Assembly: GCF_007990755.1 (NCBI RefSeq)
Contig: NZ_BJXA01000010.1
Location: forward strand, 1-64,000
Direction of reading: 5' to 3'
DNA: 64,000 nt
Source of the DNA: Nocardia ninae NBRC 108245
GTDB lineage: Bacteria > Actinomycetota > Actinomycetes > Mycobacteriales > Mycobacteriaceae
Shown: positions 1 to 64,000 of the stretch, piece by piece
Layout: each line of letters starts with the position of its first letter
How positions within the stretch are numbered: position 1 is the stretch's first letter
The notes under the pieces: generated by a model
What the model was told of the DNA's origin: nothing
The model's input: only the letters and a program-made list of their open reading frames with translations
Databases searched by the model: none
Translations under genes and position numbers: made by a program

Positions 1-95
1 ACCGCCGTGCCGTCGGCGAGCAGCCTGCGGGCGGTCGCGCCGCCCTGCTTGCCGGTGGCTCCGGTGACCAGGACGAGGTTGTGCTGAGGGGACAT
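1..95 (-). CDS. NmrA-like NAD(P)-binding protein, N-terminal fragment (cut by window edge)
   Basis: Only the first 31 codons are inside the window; the gene runs leftward past position 1. Reading from the ATG at 93-95 the protein begins MSPQHNLVLVTGATGKQGG, a short leader followed by a beta strand and a VTGATGKQG dinucleotide-binding loop typical of NmrA-like / atypical short-chain reductases. Family members bind NAD(P)H, some as redox sensors and some as reductases; which applies here cannot be told from the fragment. It is divergent from the TetR-type gene at 201, with about 105 bp between the two start codons, so that regulator is its likely controller. Confidence 0.75.
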   Translation of the reverse strand, partial: MSPQHNLVLVTGATGKQGGATARRLLADGTA

Positions 96-200
96 GCGTG
101 CCTTCTCTGTCGATAGAATCGGGTCGGGCGACCCGCATTTCGGACCATACGGGCGCTGGGACCCGGTTCGCCAGGTCAGGCAACGGAAGGCCGTAACGAA

Positions 201-956
201 ATGAGTGCTCCGAGCCCTGCCGCGCGGGCCGACGCCAGACGTAACCGCGCGCTCGTACTGGCGGCCGCGCAGCGGGCATTCGCCGAACACGGCCCGTCAG
301 TCTCGCTGGCCGAGGTGGCCCGACGGGCCGGCGTCGGGGCGGGCACCGTCTATCGGCACTTTCCGACGAAAGTCGATCTGCTGGAAGCGGTTATGCAGCA
401 GCGGGTCGACCGGCTGGCGAAGCTGGCCGCCGCCTACCTCGATGCGCCGGATCCCGGTGCGGCCTTCTTCGAGTTCTGCACCGAGGTGGTGGTGTCGACA
501 CCGGGCAATGAGGCGCTGTGCGAACTGGTGCAATCCGACGACGGCTGGCCGCGGGCTTTGCTGATGAGCGCGGGGGAGCGCTTCCATCGGGCGCTGGGGG
601 CGTTGCTGCTGGCCGCACAGCGGCAAGGCACCGTTCGCAGCGATGTCGAGGTGCCCGATGTGCTGGCCATTTTCACCGGCTGTGTTGCCATACAACGGCT
701 TCGGCGGTCCGAAGGGCTCGATCGCGCGGCCGCGTTGGTCCTCGACGCGATGCGCGCCACCTCGACCGTAACGAATCGCTCGACGGACGCTGATATGCGT
801 AACGAATCAGCGGATAGTAACGAAACCGGCGACCCGCACTGCCCGGTATGCGACGCGCGGGTTCGGCACACCGGAACCGGCCGCCGCCCTCGCTACTGCT
901 CGGCGGCGTGCCGCCAAAAAGCGCACCGCCAACGCGCCGCCGCCCGGCGGCCGTGA
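201..956 (+). CDS. TetR-family regulator with C-terminal four-cysteine zinc-finger-like tail
   Basis: 251 residues. Residues about 8-60 form a TetR helix-turn-helix (VSLAEVARRAGVGAGTVYRH is the recognition part). The middle is a normal ligand-binding region, but the end is unusual: after a polar linker come Cys214, Cys217, Cys233 and Cys237 (CPVC, then RYCSAACRQKAHR) followed by a basic tail. The CSxxCRQ pattern occurs in many actinobacterial proteins as a putative zinc ribbon, so the fusion could add a metal- or DNA-contacting element. ATG start chosen because the gggcaacggaagg stretch just upstream can act as a ribosome site. Probable repressor of the divergent NmrA-like gene and of itself; ligand unknown. 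Confidence 0.85.
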   Translation: MSAPSPAARADARRNRALVLAAAQRAFAEHGPSVSLAEVARRAGVGAGTVYRHFPTKVDLLEAVMQQRVDRLAKLAAAYLDAPDPGAAFFEFCTEVVVSTPGNEALCELVQSDDGWPRALLMSAGERFHRALGALLLAAQRQGTVRSDVEVPDVLAIFTGCVAIQRLRRSEGLDRAAALVLDAMRATSTVTNRSTDADMRNESADSNETGDPHCPVCDARVRHTGTGRRPRYCSAACRQKAHRQRAAARRP

Positions 957-1120
957 TCGACGGGACATAGCGGCGGGCCCGAGCGGCTTGTCGCCGACGC
1001 CCTGTCCCGTCGATCGTGAAGGGGTCCGGGGCTGTGATTTGAATCGCTTTGTCTGGGGACGGGACCGGATGGCGCATAAGCGACATGTGCCATCGGCGGC
1101 CGTGGCCCGGATGGGCGGGC

Positions 1121-1510
1121 TTACAAGAGGTCGCTGACGTCGTTGGGGACGTCTACGGCGTACTTACGCAGGATGTCCATCGAGATCACTTCCAGGGCAT
1201 TTTCGTGCGTGGCGGCCAGCACTACGGGTGCGGCGACACCGTCCTCATGCGCGTGTAGCCATCGCACGGCCACTACGCACCACCGGTCTCCTGGCTGCAA
1301 GCCCGGAAAGTTGTTCTCCGGGCGCGGCGTACTCAGATCGTTGCCGATAGACGCCTGGTGCTCCAGGAATTCGGCCGTGACGACGGTGCACACGGTGTGG
1401 CTACCGAGATCCTCCGGCCCGGTGCTGCAGCAGCCGTCCCGGTAGAAGCCGGTGAGAGGATCGGTGCCGCACTCTTCCAGCGGCCCCCCAAGCACGTTTC
1501 GATCGGTCAC
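1121..1510 (-). CDS. DUF2237 family protein
   Basis: 129 residues from the GTG at 1508-1510. The sequence from NVLGGPLEECGTDPLTGFYR through DGCCSTGPEDLGSHTVCTVV to RWCVVAVRWLHAHEDG matches my memory of the DUF2237 family, small bacterial proteins of unknown role with several conserved cysteines and a WC motif. The reading frame stays open well upstream, but the upstream part lacks family resemblance and is compositionally unlike it, so the GTG giving VTDRNVLGG is preferred. It is transcribed alone, convergent with the TetR gene and divergent from ftsY. No biochemical function can be assigned. Confidence 0.8.
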   Translation of the reverse strand: MTDRNVLGGPLEECGTDPLTGFYRDGCCSTGPEDLGSHTVCTVVTAEFLEHQASIGNDLSTPRPENNFPGLQPGDRWCVVAVRWLHAHEDGVAAPVVLAATHENALEVISMDILRKYAVDVPNDVSDLL

Positions 1511-1629
1511 GTCGCCGATCCTATTGCCACCTCGCGAGAAGTTCCGCAGGACAAGAAATCTCGGGGGTTGTGTCTCTGCGCCGGGGCGGCGTGGTAAAGC
1601 GGGCCGGTCCGTTCTGCAAGGATGGGCGC

Positions 1630-3369
1630 GTGAGTGCCGAAGCCTGGATCCTGATCGCCGTGGCCGCTGCCCTGCTGCTCGTGGTGCTTGTCGTCGGTTT
1701 TGTCCGATACAAGCGCTCGCGGGTGTCACTGACGCCGCCTACCGCCGACAAAGAGCTGACCGACAAGTCGGGTGGCTATGCGGCGTCCGGTGGGTTCAGT
1801 TTCAGTCAGGGTGGCACCGCGACCAGGCCCGAGCCGTTGCCGGTGGAGCGGACCGACACCGACGGCCAGCCGCACGTCGGTGACGACGCGGCCATTCCGC
1901 GGGACGCGCACAAGCGGGGGATCACCAACGTTCCGCTGCCGGAGGCCGACATCGTCGAGGCGCCGGAAACCGAGTCGGCCGGAGCCGATACCGCAGCGGA
2001 CACGGAAACCGCGCCGAAGGGGACCGCAGGGGCGGGAGAAACCGGCACGGCCGGATCGGAAACCGCTCCCGCCGGACCCAGTACTGCCTCCGCGGGTTCG
2101 AGTGCCACGGCTGCCGAATCCGATGCTGCGGCGGCAAAGGAGTCTGGCACGGCGGCCACCGGATCCGGCGCTGCGGCTGCTGAATCCGGCACTGCGCCGG
2201 TCGAGTCGGGCACCGCGCCTGCTGACTCGGCCACTGCTGAATCCAGCACTACCCCTGCCGAATCCGCCACCACCGCCGCTGACTCGGGTACCGCCCCGGC
2301 CGGTTCGAAAGCCCCGACCGGACCGACCAAAGCCAGGAAGGGCACCGGCACGGCTCCGTCCGGCACGGACGCGACCGCAGCCGGCACAGCCCCCGCCGCA
2401 CCCGACACCGCCGCCGGCGCCGAAGCCCCCATCCCTCTCGAGGACATCGACCCCACCGCAGGCCGCCTCGTCCGTCTGCGCGGCCGCCTGTCCCGCTCCC
2501 AGAACGCGGTCGGCAAGAGCCTGCTCGGCCTGCTCGGCGGCGGCGACCTCGATGACGAGTCGTGGGAAGAGGTTGAGGACACCCTGGTGCTCGCCGACCT
2601 GGGCACCGCAAGCACGGCCGCCGTGGTGGCCCGGCTGCGCGCGGAGATGGCCTCCCGCAGTGTCCGCACCCCCGAGGCGGCCCGCGCGGTGCTGCGCGAC
2701 GTGCTGATCGAGGCCCTGCGCCCGGAACTCGACCGCTCGATTCGCGCCCTGCCGCACCCCGACCACCCGTCGATCCTGCTCGTCGTCGGCGTCAACGGCA
2801 CCGGAAAGACCACCACCACCGGCAAACTCGCGCGCGTACTCGTCGCCGACGGCCGTCGCGTGCTGCTCGGCGCGGCCGACACCTTCCGCGCCGCCGCCGC
2901 CGACCAGCTGCAGACCTGGGGTGAGCGCGTCGGCGCCGACACCATCCGCGGCAAGGAGTCCGCCGACCCGGCCGCCGTCGCCTTCGACGCGGTGACCGCG
3001 GGCATCGAGCGCGGTGTCGACGCCGTCCTCATCGACACCGCGGGCCGCCTGCACACCAAGACCGGCCTGATGGACGAGCTCGGCAAGGTCAAGCGCGTCG
3101 TAGAGAAGAAGGCCGCCGTCGACGAGGTGCTGCTCGTGCTCGACGCGACAGTCGGCCAGAACGGCCTGATGCAGGCCCGCGTCTTCGCCGAGGTGGTCGA
3201 CATCACCGGTGTGGTCCTCACCAAGCTCGACGGCACCGCCAAGGGCGGCATCGTCTTCCAGGTCCAGCACGAGCTCGGCGTGCCGGTGAAACTGGTCGGC
3301 CTCGGCGAGGGCGCCGACGACCTGGCACCCTTCGAGCCCGGCGCGTTCGTGGACGCACTGCTCGGCTGA
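1630..3369 (+). CDS. ftsY: Signal recognition particle receptor FtsY
   Basis: 579 residues from GTG 1630, preceded by AAGGA at 1618-1622. FtsY is the membrane receptor GTPase that docks Ffh-ribosome complexes at the translocon. Order of parts: an N-terminal membrane segment (residues about 5-25, AWILIAVAAALLLVVLVVGF), an unusually long linker of about 240 residues rich in Ala, Thr, Ser, Glu and Gly with loose repeats of the type ESGTAPxxSGTAP, then the NG GTPase domain with G1 GVNGTGKT near residue 387, DTAGR near 469 and TKLDG near 531. In-frame sequence upstream to 1570 is open but lacks a good ribosome site. Its partner ffh lies 5 kb downstream. Actinobacterial FtsY proteins often have a membrane anchor and acidic linker, but this linker is on the long side. 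Confidence 0.97.
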   Translation: MSAEAWILIAVAAALLLVVLVVGFVRYKRSRVSLTPPTADKELTDKSGGYAASGGFSFSQGGTATRPEPLPVERTDTDGQPHVGDDAAIPRDAHKRGITNVPLPEADIVEAPETESAGADTAADTETAPKGTAGAGETGTAGSETAPAGPSTASAGSSATAAESDAAAAKESGTAATGSGAAAAESGTAPVESGTAPADSATAESSTTPAESATTAADSGTAPAGSKAPTGPTKARKGTGTAPSGTDATAAGTAPAAPDTAAGAEAPIPLEDIDPTAGRLVRLRGRLSRSQNAVGKSLLGLLGGGDLDDESWEEVEDTLVLADLGTASTAAVVARLRAEMASRSVRTPEAARAVLRDVLIEALRPELDRSIRALPHPDHPSILLVVGVNGTGKTTTTGKLARVLVADGRRVLLGAADTFRAAAADQLQTWGERVGADTIRGKESADPAAVAFDAVTAGIERGVDAVLIDTAGRLHTKTGLMDELGKVKRVVEKKAAVDEVLLVLDATVGQNGLMQARVFAEVVDITGVVLTKLDGTAKGGIVFQVQHELGVPVKLVGLGEGADDLAPFEPGAFVDALLG

Positions 3370-3381
3370 GTCACGCTGTCA

Positions 3382-3420
3382 GCGTCCGGTAGGGGAGCCC
3401 GCTCTTCCACTACCGGACGC
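3382..3420 (+). terminator. Hairpin terminator candidate after ftsY
   Basis: GCGTCCGGTAG at 3382-3392 pairs perfectly with CTACCGGACGC at 3410-3420 (11 bp, 17-nt loop), starting 12 nt after the ftsY stop. There is no U-run, as is usual for high-GC actinobacterial terminators. Confidence 0.6.
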
Positions 3421-3672
3421 CGTCGCGATCCTGGGTGAGAGTTCCGCCGTAATCCACCCTCGGCTCAGCGAATCGTCGGATGACCCGCACCCGGCGACGA
3501 AATATTTCTCCCCGCCCGTGGTGTTTGCGGCGAAACGCATCGCAAACGGAATGTTTGCTAGCTCTACTCGCCAGTAGCCGCAAATCCCTTTTGTCCGGAG
3601 TCACCTTCCGACCGGCGCGAAAACTTGCCGGTTAAACCACGAAACGTGGAAGCAACACAACTGGCCCATCCG

Positions 3673-3710
3673 TTCACGCAGGCGAAACACGCCAGCTCTG
3701 TGGATGAAAC
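3673..3710 (+). promoter_or_regulatory. GlnR-type nitrogen-control box upstream of amtB
   Basis: Two perfect GAAAC half-sites (3684-3688 and 3706-3710) sit exactly 22 bp apart, each six bases after an a-site position (ttcac at 3673-3677, which fits TnAC; gctct at 3695-3699, degenerate). This is the spacing of the known actinobacterial GlnR box gTnAC-n6-GaAAC-n6-gTnAC-n6-GaAAC. The box lies about 75 bp before the amtB start, a position suited to activation under nitrogen limitation. The match is visible in the sequence; that GlnR acts here is inferred. The rest of the 413-bp ftsY-amtB gap holds no gene that I can support. Confidence 0.65.
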
Positions 3711-3782
3711 ACCAAGTGAGGACCCTTCTGTGCAGGTCCATTTGCCGGAGTCGGCAGGGCCCGAGATGAGGAGGACTTCAAG

Positions 3783-5506
<1,724 letters not shown>

Positions 5507-5525
5507 GACAGATATCGATCGAGCG

Positions 5526-5568
5526 GCGGCCCCGCCTCCCACCGGCGTACCGGTCGGGGCGGGGCCGC
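5526..5568 (+). terminator. Strong hairpin between glnK and glnD
   Basis: GCGGCCCCGCC (5526-5536) pairs with GGCGGGGCCGC (5558-5568), 11 GC-rich bp, with further pairing possible inside the loop (accgg/ccggt). It ends six bases before the glnD start, so it may attenuate read-through into glnD or hide its ribosome site. Confidence 0.55.
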
Positions 5569-5573
5569 GGCGC

Positions 5574-8069
5574 ATGGATGGGCGGTGGGTTGTGGGTAGT
5601 GACGAGCACGGCGGTGACCGAACGGTGGCCGGAGACGCCAACGGCGGCAAGGTATCCAATGGAGCGGCCGATCTGGTCCGCGCTCGAACCCAACTGCTCG
5701 ACGGCGGCATGCCACGCAATCCGCGCCTCGACGCCGAGTCCCTGCGGCAAGCCCTGGTCGATCTCTACGAACTGTGGCTGACCAGCAAAGGCGCCGAACT
5801 CGGCATCACCAGGGACAGCGGCCTCGCCGTCGTCGCGGTGGGCGGGCTCGGCCGCCGGGAGATGCTGCCGTACTCCGATCTGGACCTGGTGCTGCTGCAC
5901 GACGACGTGGACCCGGCCAGGGTCGCCGAGGTCGCCGATCAGCTCTGGTATCCGCTGTGGGACGCCCACATCAAGCTCGATCACAGCGTGCGGACCGTCC
6001 CGCAGGCGCTGCGGGTGGCGTCCGACGATCTCATCGCCGCGCTCGGCATGCTCGAGGCCAGGCACATCGTCGGCGACCAGGATTTGAGCGATCTGCTGAT
6101 CGGCGGGGTGCGCCGGGAATGGCGGACCGGCATCCGCACCCGGTTCGACGAGCTGATCGCCCAGGCCGAGGCGCGCTGGCAGCGCAGCGGCGAGATCGCG
6201 CACCGCGCCGAACCCGACCTGAAGAACGGGCGCGGCGGCCTCCGCGACATCCAGCTGCTCGACGCCCTCGCCATCGCCCAATTGACCGACGCCATGCCGG
6301 GGCTCGGCCCCGAGGTGCCCGGTGGCGGTCTGCGCCAAGCACATCGGCGTTTGCTGGATGTTCGCACCGAGCTGCATCGGGTGGCCGGTCGAGCCCGGGA
6401 CCAGCTGCGCGCCCAGGATGCCGACGAGATCGGCGCGGCGCTGCGCATCGGCGACCGATTCGATCTGGCGCGCACGCTCAGCGACTCCGCGCGCACGGTG
6501 AGCTACTCGGTGGACGTCGGATTGCGTACCGCGGCAAACGCTTTGCCGCGCCGCGGCTTGGCCCGGCTGCGCCGTATGCCGGTGCGCCGACCGCTCGATG
6601 AGGGGGTGGTCGAGCACGCGGGCGAGGTGGTGCTGGCCAGGGACGCGCGGCCGCAGCGCGACCCGGGGCTCATCCTGCGGGTGGCGTCCGCCTCGGCGCA
6701 GACCGGGCTGCCGATGTCGGCCACCACGCTGAACCGGCTCTCCGAGGACGCGCCCGAACTGCGCGAGCCGTGGCCCAAGGACGCCCTCAACGACCTGCTG
6801 GTGCTGCTGGGCGCGGGCCGGGGTGCCATCGATGCGATCGAGGCACTCGACCGAACGGGCTTGTGGGGCAGGCTACTTCCGGAATGGGGCGCCGTCCGCG
6901 ACCTACCGCCGCGCGACGCGCTGCACACCTGGACCGTCGACCGTCATCTGATGGAGACGGTGTCCTACGCCAGCGCGATGAGCACCCGCGTCGCCCGGCC
7001 GGACCTGCTCGCCCTCGGCGCGTTGCTGCACGACATCGGCAAGGGCCGCGCGGGCGACCACAGCGTCGTCGGCGCGGAACTGGCCACCCACATCGGCCGT
7101 CGGCTCGGCCTCTGGCCGTCGGACGTGCGCACGCTCAGCGCCATGGTGCGCCATCACCTGCTGCTCCCGGACACCGCGACCCGCCGCGACCTGGCCGACC
7201 CGGCCACCGTCCAGCGCGTGGTCGACCTGCTCGACGGCGACCCGGAACTGCTGGAACTGCTGCACACCCTGGCCGAGGCGGATTCGCTGGCCACCGGCCC
7301 CGGCGTCTGGGGCGACTGGAAGGCCTCGCTCATCGGCGACCTCGTGCGCCGCTGCCGCCTGGTGATGGCAGGCGGCGAGCTACCCGAGCCCGAACCGATC
7401 GCGCCGGAACTGGTCGCCAAGGCCGCCTCGGGCGGCGTGCACGTCGAATTGAAGCCGGGGGAGGGCAAATACATCTACACGGTCACGGTGATCGCGCCGG
7501 ACGCCGCGGGCCTGCTCTCCGACGCCGCCGGGGTGCTCGCGCTGCACTCGTTGCGGGTGCTTTCGGCCTCGCTCGGCGTCGAAGGTGACTCCGCCATCGA
7601 CACCTTCGTGGTGTCGCCGAAGTTCGGTGACCCGCCGGATGCCGGACTGTTGCGCCAGGAACTCATCCGCGCCATCGCCGGTGATCTGGACGTGGCGGCG
7701 GTGCTGGCGAAGCGCGAGCGCGAGGCCGGTGGCATCGGCCCCGGCCAGTACGCCCAGGCGCAACCGAGGGTGCTCTGGTCCGGCACCTCGGTCCCCGGTC
7801 AAGTGCTGCTCGAGCTGCGCGCCGAGGACCGGATCGGGGTATTGAGCAGGCTCGCCGCCGCACTGGAGGCCTGCGGAGCCGACGTGCGCTGGGCAAAGGT
7901 TGTGACCATGGGCTCGGCGGTCGTCGACACTTTCTGCGTCGACCTCGGCAGCGAGGACACCCCGGACCGCCGTGCGGCCATCGAGAAGGCGATGCTCGCG
8001 GTCGTGCCGCGGCCCGCACCGAAGAAGCCGGAGAACGGAATGCCGGGTCCGGAGATCATCGGTTCCTGA
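5574..8069 (+). CDS. glnD: PII nucleotidylyltransferase / removing enzyme GlnD
   Basis: 831 residues. GlnD modifies and demodifies PII at Tyr51 in response to nitrogen status. Domains in order: N-terminal nucleotidyltransferase with [19 protein letters not shown] (residues about 90-108, catalytic Asp pair in SDLD); the helical GlnD-linker region with [13 protein letters not shown]; an HD phosphohydrolase domain with [13 protein letters not shown] (His486-Asp487); and two C-terminal ACT glutamine-sensing domains (about 640-700 and 745-815). All catalytic motifs are present. ATG 5574 is taken; GTG 5592 is an alternative. It follows amtB-glnK after a strong hairpin. Confidence 0.95.
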
Positions 8070-8186
8070 CCGGTACCTGCGGTAACCAATCTGTTGCACG
8101 TGATTTGCTGGAACCCATATCTCGAGGCCCCCTCACGTTCTAGTATCAGAGCGTCTGGCTATCGCTAGCATGAGGGGAGCACGTCG

Positions 8187-8501
8187 GTGGCAATTGAAGT
8201 TGTTTCGGCGTCGATGATGACGAGCGACGAGACCACGCATATGGCGCGGTGCGTCGGCGAAGATCGCTGGGTTGTTTCCTGGCTACCGGGTCGCACATTG
8301 TCCGGACAACAGGCTGTGACCGCCATGACCATCGCCTCCACGGTCGCCAACTCACGAATCCCCACGACCACGGAATGGGCCATTCTCGACGACCTGGCCC
8401 TCGAACTGGGCTTGACCGCCCGCGAGGCGGTCTACATGGTGGCCCAGGAAAATCACGACTATCGCAAGACCGTCAAACCGCGTCGCCGTTCCCTCGAATA
8501 G
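8187..8501 (+). CDS. Hypothetical protein, 104 residues
   Basis: I do not recognise the family. GTG start with GAGGGGAGCACG about 7 bases upstream. The product is soluble and small. It has a Trp-rich front part (DRWVVSWLPGRTLSGQQAV) that resembles the patterns seen in short Nocardia/Mycobacterium proteins of unknown function, then a helical end and a basic tail (RKTVKPRRRSLE). It stands between glnD and ffh with its own upstream gap of 117 bp. Codon use looks like that of its neighbours, so it is probably a real vertically inherited gene. Confidence 0.6.
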   Translation: MAIEVVSASMMTSDETTHMARCVGEDRWVVSWLPGRTLSGQQAVTAMTIASTVANSRIPTTTEWAILDDLALELGLTAREAVYMVAQENHDYRKTVKPRRRSLE

Positions 8502-8671
8502 GCACGCCACTCGAGTGGGAAACACCTCGACCGGGCAGCGAAGCGGCCCGGTCGATTTCTCGCGTGTTCGCGCAGAGCGCGAATGCGCGGGGCCGCCCCG
8601 TGCGCGGCCAGGCCGGTGATCCCATTACCCTGGGAGACAATTGACGTCCCCCGAGATCAGGAGCGCGATCG

Positions 8672-10237
8672 GTGTTCGAATCCCTGTCCGACCGGCTTAC
8701 CGGTGCCCTCAAGGATCTGCGCGGTAAGGGGCGTCTGTCACCGGCCGACATCGACGCCACCTGTCGCGAGATCCGGCTAGCCCTGCTCGAAGCCGACGTC
8801 GCGCTGCCGGTGGTCCGCGGTTTCATCGCCCGGATCAAGGAGCGCGCCAAGGGCGCCGAGGTCTCCGCTGCGCTGAATCCGGCCCAGCAGGTCGTCAAGA
8901 TCGTCAACGAGGAACTCGTCGGGATCCTCGGCGGCGAGACCCGGCGGATCACCCTGGCCAAGACCCCGCCGACCGTGATCATGCTCGCCGGTCTGCAGGG
9001 TGCCGGTAAGACGACCCTCGCCGGCAAGCTCGCCAAATGGCTGAAGGGACAAGGACATCAGCCGTTGCTGGTGGCCTGCGACCTGCAGCGTCCCGGCGCC
9101 GTCACCCAGCTGCAGGTGGTCGGTGAGCGCGCAGGTGTGCCCGTGTTCGCACCGCACGGCGGCACCTCCATCGGCGGTGGCGACAACGCGCTCGGTGTCA
9201 GCGCCGCCGACCCGGTCGTGGTCGCCCGCGGCGGTATCGAGGAGGCCCGCGCCAAGCAGTACGACGTGGTCATCGTCGACACCGCCGGTCGTCTCGGCAT
9301 CGACGAAGAGCTGATGCGCCAGGCCGCGGGCATCCGCGACGCCGTGCAGCCGGACGAGACGCTGTTCGTGCTCGACGCGATGATCGGTCAGGACGCGGTC
9401 AGCACCGCCGAGGCCTTCCGCGACGGCGTCGGCTTCACCGGTGTGGTGCTCACCAAGCTCGACGGCGACGCCCGCGGTGGCGCCGCGCTGTCGGTGCGCG
9501 AGGTGACCGGCGCGCCGATCATGTTCGCCTCCACCGGTGAGAAGCTCGAGGACTTCGACGTCTTCCACCCGGACCGGATGGCCAGCCGCATCCTCGGCAT
9601 GGGCGACGTTCTCAGCCTGATCGAGCACGCCGAGCAGATCTACGACCAGGAACAAGCCGAGGAAGCCGCCCGCAAGATCGGCAGCGGCGAGATGACGCTC
9701 GAGGACTTCCTCGATCAGATGCTCGCCATCCGCAAGATGGGCCCGATCGGCAACCTGCTCGGCATGCTGCCCGGCGCGGGCCAGATGAAGGACGCGCTCG
9801 CCGCCGTCGACGACAAGTCGCTGGACCGGGTGCAGGCCATCATCCGCGGCATGACCCCGGCCGAACGGGCCAACCCGAAGATCATCAACGCCTCCCGCAG
9901 GCTGCGCATCGCCAACGGCTCCGGCGTGCAGGTCTCCGAGGTCAACCAGCTCGTCGACCGCTTCTTCGAGGCGAAGAAGATGATGGCGATGATGGGCCGC
10001 CAGATGGGTATGCCCGGCTCGCGGCGCGCCAACAACAAAAAAGGCAAGAAGGGCAAGAAGGGTGGCCGCGGCCCCACGCCGCCGAAGGTGCGCGGTGGCA
10101 TGCCGGGCCTGCCCGCGGGGATGCCGGGGATGCCCGCCGGAATGCCGGACCTCTCCAACATGCCCGCCGGGTTGGACCAGTTGCCGCCCGGACTCGAAGG
10201 GTTCGATCTGTCGAAGTTGAAGTTCCCGAAGAAGTAG
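8672..10237 (+). CDS. ffh: Signal recognition particle protein Ffh (SRP54)
   Basis: 521 residues from GTG 8672 (MFESLSDRLTGALKDLRGKG, the usual Ffh beginning). Ffh binds 4.5S RNA and signal peptides and docks with FtsY through paired GTPase domains. Visible parts: N domain (1-90), G domain with GLQGAGKTT near residue 109, DTAGR, and TKLDGDARGG, then the methionine-rich M domain (LGMLPGAGQMKD, FFEAKKMMAMMGRQMGM). The end is a basic KKGKKGKKGG stretch and a Gly/Pro/Met-rich tail with repeated GMP units, common in actinobacterial Ffh. No 4.5S RNA gene was recognised in the window. Confidence 0.97.
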   Translation: MFESLSDRLTGALKDLRGKGRLSPADIDATCREIRLALLEADVALPVVRGFIARIKERAKGAEVSAALNPAQQVVKIVNEELVGILGGETRRITLAKTPPTVIMLAGLQGAGKTTLAGKLAKWLKGQGHQPLLVACDLQRPGAVTQLQVVGERAGVPVFAPHGGTSIGGGDNALGVSAADPVVVARGGIEEARAKQYDVVIVDTAGRLGIDEELMRQAAGIRDAVQPDETLFVLDAMIGQDAVSTAEAFRDGVGFTGVVLTKLDGDARGGAALSVREVTGAPIMFASTGEKLEDFDVFHPDRMASRILGMGDVLSLIEHAEQIYDQEQAEEAARKIGSGEMTLEDFLDQMLAIRKMGPIGNLLGMLPGAGQMKDALAAVDDKSLDRVQAIIRGMTPAERANPKIINASRRLRIANGSGVQVSEVNQLVDRFFEAKKMMAMMGRQMGMPGSRRANNKKGKKGKKGGRGPTPPKVRGGMPGLPAGMPGMPAGMPDLSNMPAGLDQLPPGLEGFDLSKLKFPKK

Positions 10238-10244
10238 ACGCCCG

Positions 10245-10290
10245 AACGCCGCTCTGCACCGAGATCGCCGGTGCGGGGCGGCGTTTCGTT
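10245..10290 (+). terminator. Hairpin terminator after ffh
   Basis: A 16-bp stem (10245-10260 with 10270-10285, two G-U pairs, 9-nt loop) begins 8 bases after the ffh stop and is followed by TCGTTTCG. Confidence 0.65.
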
Positions 10291-10470
10291 TCGCAGGCGG
10301 GCCCGCTGTGCGCCGCCTCTCCGCATGCCGCCGCCTCGTCTCGCGCCGCCGCGCCGACCCCTCGGCGCATGCAGTTATCGGCGCGGCCGCCGTGGGCTGC
10401 GGTTTGATGCGTGACTGTCACGGGGCGTGGACGTTAGGTTGGAGACAGCCGACGTCGTCTGGAGGTTGCT

Positions 10471-11565
10471 GTGCATCTGCGAGGTGTGGTTCTCCCCGGG
10501 GAGGAAGTCCGCGATCTGTGGGTGCGGGACGGGCTGGTGTCGTTCGAACCGGTACCCGGCGCTGAAACACTGTGCCGCACAGGGTGGATCGTGCCCGGCC
10601 TGGTCGACGCGCACTGCCACGTCGGGATCCGCTACGGCGGCGGCGACGAGGATCACGACGGCGCCATCGCGCAGGCCGAGACCGAACGCGACGCCGGTGC
10701 GCTGCTGTTGCGCGACGCCGGCTCGCCCATCGACACCCGGTTCATCGATGACCACGAGGAACTGCCGCGGATCATCCGCGCGGGCCGCCACATCGCCCGC
10801 CCGCGCCGCTACATCCGCGAGCTGGGCATCGAACTCGACGACGAGCGCGACCTGCCGGAGATCGTCGCCGAGCAGGCCCGCTTCGGCGACGGCTGGGTGA
10901 AGATCGTCGGCGACTGGATCGATCGCTCCGTCGGCGACCTGCGTCCGCTGTGGAGCGACGCCATCCTCAAGGAGGCGATCGCCGCCGCCCATGCCAACGG
11001 CGCCCGCGTCACCGCCCACGTCTTCGGCGAGGACGCGCTACCCGGCCTGATCGACGCGGGGATCGACTGCCTCGAGCACGGCACCGGTCTCACCGACGAC
11101 ACCATCGAGATGATGGTCGAGCACGGCACCGCTCTCGTGCCGACCCTCGTCAATATCGACACCTTCCCCGAAATCGCCGACAGCGCAGGTAAATTCCCCA
11201 CCTACGCCGCGCACATGCGCGACCTGCACCGCCGGGTCCGCGGCACCGTGGCCAACGCCCACGACGCGGGTGTGCCGATCTTCGCGGGCACCGACGCGGG
11301 CGGATCCATCCGGCACGGTCGTATCGCCGACGAGATTACCGCCCTCGCCGGAGCGGGCCTGTCCGCACACGACGCCCTCGGCGCCGCCTCCTGGAACGCC
11401 CGCACGTGGCTCGGCCGCCCCAGCATCGAACACGGCGCCCCCGCCGACTTCGTTGTCTACCAAGAAGATCCGCGCACCCACCCCGAGACGCTCACCACCC
11501 CGTATGCGGTAGTCCTGCGCGGCCGCTTGTATGCCGACCACACGCCCGTCACCGGCCACCGGTAG
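10471..11565 (+). CDS. Amidohydrolase (imidazolonepropionase-like metal hydrolase)
   Basis: 364 residues from GTG 10471, with GGAGG 8 bases upstream. The fold markers of the amidohydrolase superfamily are visible: PGLVDAHCHVG (first metal-binding His pair) early, GARVTAHVFGEDA and CLEHGTGLTDD in the middle (metal/substrate histidines), and IFAGTDAGGS (the conserved Asp) near residue 272. The short N-terminal strand region and GAPADFVVYQEDP near the C-terminus form the usual composite beta sandwich. Substrate is not predictable; relatives act on cyclic amides, prolidyl dipeptides or N-acyl compounds. It follows the ffh terminator and is probably transcribed separately. Confidence 0.85.
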   Translation: MHLRGVVLPGEEVRDLWVRDGLVSFEPVPGAETLCRTGWIVPGLVDAHCHVGIRYGGGDEDHDGAIAQAETERDAGALLLRDAGSPIDTRFIDDHEELPRIIRAGRHIARPRRYIRELGIELDDERDLPEIVAEQARFGDGWVKIVGDWIDRSVGDLRPLWSDAILKEAIAAAHANGARVTAHVFGEDALPGLIDAGIDCLEHGTGLTDDTIEMMVEHGTALVPTLVNIDTFPEIADSAGKFPTYAAHMRDLHRRVRGTVANAHDAGVPIFAGTDAGGSIRHGRIADEITALAGAGLSAHDALGAASWNARTWLGRPSIEHGAPADFVVYQEDPRTHPETLTTPYAVVLRGRLYADHTPVTGHR

Positions 11566-11651
11566 TCGACCGGAAACCGGCGCTGCGATTACCGCCACCA
11601 TTTTCCGGTGATCATGATCGCGTCTCGGGTGCCCGCGTAGGGTCAGGTGAT

Positions 11652-12635
11652 ATGAGCATTCGCCTCGGTTATCAGATGCCCAACTTCAGTTACGGCACGC
11701 CAGTTCGCGAGTTGTTCCCGACCGTTGTCGCGCAGGCCAGGGAGGCCGAGGCGGCGGGGTTCGACACGGTGTTCGTGATGGACCATTTCTATCAGTTGCC
11801 CGGCCTCGGTGAACCGGAGGATCCGATGCTGGAGGCCTATACCGCGCTGGCTGGAATCGCCGCATCGACGGAGCGAATTCAATTGTCCGCGTTGGTGACC
11901 GGCAATACCTATCGCAATCCGGCTTTGCTCGCGAAGACCGTCACCACGCTCGATCTGGTCAGTGCCGGCCGCGCGATTCTCGGCATCGGCGCGGGCTGGT
12001 TCGAGCTGGAGCACAAATCCTATGGCTTCGAATTCGGAACTTTCACCGAGCGTTTCGAGCGGCTCGGCGAGGCGTTGCAGATCATCGAGCCGATGCTGCG
12101 CGGCAAGCGTTCCACCTTCGACGGCAAGTGGTATCACACCGACGACGCCATCAACGAGCCGCAGCTGCGCGACGATCTGCCGATCATGCTCGGCGGCGCG
12201 GGGGAGAAGAAGACCTTCGCGCTGGCCGCCCGCCATGCCGACCACCTCAACATCATCTGCAATGCCTCGGAGCTGCCGCGGAAGATGGCGGCTTTGCATC
12301 AGCGCTGCGCCGAGATCGGCCGTGATCCGGCCACGATGGAGGTGAGCTACCTGTGCTTCCTGATGGTCGACGAGGATGGCGACCAGGCGCGCGAACAGCA
12401 ACGGGACTTCTTGCGCAGCATCGATATCGATCTGTCCACGCTGTCCGAGGAGGAACGCGAGCAGACCGTCGCCGACCGTCAGTTCGTCGGCACGCCCGAT
12501 GAGGTTGCCGAACAGTTGCAGACCAGGGTGCTCGACCATGGTGTGCAGGGCATCATCGTGAACATGGTGACCAACGGTCACGAACCCGGCGCGGTCGAGC
12601 TCGCCGGACGCACCCTTGCTCCGCTGGTCCGCTGA
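11652..12635 (+). CDS. LLM-class (luciferase-like) F420-dependent oxidoreductase
   Basis: 327 residues from ATG 11652. The TIM-barrel luciferase-like family is indicated by the MSIRLGYQMPNFSYG start, EAAGFDTVFVMDHF, TERIQLSALVTGNTYRNPALLAKTVTTLD, GRAILGIGAGWFELEHKSYG and the late FVGTPDEVAEQL. In Corynebacteriales such proteins with the GIGAGWFExE pattern often use coenzyme F420, and this subgroup is often annotated as TIGR03560-type. Substrate unknown. It sits downstream of the amidohydrolase after 86 bp and upstream of a methyltransferase; nothing ties the three into one pathway. Confidence 0.88.
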   Translation: MSIRLGYQMPNFSYGTPVRELFPTVVAQAREAEAAGFDTVFVMDHFYQLPGLGEPEDPMLEAYTALAGIAASTERIQLSALVTGNTYRNPALLAKTVTTLDLVSAGRAILGIGAGWFELEHKSYGFEFGTFTERFERLGEALQIIEPMLRGKRSTFDGKWYHTDDAINEPQLRDDLPIMLGGAGEKKTFALAARHADHLNIICNASELPRKMAALHQRCAEIGRDPATMEVSYLCFLMVDEDGDQAREQQRDFLRSIDIDLSTLSEEEREQTVADRQFVGTPDEVAEQLQTRVLDHGVQGIIVNMVTNGHEPGAVELAGRTLAPLVR

Positions 12636-12697
12636 GTATCGAAGGCCCTGAAAAGTGTTGGGGCGCGAAAACTTCTGGGCTCGATAGACTTGGTCTT

Positions 12698-13444
12698 GTG
12701 ACGACGACCACACCGCGGCGCGCGTCCTACGGCTTCGACGCGCCGCCGGTCATGCTCACATTGGGTGTCCTCGCGGTCGGCTTTCTTGCGGCCGCCGTCG
12801 GCAACGCGGTGGTCGGCAATGCCGCACCGGCCTGGCTGACCTTGCTGGGCGGTCTCGCCATGGCCGTGCAGTTCGGACTGTTCCTGCACGCGACCCGGCG
12901 CGGAAAGTTCCGCGCCTGGGAACGCCTGCTCGACGATCTCAGGCTGCGCGGCGACGAGCGCCTGCTCGACCTGGGCTGCGGTCGCGGCGCGGTGCTGCTC
13001 GCGGCTGCGAAACGGCTACCCAAGGGACGCGCGGTCGGCATCGATCTGTGGCGCTCCGTCGACCAGTCCGGCAACAGTCTCGCAACCACCGAGCGGAACG
13101 CCGTGGCCGAAAACGTCGCCGACCGCGTCGAATTGCACACCGGCGACATGACCGCCCTGCCGTTCCGCGACGGCGAATTCGACGTGATCGTCTCCAGCCT
13201 CGCCATCCACAACATCAAAGCCCCCGCGCGCCGGGCCGCCGCCGTGCGCGAGGCACTGCGCGTGCTCCGCCCCGGCGGGCACCTCGTGCTGGTCGACATC
13301 GGCCGGACCGGCGAATACGAGTCCACGTTGTCTGCGAACGGCGCGGAGACGCTCACCGCGCGCACCCTCGGCTGGCAGCTGTGGTGGGGCGGGCCATGGA
13401 CGAAGACGCACGCGCTCACTGCCGAGGCTCCGCCCGCGACTTGA
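12698..13444 (+). CDS. Membrane-anchored SAM-dependent methyltransferase
   Basis: 248 residues from GTG 12698. Two hydrophobic stretches near the N-terminus (about 10-32 and 38-60) would place the enzyme at the membrane. They are followed by a class I methyltransferase core with LLDLGCGRGAVLLAAA near residue 89 (SAM-binding loop), an acidic strand end AVGIDLW, and HTGDMTALPFRDGEFDVIVSS (motifs II and III). The ending VLRPGGHLVLVDIGRTGEY is typical of small-molecule methyltransferases. Substrate unknown. Confidence 0.85.
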   Translation: MTTTTPRRASYGFDAPPVMLTLGVLAVGFLAAAVGNAVVGNAAPAWLTLLGGLAMAVQFGLFLHATRRGKFRAWERLLDDLRLRGDERLLDLGCGRGAVLLAAAKRLPKGRAVGIDLWRSVDQSGNSLATTERNAVAENVADRVELHTGDMTALPFRDGEFDVIVSSLAIHNIKAPARRAAAVREALRVLRPGGHLVLVDIGRTGEYESTLSANGAETLTARTLGWQLWWGGPWTKTHALTAEAPPAT

Positions 13445-13538
13445 GCGCGAGGGACGGCGGAATCCCGCGGTGCCGATGAATTCCGTTGGCGCGGCACGTC
13501 TTCAGTAGAAGACGCATTCCCGACCGGCAGGAGCAGCG

Positions 13539-14090
13539 ATGCGGGACCTGATAGTGACCGAGAACATCACCCTGGACGGCGTGATCGAGGCCGCGGACTG
13601 GTTCGCGGTGGCCAACGCCGAAGGGGTGGATCAGTCCGACCTCACGGCGGTGCTCGGCACGCACATGGCGAACTCCGACGCGGTGCTGTTCGGCCGCGTC
13701 TCCTTCGAGGAGATGCGCGGGTACTGGCCGAAGCAGATCGACGACCCGACCGGCGTCACCGACCACCTGAACAAGACGACGAAATACGTCGTGTCGAGCA
13801 CCATGGAGGACCCCGAGTGGGAGAACACGGTCATCCTGCGCGGTGTGGACGACCTCCGCGCCGTGCGTGAGCAGCCGGGCAAGGACATCGTCGCGACCGG
13901 CAGCATCCAGCTGGTGCACGCCCTCATCGCCGCCGACCTGGTCGACGAGTACCGTCTGTTCGTTTACCCGGTGGTCCAGGGCACAGGCAGGCGTTTGTTC
14001 GCCGATGCCGCGCGTATCCCGTCGTTGCTCCTCGTAGAGACGCACCCGTTCAACTCCGGCGTGGTGCTGCTGCGTTACCGGCGGCCGTAG
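13539..14090 (+). CDS. Dihydrofolate reductase-like (RibD C-terminal) family protein
   Basis: 183 residues from ATG 13539 (ribosome site in accggcaggagcag). The chain MRDLIVTENITLDGVIE, DAVLFGRVSFEEMRGYWP, TKYVVSSTMEDPEW, DIVATGSIQLVHALIAADLVDEYRLFVYPVVQGTG corresponds to the RibD-C/YyaP family that shares the DHFR fold and usually binds NADPH. It is not the folA housekeeping enzyme. The downstream neighbour is the rpsP operon, which has its own promoter. Confidence 0.88.
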   Translation: MRDLIVTENITLDGVIEAADWFAVANAEGVDQSDLTAVLGTHMANSDAVLFGRVSFEEMRGYWPKQIDDPTGVTDHLNKTTKYVVSSTMEDPEWENTVILRGVDDLRAVREQPGKDIVATGSIQLVHALIAADLVDEYRLFVYPVVQGTGRRLFADAARIPSLLLVETHPFNSGVVLLRYRRP

Positions 14091-14114
14091 CGGGGCCGGC
14101 CTGTCTCCAGGTAC

Positions 14115-14149
14115 GCGATTTCTGGTGGCGGTGACCCATCTGGCACAAT
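14115..14149 (+). promoter_or_regulatory. Promoter of the rpsP operon (bipartite element shared with rplS)
   Basis: GCGATTT at 14115-14121 and ATCTGGCACAAT at 14138-14149 are separated by the same distance as in the copy upstream of rplS (25709-25743). TGGCACAAT looks like an extended -10 (TGn then CACAAT). It lies about 150 bases before rpsP, leaving a long leader. Confidence 0.6.
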
Positions 14150-14296
14150 GAACAACCGTCCTTCCGGACAAGTGTCAGCCCGTCTCCGGTTACGTACCGC
14201 GCGGCGGTCACACACTCCATGCGCTAAACCGGGCTCGCAGACCGTGCGGGTCGCTGAATTGCGCCGTGACCAACCTACGAAAGAGGCAGAACAAGC

Positions 14297-14734
14297 ATGG
14301 CTGTTCGCATCAAGCTCACCCGCCTGGGCAAGATCCGCAACCCGCAGTACCGCATCGTCGTCGCCGACGCGCGCACCCGCCGGGACGGCCGGTCCATCGA
14401 GTCCATCGGCCTGTACCACCCGAAGGAAGAGCCGTCGCTCATCGAGATCGATTCCGAGCGCGCTCAGTACTGGCTGAGTGTCGGCGCGCAGCCGACCGAG
14501 CCCGTCCAGCGCCTGCTGGAGATCACCGGCGATTGGCAGAAGTTCAAGGGCCTGCCGGGCACCGAGGGCACCCTGAAGACCAAGGCTGAGAAGACGTCCA
14601 AGCTGGACCTGTTCAACGCCGCGCTGGCCGCCGCCGACAACGGCCCGACCAACGAGGCCGTCACCCCGAAGAAGAAGGCCGCCAAGAAGGAAGAGGCCGC
14701 CGAGGCGCCCGCCGCTGCCGAGGCCGCTGAGTAA
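14297..14734 (+). CDS. rpsP: 30S ribosomal protein S16
   Basis: 145 residues from ATG 14297. The S16 core is complete: [58 protein letters not shown]. After about residue 85 comes a Lys/Ala/Glu-rich extension usual in actinobacterial S16. First gene of rpsP-khpA-rimM-trmD; its stop TAA overlaps the ATG of the next gene. Confidence 0.98.
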
Positions 14735-14976
14735 TGAGTGCTGTCGTCGCCGATGCCGTCGAACATTTGGTTCGCGGCATCGTCGCCAATCCCGATGACG
14801 TCCGCGTCGAGCTGATCACCGGCCGCCGCGGACGCACCGTCGAGGTGCATGTGCACCCCGACGACCTGGGCAAGGTGATCGGTCGCGGCGGTCGTACCGC
14901 GACCGCGCTGCGCACCCTCGTCGCCGGCATCGGCGGCCGGGGCATCCGGGTCGACGTGGTCGACACCGATCAGTAG
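14734..14976 (+). CDS. khpA: KH-domain RNA-binding protein KhpA
   Basis: 80 residues; its ATG overlaps the rpsP stop (TAATG). A single KH domain with VIGRGGRTATALRTL (the GxxG loop, here GRGG) spans most of the protein. KhpA proteins bind RNA, often as a partner of KhpB, and this gene always sits between rpsP and rimM in actinobacteria. The next gene begins directly after its stop codon. Confidence 0.95.
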   Translation: MSAVVADAVEHLVRGIVANPDDVRVELITGRRGRTVEVHVHPDDLGKVIGRGGRTATALRTLVAGIGGRGIRVDVVDTDQ

Positions 14977-15501
14977 ATGGAACTTGTCGTAGGACGGGTC
15001 GCCAAGTCGCACGGCGTGCGCGGTGAACTGGTCGTCGAGATACGCACCGATGATCCCGCGGCCCGGTTCGCGCCGGGCAGCACGCTGCGCGGACGGCTGC
15101 CGCGATCCAAAGAAGTCCACGACTTCACCGTGGAGTCGGCTCGGGAGCACTCGGGCCGGCTTCTGGTGTTTCTCGCCGGCGTCGCCGGCCGGGACGCGGC
15201 CGACGCGTTGCGCGGCACGCTGTTCGTGGTGGACAGCGAGGACCTGCCGCCGTCCGACGACCCGGACGAGTACTACGACCACGAACTCGAGGGGCTGACC
15301 GTCCAGCTCACCGACGCGACCGTGGTCGGCACCGTGCGCGAAGTGCTGCATTCCGCTGCGGGAGAACTGCTTTCGGTGACCGCCGCGGAAGACGGCCGGG
15401 AGATCCTGATCCCCTTCGTCACCGCCATCGTGCCAACGGTGTCCCTCGCGGACCGGCTGATCGTCATCGATCCGCCCGAAGGACTCCTCGATCCGGAATG
15501 A
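14977..15501 (+). CDS. rimM: 16S rRNA processing protein RimM
   Basis: 174 residues, start immediately after the khpA stop. RimM helps mature the 30S head by binding S19. The N-terminal RimM beta barrel ([20 protein letters not shown]) and the C-terminal PRC-barrel ([14 protein letters not shown] ... [20 protein letters not shown]) are both present. Confidence 0.97.
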
Positions 15502-15508
15502 GGTCGGC

Positions 15509-16195
15509 GTGAAACTCGATGTCGTCACGATCTTCCCGGAATACCTGGAGCCGCTGCGAACGGCGTTGCTGGGCAAGGCCATCGACAAGGGCCTGCTCTC
15601 GCTGGACGTACACGATCTGCGCCGCTGGACCCACGACGTGCACAAGTCCGTCGACGATTCGCCCTACGGCGGCGGGCCGGGCATGGTCATGAAGCCGACG
15701 GTCTGGGGTGACGCCCTCGACGAGGTCTGCCCCGACGACGCACTGCTGGTCGTCCCCACACCCGCCGGTGTCCCGTTCACGCAGGAAACTGCGCACCGCT
15801 GGGCCGCCGAAGAGCACCTCGTTTTCGCCTGTGGCCGCTATGAAGGCATCGATCAGCGCGTCTTCGACGACGCCGCCCGCCGAGTCCGCGTCGAAGAGGT
15901 CAGCATCGGCGACTACGTCCTCATCGGTGGCGAGGCCGCCGTGCTCGTCATGACCGAAGCCGTCGTCCGCCTGCTGCCCGGTGTGCTCGGCAATCAGCAG
16001 TCCCACCAAGAGGATTCGTTCTCCGACGGCCTGCTCGAAGGCCCCAGCTATACCCGCCCCGTCGTCTGGCGCGACCTCGAGGTGCCCTCGGTGCTGCTGT
16101 CCGGCGACCACGCCAAGGTGGCCGCCTGGCGCCACGAGCAATCCGTCGAGCGCACCCGCGCCCGCCGCCCGGACCTGCTTCCCGGCACCGACTGA
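15509..16195 (+). CDS. trmD: tRNA (guanine-N1)-methyltransferase TrmD
   Basis: 228 residues from GTG 15509, seven bases after rimM. TrmD methylates G37 of tRNAs to prevent frameshifting. The SPOUT trefoil-knot motifs are clear: [44 protein letters not shown] and [19 protein letters not shown]. In many bacteria rplS follows at once; here it lies 9.7 kb away. Confidence 0.98.
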
Positions 16196-16220
16196 AGGTG
16201 CTCTCGCGCCGAGAGCACCT
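16196..16220. terminator. Bidirectional hairpin between trmD and the LuxR gene
   Basis: AGGTGCTCTCG (16196-16206) and CGAGAGCACCT (16210-16220) form a perfect 11-bp stem with a 3-nt loop, fitting exactly between the trmD stop and the stop of the convergent gene at 16223. Confidence 0.7.
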
Positions 16221-16222
16221 GT

Positions 16223-17071
16223 CTACGGCAGCAACCCGTGCCGGCGCGCGGTGACCACGGCCTCGTGGCGGGTATGCGCGTCCAGCTTGGTCATGGCGTT
16301 GCGGAGGTAGCTCTTGATGGTCTCCGGCCCGACCGAGAGGCGTTGGGCGGCTTCCTGATTGGTGCAGCCGAGCGCGATCTGAGCGAGCACGTCCAACTCA
16401 CGCCGGGACAGGTGCGGAGCGTCCGTCGCCGGGTCGCCGACCATCACGCGCGTCAGGCGTTCGCACACGGTGTGCAGGCGATTGCGGAGGTGGTCGTCGG
16501 CCGAGTGGACCATGCCGCGGAGTTCGGCGTGGATGTCGCGCAGCTCCTCGGCCATGGCGGGTGCGGTGTCGGAGGCCGGGTTGGTCGCCTCGAGCAGCCG
16601 CAGGCGCCGGTCCACCTCGTCGCGAATAGCGATCTCGGTGGCCAGTCGGCGACCCGCCTGGACGACGAGGTCGGCGGTGCGATCGCCCAGCGGGCTCGCA
16701 CCGCGCGTCGCCGCGTAGAGCACCGCGCGCGAGCGCTGGCCGACCACCACTGGCACCGCGACGATCGAGCGGAGCCCTTCGCCGGAGACCGGCCCGTCGT
16801 AGTGGTGGGTGATGCTGGAGGTGTTGAAGTAATCCGAGACCGAGGCGGGGCGGCCGGAATCCATCACGCGCCCACCGAGACCCGAGGTGCGCAGCACCGA
16901 GAGTCCGCGCAGGCCGTTGGTCAGGGTGCCGACGAATTCTGATAGCAGCAGTGCATCGCCGTGCACTTCGCCGCCGAACGCCACCGGCACCCGCGCCGTG
17001 CCCGCTACCCAGCGGATTTCGGCGCGCAAGGCGTCGGCGTCGCGTGGACGCAACAGTGAACTGTGGGTCAT
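16223..17071 (-). CDS. GAF-type sensor / LuxR helix-turn-helix regulator
   Basis: 282 residues from ATG 17071 (ribosome site aggggtgag upstream). Residues about 25-165 resemble a GAF sensory domain with conserved stretches SVSDYFNTSS and RSIVAVPVVVGQRSRAVLYAAT. A helical linker follows, and residues about 215-282 are a LuxR DNA-binding domain (LSRRELDVLAQIALGCTNQE, then SVGPETIKSYLRNAMTKLDA). Such GAF-LuxR proteins are single-component activators common near acyl-CoA ligases in Corynebacteriales. It is divergent from the two ligase genes (87 bp between starts) and is their likely regulator; the ligand may be an aromatic or acyl compound, but this is inference. Confidence 0.88.
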   Translation of the reverse strand: MTHSSLLRPRDADALRAEIRWVAGTARVPVAFGGEVHGDALLLSEFVGTLTNGLRGLSVLRTSGLGGRVMDSGRPASVSDYFNTSSITHHYDGPVSGEGLRSIVAVPVVVGQRSRAVLYAATRGASPLGDRTADLVVQAGRRLATEIAIRDEVDRRLRLLEATNPASDTAPAMAEELRDIHAELRGMVHSADDHLRNRLHTVCERLTRVMVGDPATDAPHLSRRELDVLAQIALGCTNQEAAQRLSVGPETIKSYLRNAMTKLDAHTRHEAVVTARRHGLLP

Positions 17072-17158
17072 GGGACTCACCCCTTTTCGGGGGTAGTGGG
17101 TGATCGATGTGACCCACATCCTATTGGGTGAGCTGGATCATGATGAGGAGTGGCGGAA

Positions 17159-18781
17159 ATGGGCACCGATCTGACTGCGCGGGTGCGCGAACTGCTGGAC
17201 ATGTACGACCGGCCCGACGCGTGCGCGGCGGACCTGCTGTGTGACCGGCATCCGGCGGACGCTATCGCCTGCACCATCGTCGATCGCGACCTGTCCTCGA
17301 TCGATCTCACCTACGGCGAACTGCGCGAACGTTCGGCGCGTTTCGCCACCGGCCTGGCCCAACTGGGGATCCAGCAGGGCGACCGGGTGGCGACACTGAT
17401 GGGGAAATCCACCGATCTGGTGGTGGCGTTGCTCGGGATCTGGCGCCGCGGCGCGGTACATGTTCCGTTGTTCACCGCGTTCGCGCCGCCTGCCATCGCG
17501 TTCCGGCTGGAGGCGAGCGGCACCTCGATCGTCATCGCCGATGCCGATCAAGCGGCCAAACTGGCGCCCGGCCCCGACATGCCCGCCGACCCGCCATGGC
17601 AGCTCATCGTCAGCGGTGACGCGCCCGAGGGCACGCTGGGCATGGTGGATCTGCTCGCCGAAGACGCGCAGCACGAACCGGCGGCGGTGATCGGCGGCGA
17701 CGGTCTGCTGGTCGAGCTGTTCACCAGCGGCACCACCGGAACGCCCAAGGGCGTGCCGATTCCGTTGCGCGCACTCGCGTCGTTCCAGGCGTATCAGGAG
17801 TTCGCACTGGACGTGCGCGCGGACGACGTGTTCTGGAACGCCGCCGATCCGGGCTGGGCGTACGGCCTGTACTGGGCGATCATGGCGCCGCTGGCGAGCG
17901 GTGTGCGCAGCATCCTGTTGCACGCCCCGTTCTCGCCGACGCTCACCTGGCAGGTGCTGGAACGCTTCGGCGTCACCAACTTCACCGCCGCCCCGACGGT
18001 GTATCGCGCACTGCGCGCCGACAGCGCCGGGGCGTCGATGCATGCCGCACTGCGCCGCGCCTCGTCCGCCGGTGAACCGCTGACCCCCGAGGTCGTCGCA
18101 TGGTCGCAGGAGCATCTGGGTGTCGCCGTGCGCGACCATTACGGGCAGACCGAGCACGGCATGCTGATCTGCAACTCCTGGCACGAGGCGCTCGACGCCG
18201 AGGTCCCGGCCGGCTCGATGGGCCGGGCGCTGCCAGGGTGGACGTGTGCGGTGCTGTCCGATGACAGCGACACCATCGCGCCCACCGGCGAGCTCGGCCG
18301 GGTGGCCATCGACACCGAAAACAGCCCGCTGCTCTGGTTTCTCGGCTATCTCAACGCGCCGGAGCGCACCGCGCAGCGCTACACCTCCGACGGCCGCTGG
18401 TACCTCACCGGCGACGCGGGCTCGCAGGACGAGAACGGTTTCTTCCGCTTCTCCGCGCGCGACGACGACGTGATCATCATGGCCGGCTACCGGATCGGCC
18501 CGTTCGAGGTGGAGAGCGTGCTGGTGTTGCACGACCAGGTCGCCGAGGCCGCGGTGGTCGGCATGCCCGACGAACTGCGCGGTGAGGTGCTCGAGGCGTT
18601 CGTGGTGTTGCGCGACGGGGTCGCCGGTAGCGTCGAGCTGGAGGCCGAGCTGCAGGATCTGGTGAAGAAGAAGTTCGCCGCCCACGCCTACCCGCGCACG
18701 GTGCACTTCGTCGAGAGTCTGCCGAAGACGCCGAGCGGCAAGGTGCAGCGATATGTGCTGCGGCAGAAGGGAAACAAGTGA
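17159..18781 (+). CDS. AMP-forming acyl-CoA ligase (acetyl/medium-chain type)
   Basis: 540 residues from ATG 17159 (GAGGAG 8 bases upstream; a GTG at 17150 inside that site is less likely). The enzyme activates a carboxylic acid with ATP to an acyl-AMP and then a CoA ester. Motifs: P-loop-like LFTSGTTGTPKGVPIP, VRDHYGQTEHGMLICN, WYLTGDAGSQDENGFF, RDDDVIIMAGYRIGPFEVES and the catalytic lysine in TPSGKVQRY near the end. The GYRIGPFEVE form is typical of the acetyl/propionyl/medium-chain branch. The stop TGA overlaps the start of the next ligase, so the two are translationally coupled. Confidence 0.9.
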   Translation: MGTDLTARVRELLDMYDRPDACAADLLCDRHPADAIACTIVDRDLSSIDLTYGELRERSARFATGLAQLGIQQGDRVATLMGKSTDLVVALLGIWRRGAVHVPLFTAFAPPAIAFRLEASGTSIVIADADQAAKLAPGPDMPADPPWQLIVSGDAPEGTLGMVDLLAEDAQHEPAAVIGGDGLLVELFTSGTTGTPKGVPIPLRALASFQAYQEFALDVRADDVFWNAADPGWAYGLYWAIMAPLASGVRSILLHAPFSPTLTWQVLERFGVTNFTAAPTVYRALRADSAGASMHAALRRASSAGEPLTPEVVAWSQEHLGVAVRDHYGQTEHGMLICNSWHEALDAEVPAGSMGRALPGWTCAVLSDDSDTIAPTGELGRVAIDTENSPLLWFLGYLNAPERTAQRYTSDGRWYLTGDAGSQDENGFFRFSARDDDVIIMAGYRIGPFEVESVLVLHDQVAEAAVVGMPDELRGEVLEAFVVLRDGVAGSVELEAELQDLVKKKFAAHAYPRTVHFVESLPKTPSGKVQRYVLRQKGNK

Positions 18782-20406
18782 TGTCGCTCCCGAGTTACGC
18801 GTCCGGCACCTCGGAAACCCCGCTGCTCGGTGACACCATCGGCGGCAATCTCGACCGCACCGTCGCCGCCTACCCGGACCGGGAAGCGTTGGTGGACAAG
18901 CCCACCGATCGGCGCTGGACCTACCGCGAGCTCGGTGCCGCGATCGACGCGCTGGCCACCGGGCTGGCCGAGCGCGGTATCGGCAAGGGCGACCGCGTCG
19001 GCATCTGGGCGCCGAACTGCGCCGAATGGTTCTTCGTGCAGTACGCGACGGCGAAGATCGGCGCGATCCTGGTCAATATCAATCCCGCCTACCGCACCAG
19101 CGAGCTGGAATACGTGCTGTGCCAAGCGGGTGTGCGGGTGCTGGTCGCGGCCCCGGAGTTCAAGACCTCGAACTATGTCGCGATGATCGAGGAGGTTCGG
19201 CCGAACTGCCCGGCACTGGAGCAGGTGCTGGTGCTCGGTACGCCGGAATGGGATGAGCTGGCGGGCACCGCGATCGACGCGGATCGGTTGGCCGCGCTGG
19301 GCGCGGAACTGTCCATCGACGACCCGATCAACATCCAATACACCTCGGGGACAACAGGTTTCCCCAAGGGTGCCACGCTCAGCCATCACAACATCCTGAA
19401 CAACGGCTTCTTCGTCGGTGAACTCTGCGGCTACACCGAACAGGACCGGATCTGCGTGCCGGTGCCGTTCTACCACTGCTTCGGCATGGTCATGGGCAAT
19501 CTGGCCAGCACCAGTCACGGTGCGGCGGTGGTTATTCCGGCGCCGGCGTTCGATCCGGTGGCGACCCTGGCCGCCGTCGAGTCCGAGCGCTGCACCTCGC
19601 TCTACGGCGTGCCGACCATGTTCATCGCGCTGCTCACCGAATTGGATTCCGCCACACCGGATCTGTCCAGCCTGCGCACCGGCATCATGGCGGGCTCGCC
19701 GTGTCCCGTCGAGGTGATGAAGCGCGTGATCGACCGGATGGGCATGCACGAGGTGTGCATCTGTTACGGCATGACCGAGACCTCGCCGGTGTCCACCCAG
19801 ACCCGCCGCGACGACGGCATCGACCGGCGCACCGCCACCGTCGGCCGGGTCGGCCCGCATCTCGAGGTCAAGATCGTCGATCCGGCAACGGGTCTCACGG
19901 TGCCGCGCGGCGAGCCGGGCGAACTCTGCACCCGCGGCTACTCGGTGATGCTCGGCTACTGGAACGACCAGGACAAGACCACCGAGGCGATCGACACCGC
20001 CCGCTGGATGCACACCGGCGACATCGGCGTGATGGACGACGACGGCTACCTGGCGATCACCGGCCGGATCAAGGACATGGTCATCCGCGGCGGCGAGAAC
20101 GTCTACCCGCGCGAGATCGAGGAGTTCCTCTACACCCATCCCGACATCCTGGATGCCCAGGTGATCGGCGTGCCCGACCCGAAATACGGTGAGGAGCTGA
20201 TGGCCTGGATCCGGATGCGCGACGGCGCGGCGCCGTTGGACGCCGAGGCCGTGCGCGAGTTCTGCGCGGGCAAGTTGGCGCATTTCAAGATTCCGCGCTA
20301 TGTGCACGTGGTCGAGGAGTTTCCGATGACAGTCACCGGCAAAATTCGCAAGGCGGAGATGCGTGAATTGTCACGTGGGCTCCTGTGTTTGCCGCAGGAA
20401 GTCTGA
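18781..20406 (+). CDS. AMP-forming fatty-acyl-CoA ligase
   Basis: 541 residues from ATG 18781, which overlaps the previous stop (GTG 18778 is also possible). Motifs: [76 protein letters not shown] and [12 protein letters not shown] with the catalytic lysine. The [13 protein letters not shown] form marks the fatty-acyl/methylthiopropionyl-CoA ligase branch, different from its neighbour, so the pair likely act on different substrates of one degradation route. Controlled in all likelihood by the divergent GAF-LuxR protein. Confidence 0.92.
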
Positions 20407-20539
20407 TATCGCTGCTGGTGAGAGACGTTAACGTAGCGGATGCCCCGAATTGTGTGGTCATGTGAGTTGCCAGTGATCCACATATGGTGGAACAAGGTCA
20501 TTTTCGGGGATTGACAAATCTGATATCGAAAGGTCTTGC

Positions 20540-21007
20540 ATGTCCATCAGTTCGTTATCACGTGTCCTGGCCGGCGTTTTCGTCGGCGCCGCACCACTGC
20601 TCATGGTCGCACCGGCCGCCTCCGCGGCGCCGAACGGCCCCTACGAATGCTCGGGTATTTATCTGACAAGTGATGGTTCCGCGGAAGTGGAGTCGTGCAT
20701 TTATGCGGAGAACGGCGTGCCGAGGGCATTCGGTGGAATCACTTTCAAAAATGATTCTATCAATTCGAAGAATTGCACCATGGTGGTGACCGTCGTGGAT
20801 AAAGACGCGTACGCCGACGGGGGCACCGATGAACACGTCGCAACCAGCGGTCCATTCCCTTGCACCAACGGCAGATACCCCTCCCCGCCGTTGACGGTTG
20901 ACCAGGCCTTGGCGAAGCCGGGACATCGGTATGTCAGTTTTACCGAGGTCACCAAGGACGGCAACGGGATCATCCGGATGTACAGCCCGGAATTGATCTT
21001 GCCGTAG
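20540..21007 (+). CDS. Small secreted protein of unknown function
   Basis: 155 residues from ATG 20540. A clear Sec signal peptide (MSISSLSRVLAGVFVGAAPL then LMVAPAASA, cleavage expected after about residue 30) leads a mature domain of about 125 residues with four cysteines (YECSG, ESCIY, KNCTM, FPCTN) that could form two disulfides. I do not recognise the family. The gene is less GC-rich than its neighbours and contains more A/T third positions (for example aattcgaagaattgcacc), which may indicate recent acquisition. It stands alone between the acyl-CoA ligases and tex, closed by a strong hairpin. Confidence 0.75.
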   Translation: MSISSLSRVLAGVFVGAAPLLMVAPAASAAPNGPYECSGIYLTSDGSAEVESCIYAENGVPRAFGGITFKNDSINSKNCTMVVTVVDKDAYADGGTDEHVATSGPFPCTNGRYPSPPLTVDQALAKPGHRYVSFTEVTKDGNGIIRMYSPELILP

Positions 21008-21034
21008 GCAATTGGGTCCAGTTGCGCGAACCAC

Positions 21035-21066
21035 CGAACCAGGCCGAGCACGCTCGGCCTGGTTCG
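21035..21066 (+). terminator. Strong terminator after the secreted-protein gene
   Basis: CGAACCAGGCCGAG (21035-21048) and CTCGGCCTGGTTCG (21053-21066) form a perfect 14-bp stem with a 4-nt loop (CACG), 28 bases after the stop at 21007. Its presence here argues against any tex start upstream of it. Confidence 0.75.
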
Positions 21067-21168
21067 TCGCGTCGTGCCGAAGGCCGGACCAGCGGTGACA
21101 CGGCACGTGCGACCCGGTTCCACTGGGTGCGGGCCCCTTGTCGGGTGGTCCCGGTAGTGTCTGCGGAC

Positions 21169-23613
21169 GTGACGACAGCGCCCGAGACTGTAAGTGCAGA
21201 GTCCGACCCCGCCGTGCTCCCATCCGCGACGCCCCTCGGTGTCGCGAGCCAAGCGAGCGTGAACCGTCGCATCGCCGACGAGCTCGCGGTGCGGGAAAGC
21301 CAGGTGCGTGCCACCGTCGAGCTACTCGACGCCGGCTCGACCGTGCCGTTCATCGCGCGATACCGCAAGGAAGTCACCGGCGGCCTCGACGATGCGCAGC
21401 TGCGCCTGCTCGACGAGCGTCTGCACTACATCCGCGAGCTCGACGAGCGCCGCGGCGCCATCCTCGAATCCATCCGCGGCCAGGGCAAACTCGACGACGC
21501 GCTGCACCAGCAGATCATGCTCGCCGAGACCAAGGCCCGGCTCGAGGACATCTACCTGCCGTACAAGCCGAAGCGGCGCACCAAGGCGCAGATCGCGCGC
21601 GAGGCGGGCCACGAGCCGGTCGCCGACGCGCTGATCAACGACCCGACCACCGATCCCGCGCAGTACAACGCCGAGCAGCTCGACGGTGCGCGGTCGATCC
21701 TGGTCGAGCGGTTCGCCGAGGACGCCGACCTGGTCGGTGAGCTGCGCGAGCTGATGTGGAACCGCGGCCAGGTCCGGTCGGCCGTGCGCGCCGGCAAGGA
21801 GGAGGCCGGCGCCAAGTTCGCCGACTACTTCGAGTTCAACGAGCCGTTCACCAAGCTGCCCTCGCACCGCATTCTGGCGCTGCTGCGCGGGGAGAAGGAA
21901 GACGTACTGTCGCTCCATCTCGAGCCGGACACCGAAGAACTCGAACCAGGCGAACGCTCCATTTATGAGGGACGCATCGCCATCAAGTTCGGCATCGCCG
22001 ACAAGGGCCGCGCCGCCGACACGTGGCTGCTGGATACCGTGCGCTGGGCGTGGCGGACCAAACTGCAAGTGAGCCTTGGCATCGACACCAGGATGCGGCT
22101 GCGGCAGGCGGCCGAGAAGGACGCCGTCGACGTGTTCGCGGCGAACCTGCGCGACCTGCTGCTCGCCGCGCCGGCCGGCACCCGCACCACCATGGGTCTG
22201 GACCCCGGCTACCGGACCGGTGTGAAGGTGGCCGTCGTCGACGCCACCGGCAAGGCCGTCGCCACCGAGGTGATCTACCCGCACAAGCCGCAGGGGCAGA
22301 CCGAGAAGTCCCTCGCCGTGCTCGGCGCGCTGGTCGCCCGGTTCGGGGTCGAGCTCATCGCCATCGGCAACGGCACCGCTTCGCGGGAGACCGATGCCCT
22401 TGCCACCGAGCTCATTTCGCGCATTCCGGAGAACAAGCCGACCAAGATCGTGGTGTCCGAGGCGGGCGCGTCGGTGTACTCCGCCTCCGCCTACGCCACC
22501 CAGGAACTCCCCGACATGGACGTGTCGCTGCGCGGCGCGGTATCGATCGCGCGTCGCCTGCAGGACCCGCTGGCCGAACTGGTGAAGATCGATCCCAAGT
22601 CGATCGGCGTCGGCCAGTATCAGCACGACGTGTCCGAGACGCTGCTGGCGCGTTCGCTCGGCGCGGTGGTCGAGGACGCGGTGAACGCGGTCGGCGTCGA
22701 CGTGAACACCGCCTCGGTGCCGCTGCTGTCGCGGGTGTCCGGTATCGCCGGGTCGGTGGCGGAAAGCATTGTGGCGCACCGTGATCAGAACGGGCCGTTC
22801 CGCAGCCGTACTGCGCTGCTCGAGGTGCCTCGGCTCGGTCCGAAGGCGTTCGAGCAGTGCGCGGGCTTCTTGCGGATTCGCGGCGGTGACGACCCGCTGG
22901 ACACCTCCGCGGTGCACCCCGAGGCGTACCCGGTGGTCCGGCGGATCATGGAGCAGACCGGCCGAGACATCACCGAGGTCATCGGCAACACGACCGTGCT
23001 GCGCTCGCTGCGCGCCGACGAGTTCACCGACGAACGCTTCGGTCTGCCGACCGTCACCGACATCATCAGTGAACTCGAGAAGCCGGGCCGCGACCCGCGA
23101 CCGGAGTTCAAGACCGCGGAATTCGCTGCGGGCGTGGAGAAGGTCGCCGACCTCGAGCCCGGCATGGTGCTCGAAGGGGTCGTCACGAACGTCGCCGCGT
23201 TCGGCGCGTTCGTCGACATCGGTGTGCACCAGGACGGACTCGTGCACGTTTCCGCGATGTCGCACAACTTCATCAAGGATCCGCGCGAGGTGGTGAACAC
23301 CGGTGACGTGGTCAAGGTGAAGGTGCTCGAGGTCGACGTCGCCAGGCAGCGCATCGGATTGTCGCTGCGGCTGGACGACGAGCCGGGCGTCGCCGCCAAG
23401 GGTGAACGCGGCGAGAACCGGCAGCGTGGCCAAGGTGAGCGCAAGGGTGGCGCGCCGGAGCGGCAGAATGGGCAGGGCAAGAACCAGCAGGGCCGCAATC
23501 AAGGTCAGCGGAACCAGGGCCAGGCTCGCGGCGGTGGCAATCAGCGCCGCAACGCGCCTGCGCCGACCGGTTCGATGGCGGATGCGTTGCGCCGGGCGGG
23601 TTTCGGGCAGTAG
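21169..23613 (+). CDS. tex: Tex-family S1 RNA-binding protein
   Basis: 814 residues from GTG 21169; the frame is open to 21022 but that part would span the terminator hairpin. Tex proteins bind nucleic acid and are linked to transcription and ribosomal RNA handling. Order: Tex N-terminal helical domain (SVNRRIADELAVRESQVRAT ... FIARYRKEVTGGLDDAQLR), YqgF/RNaseH-like domain (TTMGLDPGYRTGVKVAVVD), helix-hairpin-helix region (SVPLLSRVSGIAGSVAESI), and an S1 domain (GMVLEGVVTNVAAFGAFVDI). The last 70 residues are a Gly/Gln/Arg/Asn-rich tail, a likely extra RNA contact common in actinobacterial Tex. Confidence 0.95.
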   Translation: MTTAPETVSAESDPAVLPSATPLGVASQASVNRRIADELAVRESQVRATVELLDAGSTVPFIARYRKEVTGGLDDAQLRLLDERLHYIRELDERRGAILESIRGQGKLDDALHQQIMLAETKARLEDIYLPYKPKRRTKAQIAREAGHEPVADALINDPTTDPAQYNAEQLDGARSILVERFAEDADLVGELRELMWNRGQVRSAVRAGKEEAGAKFADYFEFNEPFTKLPSHRILALLRGEKEDVLSLHLEPDTEELEPGERSIYEGRIAIKFGIADKGRAADTWLLDTVRWAWRTKLQVSLGIDTRMRLRQAAEKDAVDVFAANLRDLLLAAPAGTRTTMGLDPGYRTGVKVAVVDATGKAVATEVIYPHKPQGQTEKSLAVLGALVARFGVELIAIGNGTASRETDALATELISRIPENKPTKIVVSEAGASVYSASAYATQELPDMDVSLRGAVSIARRLQDPLAELVKIDPKSIGVGQYQHDVSETLLARSLGAVVEDAVNAVGVDVNTASVPLLSRVSGIAGSVAESIVAHRDQNGPFRSRTALLEVPRLGPKAFEQCAGFLRIRGGDDPLDTSAVHPEAYPVVRRIMEQTGRDITEVIGNTTVLRSLRADEFTDERFGLPTVTDIISELEKPGRDPRPEFKTAEFAAGVEKVADLEPGMVLEGVVTNVAAFGAFVDIGVHQDGLVHVSAMSHNFIKDPREVVNTGDVVKVKVLEVDVARQRIGLSLRLDDEPGVAAKGERGENRQRGQGERKGGAPERQNGQGKNQQGRNQGQRNQGQARGGGNQRRNAPAPTGSMADALRRAGFGQ

Positions 23614-23637
23614 TTCGGACGGAGGATTCAGGCGGCC

Positions 23638-24555
23638 ATGCGACGGTGGCTCAGTGAGGATGTGATCGCGCAGGGCAGGCTCCCGCTGCTGTGCTTCCTT
23701 CTAGGGTTCATCGTCGGCTTCCTGTTGATCCGGCTCAGCGTCCGGCTGATCCGCAAACAGGTGCGCTGGTGGCCGGGCAACGTGCGGTCCGGCGGGGTGC
23801 ACATCCACCACATGGTGTTCGGGGTGATTCTGGTGCTGGCGTCCGGCGTCGGCATGGTCACCCAGTACCAGACCGCCGACACCACTACGGCCGCCGTGCT
23901 CGCCGCCGCCTTCGGGGTCGGTGCCGCGCTCACTCTCGACGAATTCGCGCTCATCTTCTATCTGCGCGACGTGTACTGGGAGGAGCAGGGACGCACGTCG
24001 GTCGACGCGGTGTTCGTCGCGCTCGCGGTAACCGGGTTGCTACTGCTGGGCTTTCACCCGCTGTGGTTGCTGGACATCAACGACTTCCGCAGCGACCCGA
24101 GCATCGAGGTCCGGGTGTTCGTGGTTGCCTTCGCCGTGGTGAACCTCGGGCTCGCGGCCATGGTCATCGCCAAGGGCAAGATCTGGACCGGCCTGTTCGG
24201 CATGTTCTTCCTGCCGCTGCTCGTCGTCGGCGCACTCCGCCTCAGCAGGCCCGGCGCCCCCTGGGCCCGCTGGCGTTACGCCGACCGCCGCCGCCTCATG
24301 TACCGCGCCATCGTCCGCGAACGCCGCTACCGCCGCCCCGTCATCCGCGCCAAGATCTTCGTCCAAGACCTGGTCGCCGGTAAACCCGACGTCGAACACG
24401 TCCGCACCGCCGCCGAAGCCGAGCTGACCCGAACCGTGGTACCCGCCCCACCCGCACCCCACAGGCATCACTTATCCCTGTTCTCCTCGGACCACGAGCC
24501 GGTGGCGGACACGCCTGACGCCGAGCCGGTGGTCCACGCGCCTGACCGTGAGTGA
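23638..24555 (+). CDS. Integral membrane protein of unknown function
   Basis: 305 residues from ATG 23638, 24 bases after tex and preceded by GGAGG. About six hydrophobic segments span residues 15-205 (for example LPLLCFLLGFIVGFLLIRLS, FGVILVLASGVGMVTQY, GLFGMFFLPLLVVGALRL), with a conserved-looking VHIHHMVFG between the first two and LDEFALIFYLRDVYW after the third. The C-terminal 90 residues are cytoplasmic, Arg-rich then acidic. Likely co-transcribed with tex. The family is seen in many Corynebacteriales, but I know no function for it. Confidence 0.75.
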   Translation: MRRWLSEDVIAQGRLPLLCFLLGFIVGFLLIRLSVRLIRKQVRWWPGNVRSGGVHIHHMVFGVILVLASGVGMVTQYQTADTTTAAVLAAAFGVGAALTLDEFALIFYLRDVYWEEQGRTSVDAVFVALAVTGLLLLGFHPLWLLDINDFRSDPSIEVRVFVVAFAVVNLGLAAMVIAKGKIWTGLFGMFFLPLLVVGALRLSRPGAPWARWRYADRRRLMYRAIVRERRYRRPVIRAKIFVQDLVAGKPDVEHVRTAAEAELTRTVVPAPPAPHRHHLSLFSSDHEPVADTPDAEPVVHAPDRE

Positions 24556-24635
24556 GTGAACCCAGTCAGCACGATCTGATCGGCCACCGCACCGCGTTGC
24601 TCGAATACTCGGATCCAGAACGTGATTCGCTGCAA

Positions 24636-25058
24636 TCACGCTGGTATCGCCGAGTTTTCCGATATCAGCGCGATCTGCATGCACGCGGCGATCAAGGCGG
24701 TCTCACCCACCGCGCAGAGCAACGATTGGGCGAGTGCGGCACCAGGATCCGCGGTAACCACGTCGAACCACATGTCGACCACCGCGGCGCCGGCGACCGC
24801 CGACGCGACCAATCGGGCGCGGGAGTCATTGCGGCACAACAGAATTGTGGTCAGACCGCAACCGGCGGCCAGCAGGAGGTCCAATCCGACCCACGCGGAT
24901 GACCAGTTCCGCACCTGAGCAGTACTCGGCAAGGTATTCGAGAGCACGGCCGCCCACGGCACCAGCGCGAGGGCGCTGGCGGCAATGAACCAGCGTGCCT
25001 TGTCGCCGGGCAACCGGGTTCGGGGAGCCGATGACGGGAGCAGGGCAGTCATTCGCAT
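24636..25058 (-). CDS. Small membrane protein, divergent partner of the ArsR-type regulator
   Basis: 140 residues from ATG 25058 (ATG 25052 and GTG 25067 are alternatives). Four hydrophobic helices are visible: WFIAASALALVPWAAVLSNT, WVGLDLLLAAGCGLTTILL, ARLVASAVAGAAVVDMWFDV and ALAQSLLCAVGETALIAACM. I do not know the function; similar four-helix proteins in actinobacteria are usually annotated only as hypothetical. It is transcribed away from the ArsR-like gene at 25134, and the 44-bp palindrome lies between the two starts, so it is the expected regulated target. Confidence 0.75.
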   Translation of the reverse strand: MRMTALLPSSAPRTRLPGDKARWFIAASALALVPWAAVLSNTLPSTAQVRNWSSAWVGLDLLLAAGCGLTTILLCRNDSRARLVASAVAGAAVVDMWFDVVTADPGAALAQSLLCAVGETALIAACMQIALISENSAIPA

Positions 25059-25076
25059 GTCGGCCACGGTACGTCC

Positions 25077-25120
25077 GCAAAGGTTTCTTTGCAAACGAAT
25101 CTTTGCAAAGAAATCTTTGC
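25077..25120. promoter_or_regulatory. 44-bp near-perfect palindromic operator between divergent genes
   Basis: GCAAAG (25077-25082), one base, TTTCTTTGCAAA (25084-25095), six-base centre, TTTGCAAAGAAA (25102-25113), one base, CTTTGC (25115-25120): 18 of 19 positions in each arm pair. The hexamer CTTTGC or its complement occurs four times, as expected for two or more dimers of the adjacent winged-helix regulator binding co-operatively. It ends 13 bases before the regulator start, so binding would block both promoters. Confidence 0.8.
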
Positions 25121-25133
25121 TACTCTTCGTCTC

Positions 25134-25700
25134 ATGGCACCGGGCAGAAGCGACGACATGACGAGCGCCGAGCGCACCGCGCTGTATCGCACGCTCGCGC
25201 ACCCGTTGCGCGGTCGCATCCTCGACTACCTGAGCAAGCACGGCGAAGCGAACTCGGCGACGCTGGCGAACGTGCTGGGGGAGAGCACCGGCTCCACCAG
25301 CTATCACCTGCGCAGGCTGGCCGAGCTCGGACTGATCACCGAGATCGCGGAGAAATCGACCGGTCGAGAACGCTGGTGGCGGTCGCTGCCGTTCAGCCAC
25401 ACCACGCCCGACCCGGCGAGCATGGAACCGGCGGAGTACGCCGCGGCTGAGCAACTGGCCCGGCTGAAGTCCGGCCGCGATATCGAGCTGTATATGCGAG
25501 CGGTGCGCGAATGGGCAGGCCCGGATGGCTGGGCGCAGGTCCAGCGCCACGGCACGTACCTGACGAAAGCCCAGGTCGGCGAGTTCATGGCGGAGTATCT
25601 ATCACTGCTCGAGCGTTACACTGTCGATCGGGCCGACGCACCCGAAGGGGCCGAGCCGATGAACATCCGCCTGTTCGCGGTGCCCGAGGCCCCGGCCTGA
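25134..25700 (+). CDS. ArsR-type winged-helix transcriptional regulator
   Basis: 188 residues from ATG 25134; an in-frame ATG at 25089 falls inside the palindromic operator and is not used. Residues about 10-85 form a winged helix (RTLAHPLRGRILDYLSKHGE, then NVLGESTGSTSYHLRRLAEL and the wing GRERWWRSLP). The C-terminal 100 residues are helical and may bind a ligand or dimerise. No metal-binding cysteine pair of classic ArsR proteins is visible, so the signal is unlikely to be arsenic. It probably represses itself and the divergent membrane protein through the 44-bp palindrome. Confidence 0.88.
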   Translation: MAPGRSDDMTSAERTALYRTLAHPLRGRILDYLSKHGEANSATLANVLGESTGSTSYHLRRLAELGLITEIAEKSTGRERWWRSLPFSHTTPDPASMEPAEYAAAEQLARLKSGRDIELYMRAVREWAGPDGWAQVQRHGTYLTKAQVGEFMAEYLSLLERYTVDRADAPEGAEPMNIRLFAVPEAPA

Positions 25701-25708
25701 TTCTGGGG

Positions 25709-25743
25709 GCGATTTTTCCAGCGAACCCCTGATCTGGCACAAT
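25709..25743 (+). promoter_or_regulatory. Promoter of rplS, sharing its bipartite motif with rpsP
   Basis: GCGATTT (25709-25715) and ATCTGGCACAAT (25732-25743) repeat the rpsP promoter motif with identical spacing. It begins right after the stop of the preceding regulator and leaves a leader of about 115 bases before rplS. Confidence 0.6.
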
Positions 25744-25862
25744 ACTCAGGTTGCCCTGGGTGATCGTGGACCAGGCGCATCCCCTTGAATCGGAGCATGA
25801 ACCGGCCGAGCACGCGATGTGCCGCCAGGGTCCTCTGTTCGCGCGAACCCATAAGGATGGAA

Positions 25863-26204
25863 ATGAACACCCTTGACTTCGTCGACGAGAAGTCGCTGCG
25901 CAGCGACGTCCCCGACTTCCGGCCGGGCGACACCCTCAATGTGCACGTAAAGGTCATCGAAGGCTCGAAGGAGCGCATCCAGGTCTTCAAGGGCGTCGTC
26001 ATCCGACGCCAGGGCGGCGGCATCCGCGAGACCTTCACGGTCCGCAAGGTGTCGTTCGGTGTCGGCGTGGAGCGCACCTTCCCGGTGCACACCCCGAACA
26101 TCGACCACATCGAGGTCGTCACCCGCGGTGACGTCCGTCGCGCCAAGCTGTACTACCTGCGCGATCTGCGCGGCAAGGCCGCCAAGATCAAGGAAAAGCG
26201 CTGA
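25863..26204 (+). CDS. rplS: 50S ribosomal protein L19
   Basis: 113 residues from ATG 25863 ([20 protein letters not shown], ribosome site AAGGATGG). An in-frame upstream stretch is open to 25785 but has no L19 similarity. The KOW-like core [40 protein letters not shown] and the ending [18 protein letters not shown] are canonical. L19 sits at the 30S-50S interface. Separated here from its usual operon partner trmD and driven by its own promoter. Confidence 0.98.
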
Positions 26205-26260
26205 GCTGACCTGTCGCGCCCCGCGCGGCAGTTGGTGGCTGTCGCCACGCATAGACACGT

Positions 26261-26300
26261 CGAATAGCCCGACATCCTCGGATGTCGGGCTATTCGTTTG
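26261..26300 (+). terminator. Strong rho-independent terminator after rplS
   Basis: CGAATAGCCCGACATCC (26261-26277) and GGATGTCGGGCTATTCG (26280-26296) pair perfectly over 17 bp with a minimal loop, followed by TTTG. This is the clearest intrinsic terminator in the window. Confidence 0.9.
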
Positions 26301-26302
26301 TT

Positions 26303-26365
26303 CGGCGCAAGCGGGTTGGTCGCCGTGCGGCGCGAGCGGGTTGGTCGCGGTGCGGCGCGAGCACC
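26303..26365 (+). repeat. Tandem 25-bp repeat, about 2.5 copies
   Basis: Copies at 26303-26327 and 26328-26352 differ at two bases; a third partial copy (CGGCGCGAGCACC) starts at 26353. It lies in the rplS-lepB gap directly after the terminator. The remainder of the gap (26366-26594) shows no gene I can support. Confidence 0.7.
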
Positions 26366-26594
26366 TGGCGGGACCGCCTCGGTCGATGTGCTCGAATCTG
26401 CGCGGGGCGGGCTCGGTGGCATGCCACTGGGGCGGACTCGCCGCCTACCTGGGTGGGAACACCCCCGCCGGCTCATCGATGGTCGCCGGAACGTCAGGCA
26501 TGATCACAAGACGGCAGTACTCGAAGGTCGCATCAGTGGGCATGAACCTGTACTCCACTGCAGCACCCCCAATGAGCGGGCTAATCTAGTCCGC

Positions 26595-27377
26595 GTGGCA
26601 GACGAAAGCGGGTCGATTGCGGTGTCCGGGTCGGACGACGAAGGAAACCGTCCGCGCAGCAGGCGGCGCGGAAAGCAGCGCAAACAGCGACCGTTCTGGC
26701 AGGAGCTGCCGATCCTGGTCGTGATCGCGGCGGTGATCGCAGCCCTCATGGTCACTTTCATCGGGCGCCCGTACGTGATTCCGTCCCAGTCGATGGAGAC
26801 CACCCTGCACGGCTGCGCCGGTTGCACGGGCGACCGCATCTACGTGCAGAAACTCAGCTACTACTGGGGTGATCCGAAGCCGGGCGACGTCGTTGTGTTC
26901 GTCGGACCGCCCTCCTGGAACGACACCTACCGGTCGATTCGATCGGACAACGCCGCCGTGCGCGGCGTGCAGAACTTCTTCTCGTTCTTCGGCCTGGTGC
27001 CCCCGGACGAGAACGACCTGGTCAAACGCGTGATCGCGGTCGGCGGGCAGACCGTCGAATGCTGTGATCCGCAAGGGCGGGTCATCGTCGACGGCAAGCC
27101 GCTGGACGAGCCGTACGCCCGCTACATCGTCCCGTACACCCCCGGCCAGCCCTTCGGCGCCGGTGGCGGGCGCGAGTTCAAGCCGGTGAAGGTGCCCGAG
27201 GGTCATCTGTGGGTGATGGGCGACAACCGCAACGAGTCGCGGGATTCGCGCGCCCACATCAAGGACGAGCTCCAAGGCACGGTGCCGGTGGACAACGTCC
27301 GCGGCAAGGCCGTCTTCAAGATCTGGCCGCCCGGCCGGATCGGTCCGGTGCGTTCGGAAAACGCCCAGGAAAACTAG
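26595..27377 (+). CDS. lepB: Signal peptidase I
   Basis: 260 residues from GTG 26595. A TAATCT -10-like hexamer at 26582-26587 lies only 7 bases before the GTG, so the transcript is probably leaderless. LepB cleaves Sec/Tat signal peptides at the outer face of the membrane. Parts: basic cytoplasmic tail, one membrane segment ([19 protein letters not shown]), catalytic serine in [10 protein letters not shown], the lysine in [11 protein letters not shown], and the conserved [13 protein letters not shown] box. A short extra pair of cysteines (GCAGCTGD) follows the serine box, as in mycobacterial LepB. Confidence 0.96.
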
Positions 27378-27421
27378 ACCATCAGCGGCCGCAGCATAAT
27401 TGGACGGTGGGGCAGGGTCGA

Positions 27422-28213
27422 GTGGTACAGAGCAATGGGTGGCCGCCGCGCGTGGTGATGCGCAAGGCCAGTGGGTTGCGCACGCTGGAAGCGGCATTGA
27501 TCCGCAGCGGGCTCGGCCCGGTGGCCGGCGTCGACGAGGCGGGTCGCGGACCGTGTGCGGGACCGTTGGTCGTCGCGGCGTGCCTGCTGGCGCCGAAGGC
27601 CTACGACAAGCTGGCCGGGCTCGATGACTCGAAGAAGCTCACCGAGCCCGTCCGGGAAGAGCTGTATCCGATCATCACCCGGCTCTCGCTGGCCTGGAAC
27701 GTGGTGGTCATCCCGGCCTGGGAGATCGATTCGATCGGTATCCACGTCGCCAATATCGAAGGCATGCGGCGCGCGGTCGCCGGACTCGGTCGGACGCCGG
27801 GATATGTGCTGACCGACGGGTTCCGGGTGCCGGGCATTCCGGCGCCGTCGCTACCGGTGATCGGCGGTGACGCCGCCGCGGCCTGCATCGCCGCCGCCAG
27901 CATCCTGGCGAAGGTCACCAGGGACCGGATGATGGTCGAGCTCGACGCGCGGTTCCCCGGCTACGGTTTCGCGTCCCACAAGGGCTACAACACGCCCGAC
28001 CACATCGCCGCGTTGCACCACCTCGGCCCCAGCGACGAACACCGGCGTTCCTGGCGCAATGTGCGGGAGGCGGCGGGCCTGCGGCCGGTCGCCACGGTGG
28101 CCGAGGAGGCCGACGCGGTACTCGCGGGCGAGGTCGACCCGATGATGTCCGAGGAGTTCCCAGTCGTGCGTCCGGATAGCCGAGTGGCTACCGGCGCTAC
28201 CCATGCGCGATGA
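27422..28213 (+). CDS. rnhB: Ribonuclease HII
   Basis: 263 residues from GTG 27422, chosen because it keeps the [19 protein letters not shown] beginning that parallels the mycobacterial enzyme; ATG 27458 is a shorter option. RNase HII removes RNA from RNA-DNA hybrids and misincorporated ribonucleotides. Active-site residues are in [20 protein letters not shown] (Asp-Glu), LTDG (Asp) and the KVTRDRMM region (Asp). The C-terminal 45 residues are an acidic, Val/Ala-rich tail beyond the catalytic domain. It overlaps the extreme 5' side of the region that precedes the DUF2469 gene. Confidence 0.95.
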
Positions 28214-28259
28214 TGTCAGCACACGACGCAACGCGGCGAGAAGGAGGACGTCCCACCCG

Positions 28260-28565
28260 ATGAGTGCCGAGGACCTCGAGAAGTACGAAACCGAGATGGA
28301 GCTCTCGCTGTACCGAGAGTACAAAGACATCGTCGGTCAGTTCTCGTACGTGGTGGAGACCGAGCGCCGTTTCTATCTGGCCAACTCCGTGGAGCTGCGC
28401 CCGCAAAACGCCGACGGTGAGGTGTATTTCGAGGTTCGGATGAGCGACGCCTGGGTGTGGGACATGTACCGCCCGGCCCGCTTCGTCAAGCACGTCCGAG
28501 TGATCACCTTCAAGGACGTCAACATCGAAGAGCTCGAGAAGCCGGACCTGCGCCTGCCGGAGTAG
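28260..28565 (+). CDS. DUF2469 family protein
   Basis: 101 residues from ATG 28260 (MSAEDLEKYETEMELSLYRE), with AGGAGG 14 bases upstream. Highly conserved in actinobacteria between rnhB and yraN (Rv2901c in M. tuberculosis). Acidic, no membrane segment; the repeated YEVRMSDAWVWDMYRP-like core with several aromatic residues is the family signature. Function unknown. Confidence 0.93.
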   Translation: MSAEDLEKYETEMELSLYREYKDIVGQFSYVVETERRFYLANSVELRPQNADGEVYFEVRMSDAWVWDMYRPARFVKHVRVITFKDVNIEELEKPDLRLPE

Positions 28566-28701
28566 CCGGCCGGCCCGGCAACTCCCATTCCTCGGTGCCC
28601 GCGCACCGCGAGTTGTCCACAGGGCCTCGGCTATCAACAGGTTTTGTCTTTGCCCAGGTCGAGGCCCGAAGGCGCGGTGCCCGGCCGGGGACGCTGACCG
28701 A

Positions 28702-29058
28702 GTGACAGACACAAGGGCGCTCGGCGCGTACGGCGAGAAACTGGCGGCACGGTACCTGCAGGCCGCGGGGATGGAGATCGTCAGCAGAAACTGGCGATGC
28801 AGATACGGCGAACTGGACCTGATCGCCAGGGACGCCGACGTCACCGCATTCGTGGAGGTCAAAACCCGGTCCGGGCTCGGGTTCGGGATACCGGCCGAAT
28901 CGGTCACCTTCACCAAACAGCAGCGCATTCGACGGCTCGCCCTGCTGTGGCTGGCCGAGCAGGACGGGCCGTGGCGGCACATCCGGTTCGACGTCGTCTC
29001 GGTGCTCCTGATCCGCGGGCACGAACCGCAGATCGACCATCTCGAGGCGGTGTTCTGA
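28702..29058 (+). CDS. UPF0102 / YraN-family endonuclease-like protein
   Basis: 118 residues from GTG 28702. YraN proteins have a PD-(D/E)XK-like fold: GEKLAARYLQAAGMEIVSRN, then YGELDLIARD and VTAFVEVKTRSGLGFG provide the Glu, Asp, Glu-x-Lys set. It is next to comM and dprA, a neighbourhood linked to DNA uptake and processing. Its stop overlaps the comM start (TGATG). Confidence 0.93.
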   Translation: MTDTRALGAYGEKLAARYLQAAGMEIVSRNWRCRYGELDLIARDADVTAFVEVKTRSGLGFGIPAESVTFTKQQRIRRLALLWLAEQDGPWRHIRFDVVSVLLIRGHEPQIDHLEAVF

Positions 29059-30566
29059 TGGCCCTGGGCCGGGCTCATTCGGTCGCGGTCACCGGGGTGG
29101 ACGGTCTGCTGGTCGAGATCGAAGCCGATATCGGGCAGGGGCTGCCCTCGGTGCACCTGGTCGGCCTGCCGGACACGGCCCTGCAGGAATCGCGGGACCG
29201 GGTGCGCTCGGCCGTGGCGAACTCGGGGGAGAAGTGGCCGGACGGGCGGGTGATTCTGGCGCTCTCGCCTGCGACACTGCCCAAGATCGGCAGCGTTTAC
29301 GATCTGGCCCTGGCCATTGCGGTGCTCGACGCGTCGGGTGCCGTTCCGTCGGAGCGGCTGGCGAAGACGGTGCTGCTCGGCGAGCTCGCGCTGGATGGCC
29401 GGGTCCGCCGGGTGCGCGGCATCCTGCCCGCGGTGATCGCGGCCCGCAATGCGGGGTGGCCAACGGTCGTGGTGCCGGAGGCGGCGATGGCCGAAGCCGG
29501 ATTGGTCGCCGGGGTGGAGGTTTTCGGGGCGCCCAGCCTGCGCATGGTGGTGGCCTGGCTGCGTGGCGAAGGCACGCTTCCCGAACCGAGTGGGCAGCTG
29601 CCCGATCCGGTGCGCTCCGGCGGCGACCTGAGCGAGGTGGTCGGGCAGGACGAAGCCCGCTGGGCACTGGAGGTGGCCGCGGCCGGCGGGCACCATCTGC
29701 TGCTCACCGGTCCGCCAGGAATCGGGAAGACCATGCTGGCGCAACGTCTTCCGGGGCTGTTGCCGCCACTGTCGGAGTCCGAATCGTTGGAGGTGACCGC
29801 CATCCATTCGATGGCGGGCGTGCTGTCCGGGGATCATCCGCTCATCACGATGCCGCCGTTCGTCGCACCGCACCACTCGACGTCGGTGACCGCGATGGTC
29901 GGCGGCGGCTCGGGCACCGCACGGCCGGGCGCGGTGAGCAGAGCGCACCGTGGCGTGCTCTTCCTCGACGAATGCGCCGAGATCGGGACCAAGGTGCTGG
30001 AGGCGATGCGAACTCCGTTGGAAGAAGGCGAAGTTCGCATTGCCCGCCGCGACGGCGTCGCCCGATATCCGGCCCGGTTCCAGCTGGTGCTCGCCGCCAA
30101 CCCCTGCCCGTGCGCACCGGCGCGGGACGTCGACTGCATCTGCGCACCGCTCGCCCGGCGCCGCTACCTCGGGAAACTGTCCGGGCCGCTGATGGACCGC
30201 ATCGACATCTGGGTGCAGATGCGCGGACAGTCCGGTGCCGCGTTCAGTACCGACGAGGCCGAGAGCAGCGCGGTGGTGCGCGAGCGGGTCGCCGTGGCGC
30301 GGCAGGCGGCGGTGCGGCGCTGGCAGGAGTTCGGCTGGCTGAACAACGCCGAAGTCCCCGGACATATTCTGCGCCAACGATTCCGGCTACCGCGGGAGGC
30401 GATTGCTCCGGTCGAGACGGCGCTGCGTCTCGGTCGAATGTCGGCGCGCGGAGCCGACCGGGCCATCAGGGTGGCTTGGACGATCGCCGATTTGCGTGGT
30501 GCGGAGCTGCCGAACTCGCAGGATGTGCTGGCGGCGTTGAACTTTCGTCAGCGGGGTGTGCAGTGA
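29058..30566 (+). CDS. comM: ComM / YifB-family Mg-chelatase-like AAA+ ATPase
   Basis: 502 residues from ATG 29058, overlapping the yraN stop. ComM is a hexameric helicase that helps integrate donor DNA during natural transformation. N-terminal ChlI-like domain (SVHLVGLPDTALQESRDRVR, GLPS), Walker A GPPGIGKTMLAQRL near residue 214, Walker B GVLFLDECAEI near 300, arginine-finger region and the C-terminal four-cysteine motif (NPCPCAPARDVDCIC) that is typical of this family. Translationally coupled to dprA. Confidence 0.95.
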   Translation: MALGRAHSVAVTGVDGLLVEIEADIGQGLPSVHLVGLPDTALQESRDRVRSAVANSGEKWPDGRVILALSPATLPKIGSVYDLALAIAVLDASGAVPSERLAKTVLLGELALDGRVRRVRGILPAVIAARNAGWPTVVVPEAAMAEAGLVAGVEVFGAPSLRMVVAWLRGEGTLPEPSGQLPDPVRSGGDLSEVVGQDEARWALEVAAAGGHHLLLTGPPGIGKTMLAQRLPGLLPPLSESESLEVTAIHSMAGVLSGDHPLITMPPFVAPHHSTSVTAMVGGGSGTARPGAVSRAHRGVLFLDECAEIGTKVLEAMRTPLEEGEVRIARRDGVARYPARFQLVLAANPCPCAPARDVDCICAPLARRRYLGKLSGPLMDRIDIWVQMRGQSGAAFSTDEAESSAVVRERVAVARQAAVRRWQEFGWLNNAEVPGHILRQRFRLPREAIAPVETALRLGRMSARGADRAIRVAWTIADLRGAELPNSQDVLAALNFRQRGVQ

Positions 30567-31816
30567 GTACTGGGCAGGTCGCCCGAACGGGTAGCGAGCC
30601 GGTGTCGCCTCCGGGGTCCGCCGGTGGAGAGCTGCTGGTGGCCGGTGCGGAAGGGTGTGCCGCGCCCATCGATCTCGACGCCTACGAGCGGCGGCTGGCG
30701 TGGGTGTATCTGTCCCGAGTGGTGACCGGGCCGTGTGCGGCGTTATCGGCATTGATCGAGTCGGTCGGCGTGCTCGAGGCGGCACGGGCAGTGCGCGAGT
30801 GCGACCTGCCTGCGTCGCTGCGCGGGCCCACCGAGCAGCGGCGCGAGACTGATTCGGCGGCACGGGATCTGGAGACGATCGAGCGGATGGGCGGGCGCGT
30901 CGTCACGCCGGAGGATCCCGAGTGGCCCGCGTGGCGGCTGCTGGGACTTGCCCAACTCGATGCCGAACGCGACCAGGACGGCGCGGTGCCGCTCGTGCTG
31001 TGGGTGCGCGGCCCGCTGTCGTTGCTGGAGTCGAGCGACCGCGCGCTCGCGGTCGTGGGTGCACGATGCAGTAGTGGGTACGGAAATCAGGTCACCGGCG
31101 AGATCGCGGGCGACCTGGCGGCCCAAGGCTGGACCATCGTGTCCGGCGCGGCATTCGGGATCGACGGGATGGCGCACCGCGCGGCACTGGCCGTAGGCGG
31201 ACGCACCATCGCGGTGCTGGCCTGCGGCATAGACCGGCCGTACCCCGCGCAACACGATCGGCTGCTGGCCGAGATCGCCGAGACCGGACTGGTGGTCAGC
31301 GAATATCCCCCGGGAACCACCGCTCACAAGCACCAATTCCTGGCCCGCAACCGACTGGTCGCCGCATTGGCGGACGGCGTCCTGGTGGTCGAGGCGGGAT
31401 TGCGCAGCGGCGCGCGCAACACGGTGAAATGGGCACGCCGCCTCAACCGTCCGGCGCTGGCCGTCCCCGGCCCGGTCACCTCGGCCGCGTCCGTCGGCTG
31501 CCATCGGATGATCCGGGAAGGGGAAGCGCTACTCGTCACGCGTGCCGAAGAGGTCATCGACGAGGCGGGCCCCCTCCACCTGCCCTTGCCCGGCGTCGCT
31601 GGTCGGGGCGACCGGCGTAAAGAAGCCCTGTCCGGTGACGAAGCGCTCGTGTTCGCGGCTATGCCCGAGATCGGTTCTCGCCTGCCCCGTGAACTCGCGA
31701 ACTATGCCGGACTACCTCTGCCGGTCGTTCGCGCGGCACTGCCCGCGCTCGAACTGGCAGGCCTGGTTACCGCCGACGCGGATGGCTGGCGACGAACAAC
31801 GACGTACGGCAAGTAA
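30563..31816 (+). CDS. dprA: DNA-processing protein DprA
   Basis: 417 residues from GTG 30563, which overlaps the comM stop (GTGA); the frame runs far upstream inside comM but without DprA similarity. DprA loads RecA on incoming single-stranded DNA. After a SAM-like helical N-terminal region, the Rossmann core shows ALAVVGARCSSGYGNQVTGE, VSGAAFGIDGMAHRAAL, GCGID-type CGIDRPYPAQHDRL, VSEYPPGT, FLARNRLVAALADGVLVVEA, and a C-terminal winged-helix remnant. In actinobacteria it is conserved even where competence is not known. Confidence 0.95.
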   Translation: MSTGQVARTGSEPVSPPGSAGGELLVAGAEGCAAPIDLDAYERRLAWVYLSRVVTGPCAALSALIESVGVLEAARAVRECDLPASLRGPTEQRRETDSAARDLETIERMGGRVVTPEDPEWPAWRLLGLAQLDAERDQDGAVPLVLWVRGPLSLLESSDRALAVVGARCSSGYGNQVTGEIAGDLAAQGWTIVSGAAFGIDGMAHRAALAVGGRTIAVLACGIDRPYPAQHDRLLAEIAETGLVVSEYPPGTTAHKHQFLARNRLVAALADGVLVVEAGLRSGARNTVKWARRLNRPALAVPGPVTSAASVGCHRMIREGEALLVTRAEEVIDEAGPLHLPLPGVAGRGDRRKEALSGDEALVFAAMPEIGSRLPRELANYAGLPLPVVRAALPALELAGLVTADADGWRRTTTYGK

Positions 31817-31852
31817 TGGAATCTCAGCCCTATCAGGAAGGATGTCCCGATG

Positions 31853-31870
31853 TATGGTACTGGTACCATA
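31853..31870. promoter_or_regulatory. Palindromic operator/promoter of the vapBC pair
   Basis: TATGGTAC-TG-GTACCATA is a perfect 8+2+8 palindrome ending 7 bases before the vapB ATG at 31877. It contains a TACCAT -10-like hexamer, so the transcript is likely leaderless and the palindrome is the expected VapB-VapC autorepression site. Confidence 0.7.
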
Positions 31871-31876
31871 ACCAGC

Positions 31877-32119
31877 ATGGCTCTCAAGAAGACTACGGTC
31901 ATGGTCGACGAGGATGACCTCGCGATCATCAAGGCGGCCGCTGCGCGCGAAGGCCGTCCAGAGTCCGAATATTTCCGCGAGGCGTTTCACATCGCGGCAC
32001 TGCGCGCCAAGCGGTGGGAAGACGACGACTGGGATATCCCGGAGCTCGACTTCGGTCGTGAAGTGACCAAAGACGACATCAAGAAGGCTGTATCGGACGC
32101 GATCGCCGACAAGCTGTGA
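31877..32119 (+). CDS. vapB: VapB-type antitoxin
   Basis: 80 residues from ATG 31877. The beginning MALKKTTVMVDEDDLAIIKA and AAREGRPESEYFREAFHIAA form a ribbon-helix-helix DNA-binding domain; the acidic C-terminal half (EDDDWDIPELDFGREVTKDD) is the part that would block the PIN toxin. Its stop overlaps the toxin start, the usual coupling in vapBC. Confidence 0.88.
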   Translation: MALKKTTVMVDEDDLAIIKAAAAREGRPESEYFREAFHIAALRAKRWEDDDWDIPELDFGREVTKDDIKKAVSDAIADKL

Positions 32120-32550
32120 TCGTCATCGCCGACACGTCGGGGCTGGTTGTCGCCTTCAACAAGGTCGAGCGCGAGCACGTGGAGACCAAACGCTCGATGC
32201 AGCGCGCCGCACTGGTCGTCGCCTCGCCGCTGATACTGCACGAGATCGAGCACATCATCACCCGCGATCTGAACCGCTCGGCGGCGCATGGCATCAATGA
32301 TTGGATCCTGGCGCAGGAACGCACCGGCAGATTTCTGGTTCCCGGAATCGGGTCCGGACTGATCCGTAAGGCGCGGCGGATTCAGAACCACTACATGTCG
32401 TTGTGTCTCGATCTCGCGGATGCATTGAATGTGGTGCTGGCGGCTGAGTTCGAGACCAACACGATGCTGACTCTGGATCGCCGGGATTTTCGGGCGATCC
32501 GGCCACTGACTGGCGCCAAGGCATTTCGCCTGCTTCCCGACGACCGCTGA
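32116..32550 (+). CDS. vapC: VapC-type PIN-domain toxin
   Basis: 144 residues from GTG 32116, overlapping vapB. PIN nucleases cut specific tRNA or rRNA. The acidic active site is complete by eye: Asp6 (VIADTSGL), Glu43 (LHEIEH), Asp102 (LADAL) and Asp121/Asp124 (LDRRDF). Together with vapB it forms an intact toxin-antitoxin module placed between dprA and xerC. Confidence 0.9.
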   Translation: MIVIADTSGLVVAFNKVEREHVETKRSMQRAALVVASPLILHEIEHIITRDLNRSAAHGINDWILAQERTGRFLVPGIGSGLIRKARRIQNHYMSLCLDLADALNVVLAAEFETNTMLTLDRRDFRAIRPLTGAKAFRLLPDDR

Positions 32551-32637
32551 CTTGTCCGCCCGGCGAATGATCGAGCGACTCGGGCGGGACCGGCGCGGTG
32601 GCTTGCCAACGGGGACGACTGTCGGGACGGTGGTGGG

Positions 32638-33561
32638 ATGGATGAGCTACCCGAGGATCTGGAAGCGCTGCTGACGGAGTACGGCAGGCATCTGCGGCTC
32701 GGGCGGAACCGATCGGCGCACACGGTGCGCGCTTATCTGGGGGATGTGCGTTCGCTGCTGGCGCACCTGTATGCCAGATCGGCGGATTCCGCGGTGCGCG
32801 AACTGGATCTGCTGCTACTGCGGTCCTGGCTCGCGCAGCAGTCGACGGCGGGGGTGGCGCGGACCACGATGGCGCGGCGGGCGTCCGCGGCGCGGACCTT
32901 CACCGCCTGGCTCACCCAGACCGGACGGTTGGCCGTCGATCCGGGATTACGCCTCGGTTCGCCCAAGGCGCATCGGGTGTTGCCTGCCGTCCTCGGCCAG
33001 CAGCAGGCACTCGGCGTCATGGGAGCCGCGGAATCCGGTGCCGCACAGCATGACCCGATGGCACTGCGCGACCGGCTGATCGTGGAACTGTTGTACTCCA
33101 CCGGAATTCGGGTCAGCGAGTTGTGCGGCCTGGACATCGACGACGTCGATCGCGAACGCCGGGTGGTTCGGGTGCTCGGCAAGGGCAACAAGGAACGCTC
33201 GGCCCCTTTCGGAAGACCCGCCGACGAGGCGATCGGCCACTGGCTGCAGCACGGCCGCGCGGCCTTCGCGACCGCCGAGTCCGGACGGGCACTACTGCTC
33301 GGCCGCCGCGGCAAACGCCTCGACCAACGTCAGGCCAGAACCGTTGTCCACGAAGTGGTGTCGTCCATCCCGGGAGCCCCCGATATGGGCCCGCACGGTC
33401 TACGCCACACCGCCGCCACCCACCTGCTCGAGGGTGGTGCAGACCTCCGTGTGGTGCAGGAACTTCTCGGCCACGCCAGCATGGCCACCACTCAGCTCTA
33501 CACCCATGTCTCCATCGAACGTCTCAAGAAGGTGCACGACCAAGCTCATCCTCGCGCCTGA
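32638..33561 (+). CDS. xerC: Tyrosine recombinase XerC
   Basis: 307 residues from ATG 32638. XerC with XerD resolves chromosome dimers at dif. The SAM-like N-terminal domain precedes a catalytic domain with Arg158 ([15 protein letters not shown]), Lys182 (GKGNKER), His253/Arg256 (HGLRH), His279 (LLGHAS) and the nucleophile Tyr288 (TQLYTHVS). Full length and intact. In Mycobacterium xerC lies in the same neighbourhood upstream of rpsB. Confidence 0.95.
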
Positions 33562-33902
33562 AGTGCGACGATCGGCCGCTTTGGTGAGCTGAGGTGTAAT
33601 GACCGCGCTGGTCTTGCTCACGAGGAACGGTTCCAGCTCTGCGAGCAGCGAATTCACCGATCGTCACTCGGTCTCCAGTACGCGGAGTTCGTCACCCGTA
33701 TCGCCCTCGCTGATTTCAGGGCCCGCACTCCTAAGGCCGGCCGACCGAGCCGGTCATCGTGGGTTGTTGGCGGGGCGGCCTGCTGTGCTGCCAGGCGCTC
33801 GGCCGGATCCGCTGACGGAGGCGGAGGCGGCGCAGATCTGCCACCGCCGCCTCCACCACGAAGAATGCGCATCCCGAGATGTAGTGCGGATCCCTATTGG
33901 GA
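33562..33902. other. 341-bp gap without a supportable gene
   Basis: The frame directly after the xerC stop stays open and contains a protein-like stretch (LQYAEFVTRIALADFRART) around 33680-33720, but it has no start codon in a useful place. It then runs into a Gly/Pro-rich GC stretch, so it may be a decayed gene end. No promoter or terminator is clear apart from a short GGATCCC/GGGATC-type hairpin near 33890. Confidence 0.4.
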
Positions 33903-35363
33903 TCAGCCGACCTCCACCGTGTCCGCCTGCGGCAGTCCCGCCGACGGCTTCCGCGTCCGCAGCAACGTCACACCGAGCACTGCGGCCGCAACGCAGAACC
34001 CCGCACTGATCCACGAACCGGTCGACATGGCGGTGGTGAACGCATCCTTCGCAGCTTCGCCGAAGCCGAGTTGGAAAGCGGCACCGATGGATTCACGTGC
34101 CGCAGCGGGTGCGTCCGTCGGCATGTGATCGGTGAACACACCGGCGAGCACGCTGCCGAGGATGGCGATGCTGATCGCCATACCAACCTGCTGCAACGTG
34201 TCGTTCATGGCCGAACCGACGCCGGCGTGCTCGAGCGGAATGGCGCTCATGATCGAGGTGTAGGCGGCAGGGCCGGCCAATCCGCCGCCGATGCCCATGA
34301 CGAGCATGCTGACCAGGATCCACAGGTATCCCTCGCCGATCGCGAGAATCGCGAACGCTCCCGCCATGATCAGCAACCCCGAGACGATCAGCGCCTTGTT
34401 GCTGATCTTCTTGCCCAAGGTCGCGCCGAGCCCGTTGCACACCGCGGCGGCCACCGCGTACGGCAGCAGCGCCAGCCCGGCTTTCATCGGCCCGTAGCCG
34501 AGCACGAACTGCAGGTACTGGGTGAGCATCAGCATCACCGCGCCCATGCCGAACACCATCAGCAACAACGTGAACGCAGTGCCGGTGAAGTCCCGATTGC
34601 GGAACACCGCCAGCGGCAACATCGGATGCTCCGATCGGCTCTCCCACACCACGAACCCGATCGCGGTCAGCACGGCCAGCGCGATCATGCCGATATTCCA
34701 CTCGCGTTCGATGATCACGTAGACCGTCGACACCAGCGCGACGATGGACAGCAGCACGCCGACCAGGTCGACCGGCCGCTGCTCACCGGTGGACTCCGGC
34801 ATGAGAACCAGCGCGGCCACGATGGCGAGCACCGCTACCGGGATATTGAGCAGGAACACCGACCCCCACCAATAGTGCTGCAGCAGTAGACCACCCAGCG
34901 TCGGCCCGGCCACGATGCCGACCATCGAGACGGTCGACCAGGCCGCCATCGCCTTGCGCCGCTCGTCCTCGGCGAAGGTGGTCATCAGGATGGACAGGGT
35001 CGACGGCATCAGCAGCGAACCGCCGATGCCCATCGCCACGCGCGCGGCGACGACATGCCATGGCTCGGTGGCGAGCACCGCGGCCAGCGAGGCCACGCCG
35101 AAGACGGCGAGGCCGTAGATCAGCATCCGTCGCCTGCCGAATCGGTCGGACAGGCTGCCTGCGGTGAGCAGGAGTCCGGCGAAGACCAGCACGTAGGCGT
35201 CCAGGATCCACTGCACGTCCGACGGTGTGGCACCCAGTTCCCGGATCAGCGACGGGATAGCGAGATTGAGCACAGTGCTGTCGAGCATCAGCACCAGCAA
35301 GGACAGGCAAAGGACCCCCAGAATCCACCAACGGCGAGGGTCTCGTACAACGTTCGATTCCAC
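33903..35363 (-). CDS. MFS drug exporter, DHA2 (14-helix EmrB/QacA) family
   Basis: 486 residues from GTG 35363. Fourteen hydrophobic segments, the motif A loop GSLSDRFGRRRMLIYGLAVF after helix 2, and motif C-like GPTLGGLLLQHYWWGSVFLL in helix 5 place it in the DHA2 drug:proton antiporters, with DVQWILDAYVLVFAGLLLT in helix 2. It faces away from a TetR-family gene; three operator repeats lie over its start and promoter (TATATT -10 on the minus strand at 35404-35409). Exported compound unknown. A longer start at 35417 is open but would overlap the whole operator region. Confidence 0.9.
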   Translation of the reverse strand: MESNVVRDPRRWWILGVLCLSLLVLMLDSTVLNLAIPSLIRELGATPSDVQWILDAYVLVFAGLLLTAGSLSDRFGRRRMLIYGLAVFGVASLAAVLATEPWHVVAARVAMGIGGSLLMPSTLSILMTTFAEDERRKAMAAWSTVSMVGIVAGPTLGGLLLQHYWWGSVFLLNIPVAVLAIVAALVLMPESTGEQRPVDLVGVLLSIVALVSTVYVIIEREWNIGMIALAVLTAIGFVVWESRSEHPMLPLAVFRNRDFTGTAFTLLLMVFGMGAVMLMLTQYLQFVLGYGPMKAGLALLPYAVAAAVCNGLGATLGKKISNKALIVSGLLIMAGAFAILAIGEGYLWILVSMLVMGIGGGLAGPAAYTSIMSAIPLEHAGVGSAMNDTLQQVGMAISIAILGSVLAGVFTDHMPTDAPAAARESIGAAFQLGFGEAAKDAFTTAMSTGSWISAGFCVAAAVLGVTLLRTRKPSAGLPQADTVEVG

Positions 35364-35399
35364 TCGAACAGCGTACGAGAGACTCGAACAATGTGCGAG
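35342..35399. promoter_or_regulatory. Three TetR-type operator repeats between the exporter and its repressor
   Basis: The palindrome CTCGnAC-n3-GTnCGAG occurs at 35342-35358 (last base changed), 35363-35379 and 35383-35399, spaced 21 and 20 bp, i.e. on one face of the helix. The sites cover the exporter start and promoter and end 19 bp before the TetR gene. Confidence 0.8.
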
Positions 35400-35417
35400 T
35401 GAATATAGGATCGACAC

Positions 35418-36149
35418 GTGACCAAGCAGTTCACCTCGGTATGGATCCGCGAACCCCGTCAGCCGAAGACGTCGGGTCTACGCCTCGATCAGATCATCGG
35501 CGCCGCCGTCGAACTCCTCGACGCCGAAGGACTCGAGTCCTTGAGCATGCGCAAGATCGGCGCCAAGCTCGGCGCGGGCGCCACCAGTCTGTATTGGTAT
35601 GTCGCCAACAAAGATGAACTGCTGGAATGGGTCCTCGACGAGTTCTGGGGCATGGTGGAGGTCCCGGAACCAGAGCAGGCGCCGTGGCGTGAAGTGCTCA
35701 CGACATTCGCCTACAACTTCCGCGCCGCGCTGCGCGAGCATCCGTGGGGCGCAACCCTGATCGGGCAGCTACCCAGTCTGGGTCCGAATGCGCTGCGGCT
35801 CACCGACCGGCTGCGTCGCGCGTACGTCGGCGCGGGCTTCCGCGGCGTCGATATCTACTTCGCCAGCGGCACGGTGATGTCCTATGTGCTCGGAGTGGTG
35901 ACGCCGGAGATCGCCTGGCGGAAGACGTATGGCGACATGGAGATCGACCGGGACCTCATCGTGCAAACGATGGAAGGCGTGGCCGAGGACTATCCCGAAC
36001 TGCTCGCGGACTATCAGGAGGCGACGCCGGAGGACACCGAGGTCTCGCGAGCGATGTCGTTCGACTTCGGTTTGCTGTGTTTGCTCGACGGTCTCCAGCA
36101 CCGTCTGCGCGGTTTCCCCGAGGGGGCGCGTCCTCGATCCGAGGAGTAA
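35418..36149 (+). CDS. TetR-family repressor (TetR_C-type), exporter regulator
   Basis: 243 residues from GTG 35418. Helix-turn-helix at about 25-75 (LRLDQIIGAAVELLDAEGLE ... MRKIGAKLGAGATSLYWYV). The C-terminal region (VLTTFAYNFRAALREHPWGA ... FASGTVMSYVLGVVTPEIAW) resembles the tetracycline-repressor C-terminal domain rather than the generic one, which fits a drug-responsive repressor of the divergent 14-helix exporter. Close by is a TATAGG -10-like box at 35404-35409 with almost no leader. Confidence 0.9.
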   Translation: MTKQFTSVWIREPRQPKTSGLRLDQIIGAAVELLDAEGLESLSMRKIGAKLGAGATSLYWYVANKDELLEWVLDEFWGMVEVPEPEQAPWREVLTTFAYNFRAALREHPWGATLIGQLPSLGPNALRLTDRLRRAYVGAGFRGVDIYFASGTVMSYVLGVVTPEIAWRKTYGDMEIDRDLIVQTMEGVAEDYPELLADYQEATPEDTEVSRAMSFDFGLLCLLDGLQHRLRGFPEGARPRSEE

Positions 36150-36196
36150 GGCCTCGTCAATCATCGGCTTTCGGTCCGTCGCGGGGGCCATCTTGA

Positions 36197-36220
36197 TAAA
36201 CTGGAACAAGTTCTAGTTTA
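36197..36220. promoter_or_regulatory. KstR-type palindrome upstream of the decarboxylase-like gene
   Basis: TAAACTgGAAC-AA-GTTCtAGTTTA is a 24-bp palindrome with one mismatched pair. Its core TGGAACAAGTTCTA (36202-36215) fits the mycobacterial KstR consensus TnnAACnnGTTnnA. It is 68 bp before the chosen start of the next gene and spans its likely promoter. That a KstR homologue acts here is inferred. Confidence 0.6.
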
Positions 36221-36287
36221 TGGGCCCGGTGGTCCAATGAAACGGTGCGCTCCACGGCTCGAAGCGGGTGCGCGGGAAGGCGTTCGG

Positions 36288-37019
36288 GTGAGCACCCATA
36301 CCGTCCTCGGCCAGGAAGTTCACATGCCGGTTCGTATCCGGCTCGCACACGCTTTCATGGCGACCTACCTGGTTCCCGCCGACGCCGCGCAGCAGTTGGT
36401 CGACTACTCCGGGTTGCGAGTGCTGCACCTGCCGGGCGGCCGGGCTATGTGCTCGCTCGTTTTCGTCGAGTACGTCGACGGTGATCTCGGCCCGTACCAC
36501 GAGTTCGGCGTCTCCTTCATGGTCCGGCACCACACCGCCACAGCGGCCGGCCGGTTCGGCGACGTCCGGGCCTTGGCGACGAATCAGGCCGGAGTCTTCA
36601 TCCATCGACTGCCGGTCGACGGCGACTTCACGCTCGCGGCGGGGCGTGGAATCTGGGGATTCCCCAAGGAACTCGCCGATTTCAGTGTTCGTCACGACAC
36701 GGAAACTCGTCACGGTGCGCTGCGCCAGGAGGGTGAGCTGATCGTCGACCTGACTGTTCGTCAGGGCTTTCGCACGCCGGAACGTCGAAACACCGCCTCC
36801 TCGTTCGACGCCTACTCGCACATCGACGGCGTCACTCGATGCACGCCGTGGCGGATGGAGCCGTCGGGCATGCGCGCCCGTCCGGGCGGGGCCACTTTGT
36901 CCCTCGGCAATCACCCCATCGCCGACGAACTGAAGTCACTGCGCCTGCCCCGTCGTGCTCTCATGGCGTCCAGCATCGCCCGGTTGGCGATGACCTTCGA
37001 GGATGCCGATCCTGTCTAG
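36288..37019 (+). CDS. Acetoacetate decarboxylase-like protein
   Basis: 243 residues from GTG 36288 (GGGAAGG about 8 bases upstream; ATG 36237 and 36324 are alternatives). The ADC fold is marked by GIWGFPKELADFSV, where Lys127 corresponds to the Schiff-base lysine of acetoacetate decarboxylase. Relatives without the rest of the active site act as aldolase-dehydratases or lactonases, so the reaction is open. The KstR-type palindrome upstream suggests a role in sterol or lipid degradation. Confidence 0.8.
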   Translation: MSTHTVLGQEVHMPVRIRLAHAFMATYLVPADAAQQLVDYSGLRVLHLPGGRAMCSLVFVEYVDGDLGPYHEFGVSFMVRHHTATAAGRFGDVRALATNQAGVFIHRLPVDGDFTLAAGRGIWGFPKELADFSVRHDTETRHGALRQEGELIVDLTVRQGFRTPERRNTASSFDAYSHIDGVTRCTPWRMEPSGMRARPGGATLSLGNHPIADELKSLRLPRRALMASSIARLAMTFEDADPV

Positions 37020-37114
37020 GCCACCATCAGCGCGAACCGGGTGCGAGCCCGGTCGATAACCGCATGATCACGGCCTTGCGCGGTTCGTGGACGCTCTGAG
37101 AAGGTCCGGTTAGT

Positions 37115-37169
37115 GTGACGTAGCGGATTGTTTGCTCGCCGACTGTGGCGTAGCGGACTATTCGCTCGC
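37115..37169 (+). repeat. Imperfect 25-bp direct repeat before the DUF3159 gene
   Basis: GTG(a/g)CGTAGCGGA followed by a T-rich part and GCTCGC occurs at 37115-37139 and 37145-37169, 30 bp apart with four differences. It ends 33 bp before the GTG start and may hold regulator sites. Confidence 0.5.
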
Positions 37170-37201
37170 AGCCCGAACCGATCTGTGTGGGAGAGGTGCC
37201 C

Positions 37202-37873
37202 GTGAACTCCGACGACCAGCGCGAGGTGCTGGATCCGGGCGACAGCCCGGCGGAATCACGCGGAGTCGTGGCTGAGATGTGGGGAAAGTTCCGGGCGATG
37301 CGCGGCCCGCAACACATTCTGGACGGCGCAGCTCCGGCGATCGGTTTTCTGATCGGATACTCGGCAGCCGGTGCGGAGGTCGGTGTTTTCGTCGCCATCC
37401 TGATCGCAGTCTTGCTGGGCGCTGTGCGGCTGATGCGCGGCGATTCGGTGCGGGTGGTTGCGGGCGCGGTGCTGGTGATCCTGGTGTTCTCGCTGTTCGT
37501 CGAGATCACCGGGGAGGGGCGCGGTTTCTATCTGCCCGAAGTAGCGTTGAGTGTCGTGATGACCGTGCTGTTCGGCGCGACCTTGCTCACCGGAAAGCCA
37601 CTCAGTTACACGGTGAGCCGCAGGATTCGGCTCGAACCGGCCGAGCCCGCCGACACGGCGACGCGGCTGCGCCTGCATCGCCGAATCACCTTCGCCTGGT
37701 TCGTGTTCTGGGCGGCGCACGTGGCGGTGATGGTGCCGCTGTACCTGGCCGACAAAGTGGTCCTGCTCGGCACCTTCGCCCTGGTCTTCGGCAAGCCCGC
37801 GCTGGTCGTGATGCTCGCGTTGACCTGGTTGTGGGTGCGCAGCAAGACCACGGTCCGAGCCGGGGCGGCATGA
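37202..37873 (+). CDS. DUF3159 integral membrane protein
   Basis: 223 residues from GTG 37202 (GGAGAGG 6 bases upstream; GTG 37187 possible). Five to six hydrophobic segments follow a polar N-terminal region with FRAMRGPQHILDGAAPAIGF, and the late part contains LFGATLLTGKPLSYTVSRRI, the conserved loop of DUF3159. Known only as a conserved actinobacterial membrane protein. Its stop overlaps the next start (ATGA). Confidence 0.75.
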   Translation: MNSDDQREVLDPGDSPAESRGVVAEMWGKFRAMRGPQHILDGAAPAIGFLIGYSAAGAEVGVFVAILIAVLLGAVRLMRGDSVRVVAGAVLVILVFSLFVEITGEGRGFYLPEVALSVVMTVLFGATLLTGKPLSYTVSRRIRLEPAEPADTATRLRLHRRITFAWFVFWAAHVAVMVPLYLADKVVLLGTFALVFGKPALVVMLALTWLWVRSKTTVRAGAA

Positions 37874-38235
37874 CGCTGCCGAGCCCCGACGCCGTGTCGG
37901 AGGACGGGGAAGAAGAGGTCGATTACCGCTTCACCCTCGCCAACGAACGCACGTTCTTGGCGTGGATGCGCACGTCGCTCGGTCTGCTCGCCGGTGGTGT
38001 CGCGGTGCACACATTGGTGCAGCCATTTCGGATGGGCGGCATGCGGCGCGCACTCGCGCTGAGTTGCCTGGTCCTCGCGGTGATCGTCGCGGTGGGCGCG
38101 TATGTGCATTGGCGCCGAGTCGGGGTGGCGATGCGGCAGGGGCGTCCGCTGCCCGACACGGTGATGGTGCCGATCCTGTCCGCGGGCATCGCTGTCGTTT
38201 CGGTGCTCGCGGGTGTCGCGGTGTTGCTGCGATGA
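37870..38235 (+). CDS. DUF202 membrane protein
   Basis: 121 residues from ATG 37870. DUF202 signature: DYRFTLANERTFLAWMRTSL, followed by three membrane segments. YidH-like proteins of this family are small inner-membrane proteins of unknown function. It overlaps both neighbours and is paired with a second DUF202 protein, a common arrangement. Confidence 0.9.
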   Translation: MTLPSPDAVSEDGEEEVDYRFTLANERTFLAWMRTSLGLLAGGVAVHTLVQPFRMGGMRRALALSCLVLAVIVAVGAYVHWRRVGVAMRQGRPLPDTVMVPILSAGIAVVSVLAGVAVLLR

Positions 38236-38540
38236 GCCGCGCCGGGCTCGCCGCGGAACGCACCGCCTTGGCCTGGCGACGGACGGCGGTGGCCGCGATG
38301 ATCACCGGCGCACTGTTCCTGAACCATGCCGTGACCAGCGGGTGGCGTCCCGCGATGATCGCGCCCATCAGTGCGGCGATCGCCATGGCCGCGCTGGCAG
38401 GGCTGAGTTACCTGCGCAACCGCAGCTTGCATCAGGGCAACTACGGCCACGGCAGACGGGTCGTCGCCGCGACGACCGTGGTGGTGGTGGTCGTCGCTGG
38501 TCTCGCGGCAGCTATCCAGTTCACCGATCCATCGCCCTAA
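38232..38540 (+). CDS. Second DUF202 membrane protein
   Basis: 102 residues from ATG 38232, overlapping the previous stop. AAERTALAWRRTAVAAMITG is the shorter DUF202 signature, then two further hydrophobic segments ending in TVVVVVVAGLAAAIQF. Likely forms a hetero-complex with its neighbour. Confidence 0.88.
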   Translation: MSRAGLAAERTALAWRRTAVAAMITGALFLNHAVTSGWRPAMIAPISAAIAMAALAGLSYLRNRSLHQGNYGHGRRVVAATTVVVVVVAGLAAAIQFTDPSP

Positions 38541-38586
38541 ATCCGTACCGGCACAGCGACTTTGTACCGACTCTCAGGAGGATGAC

Positions 38587-38955
38587 ATGAGCGAACGACG
38601 CGAGCGGATCGTGTGTCAGCGGGTCTGGCGCATATCGGAGCCGAGTGTCAGCGGGGTGCGGGCATGAGCGATCGAACTGAGCGAATCGTGCCAGCGCGTG
38701 CGGCGCAGGCTGGAGCCGAGTGCGAGCGAGGTGCGGGCATGAGTCAGCGAAGTGCACGGATTGTGTCGGCGCGGGTGAGGTATGCCGGAGGCGAGTGCCG
38801 GCGAGGGGTGAGTATGAGCGATCGGAGTGAGCGGAGCGTGTGGCGCCCATCGGAGCCGAGTGTCAGCGAGGTGCGGGCATGAGTGAACGAAGTGAGCGAA
38901 TCGTGTGCCGATGCGCAGGACGCATGCTTGTGCAGGGTGCTAGCGAGGTCCGGGC
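38587..38955 (+). repeat. MIRU-like tandem repeat array, five units
   Basis: Five imperfect units start with ATGAG at 38587, 38664, 38739, 38814 and 38879 (lengths 77, 75, 75, 65 and 77) and the next ATGAG, at 38956, is the start codon of the alkylsulfatase gene. Shared parts are GCGA.CGnAnTGAGCGnATCGTGT near the beginning of each unit and GAGCCGAGTGTCAGCGAGGT near the end. An open frame (38613-38882) runs through the units and its stop overlaps the ATG of the fifth unit. Size, tandem layout and ATGA overlaps match the mycobacterial interspersed repetitive units. Confidence 0.8.
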
Positions 38956-40872
38956 ATGAGCACAGCGACCGAGCCGAGCGATTTCATCGTTGCCGAGCAG
39001 CGGCGTGCGGCCGCCGCGATGCCGTTCGCCGATACCGCCGATCTCGCGGATGCCGAGCGCGGGTTCATCGCCGCGCCGGAGTCCGGCTTGGTGACCGCAG
39101 CCGACGGAAGTGTGGTGTGGGACAACGACTCCTACAGCTTCTTGCGCGGATCCTGTCCCGCGTCGGTCAATCCGAGCCTGTGGCGGCAGTCCGGCCTGGT
39201 CATGATGCAAGGGCTGTTCGAGGTCACGGCTGGGATCTATCAGATCCGGGGGTTCGACCTGTCGAACATGACCCTCGTCGAGGGCAAAACCGGTGTGCTG
39301 GTGATAGATCCGCTAATCACAGCGGAGACCGCGGCCGCCGGTCTGGCGCTCTATCGTGCGCATCGAGGCGATCGTCCGGTGACCGGCATCATCTACACCC
39401 ATTCGCACGTCGATCATTTCGGCGGCGTGCTGGGGGTTACCAGCACCGATGATGTTGCGGTCGGCCGCTGTCCCATCCTTGCTCCGGCGGGTTTCTTGGC
39501 GCACGCAGTGGCTGAGAACGTGTACGCGGGTACCGCCATGGCGCGACGAGCGGGCTACATGTACGGCGCCGTGCTGCCACGTGGGCCGCTCGGGGCGGTG
39601 GGCGCCGGTCTTGGTCAGACTAATTCGATCGGCACGATCACTCTGATTCCGCCGACCGTGGACATCACCAGGACCGGGCAAGAAGAAACGGTCGACGGGA
39701 TCAGGATCGTCTTCCAGATCACCCCCGGTACCGAAGCACCCGCCGAAATGAACTTCTACTTTCCCGAGCACCGCGCACTGTGCATGGCCGAAAACGCCAC
39801 GCACACACTGCACAACCTGCTCACCCTGCGCGGCGCCCTGGTGCGCGACCCGCACGTCTGGGCGAAGTACCTGACCGAGGCGATCAACCTGTTCGCGCGC
39901 CGGTCCGATGTGGTGTTCGCCTCCCATCACTGGCCCACCTGGGGCACTGATCGTCTGGTGGAATTCCTTGCGCTGCAACGTGATCTATACGGGTACCTGA
40001 ACGACCAAACCCTGCGCCTGTTGAACCAGGGCTACGTCGGCGCCGAGATCGCCGAAATGCTCACGCTGCCATCGGCTATCGAGGGCAGCTGGCATACGCA
40101 CGGGTACTACGGGTCGGTCAGTCACAACGTCAAGGCCATCTACCAGCGGTACATGGGCTGGTTCGACGGCAACCCGGCGCATTTGTGGGAGCATCCGCCG
40201 GTCGAATCCGCTGTTCGGCATGTGGAATTCATGGGCGGCGCCGAGGAGGTCCTGCGCAAGGCGCAGGAGTCCTACGATGCCGGCGACTATCGCTGGGTGG
40301 CCCAGGTGGTCAACTACGTGATCTTCGCCGATCCCACCAATGATGCCGCGAAAGCGTTGCAGGCCAGCACCTTCGAGCAACTCGGCTACGGCGCGGAGAA
40401 CGCGACCTGGCGCAACTTCTACCTCAGCGGCGCCTATGAACTGCGCTACGGCTCGTTCGGCACGCCGACCAAGGCCACCTCGCCGACCATGCTCGCCGCA
40501 CTGACCGTCGACCAGATCTTCGACGCCATGGCGCTGCGCGTCGACGGGCCGAAGGCGTGGAATCAGCGGGTCGTCGCGGAGTGGCAGATCAGTGACGAGG
40601 ATCGGGTGCACCGCCTCGAACTGCGCAACGGGCGGCTGACCCACTACGACCGGCCCGACGGGGTGCCGCTGCCCGAACCCGACGCGACCTTCACGCTGAG
40701 CAAGGCGACGCTCATCCGAGTGTTACTGACGGGCGAGGATTTCGGCGTCGCGGCGGCCGCGGGCGACATCCTCATCGACGGTGATGTCACCAAGCTGGCC
40801 GAGCTCGTAGGCGTATTCGACGCGCCGGACCCGGACTTCTCCATCGTCACGCCGCGGGGCACCGTCGGGTAG
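38956..40872 (+). CDS. Alkylsulfatase (SdsA1/BDS1-type metallo-beta-lactamase fold)
   Basis: 638 residues from ATG 38956. These enzymes hydrolyse alkyl sulfates such as SDS to alcohols. The zinc ligands are in YTHSHVDHFGG (His149, His151, Asp153, His154), with MAENATHTLHNLLTLRGA and SHHWPTWG carrying further ligands. A helical dimerisation domain follows (LRKAQESYDAGDYRWVAQVV), and the C-terminal 120 residues are an SCP2-like lipid-binding domain (TLSKATLIRVLLTGEDFG). No signal peptide is visible, so it is probably cytoplasmic. Its start codon is the last repeat boundary of the MIRU-like array. Confidence 0.93.
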   Translation: MSTATEPSDFIVAEQRRAAAAMPFADTADLADAERGFIAAPESGLVTAADGSVVWDNDSYSFLRGSCPASVNPSLWRQSGLVMMQGLFEVTAGIYQIRGFDLSNMTLVEGKTGVLVIDPLITAETAAAGLALYRAHRGDRPVTGIIYTHSHVDHFGGVLGVTSTDDVAVGRCPILAPAGFLAHAVAENVYAGTAMARRAGYMYGAVLPRGPLGAVGAGLGQTNSIGTITLIPPTVDITRTGQEETVDGIRIVFQITPGTEAPAEMNFYFPEHRALCMAENATHTLHNLLTLRGALVRDPHVWAKYLTEAINLFARRSDVVFASHHWPTWGTDRLVEFLALQRDLYGYLNDQTLRLLNQGYVGAEIAEMLTLPSAIEGSWHTHGYYGSVSHNVKAIYQRYMGWFDGNPAHLWEHPPVESAVRHVEFMGGAEEVLRKAQESYDAGDYRWVAQVVNYVIFADPTNDAAKALQASTFEQLGYGAENATWRNFYLSGAYELRYGSFGTPTKATSPTMLAALTVDQIFDAMALRVDGPKAWNQRVVAEWQISDEDRVHRLELRNGRLTHYDRPDGVPLPEPDATFTLSKATLIRVLLTGEDFGVAAAAGDILIDGDVTKLAELVGVFDAPDPDFSIVTPRGTVG

Positions 40873-40926
40873 CTCACCCGCGAAACATGTTCGACTCCGC
40901 GAACGACTCTCCTTACGGTGGTGATC

Positions 40927-41286
40927 ATGTCAACCGAGCCGTCGACCGATCCCTTGCGTGCGCGCCTGCGCGCCGCACTGTCCGTGGCGATGAAATCCCG
41001 GGACCGCCAGGCGATCACCGCCCTGCGGTCCACGCTGGGTGCCATCGACAATGCGGAGGCGGTGGATGTCGGCGAGCATCGGGCGGGTGCCGTGGAGGGT
41101 AGCGCGGTCGGCCTGGGCGTCGCCGAGGTTGCCCGGCGCGAGCTGACCGAGGGGGACATCGAACAGATCGTGCGCGCCGAGATCGCCGAACGCCGCACCG
41201 TCGCTGAGGAATACGATGGAGTCGGGCGCGCGGAGCAAGCCGAGGAGTTGCGGGTGCAGGCCAACGTGTTGGCGGACCTGCTCTAG
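40927..41286 (+). CDS. GatB/YqeY-domain protein
   Basis: 119 residues from ATG 40927 (a GTG at 40918 is in frame). DPLRARLRAALSVAMKSRDR, ITALRSTLGAIDNAEAV and the helical end QAEELRVQANVLADLL match the helical YqeY fold found in proteins related to the tail of amidotransferase GatB. Role unknown, possibly tRNA-related. Confidence 0.8.
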   Translation: MSTEPSTDPLRARLRAALSVAMKSRDRQAITALRSTLGAIDNAEAVDVGEHRAGAVEGSAVGLGVAEVARRELTEGDIEQIVRAEIAERRTVAEEYDGVGRAEQAEELRVQANVLADLL

Positions 41287-41433
41287 AACCGCTACCAACC
41301 CAAACCGAGGCGATCTGAGTCCGGGTCCGCCGGCGTGATGTAGAACTGCGGAACGCTGCTCGGCCGCGCACCGCGACCGAGCATGAAATCGCATCTCGAA
41401 AGCCGGGAGCCGGGAGCCCAGTTTCCTTGCGCG

Positions 41434-41952
41434 TCAGGGCGTGGTGGGCAGGGTCTTGATGTATCGCCCGGCGACGAAGCGCTGGATGAGGCGAGCTACC
41501 GGACCGCCGAGCCGGGTGTACCAGGTCGCCGGGCGGGAGAATGCGGTCACTACTCCGTATACGGCGTCGTCGGCCGGGTCGTACTCGACGGAGAACAACT
41601 CCTCGCCGCTCTCCGGATGCCCCGGCAGTGTGCCGTAGGCGAAGCCGCGCTGATTCGGCGCGGCCAGCACGTACACCACCCGGCACGGCGCGGTGATGGC
41701 CAACGGCCCGATGCCGAGCCGCACCGTCAGGCGAGTGCCCGGCTCGGCGGTCGGGGTCGAGGCCTCATGAAAGATGCCGGTGCCCTTCTGCATCCGATAC
41801 TCCAGGATCGCCACCGCCGCGTGCTCGAACAGCGCCCGCCCGTGCCCGATCTGCCGCCGTAACCGAAACCCGTGATACCCCGCAGGCAGCTCACTGCTCG
41901 TGGCACCGACTTCGGAATAGGTGAACGGCGGATCACTGGGCCCATGCTCCAT
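41434..41952 (-). CDS. DUF1990 family protein
   Basis: 172 residues from ATG 41952 (MEHGPSDPPFTYSEVGATSS). The signature YHGFRLRRQIGHGRALFEHA, then PCRVVYVLAAPNQRGFAYGT and HPESGEELFSVEY, is that of DUF1990, a beta-rich family of unknown function spread in actinobacteria. An upstream in-frame start at 41991 is possible. It stands alone. Confidence 0.88.
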   Translation of the reverse strand: MEHGPSDPPFTYSEVGATSSELPAGYHGFRLRRQIGHGRALFEHAAVAILEYRMQKGTGIFHEASTPTAEPGTRLTVRLGIGPLAITAPCRVVYVLAAPNQRGFAYGTLPGHPESGEELFSVEYDPADDAVYGVVTAFSRPATWYTRLGGPVARLIQRFVAGRYIKTLPTTP

Positions 41953-42036
41953 GCCTTGATCTTCACCCCGGCCGGCCCGGTTGGGAAGCATTACGCGGCG
42001 TCGGTTTCGACACGCCGAGCGCCCAGTGGCACGTAC

Positions 42037-42564
42037 TCACGACGGTTCCACCGGTTTCAGGCGTAGGGGAGCGAGGTGCAGCAACCCCAGGGGATCCAAG
42101 TACTCCCGTCGGCGCCGACCACCACCTTCGCTCCTCAATCCCCAATGCAGACACGTCCCACACCCTTCGTGCCCGGCTTCCAGCGTGCCGATCCGGTCGC
42201 CTCGCCCAACCCTGCGCCCCACCGAAACCTCTGCGCGCACAGGCTCATACGTGGTCCGCAACCCACCCGGATGATCGATCGACACCACCGCCTTGTCCGC
42301 CACTGTCCCGGCGAACACCACGATCCCCTCTCCTGCGGCCAGCACGCCCTGTCCGGGCGCACCAGCCAGATCCACCCCGCGGTGCCCCGGCAGCCAGTTC
42401 TGCGCAGGCTTGTCGAACCGCCGCAACACAGCAGGCCGAGGCTGCAGCGGCCAGCCGAACCCACCGACCGGTGCGGCCGTCGAGGCCGGCTCCACGCAGA
42501 TCAGCACGATCAACACGAGACCGATCAGGACGAAGGCCCGGCGGACGCTTTTGCTCCCCATCAC
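42037..42564 (-). CDS. M23-family peptidase (LytM-like), secreted
   Basis: 175 residues from ATG 42564 (or 42561). Signal peptide of about 30 residues (VLIGLVLIVLICVEPASTA), then an M23 domain: WPLQPRPAVLRRF, GHRGVDLAGAPGQGVLAA (metal-binding His-Asp), VVSIDHPGGLRTTYEPV and CLHWGLR (second His). Such enzymes cleave peptide bridges of the cell wall. In Mycobacterium an M23 gene sits at the same place before rpsB. It begins 6 bases after the stop of the upstream secreted protein and is likely co-transcribed with it. Confidence 0.9.
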   Translation of the reverse strand: MMGSKSVRRAFVLIGLVLIVLICVEPASTAAPVGGFGWPLQPRPAVLRRFDKPAQNWLPGHRGVDLAGAPGQGVLAAGEGIVVFAGTVADKAVVSIDHPGGLRTTYEPVRAEVSVGRRVGRGDRIGTLEAGHEGCGTCLHWGLRSEGGGRRRREYLDPLGLLHLAPLRLKPVEPS

Positions 42565-42570
42565 GCGAAA

Positions 42571-43227
42571 TCAATCAGTTGCGGCTGATGGCAACGCCAG
42601 CGGTGCAGGCGAGACGAGCCCACAGAACTCGGAATCGCTCGGCGACATGAAAAACAGTGCAGGACCGACATATTCGCAGAACTCCGGGTCAAGCGGAGAT
42701 ATCGCCAACAGGCCGACACCGGATCCCCTCTCATGCGCCGCCTCATCGCCCGTGACGCGCAACGGCGCCGGACGCACCAGCCCACAGAACGAACCTGTGC
42801 ACGTCGCGAGCGCGCCGGCCGTGTTGTGCGGCGCCCCATCGCCCGTGACGAGTACCGGTGCCGGGCGTACGAATCCGCAGGATGAACCTGTGCACGCCGT
42901 GAGCGAGGCTCCCACGCCCGGTGGCGCCGGTTCACCCTCGGCTCGTATCGATGTCGGCTGAACCATCCCGCAGAGCACGCCTGGGCACGTCGCCAGCGGT
43001 CGGCCCGCGGCATGCGGCCACGTCAACCACTCCCGCTCGCAGACCAATCTCGCGCATTCCACGCGCACGGACGGCAAATCCTGCGGAACCCCGCCCACGA
43101 CAACAGTGGCAACTTGCGCAGGCGGCCCGAGCCCACCCGCCGCAACCGGCGGCGCCGTCAACACAGCGAGCGCGAAGAAAAGCGGTATGACCAGCGTCAT
43201 CATGGACGAGATCGGTTTCGAAGGCAT
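42571..43227 (-). CDS. Secreted Cys-repeat protein, family not recognised
   Basis: 218 residues from ATG 43227. Signal peptide (MPSKPISSMMTLVIPLFFAL plus AVLTAPPVAA). The mature part contains repeats of about 22-32 residues, each with a Cys-x4-Cys or single-Cys element and a Val/Pro part: TCPGVLCGMVQPTS, ACTGSSCGFVRPAP, TCTGSFCGLVRPAP, then weaker EFCEYVGPAL and EFCGLVSPAP. The best copies continue into VTGDxAPHN-like linkers. I know no family with this repeat. Upstream and close to the M23 peptidase gene, so it may act at the cell wall. Confidence 0.7.
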   Translation of the reverse strand: MPSKPISSMMTLVIPLFFALAVLTAPPVAAGGLGPPAQVATVVVGGVPQDLPSVRVECARLVCEREWLTWPHAAGRPLATCPGVLCGMVQPTSIRAEGEPAPPGVGASLTACTGSSCGFVRPAPVLVTGDGAPHNTAGALATCTGSFCGLVRPAPLRVTGDEAAHERGSGVGLLAISPLDPEFCEYVGPALFFMSPSDSEFCGLVSPAPLALPSAATD

Positions 43228-43622
43228 GCCACAAAGCCTCATCCGAGCGAACCGATCCCGGAACCCCCACTGCCCCGAATGTGGACAACTTTCTCGACTG
43301 TGGACATCCCTCGTTCCACAGTCGGCAACCACCACCGCGTACCCCCTGACAGGCCGATTTAGTAGCTGGCCTGGAACCCGATAGACTGATCGAGCGGTCT
43401 GTGCCTGCATAGACCGACTTCGCGCGCCACCCCGTGCTTGTTCGCAACGGCGCTGTTCGAATCGAGCTCATCATCCATCGATTCGCGACGGTGTCTGTGC
43501 GGAGCAGGGAGTCGTCGGCTGGTCCCCACCTTCACGGTCGGGTCCGACGGTTCGGAGGCGCCAGGGCAGTGGATCACCGATTCACTGCGTCAACCGGCAA
43601 ACGAAAGAGAGATACGGGAGCT
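43228..43622. other. 395-bp leader/promoter region of rpsB
   Basis: Divergent space between the secreted protein and rpsB. A TAGACT -10-like hexamer lies at 43382-43387 about 235 bases before rpsB, giving a long leader. An open frame leads into rpsB from 43434 but shows no protein similarity. No riboswitch is recognised. Confidence 0.4.
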
Positions 43623-44501
43623 ATGGCTGTCGTAACAATGAAGCAGCTGCTGGACAGCGGCGCGCACTTCGGGCACCAGACACGGCGCTGGAACCCGAAG
43701 ATGAAGCGGTTCATCTTCACCGACCGCAACGGCATCTACATCATCGACCTGCAGCAGACGCTGACCTACATCGACAAGGCCTACGAGTTCGTCAAGGAGA
43801 CCGTCGCCCACGGTGGCACCGTTCTCTTCGTCGGCACCAAGAAGCAGGCCCAGGAGTCGATCGCGGCCGAGGCGACTCGCGTCGGGATGCCCTACGTCAA
43901 CCAGCGCTGGCTGGGTGGCATGCTCACCAACTTCTCCACCGTGCACAAGCGCCTGCAGCGCCTCAAGGAGCTCGAGGCCATGGAGCAGACCGGTGGTTTC
44001 GAGGGTCGCACCAAGAAGGAAATCCTCATGCTCACGCGTGAGATGACCAAGCTGGATCGCACCCTCGGTGGTATCCGCGACATGGCCAAGGTGCCCTCGG
44101 CCATCTGGGTCGTCGACACCAACAAGGAGCACATCGCCGTCGGCGAGGCGCGCAAGCTGAACATCCCGGTCATCGCGATCCTGGACACCAACTGCGACCC
44201 CGACCTGGTCGACTACCCGATCCCGGGTAACGACGACGCGATCCGTTCCGCCGCACTGCTCACCAAGGTCGTCGCCTCCGCGGTGGCCGAGGGCGTGCAG
44301 GCGCGGGCTGGTCTGTCCTCCGGCGACGACAAGCCGGAGTCGGGCGCGGGCGAGCCGCTCGCCGAGTGGGAGCAGGAGCTGCTCGCGTCGGCCGCACCGA
44401 CCGCCGAAGCCGCTGCCGAGACCCCGGCTGAGGCCCCGGCCGAGGCTGCCGCTGAGGCCGCCCCCGCCGAGGCTCCGGTGGAGACCCCGGCCGAGGCCTG
44501 A
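43623..44501 (+). CDS. rpsB: 30S ribosomal protein S2
   Basis: 292 residues from ATG 43623 ([20 protein letters not shown]). S2 motifs [52 protein letters not shown] and [20 protein letters not shown] are all present. The last 50 residues are an Ala/Glu/Pro-rich extension as in other Corynebacteriales. It leads rpsB-tsf. Confidence 0.98.
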
Positions 44502-44664
44502 GTCTTCTCAACCCACGGCGGCGTGCGCCGGTAGCCTGCGTAACCACGTAGGGACAGCGAACGCCGCCGTTCAGGCACTGTTCCGGCGGTGATCACGATC
44601 GCGTGCGATGGTGATCACCGCTGCCCAGTATTCAAGTACTTTCTCCGAAGGAGGCTCGCCCCCG

Positions 44665-45489
44665 ATGGCGAACTACACCGCTGCCGACGTGAAGCGGCTC
44701 CGGGAGCTCACCGGCTCCGGGATGATGGATTGTAAGAACGCGCTGGCCGAGACCGACGGTGATTTCGACAAGGCCGTCGAGATCCTGCGCATCAAGGGCG
44801 CCAAGGACGTCGGCAAGCGTGCCGAGCGCACCACCGCCGAGGGCCTGGTCACCGCCAAGGGCGGCGTCATGCTCGAGATCAACTCCGAGACCGACTTCGT
44901 CGCCAAGAACGCGGAGTTCCAGGCGCTGGCCGATCAGATCGTGGCTGCCGCCGCGACCGCCAAGCCGGCCGACCTGGACGCGCTCAAGGCGCTCGACCTC
45001 GGCGGCCAGACCGCCGACGAGGCCGTGCAGGCGCTGGCCGCCAAGATCGGCGAGAAGCTCGAGCTGCGTCGCGTGATCTCCTTCGACGGCCCGGTCGCCA
45101 CCTACCTGCACAAGCGTGCCTCGGATCTGCCGCCCGCTGTCGGCGTGCTGATCGAGTACCAGGGCGAGGGTGACGCCGCGGCTGACGCCGCTCGTGCCGC
45201 CGCCATGCAGGTTGCCGCGCTCAAGGCGAAGTACGTGACCCGCGACGAGGTTCCGGCCGACATCGTGGAGAACGAGCGCCGCATCGCCGAGCAGACCGCT
45301 CGCGAAGAGGGCAAGCCCGAAGCCGCACTGCCGAAGATCACCGAGGGCCGCGTCAACGGCTTCTTCAAGGACGTCGTGCTGCTGGAGCAGTCGTCGGTCA
45401 CCGATTCGAAGAAGACCGTCAAGGCGCTGCTGGACGAGGCCGGGGTCACCGTGACCCGCTTCGCCCGCTTCGAGGTCGGCTCGAACTGA
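44665..45489 (+). CDS. tsf: Elongation factor Ts
   Basis: 274 residues from ATG 44665 (GAAGGAGG upstream). EF-Ts recycles EF-Tu. Canonical parts: [40 protein letters not shown], and [20 protein letters not shown]. Ends before a terminator hairpin. Confidence 0.98.
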
Positions 45490-45573
45490 TCGCGCCCCGC
45501 ACGGTCGTCCCGGCAACCGCCGGGAACCAGACGCGGGACCTGGTCTGAATGCCGTCCAATGGCTACATAGAGC

Positions 45574-45616
45574 AGACCCCTCGTCGACCGATATGCCGGT
45601 TGACGGGGGGTCTTCC
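45574..45616 (+). terminator. Terminator after tsf
   Basis: AGACCCC (45574-45580) pairs with GGGGTCT (45607-45613), continued inward by CGTCGACC with GGTTGACG (one G-U), and followed by TCTTCCT; 85 bases after the tsf stop. Confidence 0.7.
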
Positions 45617-45743
45617 TATGCCGCCGAGCACACATAGGGCAGGATAGGGGCCGCTCCGTGTTGAGGAGCCTTTCCGAGCTGCCGAATTCTTTGACGCACT
45701 TGCCTGCCGAGAACACGTTGACCGCCGAAGGAGAAGAACACCC

Positions 45744-46472
45744 ATGACGGACCCGGGGAACGACCGCCCAGGATATCGCCGGGTGCTTCTGAAATTGGGT
45801 GGCGAGATGTTCGGCGGCGGCCGCGTCGGCCTCGACCCCGATGTGGTGGAGACGGTTGCGGAGCAGATCGCCGAGGTGGTCGCCACCGGCGTGCAGGTGG
45901 CCGTGGTGATCGGCGGCGGCAACTTCTTCCGCGGCGCCGAGCTCGAGGAGCGCGGCATGGAACGGGCCCGCTCGGATTACATGGGCATGCTCGGCACCGT
46001 GATGAACAGCCTTGCGCTGCAAGACTTTCTGCAGAAGCAGGGCATCGAGACCCGGGTGCAGACCGCGATCACCATGGGCCAGGTCGCCGAGCCCTACCTC
46101 CCGCTGCGCGCCAAGCGGCACCTGGAGAAGGGCCGCGTGGTGATCTTCGGCGCGGGCATGGGCATGCCGTACTTCTCCACCGACACCACCGCCGCCCAGC
46201 GCGCTTTGGAGATCGGCGCCGAGGTGGTGCTGATGGCCAAGGCGGTCGACGGGGTGTTCACCGCCGACCCCAAGGTCGACGAGGACGCCACCATGTACTC
46301 CGAGATCACCCACAAAGAGGTCATCGAACAGGGCCTCAAGGTCGCCGACGCGACGGCCTTCAGTCTCTGTATGGACAACCAGATGCCGATGCTGGTGTTC
46401 AATTTGTTGACCAAGGGCAATATCGCCCGAGCGGTCGCCGGTGAGAAGATCGGCACATTGGTTCGGTCCTGA
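45744..46472 (+). CDS. pyrH: Uridylate kinase
   Basis: 242 residues from ATG 45744 (GAAGGAGAAG upstream). PyrH makes UDP from UMP. Amino-acid-kinase fold: [76 protein letters not shown]. Co-directional with frr, 50 bp apart. Confidence 0.98.
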
Positions 46473-46522
46473 CCCCGCGACCCGCGGATCATGACGATGA
46501 CGACGCTGTGGAGGAAACGGTC

Positions 46523-47080
46523 GTGATTGAAGAAGCGCTCTTCGACGCCGAGGAGAAGATGGAAAAGGCTGTCACGGTTGCGAAGGACGATCTCGCAGGC
46601 ATCCGCACCGGACGTGCCAACCCGGGGATGTTCACTCGAATCGTCGTGGACTACTACGGCTCGCTCACCCCCATCACCCAGATGTCCAGCATTACGGTGC
46701 CGGAGCCGCGCATGGTCGTGATCAAGCCGTACGAGCAGGCACAGCTCGGCGCGATCGAGACCGCGATCCGCAACTCCGATCTCGGTGTCAATCCCACCAA
46801 CAACGGTGACATCATTCGGATTTCGGTACCGCAGCTCACCGAGGAGCGCCGCCGCGAGCTGGCCAAGCAGGCCAAGGGCAAGGGGGAGGACGCGAAGGTG
46901 TCGATCCGCAATGTCCGCCGCAAAGCCATGGACGAACTGTCGCGCATCCAGAAGGATGGCGAGGCGGGCGAGGACGAGGTCGGGCGTGCCGAAAAGGACC
47001 TCGACAAGACCACCGCCAAGTATGTCGGCCAGATCGACGAACTGGTCAAACACAAGGAAGCCGAACTGCTCGAGGTCTGA
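46523..47080 (+). CDS. frr: Ribosome recycling factor
   Basis: 185 residues from GTG 46523, the standard length; GGAGGA lies 8 bases upstream (a GTG at 46508 overlaps that site). Frr with EF-G splits post-termination ribosomes. [31 protein letters not shown] and [20 protein letters not shown] are canonical. Confidence 0.98.
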
Positions 47081-47110
47081 CGCCGGTGGCGTGAGCGATG
47101 GGCACCGGGA

Positions 47111-48340
47111 ATGCCGCCGATGGGACACCGCAGCACGCCCGCCCGGGCGGGGGACGAACGGAACGACGAGTTGAGCGACGGGACAATCGTGGCCGAGAAC
47201 GCCGCCGCGACCGGTGCGGCTGAGGAGCCGAGGCCGGTGAACGGCACAGCTGAAGCGAGGCAGGAGCACGTGCGCGATGCGGGAGCGTCGGGGCACGAGC
47301 CGTTAGCCTCCGCTGCGGCGTCCGGTCACGACGCTTCGGCCGATGGGGACGGTTCGGCAGCCCGTCTCGACGGTGCCGCGGGGCAGCAACCTCAGACCTC
47401 CGAGGCATCCGTGTGGGCATCGAATGCCGCGGGCGCTGAAGAGGCTCCGGCTGCCTCGGCGGCCGAGCACGATCCGGAGGCGCACGGCCCCAACGCGGTG
47501 CTCGCCGCCGCGCCCGCGCCCGGCTCCCGCGCGGGCCGGAATCTGCCCGCGGCGCTCGCGGTCGGCTTCGGTCTCGGCCTCTCGCTCATCGCGATTCTGC
47601 TGTTCGTGCCGAAGGTGTTCATCGGTGTCGTCGGTGTCGCGGTGGGTGTGGCGACCTGGGAGGTCGCCAAACGTCTCCGCGAAGCCGACGTCCTGGTGCC
47701 GCGCATCCCGCTGATCGTCGGCGGGCAGGCCGTGTTCTGGCTCGGCTGGCCCTACGGGGCCAGCGGGGTCGCGGGCGCGTTCGCGGGCACCGCGCTCACG
47801 TGCATGGTGTGGCGCCTGTTCGACCACGGCTTGCAGACCGCGCCGCGAAACTTCCTCCGCGACACCGCCATCGCCCTCTTCACGCTGGCCTGGATTCCGC
47901 TGCTCGCCTCGTTCGCGACGCTGCTGCTGCTCGAACCGGACGGCAACCTGCGGGTGCTGACCTTCATGATCCTGGTGGTCTGTTCCGACGTCGGCGGTTA
48001 TGTGGCAGGCGTGCTGTTCGGCAGGCATCCGATGGTGCCGTCGATCAGCCCGAAGAAATCCTGGGAAGGCTTCGGCGGCTCACTGGTCTTCACCGTCATC
48101 GGCGGCCTGCTCACCGTCACCCTGCTGCTGGAAGCCAACTCGATGATCGGCGTCGTCCTCGGCGTCGGCCTCGTCCTGGTCGCTACCTGCGGCGACCTCA
48201 TCGAATCCCAGATCAAACGCGAGCTCGGCATCAAGGACATGGGCACCCTGCTGCCCGGTCACGGCGGCATCATGGACCGCCTCGACTCCATGCTCCCGTC
48301 GGCCTTCGTCTCCTGGTTGGTTCTCTCAACCCTGCTCTGA
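47111..48340 (+). CDS. cdsA: Phosphatidate cytidylyltransferase CdsA
   Basis: 409 residues from ATG 47111; GTG 47189 is an alternative and the true start is uncertain because the first 140 residues are low-complexity Ala/Glu/Gly/Ser. CdsA makes CDP-diacylglycerol, the precursor of phosphatidylinositol and cardiolipin. About eight membrane segments follow. The family signature is intact: SQIKRELGIKDMGTLLPGHG then GIMDRLDS. Same operon direction as pyrH-frr. Confidence 0.93.
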   Translation: MPPMGHRSTPARAGDERNDELSDGTIVAENAAATGAAEEPRPVNGTAEARQEHVRDAGASGHEPLASAAASGHDASADGDGSAARLDGAAGQQPQTSEASVWASNAAGAEEAPAASAAEHDPEAHGPNAVLAAAPAPGSRAGRNLPAALAVGFGLGLSLIAILLFVPKVFIGVVGVAVGVATWEVAKRLREADVLVPRIPLIVGGQAVFWLGWPYGASGVAGAFAGTALTCMVWRLFDHGLQTAPRNFLRDTAIALFTLAWIPLLASFATLLLLEPDGNLRVLTFMILVVCSDVGGYVAGVLFGRHPMVPSISPKKSWEGFGGSLVFTVIGGLLTVTLLLEANSMIGVVLGVGLVLVATCGDLIESQIKRELGIKDMGTLLPGHGGIMDRLDSMLPSAFVSWLVLSTLL

Positions 48341-48344
48341 CCTG

Positions 48345-48388
48345 CGACTATAAATTCTTGCCACCCTGTCGGCCAAAATTTATACTCG
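48345..48388. promoter_or_regulatory. Inverted-repeat operator and promoter of the AbiE-like pair
   Basis: CGACTATAAATTCTTGCC (48345-48362) and GGCCAAAATTTATACTCG (48371-48388) match at 15 of 18 pairs with an 8-bp centre. The right arm contains TATACT (48381-48386), six bases before the ATG at 48393, so the mRNA is probably leaderless. The site starts five bases after the cdsA stop. AbiEi-type antitoxins are known to bind inverted repeats in their own promoter. Confidence 0.7.
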
Positions 48389-48392
48389 CAGG

Positions 48393-49079
48393 ATGTCCGA
48401 AGACAAGCTGTCGCGTGCCGAGGTGGCTGTGCTGTCGTTTCTGCTCGGCAGCCCTGCTGCCCAGCGGCAGGTCGGCATCGCGGAAGCTACCGGAGTGACG
48501 CAGGCGCGAGTGTCGCAAATCCTGGCTGCCGCTGATGCGTTCGGCTGGACCGAACGCGGCCCGGACGGCTGGCAGGTGCGCCGCCCCCGCGAGCTGTTCG
48601 AGCGTCTTGTCGCCGCCCGTCCGCCCAAGGTCGACGTCGTCGAGTCCTGGTACAGCCTCGACACCATGCAGCGGCAGATCGAGCTGGCGTTGGAACAAGC
48701 CTCGGATCAACAGGTTTCGCTGCAGGTTTGCGGCGATTGGGCAGCGGATCGGGTCGCGCCGTGGCGAATCCCGGACATCGTCTATCTGCACGCCGACGGG
48801 CATTTGGACCTGCAAGCAGCAGGTTTCGTCCCGGTCGAAACGAGTCCTGCCGACGCGACCATCGTGGTGAACGTCGGCAAGCTCGCGCCCGGATTGCGAC
48901 TCGACCCGGCGATCGCCACGGCGATGGGCGGCCCGCCTGCGCAAGCGTGGCCGCTCGCACCCATCACCGAGATTGCCCGGCACTTGCTTACCGGCAACGG
49001 GCCCGATACTGCCGAAGCCGTAGCCGAACTCGAACAACGCTTTCTCGCCGCCCGCAGCGAGCTCGAGCGCGTTGCATGA
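48393..49079 (+). CDS. AbiEi-like winged-helix antitoxin (type IV toxin-antitoxin)
   Basis: 228 residues from ATG 48393. Residues about 5-70 form a winged helix (AEVAVLSFLLGSPAAQRQVG, ATGVTQARVSQILAAADAFG, then the wing RGPDGWQVRRP). The rest (ESWYSLDTMQRQIELALEQA, WRIPDIVYLHADG, ATIVVNVGKLAPGLRLDPAI) looks like the C-terminal part of AbiEi-type antitoxins. Its stop overlaps the ATG of the nucleotidyltransferase gene. AbiE-type antitoxins neutralise the NTase toxin without direct binding and repress their own operon. Assignment rests on gene pairing and general resemblance. Confidence 0.7.
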   Translation: MSEDKLSRAEVAVLSFLLGSPAAQRQVGIAEATGVTQARVSQILAAADAFGWTERGPDGWQVRRPRELFERLVAARPPKVDVVESWYSLDTMQRQIELALEQASDQQVSLQVCGDWAADRVAPWRIPDIVYLHADGHLDLQAAGFVPVETSPADATIVVNVGKLAPGLRLDPAIATAMGGPPAQAWPLAPITEIARHLLTGNGPDTAEAVAELEQRFLAARSELERVA

Positions 49080-49807
49080 TCGAGCTGGCGGTCTTCAGCG
49101 GTTCGCGGGCCGAGGACGGTGCGTATCTGGCGCTGGCCGACGCCGCGGCCGCCGGTGCCGCGCTGGAGTCGTGGGCGGTGATCGGCGGGCACATGGTCAA
49201 TCTCCATGTGCTGCGCAGCGGGGTATCGGTCCCGTTGCGCGCGACCAGAGATGCTGATCTCGCGGTAGAACTAGTAACCATCCGGGACGGAGTCCTGCTG
49301 GATCGATTGCGCGGCATGGGCTATGACAATCCACGGGCGGGCAACCGATTCGAGCGCTCGGTCGGTGGAGCTGCCGCGACGATCGACTTGCTGGCACCGT
49401 CGTTCACCAACCGGCATGTCCCCGATCTCGATGCGGGACCGATCGCGGTCGACGGCATCCCGGCGCTGCATGTGGCGTTGGCGCGGGAGCCGGTGTGGAT
49501 TGCTTTGAGCGCCGAGCTGATCGATGGCACCCGGACATCCGCCATCGTCGCGATCCCGGACATCGCAACGGCCCTCTGCATCAAAGTCTTCGCTTACCTG
49601 CACCGCTTCACTCCGCGTGACGCCGAAGACATCGCACGACTGCTCGAATGCGGATACGCGGACCGGACATCCTGGCCCACCGGAACCACTTTCACCGAGG
49701 CGCTCGATCTGCTGCGCGAGCATTTCGACCAGCCGGGACACGCGCTGCGGAGGTGCACCGGAAATCCCGCGCGCACCCGTGCCCTCGTTCGTGCTCTCAC
49801 GCCTTGA
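49076..49807 (+). CDS. AbiEii-like nucleotidyltransferase toxin
   Basis: 243 residues from ATG 49076, overlapping the partner stop. The nucleotidyltransferase fold is shown by VIGGHMVNLHVLRSGVSVPL followed by RATRDADLAVEL, which supplies the GG and the Asp-x-Asp catalytic pair, then IAVDGIPALHVALAREPVW and a helical tail with FTPRDAEDIARLLECGYAD. AbiEii toxins transfer nucleotides to tRNA or other acceptors and arrest growth during phage attack. Motifs are intact, so the module may be active. Confidence 0.75.
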   Translation: MIELAVFSGSRAEDGAYLALADAAAAGAALESWAVIGGHMVNLHVLRSGVSVPLRATRDADLAVELVTIRDGVLLDRLRGMGYDNPRAGNRFERSVGGAAATIDLLAPSFTNRHVPDLDAGPIAVDGIPALHVALAREPVWIALSAELIDGTRTSAIVAIPDIATALCIKVFAYLHRFTPRDAEDIARLLECGYADRTSWPTGTTFTEALDLLREHFDQPGHALRRCTGNPARTRALVRALTP

Positions 49808-49839
49808 CGGTCCGGCATTCTCCGCCGAAGCGCGATGAG

Positions 49840-50208
49840 CTACCTCTTCGCGACGCGGCGGAGTTGCAGGATGCGCAGGCCGCCGACCAGAGCCATCACC
49901 AGCGCGCCGCCGATGACCGACAGCAGCACTGCGACGCCGAGCGGCAGCGAGAAGTGCCAGAAGAAGAAGCCGACCTCGACCTGATCCAGGTTCTGCAGGA
50001 TGAAGACCAGTAGGACGATGAGAATGAGAGCGCCCGCGATCAGACTCATCCAGGTGGTGCCGGTGCGCGTGGACAGCGATTGGCGGTGCTTGACCGGGGC
50101 GGTGCTCGGCGGGGTGGTGGCCGGTGGTGCGGTCGGCGGCGTCGGCGCCGTGCGCTCGTCCGTCAGATCCGGATCGGGCTCAGGCAGGTGTTCAGCATTG
50201 GTGGACAT
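49840..50208 (-). CDS. LapA-domain (DUF1049) membrane protein
   Basis: 122 residues from ATG 50208 (MSTNAEHLPEPDPDLTDERT). A Pro/Thr-rich cytoplasmic part of about 45 residues precedes two membrane segments with SLIAGALILIVLLVFILQNL, QVEVGFFFWHFSLPLGVAVL and a short end GGLRILQLRRVAKR. The FILQN/FFFWHFxxPLGV pattern is the LapA signature, a small lipid-A-assembly-type protein in Gram-negatives; function in actinobacteria unknown. Confidence 0.88.
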   Translation of the reverse strand: MSTNAEHLPEPDPDLTDERTAPTPPTAPPATTPPSTAPVKHRQSLSTRTGTTWMSLIAGALILIVLLVFILQNLDQVEVGFFFWHFSLPLGVAVLLSVIGGALVMALVGGLRILQLRRVAKR

Positions 50209-50333
50209 GTTCCGATCATTGCCCACTGCTATGACAGTTACACGTATTTCCCGGCGACGATCCGGCCATGTCGGAACTGCCGCGTGCGGGCGAGTGTGCG
50301 GCACATTCGCCCAGATGGGAGAATGGAGGAACT

Positions 50334-51443
50334 ATGACCGTCTCCCTGCCCCTCGTTTTCGATGCTCCGCGCCGTGGCATGCCGCCCCGGCACCTCGCCG
50401 ACCTCGACGCAGAGGGCAGGCGGGCAGCTATCGAGGAGCTGGGACTGCCGAAGTTCCGCGCCGACCAGATCGCCCGCCAGTACTACGGCAGGCTGCAGGC
50501 CGACCCGGCGCAGATGACGGATCTGCCCGCGCCCGTGCGCGAGAAAATCGGCGAGGCGCTGTTCCCGCCGCTGATGTCGGTGGTGAAGCACGTCGCCTGC
50601 GATGCGGGCGAAACCCGAAAGACGTTGTGGCGCGCGGGCGATGGCACCCTCTTGGAGAGCGTGCTCATGCGCTACCCCGACCGCGCCACCCTCTGCATCT
50701 CCAGCCAAGCAGGCTGCGGCATGGCTTGCCCGTTCTGCGCGACCGGCCAAGGCGGACTGAACCGCAACCTGTCCACCGCCGAGATCGTCGACCAGGTGCG
50801 CGCCGCGGCAGCCGCGATGCGCGACGGTGAGGTCGCGGGCGGGCCGGGCCGGCTGTCCAACATCGTCTTCATGGGCATGGGCGAACCGCTGGCCAACTAC
50901 AAGCGGGTCGTCGCCGCGGTCCGCCGCATCACCTCCCCGCCGCCGGACGGTTTCGGTATCTCTCAGCGCAACGTGGTCGTCTCCACCGTCGGACTGGCCC
51001 CCGCGATCCGCAAACTGGCCGACGAAGACCTCTCGGTCACCCTCGCCGTCTCCCTGCACACCCCCGACGACGAACTGCGCGACACCCTCGTCCCGGTGAA
51101 CAACCGCTGGGCGGTCGCCGAGGTCCTCGACGCGGCCCGCTATTACGCCGACAAGTCCGGTCGCCGTGTCTCCATCGAGTATGCGCTGATCCGCGACATC
51201 AACGACCAGCCGTGGCGGGCGGACATGCTGGGGCAGAAGTTGCACAAGGCTTTGGGTTCTCGCGTGCACGTCAACGTGATTCCGTTGAACCCGACGCCGG
51301 GTAGCAAGTGGGATGCCTCGCCGAAACCTGTTGAGGCCGAGTTCGTTCGGCGTGTGAACGCCCAGGGTGTACCGTGCACGGTCCGTGACACCCGCGGCCA
51401 GGAAATCGCTGCTGCCTGCGGACAACTCGCTGCCGAAGGCTAA
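50334..51443 (+). CDS. rlmN: 23S rRNA (adenine-C2)-methyltransferase RlmN
   Basis: 369 residues from ATG 50334 (TGGAGGAACT upstream). Radical-SAM enzyme that methylates A2503 of 23S rRNA and A37 of some tRNAs. The cluster cysteines are Cys128, Cys132 and Cys135 (CGMACPFC); [17 protein letters not shown] and the C-terminal catalytic Cys in [20 protein letters not shown] are present. Intact. A broken copy of its 3' half lies 1.7 kb downstream. Confidence 0.96.
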
Positions 51444-51694
51444 CGAATACCGAGGCGTCCGGCTTGTATGCAGTGGCGCTGTGGCCCTTGAGGGGTGGGA
51501 AGCTGTTATCGCAGGAGGAAGGTCCGCAACCGGGTCGATTCCTTGAACTCATTGAGCGTGAGTGTGTTTCGCGCGGATCAACGCCAGACAGCCCTTGTCC
51601 CCCGGTGACACACGCAGCCAGGAGACTGTTGCCTGCAGACAGTCGGGCCGCAGTAGGCGTGACGGGTGTTGTGGCACAACGGTCCGTCGGCTAG

Positions 51695-52213
51695 TTACGG
51701 TGCCTGCTCGCCTACGATCTCAATCGGTTCCATGTCGCTTCCGATCCATTGCCACTTAGGTCTGTGCCCGAGGATCAGCAGTACCGCGTCACCGTACCGA
51801 AATGGGTCCGATAGCAGGGTTTCTAACCTCCGCAAATCTTCCTCGACCGCTGTGGCAGCCTTCTTTATTTCCACTGCGAGCAGATTCGAGTCATTGGTAC
51901 CCCGGACATGGATGATTAGGTCCGGTCTCTCTCCGAACGGGCCGTTTTTGACAATCGCTTTCGGTCGTTTTCCTTGGCGGTTGTACTCGGCATCCACACG
52001 CAGCTTGCTACCCGGGCGCTCGATCGCATTGGCGAGGCTCTGACCGAGCCGGAATGCGATTGCTTGCTCATGTACCGCAGAAAGGACAAGCTCGCGCTCG
52101 GCTCGATACAGTGTCAGGATCGCACTATGGAGCAAGTCGCGGAGCTGCTGTTGGGTCGGGTAGCCATCACCGATAGGGTTCTTTTCATGAGAGTCGCCAG
52201 TTGATCGAGGCAC
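51695..52213 (-). CDS. PD-(D/E)XK nuclease-like protein, family not recognised
   Basis: 172 residues from GTG 52213; ATG 52267, which would overlap the preceding gene, is an alternative. A nuclease core is suggested by Glu49 in VHEQAIAFRLGQSLANAI, Asp98 in ERPDLIIHVRG and Glu115-x-Lys117 in LLAVEIKKAATAVEED, in the usual order and spacing. The ending (FRYGDAVLLILGHRPKWQWI) is compatible with a strand-helix finish of that fold. No known restriction or defence family is recognised. It is the last gene of a three-gene minus-strand run behind a damaged NTase toxin-like gene, and its codon use is less GC-biased than that of core genes. Confidence 0.6.
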   Translation of the reverse strand: MPRSTGDSHEKNPIGDGYPTQQQLRDLLHSAILTLYRAERELVLSAVHEQAIAFRLGQSLANAIERPGSKLRVDAEYNRQGKRPKAIVKNGPFGERPDLIIHVRGTNDSNLLAVEIKKAATAVEEDLRRLETLLSDPFRYGDAVLLILGHRPKWQWIGSDMEPIEIVGEQAP

Positions 52214-52227
52214 CTCAATGGATGGGC

Positions 52228-52659
52228 TCACCGGGTTTGAAATTCGCGTCGCCAGTCTGTGACCCATCCACGCATGGCCGCGATGAGATCTGATGTCCTG
52301 TACTCAGCGAATGCTTCGTCGGTGATTTGCATCAACGTGCCGAGGGCGTGAGCGAACATGCGCGGCTCGGAGCCATCGTCAGCACTTTTGGTGAGAGAGC
52401 TCAGTCGGTCGCGGCTGTAGCGGCCGCTGGTGAGCGCGGTGCCGACACTCAGGAAGTCCCTGGGAAGTGCTCGCCTGTAGAGTGCGCACATCTTGTTGGC
52501 TACGGCATCGTCGGGGTGGAGGACCGTTCCGATGTCGAGCAGGACAGGAGGGTGTGCTCGCCAGTCGGCGCGGATGGCGTAGCCGCCAGCGAGGGCGAAT
52601 CCTTGGTCGCCGGCCACCGCGAGCGCGATTTCTGCCAGCTTGCGATGGCGTGGCTCCAC
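52228..52659 (-). pseudogene. AbiEii-type nucleotidyltransferase with internal deletion of the catalytic core
   Basis: An intact frame of 143 residues, but the protein jumps from the first NTase motif (FALAGGYAIR, residues 21-30) straight into DWRAHPPVLLDIG and then DDAVANKMCALYRRALPRDF, which in related toxins lies after the Asp-x-Asp loop. About 70 residues holding the catalytic aspartates appear to be missing, with the join near position 52570. The C-terminal part (MFAHALGTLMQITDEAFAEY) is normal for the family. It therefore cannot be an active enzyme. I recall the full family as about 220 residues. Confidence 0.7.
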
Positions 52660-52666
52660 TGGATGC

Positions 52667-53008
52667 CTACGCCGAGGCCAGTCGGCTGAGTTGCGCGAGC
52701 TCAGGGAACCGGCTTTCCCAAGCGCGTTTGATCTGCTGAGGGAGCCAGATGTAGGACCAGAGCCGTTTGAGAACTGCCTCGTTGAGGTAGTGGTACAGGT
52801 CGGTCGGGCTGGCTGCTTCGTTGATCACCGTGCGGTAGAGGTCGACGATTCTTCCTGGCCGGTCGAGGTCGTACTCGGCACGGCCGGACCAATCGAGATG
52901 CGTTGGAAGGTTGACGACGCCGCTGGTCGGGCCCGTGAGCAGGTGCAGGTCCTCGGGCACGGCGACAGGCTTGTGGTATCTCGGCCCGCCCTGTGTCAGT
53001 TCCGGCAT
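52667..53008 (-). CDS. Conserved partner of AbiEii-type NTases
   Basis: 113 residues from ATG 53008, with a strong GGAGGGAGAGAAG ribosome site (an upstream ATG at 53029 is less likely). The sequence LDWSGRAEYDLDRPGRIVDL then YRTVINEAASPTDLYHYLNE and LWSYIWLPQQIKRAWESRFP resembles the small protein that I recall preceding NTase toxins in many actinobacteria. It stops 8 bases before the damaged NTase gene, so this is the remnant of a two-gene module in which only the partner remains intact. Confidence 0.65.
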   Translation of the reverse strand: MPELTQGGPRYHKPVAVPEDLHLLTGPTSGVVNLPTHLDWSGRAEYDLDRPGRIVDLYRTVINEAASPTDLYHYLNEAVLKRLWSYIWLPQQIKRAWESRFPELAQLSRLASA

Positions 53009-53124
53009 CTTCTCTCCCTCCTCTGGCATATTGCTTGTCTGGTCAGCTTACCGTCGGTGTCCGACTGGCAGCGCGCGACAAAGCGCATTTATTTCCGCAG
53101 GTCAACCGGTTTGTAGGACGGTGG

Positions 53125-53307
53125 TTATGGGCTACCGCTGGCCAACTACTAGCGGGTCGTCTCCACCGTCGGCGTGAAACCTGTTGAGGCAGAGTTGGTT
53201 CGGCGGGTCACCACACCCAGATGTGCCGCGACACGGTGCGCGGTTACCTGAGGCGGGAGATCGCCGCTGCGTGTGGACAGTTGTCAGCGGAGGACCTGGT
53301 TTCGTAG
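53125..53307 (+). pseudogene. rlmN: Decayed rlmN 3' fragment
   Basis: Three pieces of rlmN occur joined together. ATGGGC plus CCGCTGGCCAACTAC and AGCGGGTCGT (53126-53160) match the [12 protein letters not shown] part. CTCCACCGTCGG (53160-53171) matches the later VSTVG part. ACCTGTTGAGGC followed by GAGTT, GTTCGGCG and a gradually diverging tail (from 53178) match the last 100 bases of the gene. The frame is broken by in-frame stops. Order and strand are the same as in the intact rlmN. The remainder of 53009-53521 holds no other feature I can support. Confidence 0.8.
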
Positions 53308-53521
53308 TTGCACCTGTCACTCGAGGGCGCGACTCTGGAGTTGGATCTCGGAACCCAATGTGTCAGCGGCTCAATAGTTTCGGCGAAGAAGGTGATTCCA
53401 TCCGGCAATGCAACCGGTGGAGCGCAAAACTGGAACCTGTTGCGGTTTGTGCTGCATGATCGTCTCCAGCGAGGTTGATCCCTGGCTGTGCCGATTGAGA
53501 CGAGCGAACAGAGGCCCGCAG

Positions 53522-54829
53522 ATGACCACCTCGCACGATCCACCGCCGCGTGTGCAGTTGCCCGACGATTTCTTCCGCCGCGCATACGAGATCTACCCGA
53601 GCTTGCGGGAAGCCGGTGGTGTCCACGAGGTGACATTCCCCGGTGGTGGCACCGCTATTCTGATTACCGACTACAAGCTGGCTCGCCAGGCACTCGGCGA
53701 GGAGAGCCTGCGGAAAAACCCCGCCGCGACCACCAGCCCCGAGGTCAAGCAGTTCGCTGAGCTCACGTTGCCCGCGCTCGCGATGGCGGAGCGACTGCCG
53801 TGGTCGGATCCGCCCGAGCACACCCGCCTGCGGGCGCTGGTGGCCGACGCATTCACACCCCGGACCGTGGCCGCTCTCCTGCCACGGGTGCAAGAGATCG
53901 CCGAGAAACTGCTCACCGACCTCGCTGCGGCCGCCGACGAGCCGGTCGACCTGCTACCGGCGTACGCCACACCGCTGCCGGTGCAGGTGATCTGTGAAGT
54001 CCTTGGCGTCCCAGCCGCTGATCACCAGCAATTCGGGGAATGGGTGCAGACGATGTTGCTGTCCCAGAATCCGGGTCAGGAACGCGCTCGGGCAAGCAAG
54101 AAGTTCGCGTACTACCTCATGGGGCAGGTGAGTCTCCGCAGGCAGCGAGCCGATCTGGTGTCCTGGACTCCGGATGACCCGTTGCCGGCCGACCTGCTCG
54201 GCACGTTGATCATCCGCTGTGATGCCGCGGTCGCAGCGGACCCCCCGATCGCCGAGCTGCCGACCGCCGACCGAATCGCCGCGGCCGACCGGGCCATCGC
54301 AACGAATACCACCGTGCTTCTGGCTGCCGGGTACGAAACCACGCGTGGGTTGATTGCCAACAGCATCATGCTCCTGACACCCGAGCTCCGCGACGAACTC
54401 GTCGCCGACCCGGATCGTATCGACACCTATGTCGAGGAGGTGCTGCGCATCGCAAGCCCAGGACCGTTCGCCACCATGCGGTACACCACCGCGCCATTGG
54501 TGCTGGGGCAGTTCGAGATTCCGCCGGGCCGGGTGGTCATCGTAGGGCTCGGCGCGGCCAACACCGATCCCGCGGTCTTCGACGACCCCCTGCATGTGCA
54601 CTTGGGCGACCGCTCCGGCCCGATCCATCTCGCGTTCGGTCTCGGCATGCACTACTGCATCGGTGCACGACTGGCTCGGCTCGAAGGGCAGGTGGCGCTG
54701 CGAGCTCTACTGGCGCGCTACCCCGACTTGTCTCTCGCCGCTGCCCCCGCCACCCTCCCGATGGTCGAGTCGATACTGACGGCAGGGCCGCAGTACCTGC
54801 CGGTCCGGCTCGCTCCCGCTCCGGTTTGA
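53522..54829 (+). CDS. Cytochrome P450
   Basis: 435 residues from ATG 53522. P450 landmarks: I-helix LLAAGYETTRGLIANSI (acid-threonine pair Glu-Thr), ExxR in EEVLRIASPGPF, and the heme loop FGLGMHYCIG with Cys379. LPWSDPPEHTRLRALVADAF is the C-helix region. Soluble bacterial type that needs separate ferredoxin partners, none of which is adjacent. Substrate unknown. An XRE-type regulator follows 76 bp downstream. Confidence 0.95.
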   Translation: MTTSHDPPPRVQLPDDFFRRAYEIYPSLREAGGVHEVTFPGGGTAILITDYKLARQALGEESLRKNPAATTSPEVKQFAELTLPALAMAERLPWSDPPEHTRLRALVADAFTPRTVAALLPRVQEIAEKLLTDLAAAADEPVDLLPAYATPLPVQVICEVLGVPAADHQQFGEWVQTMLLSQNPGQERARASKKFAYYLMGQVSLRRQRADLVSWTPDDPLPADLLGTLIIRCDAAVAADPPIAELPTADRIAAADRAIATNTTVLLAAGYETTRGLIANSIMLLTPELRDELVADPDRIDTYVEEVLRIASPGPFATMRYTTAPLVLGQFEIPPGRVVIVGLGAANTDPAVFDDPLHVHLGDRSGPIHLAFGLGMHYCIGARLARLEGQVALRALLARYPDLSLAAAPATLPMVESILTAGPQYLPVRLAPAPV

Positions 54830-54905
54830 GGGCACGTCGCGCCATCGCTCGGCACTGATGCCGACTACTAGGATTCGTAATCCGCCGGCCATCTACCGAA
54901 TTCGA

Positions 54906-55757
54906 ATGGACATGACCGCAGAGCAGATCACCGGGGCGAGCGAAGATGGCTCCACGCCCGAAGCCCCCGACCGCCGAAACGTGGTGTCTAGTAGACCGGC
55001 GCTGACAGTCGGCCAAGCGGCGGTGCGGGATCGGCTGGCCAAGGCCCGGATCGAAGCCGAGCCCCGACTCAGTCAGCAAGATCTCGCCGACCTCACCGGA
55101 CTGTCGGTCGCGACGATCAAGGCTTACGAGTCCGGTGCCAGGAAGGTGACTCATCGCACCTTGGCAACGGTCGCCGCCGTGCTGGAACTACCTGATCTGC
55201 ACAGTCTGGAAGAGATTCTGGTCCAAGGCATTCAGCTCCAGCACGCGGTGCCGGGCGCACAGATCGTCCCGGAACCGCGCGACAAGGCATGGGTGCACAG
55301 CATGTCCTTCCCTGCCGCGCTGCTGATCCCGGGACTCCTGTGGGTGCTCGAGGCGAATGCCGCCTATGAACGGCTCCACCCCGGCGTTCGGGCCGGCAGC
55401 TCGTTTCTGGAGTGGCTGGTCCTCGACCCTCGATCGAAACACGTGCTGAGCGAAGATTGGTGGCCGGAAACGCATCTCGGTGTCTGGACGGCCATCCAGT
55501 TACGGCACCATTTCGTCGGACAGGCCGATCTGCAGGCGCTCGACAGGATGTCCAGGGCGCCGGAATTCCAGATCATGTCGACCCGGCCTGCGGCACGTTT
55601 CTACGCCAGCCGCGCGCGACTGCACCTGCGCGATCACACCGGCCAGCAGTACTACTACGTCAACGTCCACCGAGACGCCAATCCGCTGCCCCGCTCCGGC
55701 ACGCCGGCACTGCCACCGGTGCTCTTTCATTCGCTGATTCCCGTCGAGACGCGGTAG
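54906..55757 (+). CDS. XRE-family regulator with MmyB-like ligand domain
   Basis: 283 residues from ATG 54906 (54858 is an open alternative). Helix-turn-helix at about 50-105 (RLSQQDLADLTGLSVATIKA, ESGARKVTHRTLATVAAVLE). The rest (SMSFPAALLIPGLLWVLEAN, DPRSKHVLSEDWWPETHLGV) resembles the MmyB-like domain that binds fatty acids or similar ligands in regulators of secondary metabolism. It lies directly behind the P450 gene and may control it. A CTACAAGTTGTAG palindrome sits at 55825-55837 just after the gene. Confidence 0.85.
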   Translation: MDMTAEQITGASEDGSTPEAPDRRNVVSSRPALTVGQAAVRDRLAKARIEAEPRLSQQDLADLTGLSVATIKAYESGARKVTHRTLATVAAVLELPDLHSLEEILVQGIQLQHAVPGAQIVPEPRDKAWVHSMSFPAALLIPGLLWVLEANAAYERLHPGVRAGSSFLEWLVLDPRSKHVLSEDWWPETHLGVWTAIQLRHHFVGQADLQALDRMSRAPEFQIMSTRPAARFYASRARLHLRDHTGQQYYYVNVHRDANPLPRSGTPALPPVLFHSLIPVETR

Positions 55758-56673
55758 CACCGTTGGTGTCCGCCAGCTGCCGAACAGGCGGTTCTTCGAA
55801 AGGCGTTGGGGCGTACGGAAAGTGCTACAAGTTGTAGACATTCTTTCGTCCGGCTTTCTGAAAAGTCGCTGGCCGCGCACGGGGCCGCGCGGAATGGTCC
55901 GCGAGACGGTTGACAAGCGTCGTGCGTCGTCAAAGACTGCACCCATGACGAGTGAAAAGCCTTAGGGCGCAAACTTTTAACGATCCGATCCTCTGATCGG
56001 ATCACCGCGCGATGCCAGGGCATGCGCGAGCAAGCCGTTGCAAGGTTGACGGCTCGAATCATTATCTCGGCACGCCGACTCCGCACATCGGAGGATCGGC
56101 GGCACCGCGCCGTCCGGTCGACTAGCCCGCCCCCGACTACACCACATTCGCCATACCGATGACGTTCTCGCCTTTGAAGGTGTACCGCCTGGCTCGAGCA
56201 AGTACGGTCCCCAATCTGGAGGGGAGGGGACCGCACTGCGTGCTGGCCAGACGGTGCACCTTGAGGGGCGAGAACCATCGGCCCTTTTCGACGGGTTGAC
56301 GTGGACAGCGGAACCCGTACCAGCCGACAGCTTGCACGGCCGCGGTCGGGTGCGAGTGTGCAAAGGCAGGCGAGCCAGTTCGGGTCGGATACCGGCTTGT
56401 GGAGATGCGCAGCTCTGCTGCACTCTGCGCGTTCACTATTGGAGTCGTAACCCACGCGGTTACCTATTCCATTGCGATGGCGCTGCGCGTCGCTGCAGGC
56501 GATCCTCGACCGCCCACAAAGGGGCGAGGCGGGCGTTGACGATCGACGAGTGCTGAGCCAGCCCGCATATGCGTCGCATAACTGTGCTCAGTGGCCGAGC
56601 CCCGGTCTGCCGGGCACGTGGTTGAGGTCGGTCCTAACACGAGTGGTCGCTTGGTTGGTGGACGTGGCGGGAT
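55758..56673. other. 916-bp stretch without a supportable gene
   Basis: Frames here are short or have unnatural composition (Arg/Ser/Cys-rich) and no start sites or family resemblance. The GC level falls compared with the flanks. Two structures stand out: the palindrome CTACAAGTTGTAG (55825-55837) and a hairpin CGGTCCCC...GGGGACCG (56205-56233). The stretch could be decayed accessory DNA. Confidence 0.5.
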
Positions 56674-57255
56674 GTGCGTGAGATGCTTTCGCGATTCGAT
56701 CGCGGGGGACGCGACGTGAGCCGAGGGGGAGTCGAAGTGGATTGCTTTGTGGGACCATCGCCTGCGCTGAATACCGCACCGGTGGAAGACCGTCGGCAAT
56801 GTGCGGCGGGCTTGTCTGCGAGTCGGTCAGCCGGTGACGCGCTGCATCCCGAGCGGTCGCAGCGGTCGGGCAGGCCGGCTCCGCGTCGCATGCTGCGTGC
56901 TGGGCACCTCGGGTCGCGTCTCGATGGCGAATCGGATAGCGAGGCAAAGGAATTCGCTCATCGCGTGGTGCGATGCGCCCTGGAAGTACTCGATCGTCAC
57001 CGACCGGTCGCGCAGCTCGGCCACATTGCTGACCCGGCGGTGGTGTCGGTGGTGCGCACAGTGATCAAGGGTGGCTTTGTGCCTGGGGCTGAATTGGGCA
57101 CGGCGGTACTGAGACGGGTCGACGTCGTGATGGTCAACGGTGCTGCTGCGGAGGTGTGCGCCTCGTACGACCGAGGACACCGTCATTTCGCGCTTGCCGC
57201 ACGCATTGCCCGCACTCGCGCCGGCTGGCGGCTGACCGCTCTCCGTGTGCTGTGA
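56674..57255 (+). CDS. DUF6459 (Rv3235-like) family protein
   Basis: 193 residues; the start is uncertain (GTG 56716 possible) because the first 80 residues are poorly conserved and Arg/Pro-rich. The last 105 residues read as this family: EFAHRVVRCALEVLDRHRPV, AQLGHIADPAVVSVVRTVI, then VLRRVDVVMVNGAAAEVCAS and AARIARTRAGWRLTALRVL. In Mycobacterium the gene lies near secA1, so its place here is different. Function unknown. Confidence 0.75.
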   Translation: MREMLSRFDRGGRDVSRGGVEVDCFVGPSPALNTAPVEDRRQCAAGLSASRSAGDALHPERSQRSGRPAPRRMLRAGHLGSRLDGESDSEAKEFAHRVVRCALEVLDRHRPVAQLGHIADPAVVSVVRTVIKGGFVPGAELGTAVLRRVDVVMVNGAAAEVCASYDRGHRHFALAARIARTRAGWRLTALRVL

Positions 57256-57348
57256 CAGCACGCATTCGGTGTGGTCGTGGCCGTTGATTCGGTCGACCTG
57301 ACGGGCTCGGCGGGTTCACGGCGTTCCTGGCTGGAATCGCGCGCGAAC

Positions 57349-57436
57349 CTTAACGTTGCGATAGCAACGATAACGACGTCGCCGACGAGATTTCGGCCCA
57401 CATTCGCAGCTTTATCGTTGCTATCGCAAGCTTAAG
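57349..57436. repeat. Large inverted repeat between convergent genes
   Basis: The arms at 57349-57375 and 57410-57436 match at 24 of 27 positions with a 34-base centre. Each arm holds its own palindromic core: CGTTGCGATAGCAACG in the left and its near-copy in the right. It lies between two genes pointing at each other. It could be a bidirectional terminator, a double operator or the ends of a very small mobile element; no U-run is present. Confidence 0.75.
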
Positions 57437-57465
57437 ACGCCGCGGTGATGGGTGGAGACGGGAGA

Positions 57466-57942
57466 TCAGCGCGAGTCTGCTCCGGCCCGCCGCTCGTAGC
57501 GGGAACGTGCGCGGAGGTAGGCGGTGTGCAGTAGTTCGCGGGTCACGGTGTCGGTGCGGGTGCCGGGGTTCACGACGGCGAGCCAGGCTGCGGTGCCGTA
57601 GATGGGGTGGGGGATGACGGTGTCGGTGGCGCTGTGGTCCACATCCGCGGTGATTGCTTCGCGCGGCTGGTGACCGGTGTGGTCGATGAAAGCGTCTTTT
57701 CCTGCGGCGATATTGACTCGGAAGGTATCGGCGCGGTTCAGGCGCGAGTTCTGGTCGTCGGGGTAGTCCTTCGTGACGATGGTGGCGAAGGGCTGGGTGT
57801 TGGTGGGGACGACGCCGTCGGGGGAGTAGTAGAAGAAGGTGTCGCCCCAGCTGATCTCCGGCCACTGGTCGCCGGCGGCGGGGCGGAGAATCAGTACGCC
57901 GTCGAGGGCTGCCACGAAGTCGATGATCTCGTCTATGGTCAT
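57466..57942 (-). CDS. DUF6194 family protein
   Basis: 158 residues from ATG 57942. MTIDEIIDFVAALDGVLI, GDTFFYYSPDGVVPTNTQPF, NRADTFRVNIAAGKDAFIDH and ATDTVIPHPIYGTAAWLAVV are recognisable as the DUF6194 (MmcQ/YjbR-like) family of uncharacterised proteins, usually close to 150 residues. It is divergent from a MerR-type regulator; the two starts are 86 bp apart. Confidence 0.8.
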   Translation of the reverse strand: MTIDEIIDFVAALDGVLILRPAAGDQWPEISWGDTFFYYSPDGVVPTNTQPFATIVTKDYPDDQNSRLNRADTFRVNIAAGKDAFIDHTGHQPREAITADVDHSATDTVIPHPIYGTAAWLAVVNPGTRTDTVTRELLHTAYLRARSRYERRAGADSR

Positions 57943-58027
57943 GGTTCCAGCGTGTCATTCAAGTGCTTGTGTGGACTTTGGGCACGGTCGCTAGGAGTTC
58001 TGTTTGCGAAACCTCAACTCGCAGGTC

Positions 58028-58753
58028 ATGCGCACCGTAGATGTCGCACGCCGGGTCGGGTACTCGGTGCAGCAGGTGCGCAACCTCGAACGCGAGGGCG
58101 TCCTGCCGCCTGCGACACGTACTCCGGGCGGACACCGGGTTTATGGGGAGGTGCACCTCCATGCGGCGCTTGCTTACCGGGCACTCGCGGCTGCGACTGA
58201 CCCGACCGAAGCCAAGAAGATTCTGCGGACTCTCCACACGGGCCCGCTCGCGACAGCCCTCGCCCTGCTCGACGCCGCGCACGCAAGACTGCACGTTGAG
58301 CGCATCGAACTCGGCCACGCCCAACAGGCCGCCGCATCGATCTCCTTCGAGCCGATCGTCGACGTACACAGCGCCGATTCGATGAGCATCACCGAACTCG
58401 CCGACGCCCTCGGCATCCGCACATCGACGTTGCGGCATTGGGACGCAGAAGGTCTGGTCATCCCAGAACGCAGCCGAACCCAACAGGGAGCACGGCACTA
58501 CACCCCCGCGCAGGTTCGGGACGCCCGTATCGTCCATCAACTCCGCAAAGCCGGCTACCCGATCACACACCTCCGAGCCGTACTGCCCGAGCTGCGCCAG
58601 GCCCACCGATCCGACGACGTGCAGTCCGCCTTAGCCGCCCGGGACGCCACCCTCGCGATGCGTTCCACAGCGTTCCTCGACGCCGCCGCAGCCCTGCACG
58701 CCGTGATTTCATCCCCTGCTGTCACGGTTCCGGACCAGGCCGCTGACCGCTAG
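58028..58753 (+). CDS. MerR-family regulator with two MerR DNA-binding domains
   Basis: 241 residues from ATG 58028 (TTG 58004, with a GGAG ribosome site, is an alternative). The N-terminal MerR helix-turn-helix is TVDVARRVGYSVQQVRNLER with the wing TPGGHRVYGEVHL; a second one follows at about residue 120, SITELADALGIRTSTLRHWD with the wing QQGARHYTPAQVRDA. Two complete MerR heads in one chain are unusual and suggest the monomer can bind a pseudo-palindrome by itself. Likely controls the divergent DUF6194 gene. Confidence 0.88.
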   Translation: MRTVDVARRVGYSVQQVRNLEREGVLPPATRTPGGHRVYGEVHLHAALAYRALAAATDPTEAKKILRTLHTGPLATALALLDAAHARLHVERIELGHAQQAAASISFEPIVDVHSADSMSITELADALGIRTSTLRHWDAEGLVIPERSRTQQGARHYTPAQVRDARIVHQLRKAGYPITHLRAVLPELRQAHRSDDVQSALAARDATLAMRSTAFLDAAAALHAVISSPAVTVPDQAADR

Positions 58754-58967
58754 CCGACTGGCTGCGGCGAGGCTCACAATTCGCTTCTGAGCATGGGAAA
58801 TGCTGCCGGCTACGAAAAATATAGTTTCGCGAACCAGCCTATGGCTACTCCTGAGAGAACGCCGGTATGGCCTGCCGACGCCGATGGGGGCGTTGGTGGC
58901 GGTCGGCGGGATCGGAGTTCGCCAAATTCTTGGCTGACTGTCACGACAGCGGGAAGGAACCACATAT

Positions 58968-59258
58968 ATGTTGATGCTCACCCCCACCGCCATCGAGGTC
59001 GTTCGCACTATTACGTCGGCGGAAGGCACACCGGAGGATGCCGGGCTGCGCATCTCCACGGCCGACGGCGCGGAAACGCTGCAGCTCGAGGTAGCCGCGG
59101 TACCGGCTGAGCAAGACCAGATCCTGACCGCCGAAGGGTCACGCATCTTCCTGGACGAGGATGCCGCGGCGTTCCTGGACGACAAGGTTCTCGACACGGG
59201 TCAGGACGCCAACGGGCAGGGTGGTTTCGTCATCGCCCAGCAGGCGCAGTACACCTGA
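58968..59258 (+). CDS. HesB/IscA-like protein lacking cysteines
   Basis: 96 residues from ATG 58968 (GGAAGGA upstream). The fold signature MLMLTPTAIEVVRTITSAEG, AGLRISTADGAETLQLEVAA and SRIFLDEDAAAFLDDKVLDT is that of the Fe-S biogenesis family HesB/IscA. No cysteine occurs in the chain, so the Fe-S ligands of IscA are absent; Nocardia and Mycobacterium carry similar cysteine-free forms, whose role is unknown. The 213-bp gap before it (58754-58967) holds nothing else I can name. Confidence 0.8.
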   Translation: MLMLTPTAIEVVRTITSAEGTPEDAGLRISTADGAETLQLEVAAVPAEQDQILTAEGSRIFLDEDAAAFLDDKVLDTGQDANGQGGFVIAQQAQYT

Positions 59259-59274
59259 GTTTTCGGGATGCGCG

Positions 59275-59328
59275 GGTGTCGTGCGGATCGACCGGTCGGT
59301 GACAATGACGGTCGACCCGCACGACACC
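59275..59328. terminator. Bidirectional terminator between convergent genes
   Basis: A long stem pairs 59275-59286 with 59317-59328 (12 bp, perfect) and, after one mismatch, 59288-59294 with 59309-59315 (7 bp). It lies between the HesB-like gene and the stop of the minus-strand hydrolase. Confidence 0.75.
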
Positions 59329-59370
59329 GCTCTGCAAGGCGCAGAACGTGTTTCGAAGCCAGCAGAAGCG

Positions 59371-60321
59371 CTATGCAACGAGCGCGAGACGCGCCCGCGG
59401 CCCGGCCCCGCTCACCCGCTTCGCCAACCGGGCAACAGCCTCGGCGACTCGCTCCGGCTGCTCGAGAATGACCGAGTGCCCAGCCCCCTCGACCAGCACC
59501 AGATCCGAATACTCGACGCCCGCCGCCATAGCGATGGAATGCGAGGGGGGCGTCATCAAATCCGCTGTCCCGCAAAGTATTAACGCGGGAATCTTCGAGA
59601 GCACCGCAAGCGCATCGGTGCGGTCATAGTCCATGAACGAGCTCAAGAAGCCGGCCATCGTCACGATCGGCGTCGCGTTGTGCATGGCGTTGGCGAGAGC
59701 GAGTACGCGCGCGCTGACCTTGCGATCACCGAACTCGGCCATCCGGATGATGGGCGCGAAAACTTTGCAGGCCAACAACTTCGCATGGTGCATCAGCACC
59801 GGAGCCCGTCGAACCGCAGCCTGGAACACCGAGATCACCGGGTTGCGCAGCAGCCGCCCGAAGCCCGCGTCGGCCAGCCCACTGGCCGCGGTCGCGATGA
59901 GTGCGACGCCGACGATCCGAGTGCCGATCTCGTGCGGTCGCTGGCTGACGTAGGTCAGTACGGTCATGCCGCCCATCGAGTGGCCGACGAGCACCACCGG
60001 GCCGGTCGGCGCGACGGCGTCGAGCACGTCGCGCAGGTCGTGCCCGAGCTGCTCGAGGTGATAGGTCTGCCGGGACGCCGCGGCGGAGTCACCGTGCCCA
60101 CGGTGGTCGTAGCAGACGATTCGGGCACCGGGGTGCTGGCGCCGTAGCGCGTCGCGCACATCGGTCCACGACTCGGTGCGCAGGCAATGCCCGTGCAGGA
60201 GAACGACGGTGAGCTCCGCATTACGCGGCCCGTATTCCCGAACCGCAAGCGCCACACCGTCTTCGGTCGACACCGTCGCACGGCGTGCTGCCGAGGTAGC
60301 AATGGTGCTCGAGATCGACAT
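59371..60321 (-). CDS. Alpha/beta-hydrolase
   Basis: 316 residues from ATG 60321; a TTG at 60357 lengthens it by 12 residues. Oxyanion HGHCLRTESW, nucleophile in VGHSMGGMTVL, acid in CGTADLMTPPSH and base in GAGHSVILEQPERV form a complete serine hydrolase triad. The short cap (residues about 150-235) is helical. Substrate unknown. Divergent from the TetR gene at 60499, which is its most likely regulator. Confidence 0.88.
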   Translation of the reverse strand: MSISSTIATSAARRATVSTEDGVALAVREYGPRNAELTVVLLHGHCLRTESWTDVRDALRRQHPGARIVCYDHRGHGDSAAASRQTYHLEQLGHDLRDVLDAVAPTGPVVLVGHSMGGMTVLTYVSQRPHEIGTRIVGVALIATAASGLADAGFGRLLRNPVISVFQAAVRRAPVLMHHAKLLACKVFAPIIRMAEFGDRKVSARVLALANAMHNATPIVTMAGFLSSFMDYDRTDALAVLSKIPALILCGTADLMTPPSHSIAMAAGVEYSDLVLVEGAGHSVILEQPERVAEAVARLAKRVSGAGPRARLALVA

Positions 60322-60498
60322 CGGAGGCTCCGGGTTCGCTGGTGGTGACTTCTTCAACTGTCCACCGCAACGTCCGCCATTTTCAGATCCCCGAGTGCTG
60401 GGCCCGATCCCCCAAGGTGGAGCAGACCGCCACCAAGGGTGTGCACGGATCTATGCTCTGGATCGCCGTTCCAACTCCACTCACGATTAGGGATACCG

Positions 60499-61194
60499 AT
60501 GCCCGCAGGTTCCAGGCGCGCCTACCGCACCGGCATGTCGCGCGACATGATCGTGGCGGCCGCGACGGCCCTGACGGCCGAGCGGGGGCTCGACGGCTGG
60601 AGCATGCGTGAACTCACCGCCCGTCTCGACACGTCGCTGTCGGTGATCTATCACCACGTCGGCGACCGGGCGAAGGTCTGCGCGGCCGTCGTCGACCGGG
60701 TGTACGCCATGATGGACCTGACGATTGATGACACCGACTGGCGGTCGATGCTGCACAGCGTGCTGTCGGCCATGATCGACCACTTGCCGCAATGGCCCGG
60801 TGTCGCCACCTGGCTGTTGCACAACGGCCCGCAGACCGACCAACTCCTGCCGACGCTCGCCACCGGGATGCGGCTGATGGTCGAAGCGGGGTGGGGGGAG
60901 GAGTCTGCCGTCGCGTACTCCACCGCCTTCGACACCTGTCTCGGGCTGATCGCGATCGGCGACCAGCAAGCGCACGTCGACAGCGGGGCGGGGTTGGCGG
61001 GCCTGCTGACCATGCTCGAATCGCATCCCGCCGCGGGAACCGGCACCGAGGAGATGCGGCGGATGGTCGCCCGCTTCGAGGGTGATCGCGCCGTGCGCGA
61101 CGCTATGCAGCGGGAGTTCTGCCGATACGCGCTCGACCGGGTGCTGGACGGGCTCGCTGTTCGGTTGGCCGAGCTCGGTGCATCGAGGCAGTAG
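60499..61194 (+). CDS. TetR-family regulator
   Basis: 231 residues from ATG 60499. Helix-turn-helix at about 8-60 (SRDMIVAAATALTAERGLDG, MRELTARLDTSLSVIYHHVG). C-terminal part is TetR_C-like with WRSMLHSVLSAMIDHLPQWP. It has the hydrolase upstream on the other strand and the ABC transporter pair downstream. A GTGTTGACGTCAACAC palindrome after its end may be its operator for the transporter. Confidence 0.88.
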   Translation: MPAGSRRAYRTGMSRDMIVAAATALTAERGLDGWSMRELTARLDTSLSVIYHHVGDRAKVCAAVVDRVYAMMDLTIDDTDWRSMLHSVLSAMIDHLPQWPGVATWLLHNGPQTDQLLPTLATGMRLMVEAGWGEESAVAYSTAFDTCLGLIAIGDQQAHVDSGAGLAGLLTMLESHPAAGTGTEEMRRMVARFEGDRAVRDAMQREFCRYALDRVLDGLAVRLAELGASRQ

Positions 61195-61308
61195 GCCGAC
61201 GTGTTTCGGTCACCTCGGTGCTCGACCGGAGGCGCTGGATCGCACGGCGGGCGCGGGCAGTTGCCGCGTAATCCGCAGTAGCCCTGCGCTATTCGACGGC
61301 CTTTGGGT

Positions 61309-61324
61309 GTGTTGACGTCAACAC
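61309..61324. promoter_or_regulatory. Perfect 16-bp palindrome in the ABC-transporter promoter region
   Basis: GTGTTGACGTCAACAC is symmetric over all 16 bases and lies 68 bp before the ABC start. A TATACA -10-like hexamer follows at 61347-61352. The type of site is common for TetR-family dimers; the regulator just upstream is the natural candidate. Confidence 0.7.
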
Positions 61325-61391
61325 TCTTGCATTCGTCGGAGTCATCTATACACTCTGAATTGAAACACTGATCTAATTTGCGAGGGGCCGG

Positions 61392-63206
61392 ATGACTACG
61401 GCAGTGCGAGATGACGCGACGGTGGCTGAGGCGGCGCAGCCGGAACAGAAGCGCGGCGGATTGGGTGTCGTACTCGCGCCTGTCCGTGGTCGGCTGGCGG
61501 TGGCGGGGGTGCTCCAGCTGCTGGGATCGCTGGCCGGACTCGCGCCGTATCTCGCGATTGTTGAGATCGCCCGTGAGTTCCTCGGCGATGACGCGGTGGA
61601 TCGCGACCGGATCTGGACGTTCGTGGCGGTGGCGGCCATCGGTTTCGTCATCCGCACGGTGTGTGCGGGGTTCGCGTACACGCTGAGCCACACCGCGGAT
61701 GCCGATGTGGGCCTGCAGATCCGGCGCAGCACGGCGCTGCGGCTGAGCCGAGTATCGCTCGGCTGGTTCTCCGAGCACAGCTCCGGTCGGGTCAAGCGAG
61801 CGCTGTCCGATGATGTCACCGCCGTGCACCACGTGGTGGCGCACGCGATCAACGATCTGGTGGCCGCCGTGGTCACTCCCGTTGTGGCACTGGGCTATCT
61901 GTTCTTCCTCGACTGGCGGTTGGCGGCGCTGTGCCTGGCGCCGCTGGTGCTGTGGTTCGGCTTGGTGGCGTACATGGAGCGCGGCGAAGGGGCGCGGATG
62001 GCGCGCTGGAACGCGGAGGTGGACAAGGTCAACTCGGCCATGGTCGAGTTCGTCGACGGCATCGCGGTCGTGAAGGCGTTCGAGCGAGCCGGACGTGAGG
62101 CCCGCTACCAGCGCGCAGGCGACGATCTCGCGCGTTTCTTCAGCGAGTGGGCCGGACCGACGCGGCGGCTGGATGCGCTTGCGTCCATGATGATTTCGCC
62201 ACCGGTGCTGTTGGTGGTCGCCCTCGGTGGGGGTATGTGGTTGCGGGCGGAGCCGGTCGAGCTCATCGCATTCGTGATGTTGGCGGTGGGGCTCGGGGCG
62301 CCGGTGCTGGCGCTCGGCTTCGGCGCGATCGCGATGCAGCAGGCGACCGCCGCCGCCGGGCGCGTCGCCGAACTGCTCGCGACCCCTGAGCTGCCGCGAG
62401 TCGCTGATCCGTCGGTGCCGAGCGGGGCTCGCGTCGAATTCGATTCTGTGCGTTTCTCTTACGACGGGCAGGCGGCCGTGCTCGACGGTGTCGACCTAGT
62501 GCTGGAGCCAGGCACGGTCACCGCGCTGGTAGGCGCGTCGGGTTCGGGGAAGTCGACAATGGCGCGTCTGCTGCCACGCTTCTGGGATGTCGATGGGGGC
62601 GCTGTCCGGATCGGTGGCGTCGATGTACGGCATATCGCGGAACGGGAACTGTATCGCCGGGTCGGGTTCGTCTTTCAAGAAACGTCGTTGCTGCGCACCA
62701 GCATTCGCGACAACATCGCGCTCGGACGGCCGGATGCCGGCTTCGCCGAGGTCGAGGCCGCCGCGCGGGCGGCGCAGATCCACGAGCGCATCACGGCCTT
62801 ACCGCGCGGCTACCACAGCGTTGTCGGCGTGGATGCGCAGCTCTCCGGTGGTGAGGCGCAACGGATCTCGATCGCGCGAGCGTTGCTGGCCGATGCGCCC
62901 GTGCTGGTGCTTGACGAGGCGACGGCCTTCGCCGATCCGGAATCCGAAGCGGCGGTGCAGGACGCGCTGTCGCGCCTGGTGACCGGTCGCACCCTGCTGG
63001 TGATCGCCCACCGCCTGTACACGATTCGCGGTGCGGACCGCATCGTTGTTCTCGCACACGGCCGAGTGCTCGAAGCAGGCACCCACGACGAACTCCTCGC
63101 AGCCGATGGTGAGTACGCGCGGATGTGGGCGACCCAGCGGCACGACACGGTCGCTGTTGCTCCCGCCGGCTCGGCTCAGTTGGCTTATGGAAAGGAATCA
63201 GTATGA
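61392..63206 (+). CDS. ABC exporter half-transporter (membrane plus ATPase), first subunit
   Basis: 604 residues from ATG 61392. The membrane domain (about 30-330) has six hydrophobic segments; the ATPase has Walker A GASGSGKSTMARLL near residue 384, the signature LSGGEAQRISIARALLADAP and Walker B VLVLDEATAFADPESEAAVQ. Overall like the heterodimeric IrtA/IrtB and YbtP/YbtQ siderophore-type group, but no siderophore-reductase domain is present. The stop overlaps the ATG of the second subunit. Possible control by the TetR-type gene upstream through the 16-bp palindrome. Confidence 0.93.
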   Translation: MTTAVRDDATVAEAAQPEQKRGGLGVVLAPVRGRLAVAGVLQLLGSLAGLAPYLAIVEIAREFLGDDAVDRDRIWTFVAVAAIGFVIRTVCAGFAYTLSHTADADVGLQIRRSTALRLSRVSLGWFSEHSSGRVKRALSDDVTAVHHVVAHAINDLVAAVVTPVVALGYLFFLDWRLAALCLAPLVLWFGLVAYMERGEGARMARWNAEVDKVNSAMVEFVDGIAVVKAFERAGREARYQRAGDDLARFFSEWAGPTRRLDALASMMISPPVLLVVALGGGMWLRAEPVELIAFVMLAVGLGAPVLALGFGAIAMQQATAAAGRVAELLATPELPRVADPSVPSGARVEFDSVRFSYDGQAAVLDGVDLVLEPGTVTALVGASGSGKSTMARLLPRFWDVDGGAVRIGGVDVRHIAERELYRRVGFVFQETSLLRTSIRDNIALGRPDAGFAEVEAAARAAQIHERITALPRGYHSVVGVDAQLSGGEAQRISIARALLADAPVLVLDEATAFADPESEAAVQDALSRLVTGRTLLVIAHRLYTIRGADRIVVLAHGRVLEAGTHDELLAADGEYARMWATQRHDTVAVAPAGSAQLAYGKESV

Positions 63207-64000
63207 TCCGCAAGCTCTTTCGGATCGTCTATCCGGACGATCGAGCACGGTTCATTCGATGGGTGGGGCTGATAGTCGCCTTCTCGGTGCTGCAGGGCGT
63301 CTGCCTACTACTCGTGGTTCCCGTGCTGCGTCCGCTGCTGGACGGCGATCGGGACGCCGCGGCACCGTGGTTGACCGCCCTCGCCGCGGCGACGGTCGTG
63401 ACGTGCGTGGTGTTCTATGCGCAGGCCATACATGGCCAGCGGATCGCCGACAGCCTGCTGGCCGGGATGCATCACCGCGTCGGCGACCATCTGGCCAAGT
63501 TGCCGTTGGGCTGGTTCGGTACCGACCGGACCGGTCGGCTGACGCACACCATGACGCAGGGAACGATGAGCATCCTCGGTGTGCCTGCGCACCTGATGCA
63601 ACCGGTGGTCAGCGCAGTGGTGACTCCGGCGGTCGTGGCCGTCGGAATGCTGCTGTTCGATTGGCGGCTCGGAGTGGCGTTGGCCCTCTCCGGTGTGGTG
63701 CTACTTGCCGCATACCGCTGGTCGCAGCACGCCCTCGCGCGCAGTTTCGGCGCGGTCGACGACGCTGCGGTCGAGGCGGCCGGGCGCGTTGTGGAATTCG
63801 CGCAATGCCAACCGGTGCTGCGGGCCTTCGGCCGCACCGGCACCGACAATCATCTGCTGGACAACGCGCTGGTCGGGGAGCGTCGCGCCTTCGGTGAGCT
63901 GAGCCGGAACGCGGTCTCCGCCCTGCTCGTGTTCTCCGTCGCCGTGCAGGCGGTGTTCGTCGCGCTGATCACCGTCGGCGTCGCCCTCGCGCTGGGCACC
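63203..64000 (+). CDS. ABC half-transporter, second subunit (cut by the window end)
   Basis: The first 266 residues, all membrane domain, from ATG 63203 (overlapping the previous stop, ATGA); the ATPase part lies beyond the window. The start MIRKLFRIVYPDDRARFIRW is typical of a YbtQ/IrtB-like partner. Together the two form a heterodimer exporter or importer; substrate unknown. Confidence 0.9.
   Translation, partial: MIRKLFRIVYPDDRARFIRWVGLIVAFSVLQGVCLLLVVPVLRPLLDGDRDAAAPWLTALAAATVVTCVVFYAQAIHGQRIADSLLAGMHHRVGDHLAKLPLGWFGTDRTGRLTHTMTQGTMSILGVPAHLMQPVVSAVVTPAVVAVGMLLFDWRLGVALALSGVVLLAAYRWSQHALARSFGAVDDAAVEAAGRVVEFAQCQPVLRAFGRTGTDNHLLDNALVGERRAFGELSRNAVSALLVFSVAVQAVFVALITVGVALALGT

Follow-up and report, generated by a model that had tools for sequence, protein, structure and literature searches.

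Probable remains of successive site-specific insertions into the rlmN gene of Nocardia ninae, and related arrays in other genomes of the genus

Introduction

Large serine recombinases insert the SCC elements of Staphylococcus at an rRNA methyltransferase gene, rlmH, where cassettes may stand in tandem, and in these respects they resemble the arrays behind rlmN described here. Unlike the rlmN arrays, SCC elements use a site at the 3' end of their target gene and carry ccr genes.

A second close parallel is found in Dehalococcoides, where ssrA-specific islands follow a single gene in tandem, have repeats of the 3' end of that gene as their borders and are associated with the serine recombinase DsiB (PMC3146451). 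A conserved 15-bp motif stands just before each repeat, and 15 of the islands are without an integration module. The rlmN arrays share the tandem arrangement, the 3'-end remnants, a serine recombinase, a motif before the repeat and the integrase-less members. They differ in their target, in Dehalococcoides a tmRNA gene, with a repeat of 20 bp, and here the middle of a protein gene, from which about 570 bp (190 codons) are displaced, and in their cargo, which features rdhA genes in Dehalococcoides (PMC3146451) and defence or toxin-antitoxin-like genes, among others, at rlmN. Like the rlmN arrays, cis-mobilizable elements (CIMEs) formed by accretion (PMC5704250) are decayed, lack integration and transfer genes and are stacked at one att site. 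CIMEs by definition keep both attL and attR, however, whereas the rlmN arrays retain an attR arm only, with no left P' arm seen and the gene intact on the left.

In the portion of the open-access literature covered, one precedent for rlmN as an integration target was found, AICE03 of Streptomyces RLB3-6 (PMC9513070). As in the ICEs of genomes G149 and G108 described below, a conjugative element is there integrated at rlmN, but it is an AICE with 11-nt repeats; a further paper, PMC11983580, concerns an RlmN-like resistance enzyme. Accretion at one gene is known, and a mid-gene site with exchange of a half-gene of about 570 bp looks new.

Results and Discussion

The island behind rlmN

The window is the whole 64,000-nt stretch of Nocardia ninae NBRC 108245 that was analysed. 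Its features around rlmN are given below, with rlmN nucleotides (nt) counted from the gene start at 50334.

50334..51443, + strand: intact rlmN, 369 aa, radical-SAM 23S rRNA methyltransferase (Pfam Radical_SAM 2.8e-16, RlmN_N 3e-6)
50873..50887, + strand: predicted attachment core inside rlmN, nt 540-554, GMGEP codons (overlap of the split halves at both ICEs; starts of displaced copies)
51444..53342, no strand: whole stretch absent from the closest genome, G127, an rlmN-derived match aside (genome comparison)
~51546..51660, + strand: second displaced rlmN 3'-end remnant (local score 29)
51695..52267, - strand: cargo ORF, PD-(D/E)XK-nuclease-like, 190 aa (PADLOC PD-Lambda-3_A, E 3e-8)
52228..52659, - strand: cargo ORF, AbiEii-like nucleotidyltransferase (NTase) with internal loss, 143 aa (alignment with homologues in G103 and G137)
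52667..53029, - strand: cargo ORF, NTase partner, 120 aa (two homologues directly ahead of junctions in G103, likewise in G137; a further homologue in G008)
53096..53122, + strand: putative P-type arm of an attR-like junction, GGTCAACCGGTTTGTAGGACGGT (arm plus core 26.9 bits)
53123..53307, + strand: displaced, decayed rlmN 3' half, starting at the core (blastn alignment to rlmN)

A sequence-only reading of this DNA had placed a small island between intact rlmN and a broken rlmN fragment on the same strand, and had named several pieces of the gene within that fragment. Searching the island and the window with blastn against the window's own rlmN bore this out with significant alignments, in which 53176-53279 corresponds to nt 990-1091 (76%, E 1e-11), 53127-53173 to nt 544-591 (85%, E 2e-8) and 53155-53172, at 18 of 18 positions, to the VSTVG codons at nt 642-659 (E 0.005). 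The three pieces have the same strand and order as in rlmN, and the far fragment starts at nt ~540-544, within the GMGEPLANY codons. It has been broken by deletions, and its 76% identity to the present gene fits the old event that had been proposed. Against the whole of its own genome (E <= 0.001), rlmN matched the intact gene, the two larger of these pieces and a 65-bp stretch of a different contig (E 7.5e-4).

A second rlmN tail at ~51546-51660, initially detected at E 1e-3, matches the last ~115 nt of the gene. Its best local score, 29 against G013, was reached by none of 200 random window pieces (maximum 25) and by none of 200 block shuffles (maximum 21). This tail and the arm at 53096-53122 go beyond the sequence-only reading, as do the mid-gene entry point, the incoming DNA that apparently supplied a 3' half, and the probable number of two insertions, which follows from the presence of two displaced tails. 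We consider it likely that the segment is what erosion has left of site-specific insertions into rlmN, probably two in succession, the far fragment being a putative attR-type junction followed by a displaced rlmN 3' half.

The gene content had also been read correctly, with a PD-(D/E)XK-like ORF, an NTase gene damaged by an internal gap relative to its homologue, the partner gene and no core genes; integrase and transfer genes are likewise missing among the island ORFs. The nuclease-like ORF has, by eye, the motif RPDLII..EIK, but matched no Pfam family; it gave one weak match to plasmids, and no homologue was found in the other arrays examined. The NTase ORF had only weak matches and its Pfam AbiEii match (E 0.03) was under the cut-off, while the partner matched no family in the Pfam and PADLOC scans. 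The nuclease and NTase cargo may be anti-phage or toxin-antitoxin genes. Upstream of rlmN, at 48393-49807, an HTH/MarR-like ORF is followed by an NTase-like ORF (by eye); this pair probably lies outside the island because a similar HTH ORF is found upstream of rlmN in G129.

Homology to G127 ends at 51441, at the rlmN stop, and restarts at 53343, and about 330 unrelated bases stand in the island's place between rlmN and a P450 gene. The block is not ancestral sequence fixed in all relatives, which the sequence-only reading had considered as a counter-case. G000 and G127 have the same rlmN 3' half (95%), and because it is common to both, the insertion probably predates their split and was then lost in G127.

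Displaced 3' halves and the attachment arm

All 150 same-genus genomes, one for each species and the window's own included, have a match to rlmN. A first pass in which few candidates were scored per genome gave at least 50 with two or more matches to the 3' half, and a detailed re-search of those 50 (8 + 42) found extra rlmN 3' pieces in 21; the remainder, with only 24-69 bp matches elsewhere, were dropped. The extra pieces lie downstream of rlmN on the same strand, with two exceptions: G149 has an inverted copy at a distance of 3.1 Mb, and in G077 a 168-bp piece is on a different contig. Together with a junction arm in G069 and G138 and an rlmN tail in G034, at least 24 of the 150 genomes carry such traces.

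Starts were mapped in 27 regions, which were queried with rlmN from the window or from the genome concerned. Displaced 3' halves that reach the core number 29, in 15 of the 150 genomes, and every one starts at nt 534-547. The remaining pieces, shorter and decayed, begin further in. Some pieces form stacks, as in G137, with 11 separate rlmN pieces of which six have an arm, and in G103, with seven displaced pieces besides the intact gene. Tandem duplication of rlmN followed by decay, its cargo arriving later by unrelated events, would also give a same-strand fragment that matches rlmN. Such an origin is nonetheless highly improbable, as the displaced copies start constantly at the core, the arm described below recurs and the island is missing in G127. 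Moreover, in the regions examined no displaced copy covers nt 1-533, apart from the intact or split genes and the full RlmN genes carried by ICEs (other matches within nt 1-533 are ~27-39 bp), and gene duplication was rejected on this ground. The sequence-only reading had offered insertion or duplication, and it is insertion that stands.

In the window, a GTTTGTAAAACGG-like arm at 53096-53122 stands immediately 5' of the displaced half, and a consensus of about GGTCAGCGnGTTTGTAAAACGG precedes most displaced copies despite their differing cargo. When each copy's own genome was left out of the matrix, the arm scored above 10 bits in 21 of the 29 copies and below it in eight, some of them shifted by small indels (for example G104, and G103 17665); little arm is present at four copies (G129 11364, G077 17894, G087 3977 and G073 4884). 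A pattern search allowing two mismatches found 27 matches in 17 of the 150 genomes. Of these, 24 lie either on the rlmN strand downstream of that gene or, in G149, at a displaced half, and three lie elsewhere; the reversed-pattern control found none. The window arm, with more than two mismatches, falls below the pattern threshold and was detected by a matrix of arm and core built from 22 sites in other genomes, the window site excluded. Beside its score for arm plus core, the next best in the 64 kb is -0.5 bits and the best of 20 shuffled windows 10.4; for the arm alone the values are 26.3 bits, 12.8 for the next best and 18.4 for the best of ten shuffles. Across 530,607 bp downstream of rlmN in 104 genomes the matrix gave 25 forward matches, 18 of which are sites used to build it, and no reverse match. 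In a wider family draw of 401 genomes, which included only part of the genus and lacked most of the arm-positive genomes of the 150-genome search, the pattern (up to one mismatch) occurred in one genome, of the same genus as the window.

On the right of the arrays stands an attR-type junction, on the left an intact, attB-like rlmN. The P' arm expected of attL was exact only at the two ICEs; other matches to it carry three mismatches, and a few turned up with the reversed control too. In G149, a host-type displaced 3' half (C1 6804515-6805084, L038) lies on the opposite strand 3.1 Mb from rlmN, a sign that a large inversion may have had one of its breakpoints in the array.

Integrase-bearing elements at the same core

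G149 and G108 have a split rlmN, the 5' half of which runs to nt 554 and is directly followed by a large serine integrase. The elements are ~58 and 70 kb long, respectively, and the right end of both consists of a full RlmN gene, the arm and the rlmN 3' half from nt 540. The ICE-borne full-length RlmN (72% identity), ~140 bp before the right junction, apparently replaces the broken gene (L034-L037 in G149, L039-L042 in G108). A scan for transfer genes covered the G149 element only, and among its ten scanned proteins were relaxase, TraG/TraD-type coupling protein, NlpC/P60 and ParB domains; the element is called an ICE because of its relaxase and coupling-protein genes. By eye, the left arm of the ICEs looks like an inverted repeat of the right arm, and the centre of these arms would put the crossover at about nt 549-553.

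The near-identical integrase occurs in two of the 150 genomes, the next best relatives being 30-35% identical, and the window genome has no relative of it at E <= 1e-40. Scans for PF07508 and PF00589 in 11 genomes, both ICE genomes included, found in the arrays only the ICE integrases among the matches listed. Outside the genus, Amycolatopsis sp. CA-126428 encodes a 62% relative (L081) right after an rlmN 5' half that breaks off at the codon where the ICEs split the gene. It has further rlmN 3' remnants (L143-L146), one of them behind a similar TTGTAAA-containing stretch, and this draft genome gave no match to a full-length RlmN. Within 5 kb to either side of a 42% relative in Kitasatospora, no rlmN match was found. 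By sequence, an integrase-bearing element occupies the same core in two genomes of the genus and one Amycolatopsis, and the ICE-type integrase probably acts there, which points to a serine integrase with its attB in a conserved gene.

A phage origin was considered and rejected. Relatives of the integrase in phages are distant throughout (686 records, all below 60%, with 35% the best of 20 listed), the viral contigs contained neither an exact arm-pattern match nor an integrase relative, and the G149 element encodes a relaxase and a coupling protein.

The arrays might instead be collapsed ICEs, in which the full rlmN of an inserted ICE underwent homologous recombination with the host 5' half and so deleted the integrase and transfer genes. 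Intact rlmN, right-end cargo, the arm and the displaced 3' half would be left, and the 'cassettes' would be scars rather than mobile units. One such step accounts for the missing integrase and the missing left arm alike, and in both ICEs the full RlmN gene is suitably placed just before the right junction. However, the known ICE RlmN is only 72% identical, and in both ICEs the ~140 bp between that gene and the junction leave no room for cargo. Taking these points together with the breakpoints and the tree described below, we regard collapse as somewhat unlikely.

Chimeric rlmN genes

As a group, genomes with displaced pieces have an rlmN whose 5' half is host-like and whose 3' half is not the same in kind. 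G129 is one case, in which identity to the G127 gene is 93% over the 5' half and 77% over the 3' half, with a breakpoint at 555 (530-561). GC3 of the 3' half is 0.750 in the 21 genomes with pieces and 0.871 in 82 others (p 1.8e-10), with no difference between the two groups for the 5' half (p 0.43). Divergence in many foreign 3' halves is greatest over the first 90 nt past the core, nt 555-645, where GC3 is 0.746 in genomes with pieces and 0.891 in the others. This may reflect an attachment arm that overlaps the code; no P' consensus was seen in these 90 nt.

Breakpoints were tested in 79 genomes with a 5' reference of at least 90%, and the 20 top rows (LLR >11) represent 15 pairs. Seven of the 15 strong intervals overlap nt 540-575 (G143/G029, G129, G044, G136, G116, G093 and G113/G086, the last of these wide), and eight lie off the core, at 201 (G120), 459-465 (G104/G004 465), 592-607, 792 and 834-837 (G101/G022 834). 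Collapse of ICEs predicts breakpoints anywhere in the 5' half, and those at 201 and 459-465 are so placed, but the seven at the core speak against it. So does a tree of 3' halves, in which the intact halves of piece-bearing genomes do not stand beside the ICE RlmN, about two thirds of them falling among the displaced ones. The displaced halves of G129, G104, G057 and G108, and the distant one of G149, are placed beside host relatives. Eleven of 16 displaced halves are without such host-type placement (G137, G103, G109, G126, G077 and the near one of G149); inner copies of a stack would be expected to lack it, although this is unproven. In G149, the 3' half beside the ICE is 75% identical to the 5' reference and the distant half 92%, and the ICE seems to have entered an rlmN that was already chimeric.

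The eight breakpoints away from the core would also suit a spread of rlmN-flanked DNA from strain to strain mainly through homologous recombination, with site-specific events confined to the distant past, and so would mosaic 3' halves where no cassette is seen. The rlmN genes of G143 (L050) and G029 (L014) are an example, with 5' halves 98% and 3' halves 81% identical; G143 has no extra rlmN piece within the 16 kb examined, and half-gene exchange may outlive the cassettes. We hold this route to be unlikely, since stacks like those of G137 and G103 require the core to have been entered repeatedly.

The window's own intact 3' half groups with those of G127 and G143, has a GC3 of 0.83 and is not clearly foreign. 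The window's rlmN was presumably once made chimeric by an insertion of this kind.

A proposed mechanism

Successive site-specific insertion, our preferred reading of the window, could proceed as follows. A serine-integrase system would recombine at a core of ~15 bp in the GMGEP codons, and the incoming DNA would bring its own in-frame rlmN 3' half, so that the gene is kept intact as a chimera. The previous 3' half would come to lie at the distal end of the insert, with one attachment-site arm ahead of it, and would decay there for want of a start. Such a scheme offers an explanation for mosaic RlmN genes. The integrase-less stretches would be moved in trans by an integrase-bearing element that targets rlmN.

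As the arrays are attB-like on the left and show no P' arm, attB would have to pair with a hybrid P-B' site in a non-canonical reaction. Either this hybrid site can function as attP, or the cassettes are what collapsed ICEs left behind. Under the first option, rlmN could be the sole entry point for cassettes that lack an integrase, in many cases carry defence genes and form an integron-like array. The mobile circle would then consist of arm, half-gene and cargo, the chimera would be regenerated through an arm that itself encodes RlmN (P-B'), and the recombinase would be supplied in trans by ICEs that target rlmN. We advance this fuller scheme tentatively, as a possible rather than a probable account. 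Whether a serine integrase can act on a hybrid site, one half from attP and the other from coding sequence, is a testable question.

Cargo of the arrays

The array cargo comprises defence genes and others. Mechanical ORF calling gave 219 array ORFs, which were clustered, and 15 were chosen for scanning. Eight of ten scanned with PADLOC had matches, which include Wadjet JetC, JetD and JetA, a PD-T4-6-like kinase with an AAA part, PDC-S27 (DUF234 ATPase), PDC-M02B, a HerA-like ATPase and a PrimPol-helicase; a 418-aa ORF had none. Pfam matches include DUF4365 and a PIN protein with an HTH partner, the NTase homologue matched neither PADLOC nor Pfam, and neither G126 ORF matched Pfam. NTase and partner genes like those of the window, with their order conserved, directly precede junctions at two places in G103 and also in G137. 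The arm, the GMGEP core and a headless rlmN half together provide a signature for finding defence and toxin-antitoxin cassettes in the genus, and probably in Amycolatopsis. The long segments of G137 and G103 also hold other genes, for example those for Mce-like proteins and P450s (by eye).
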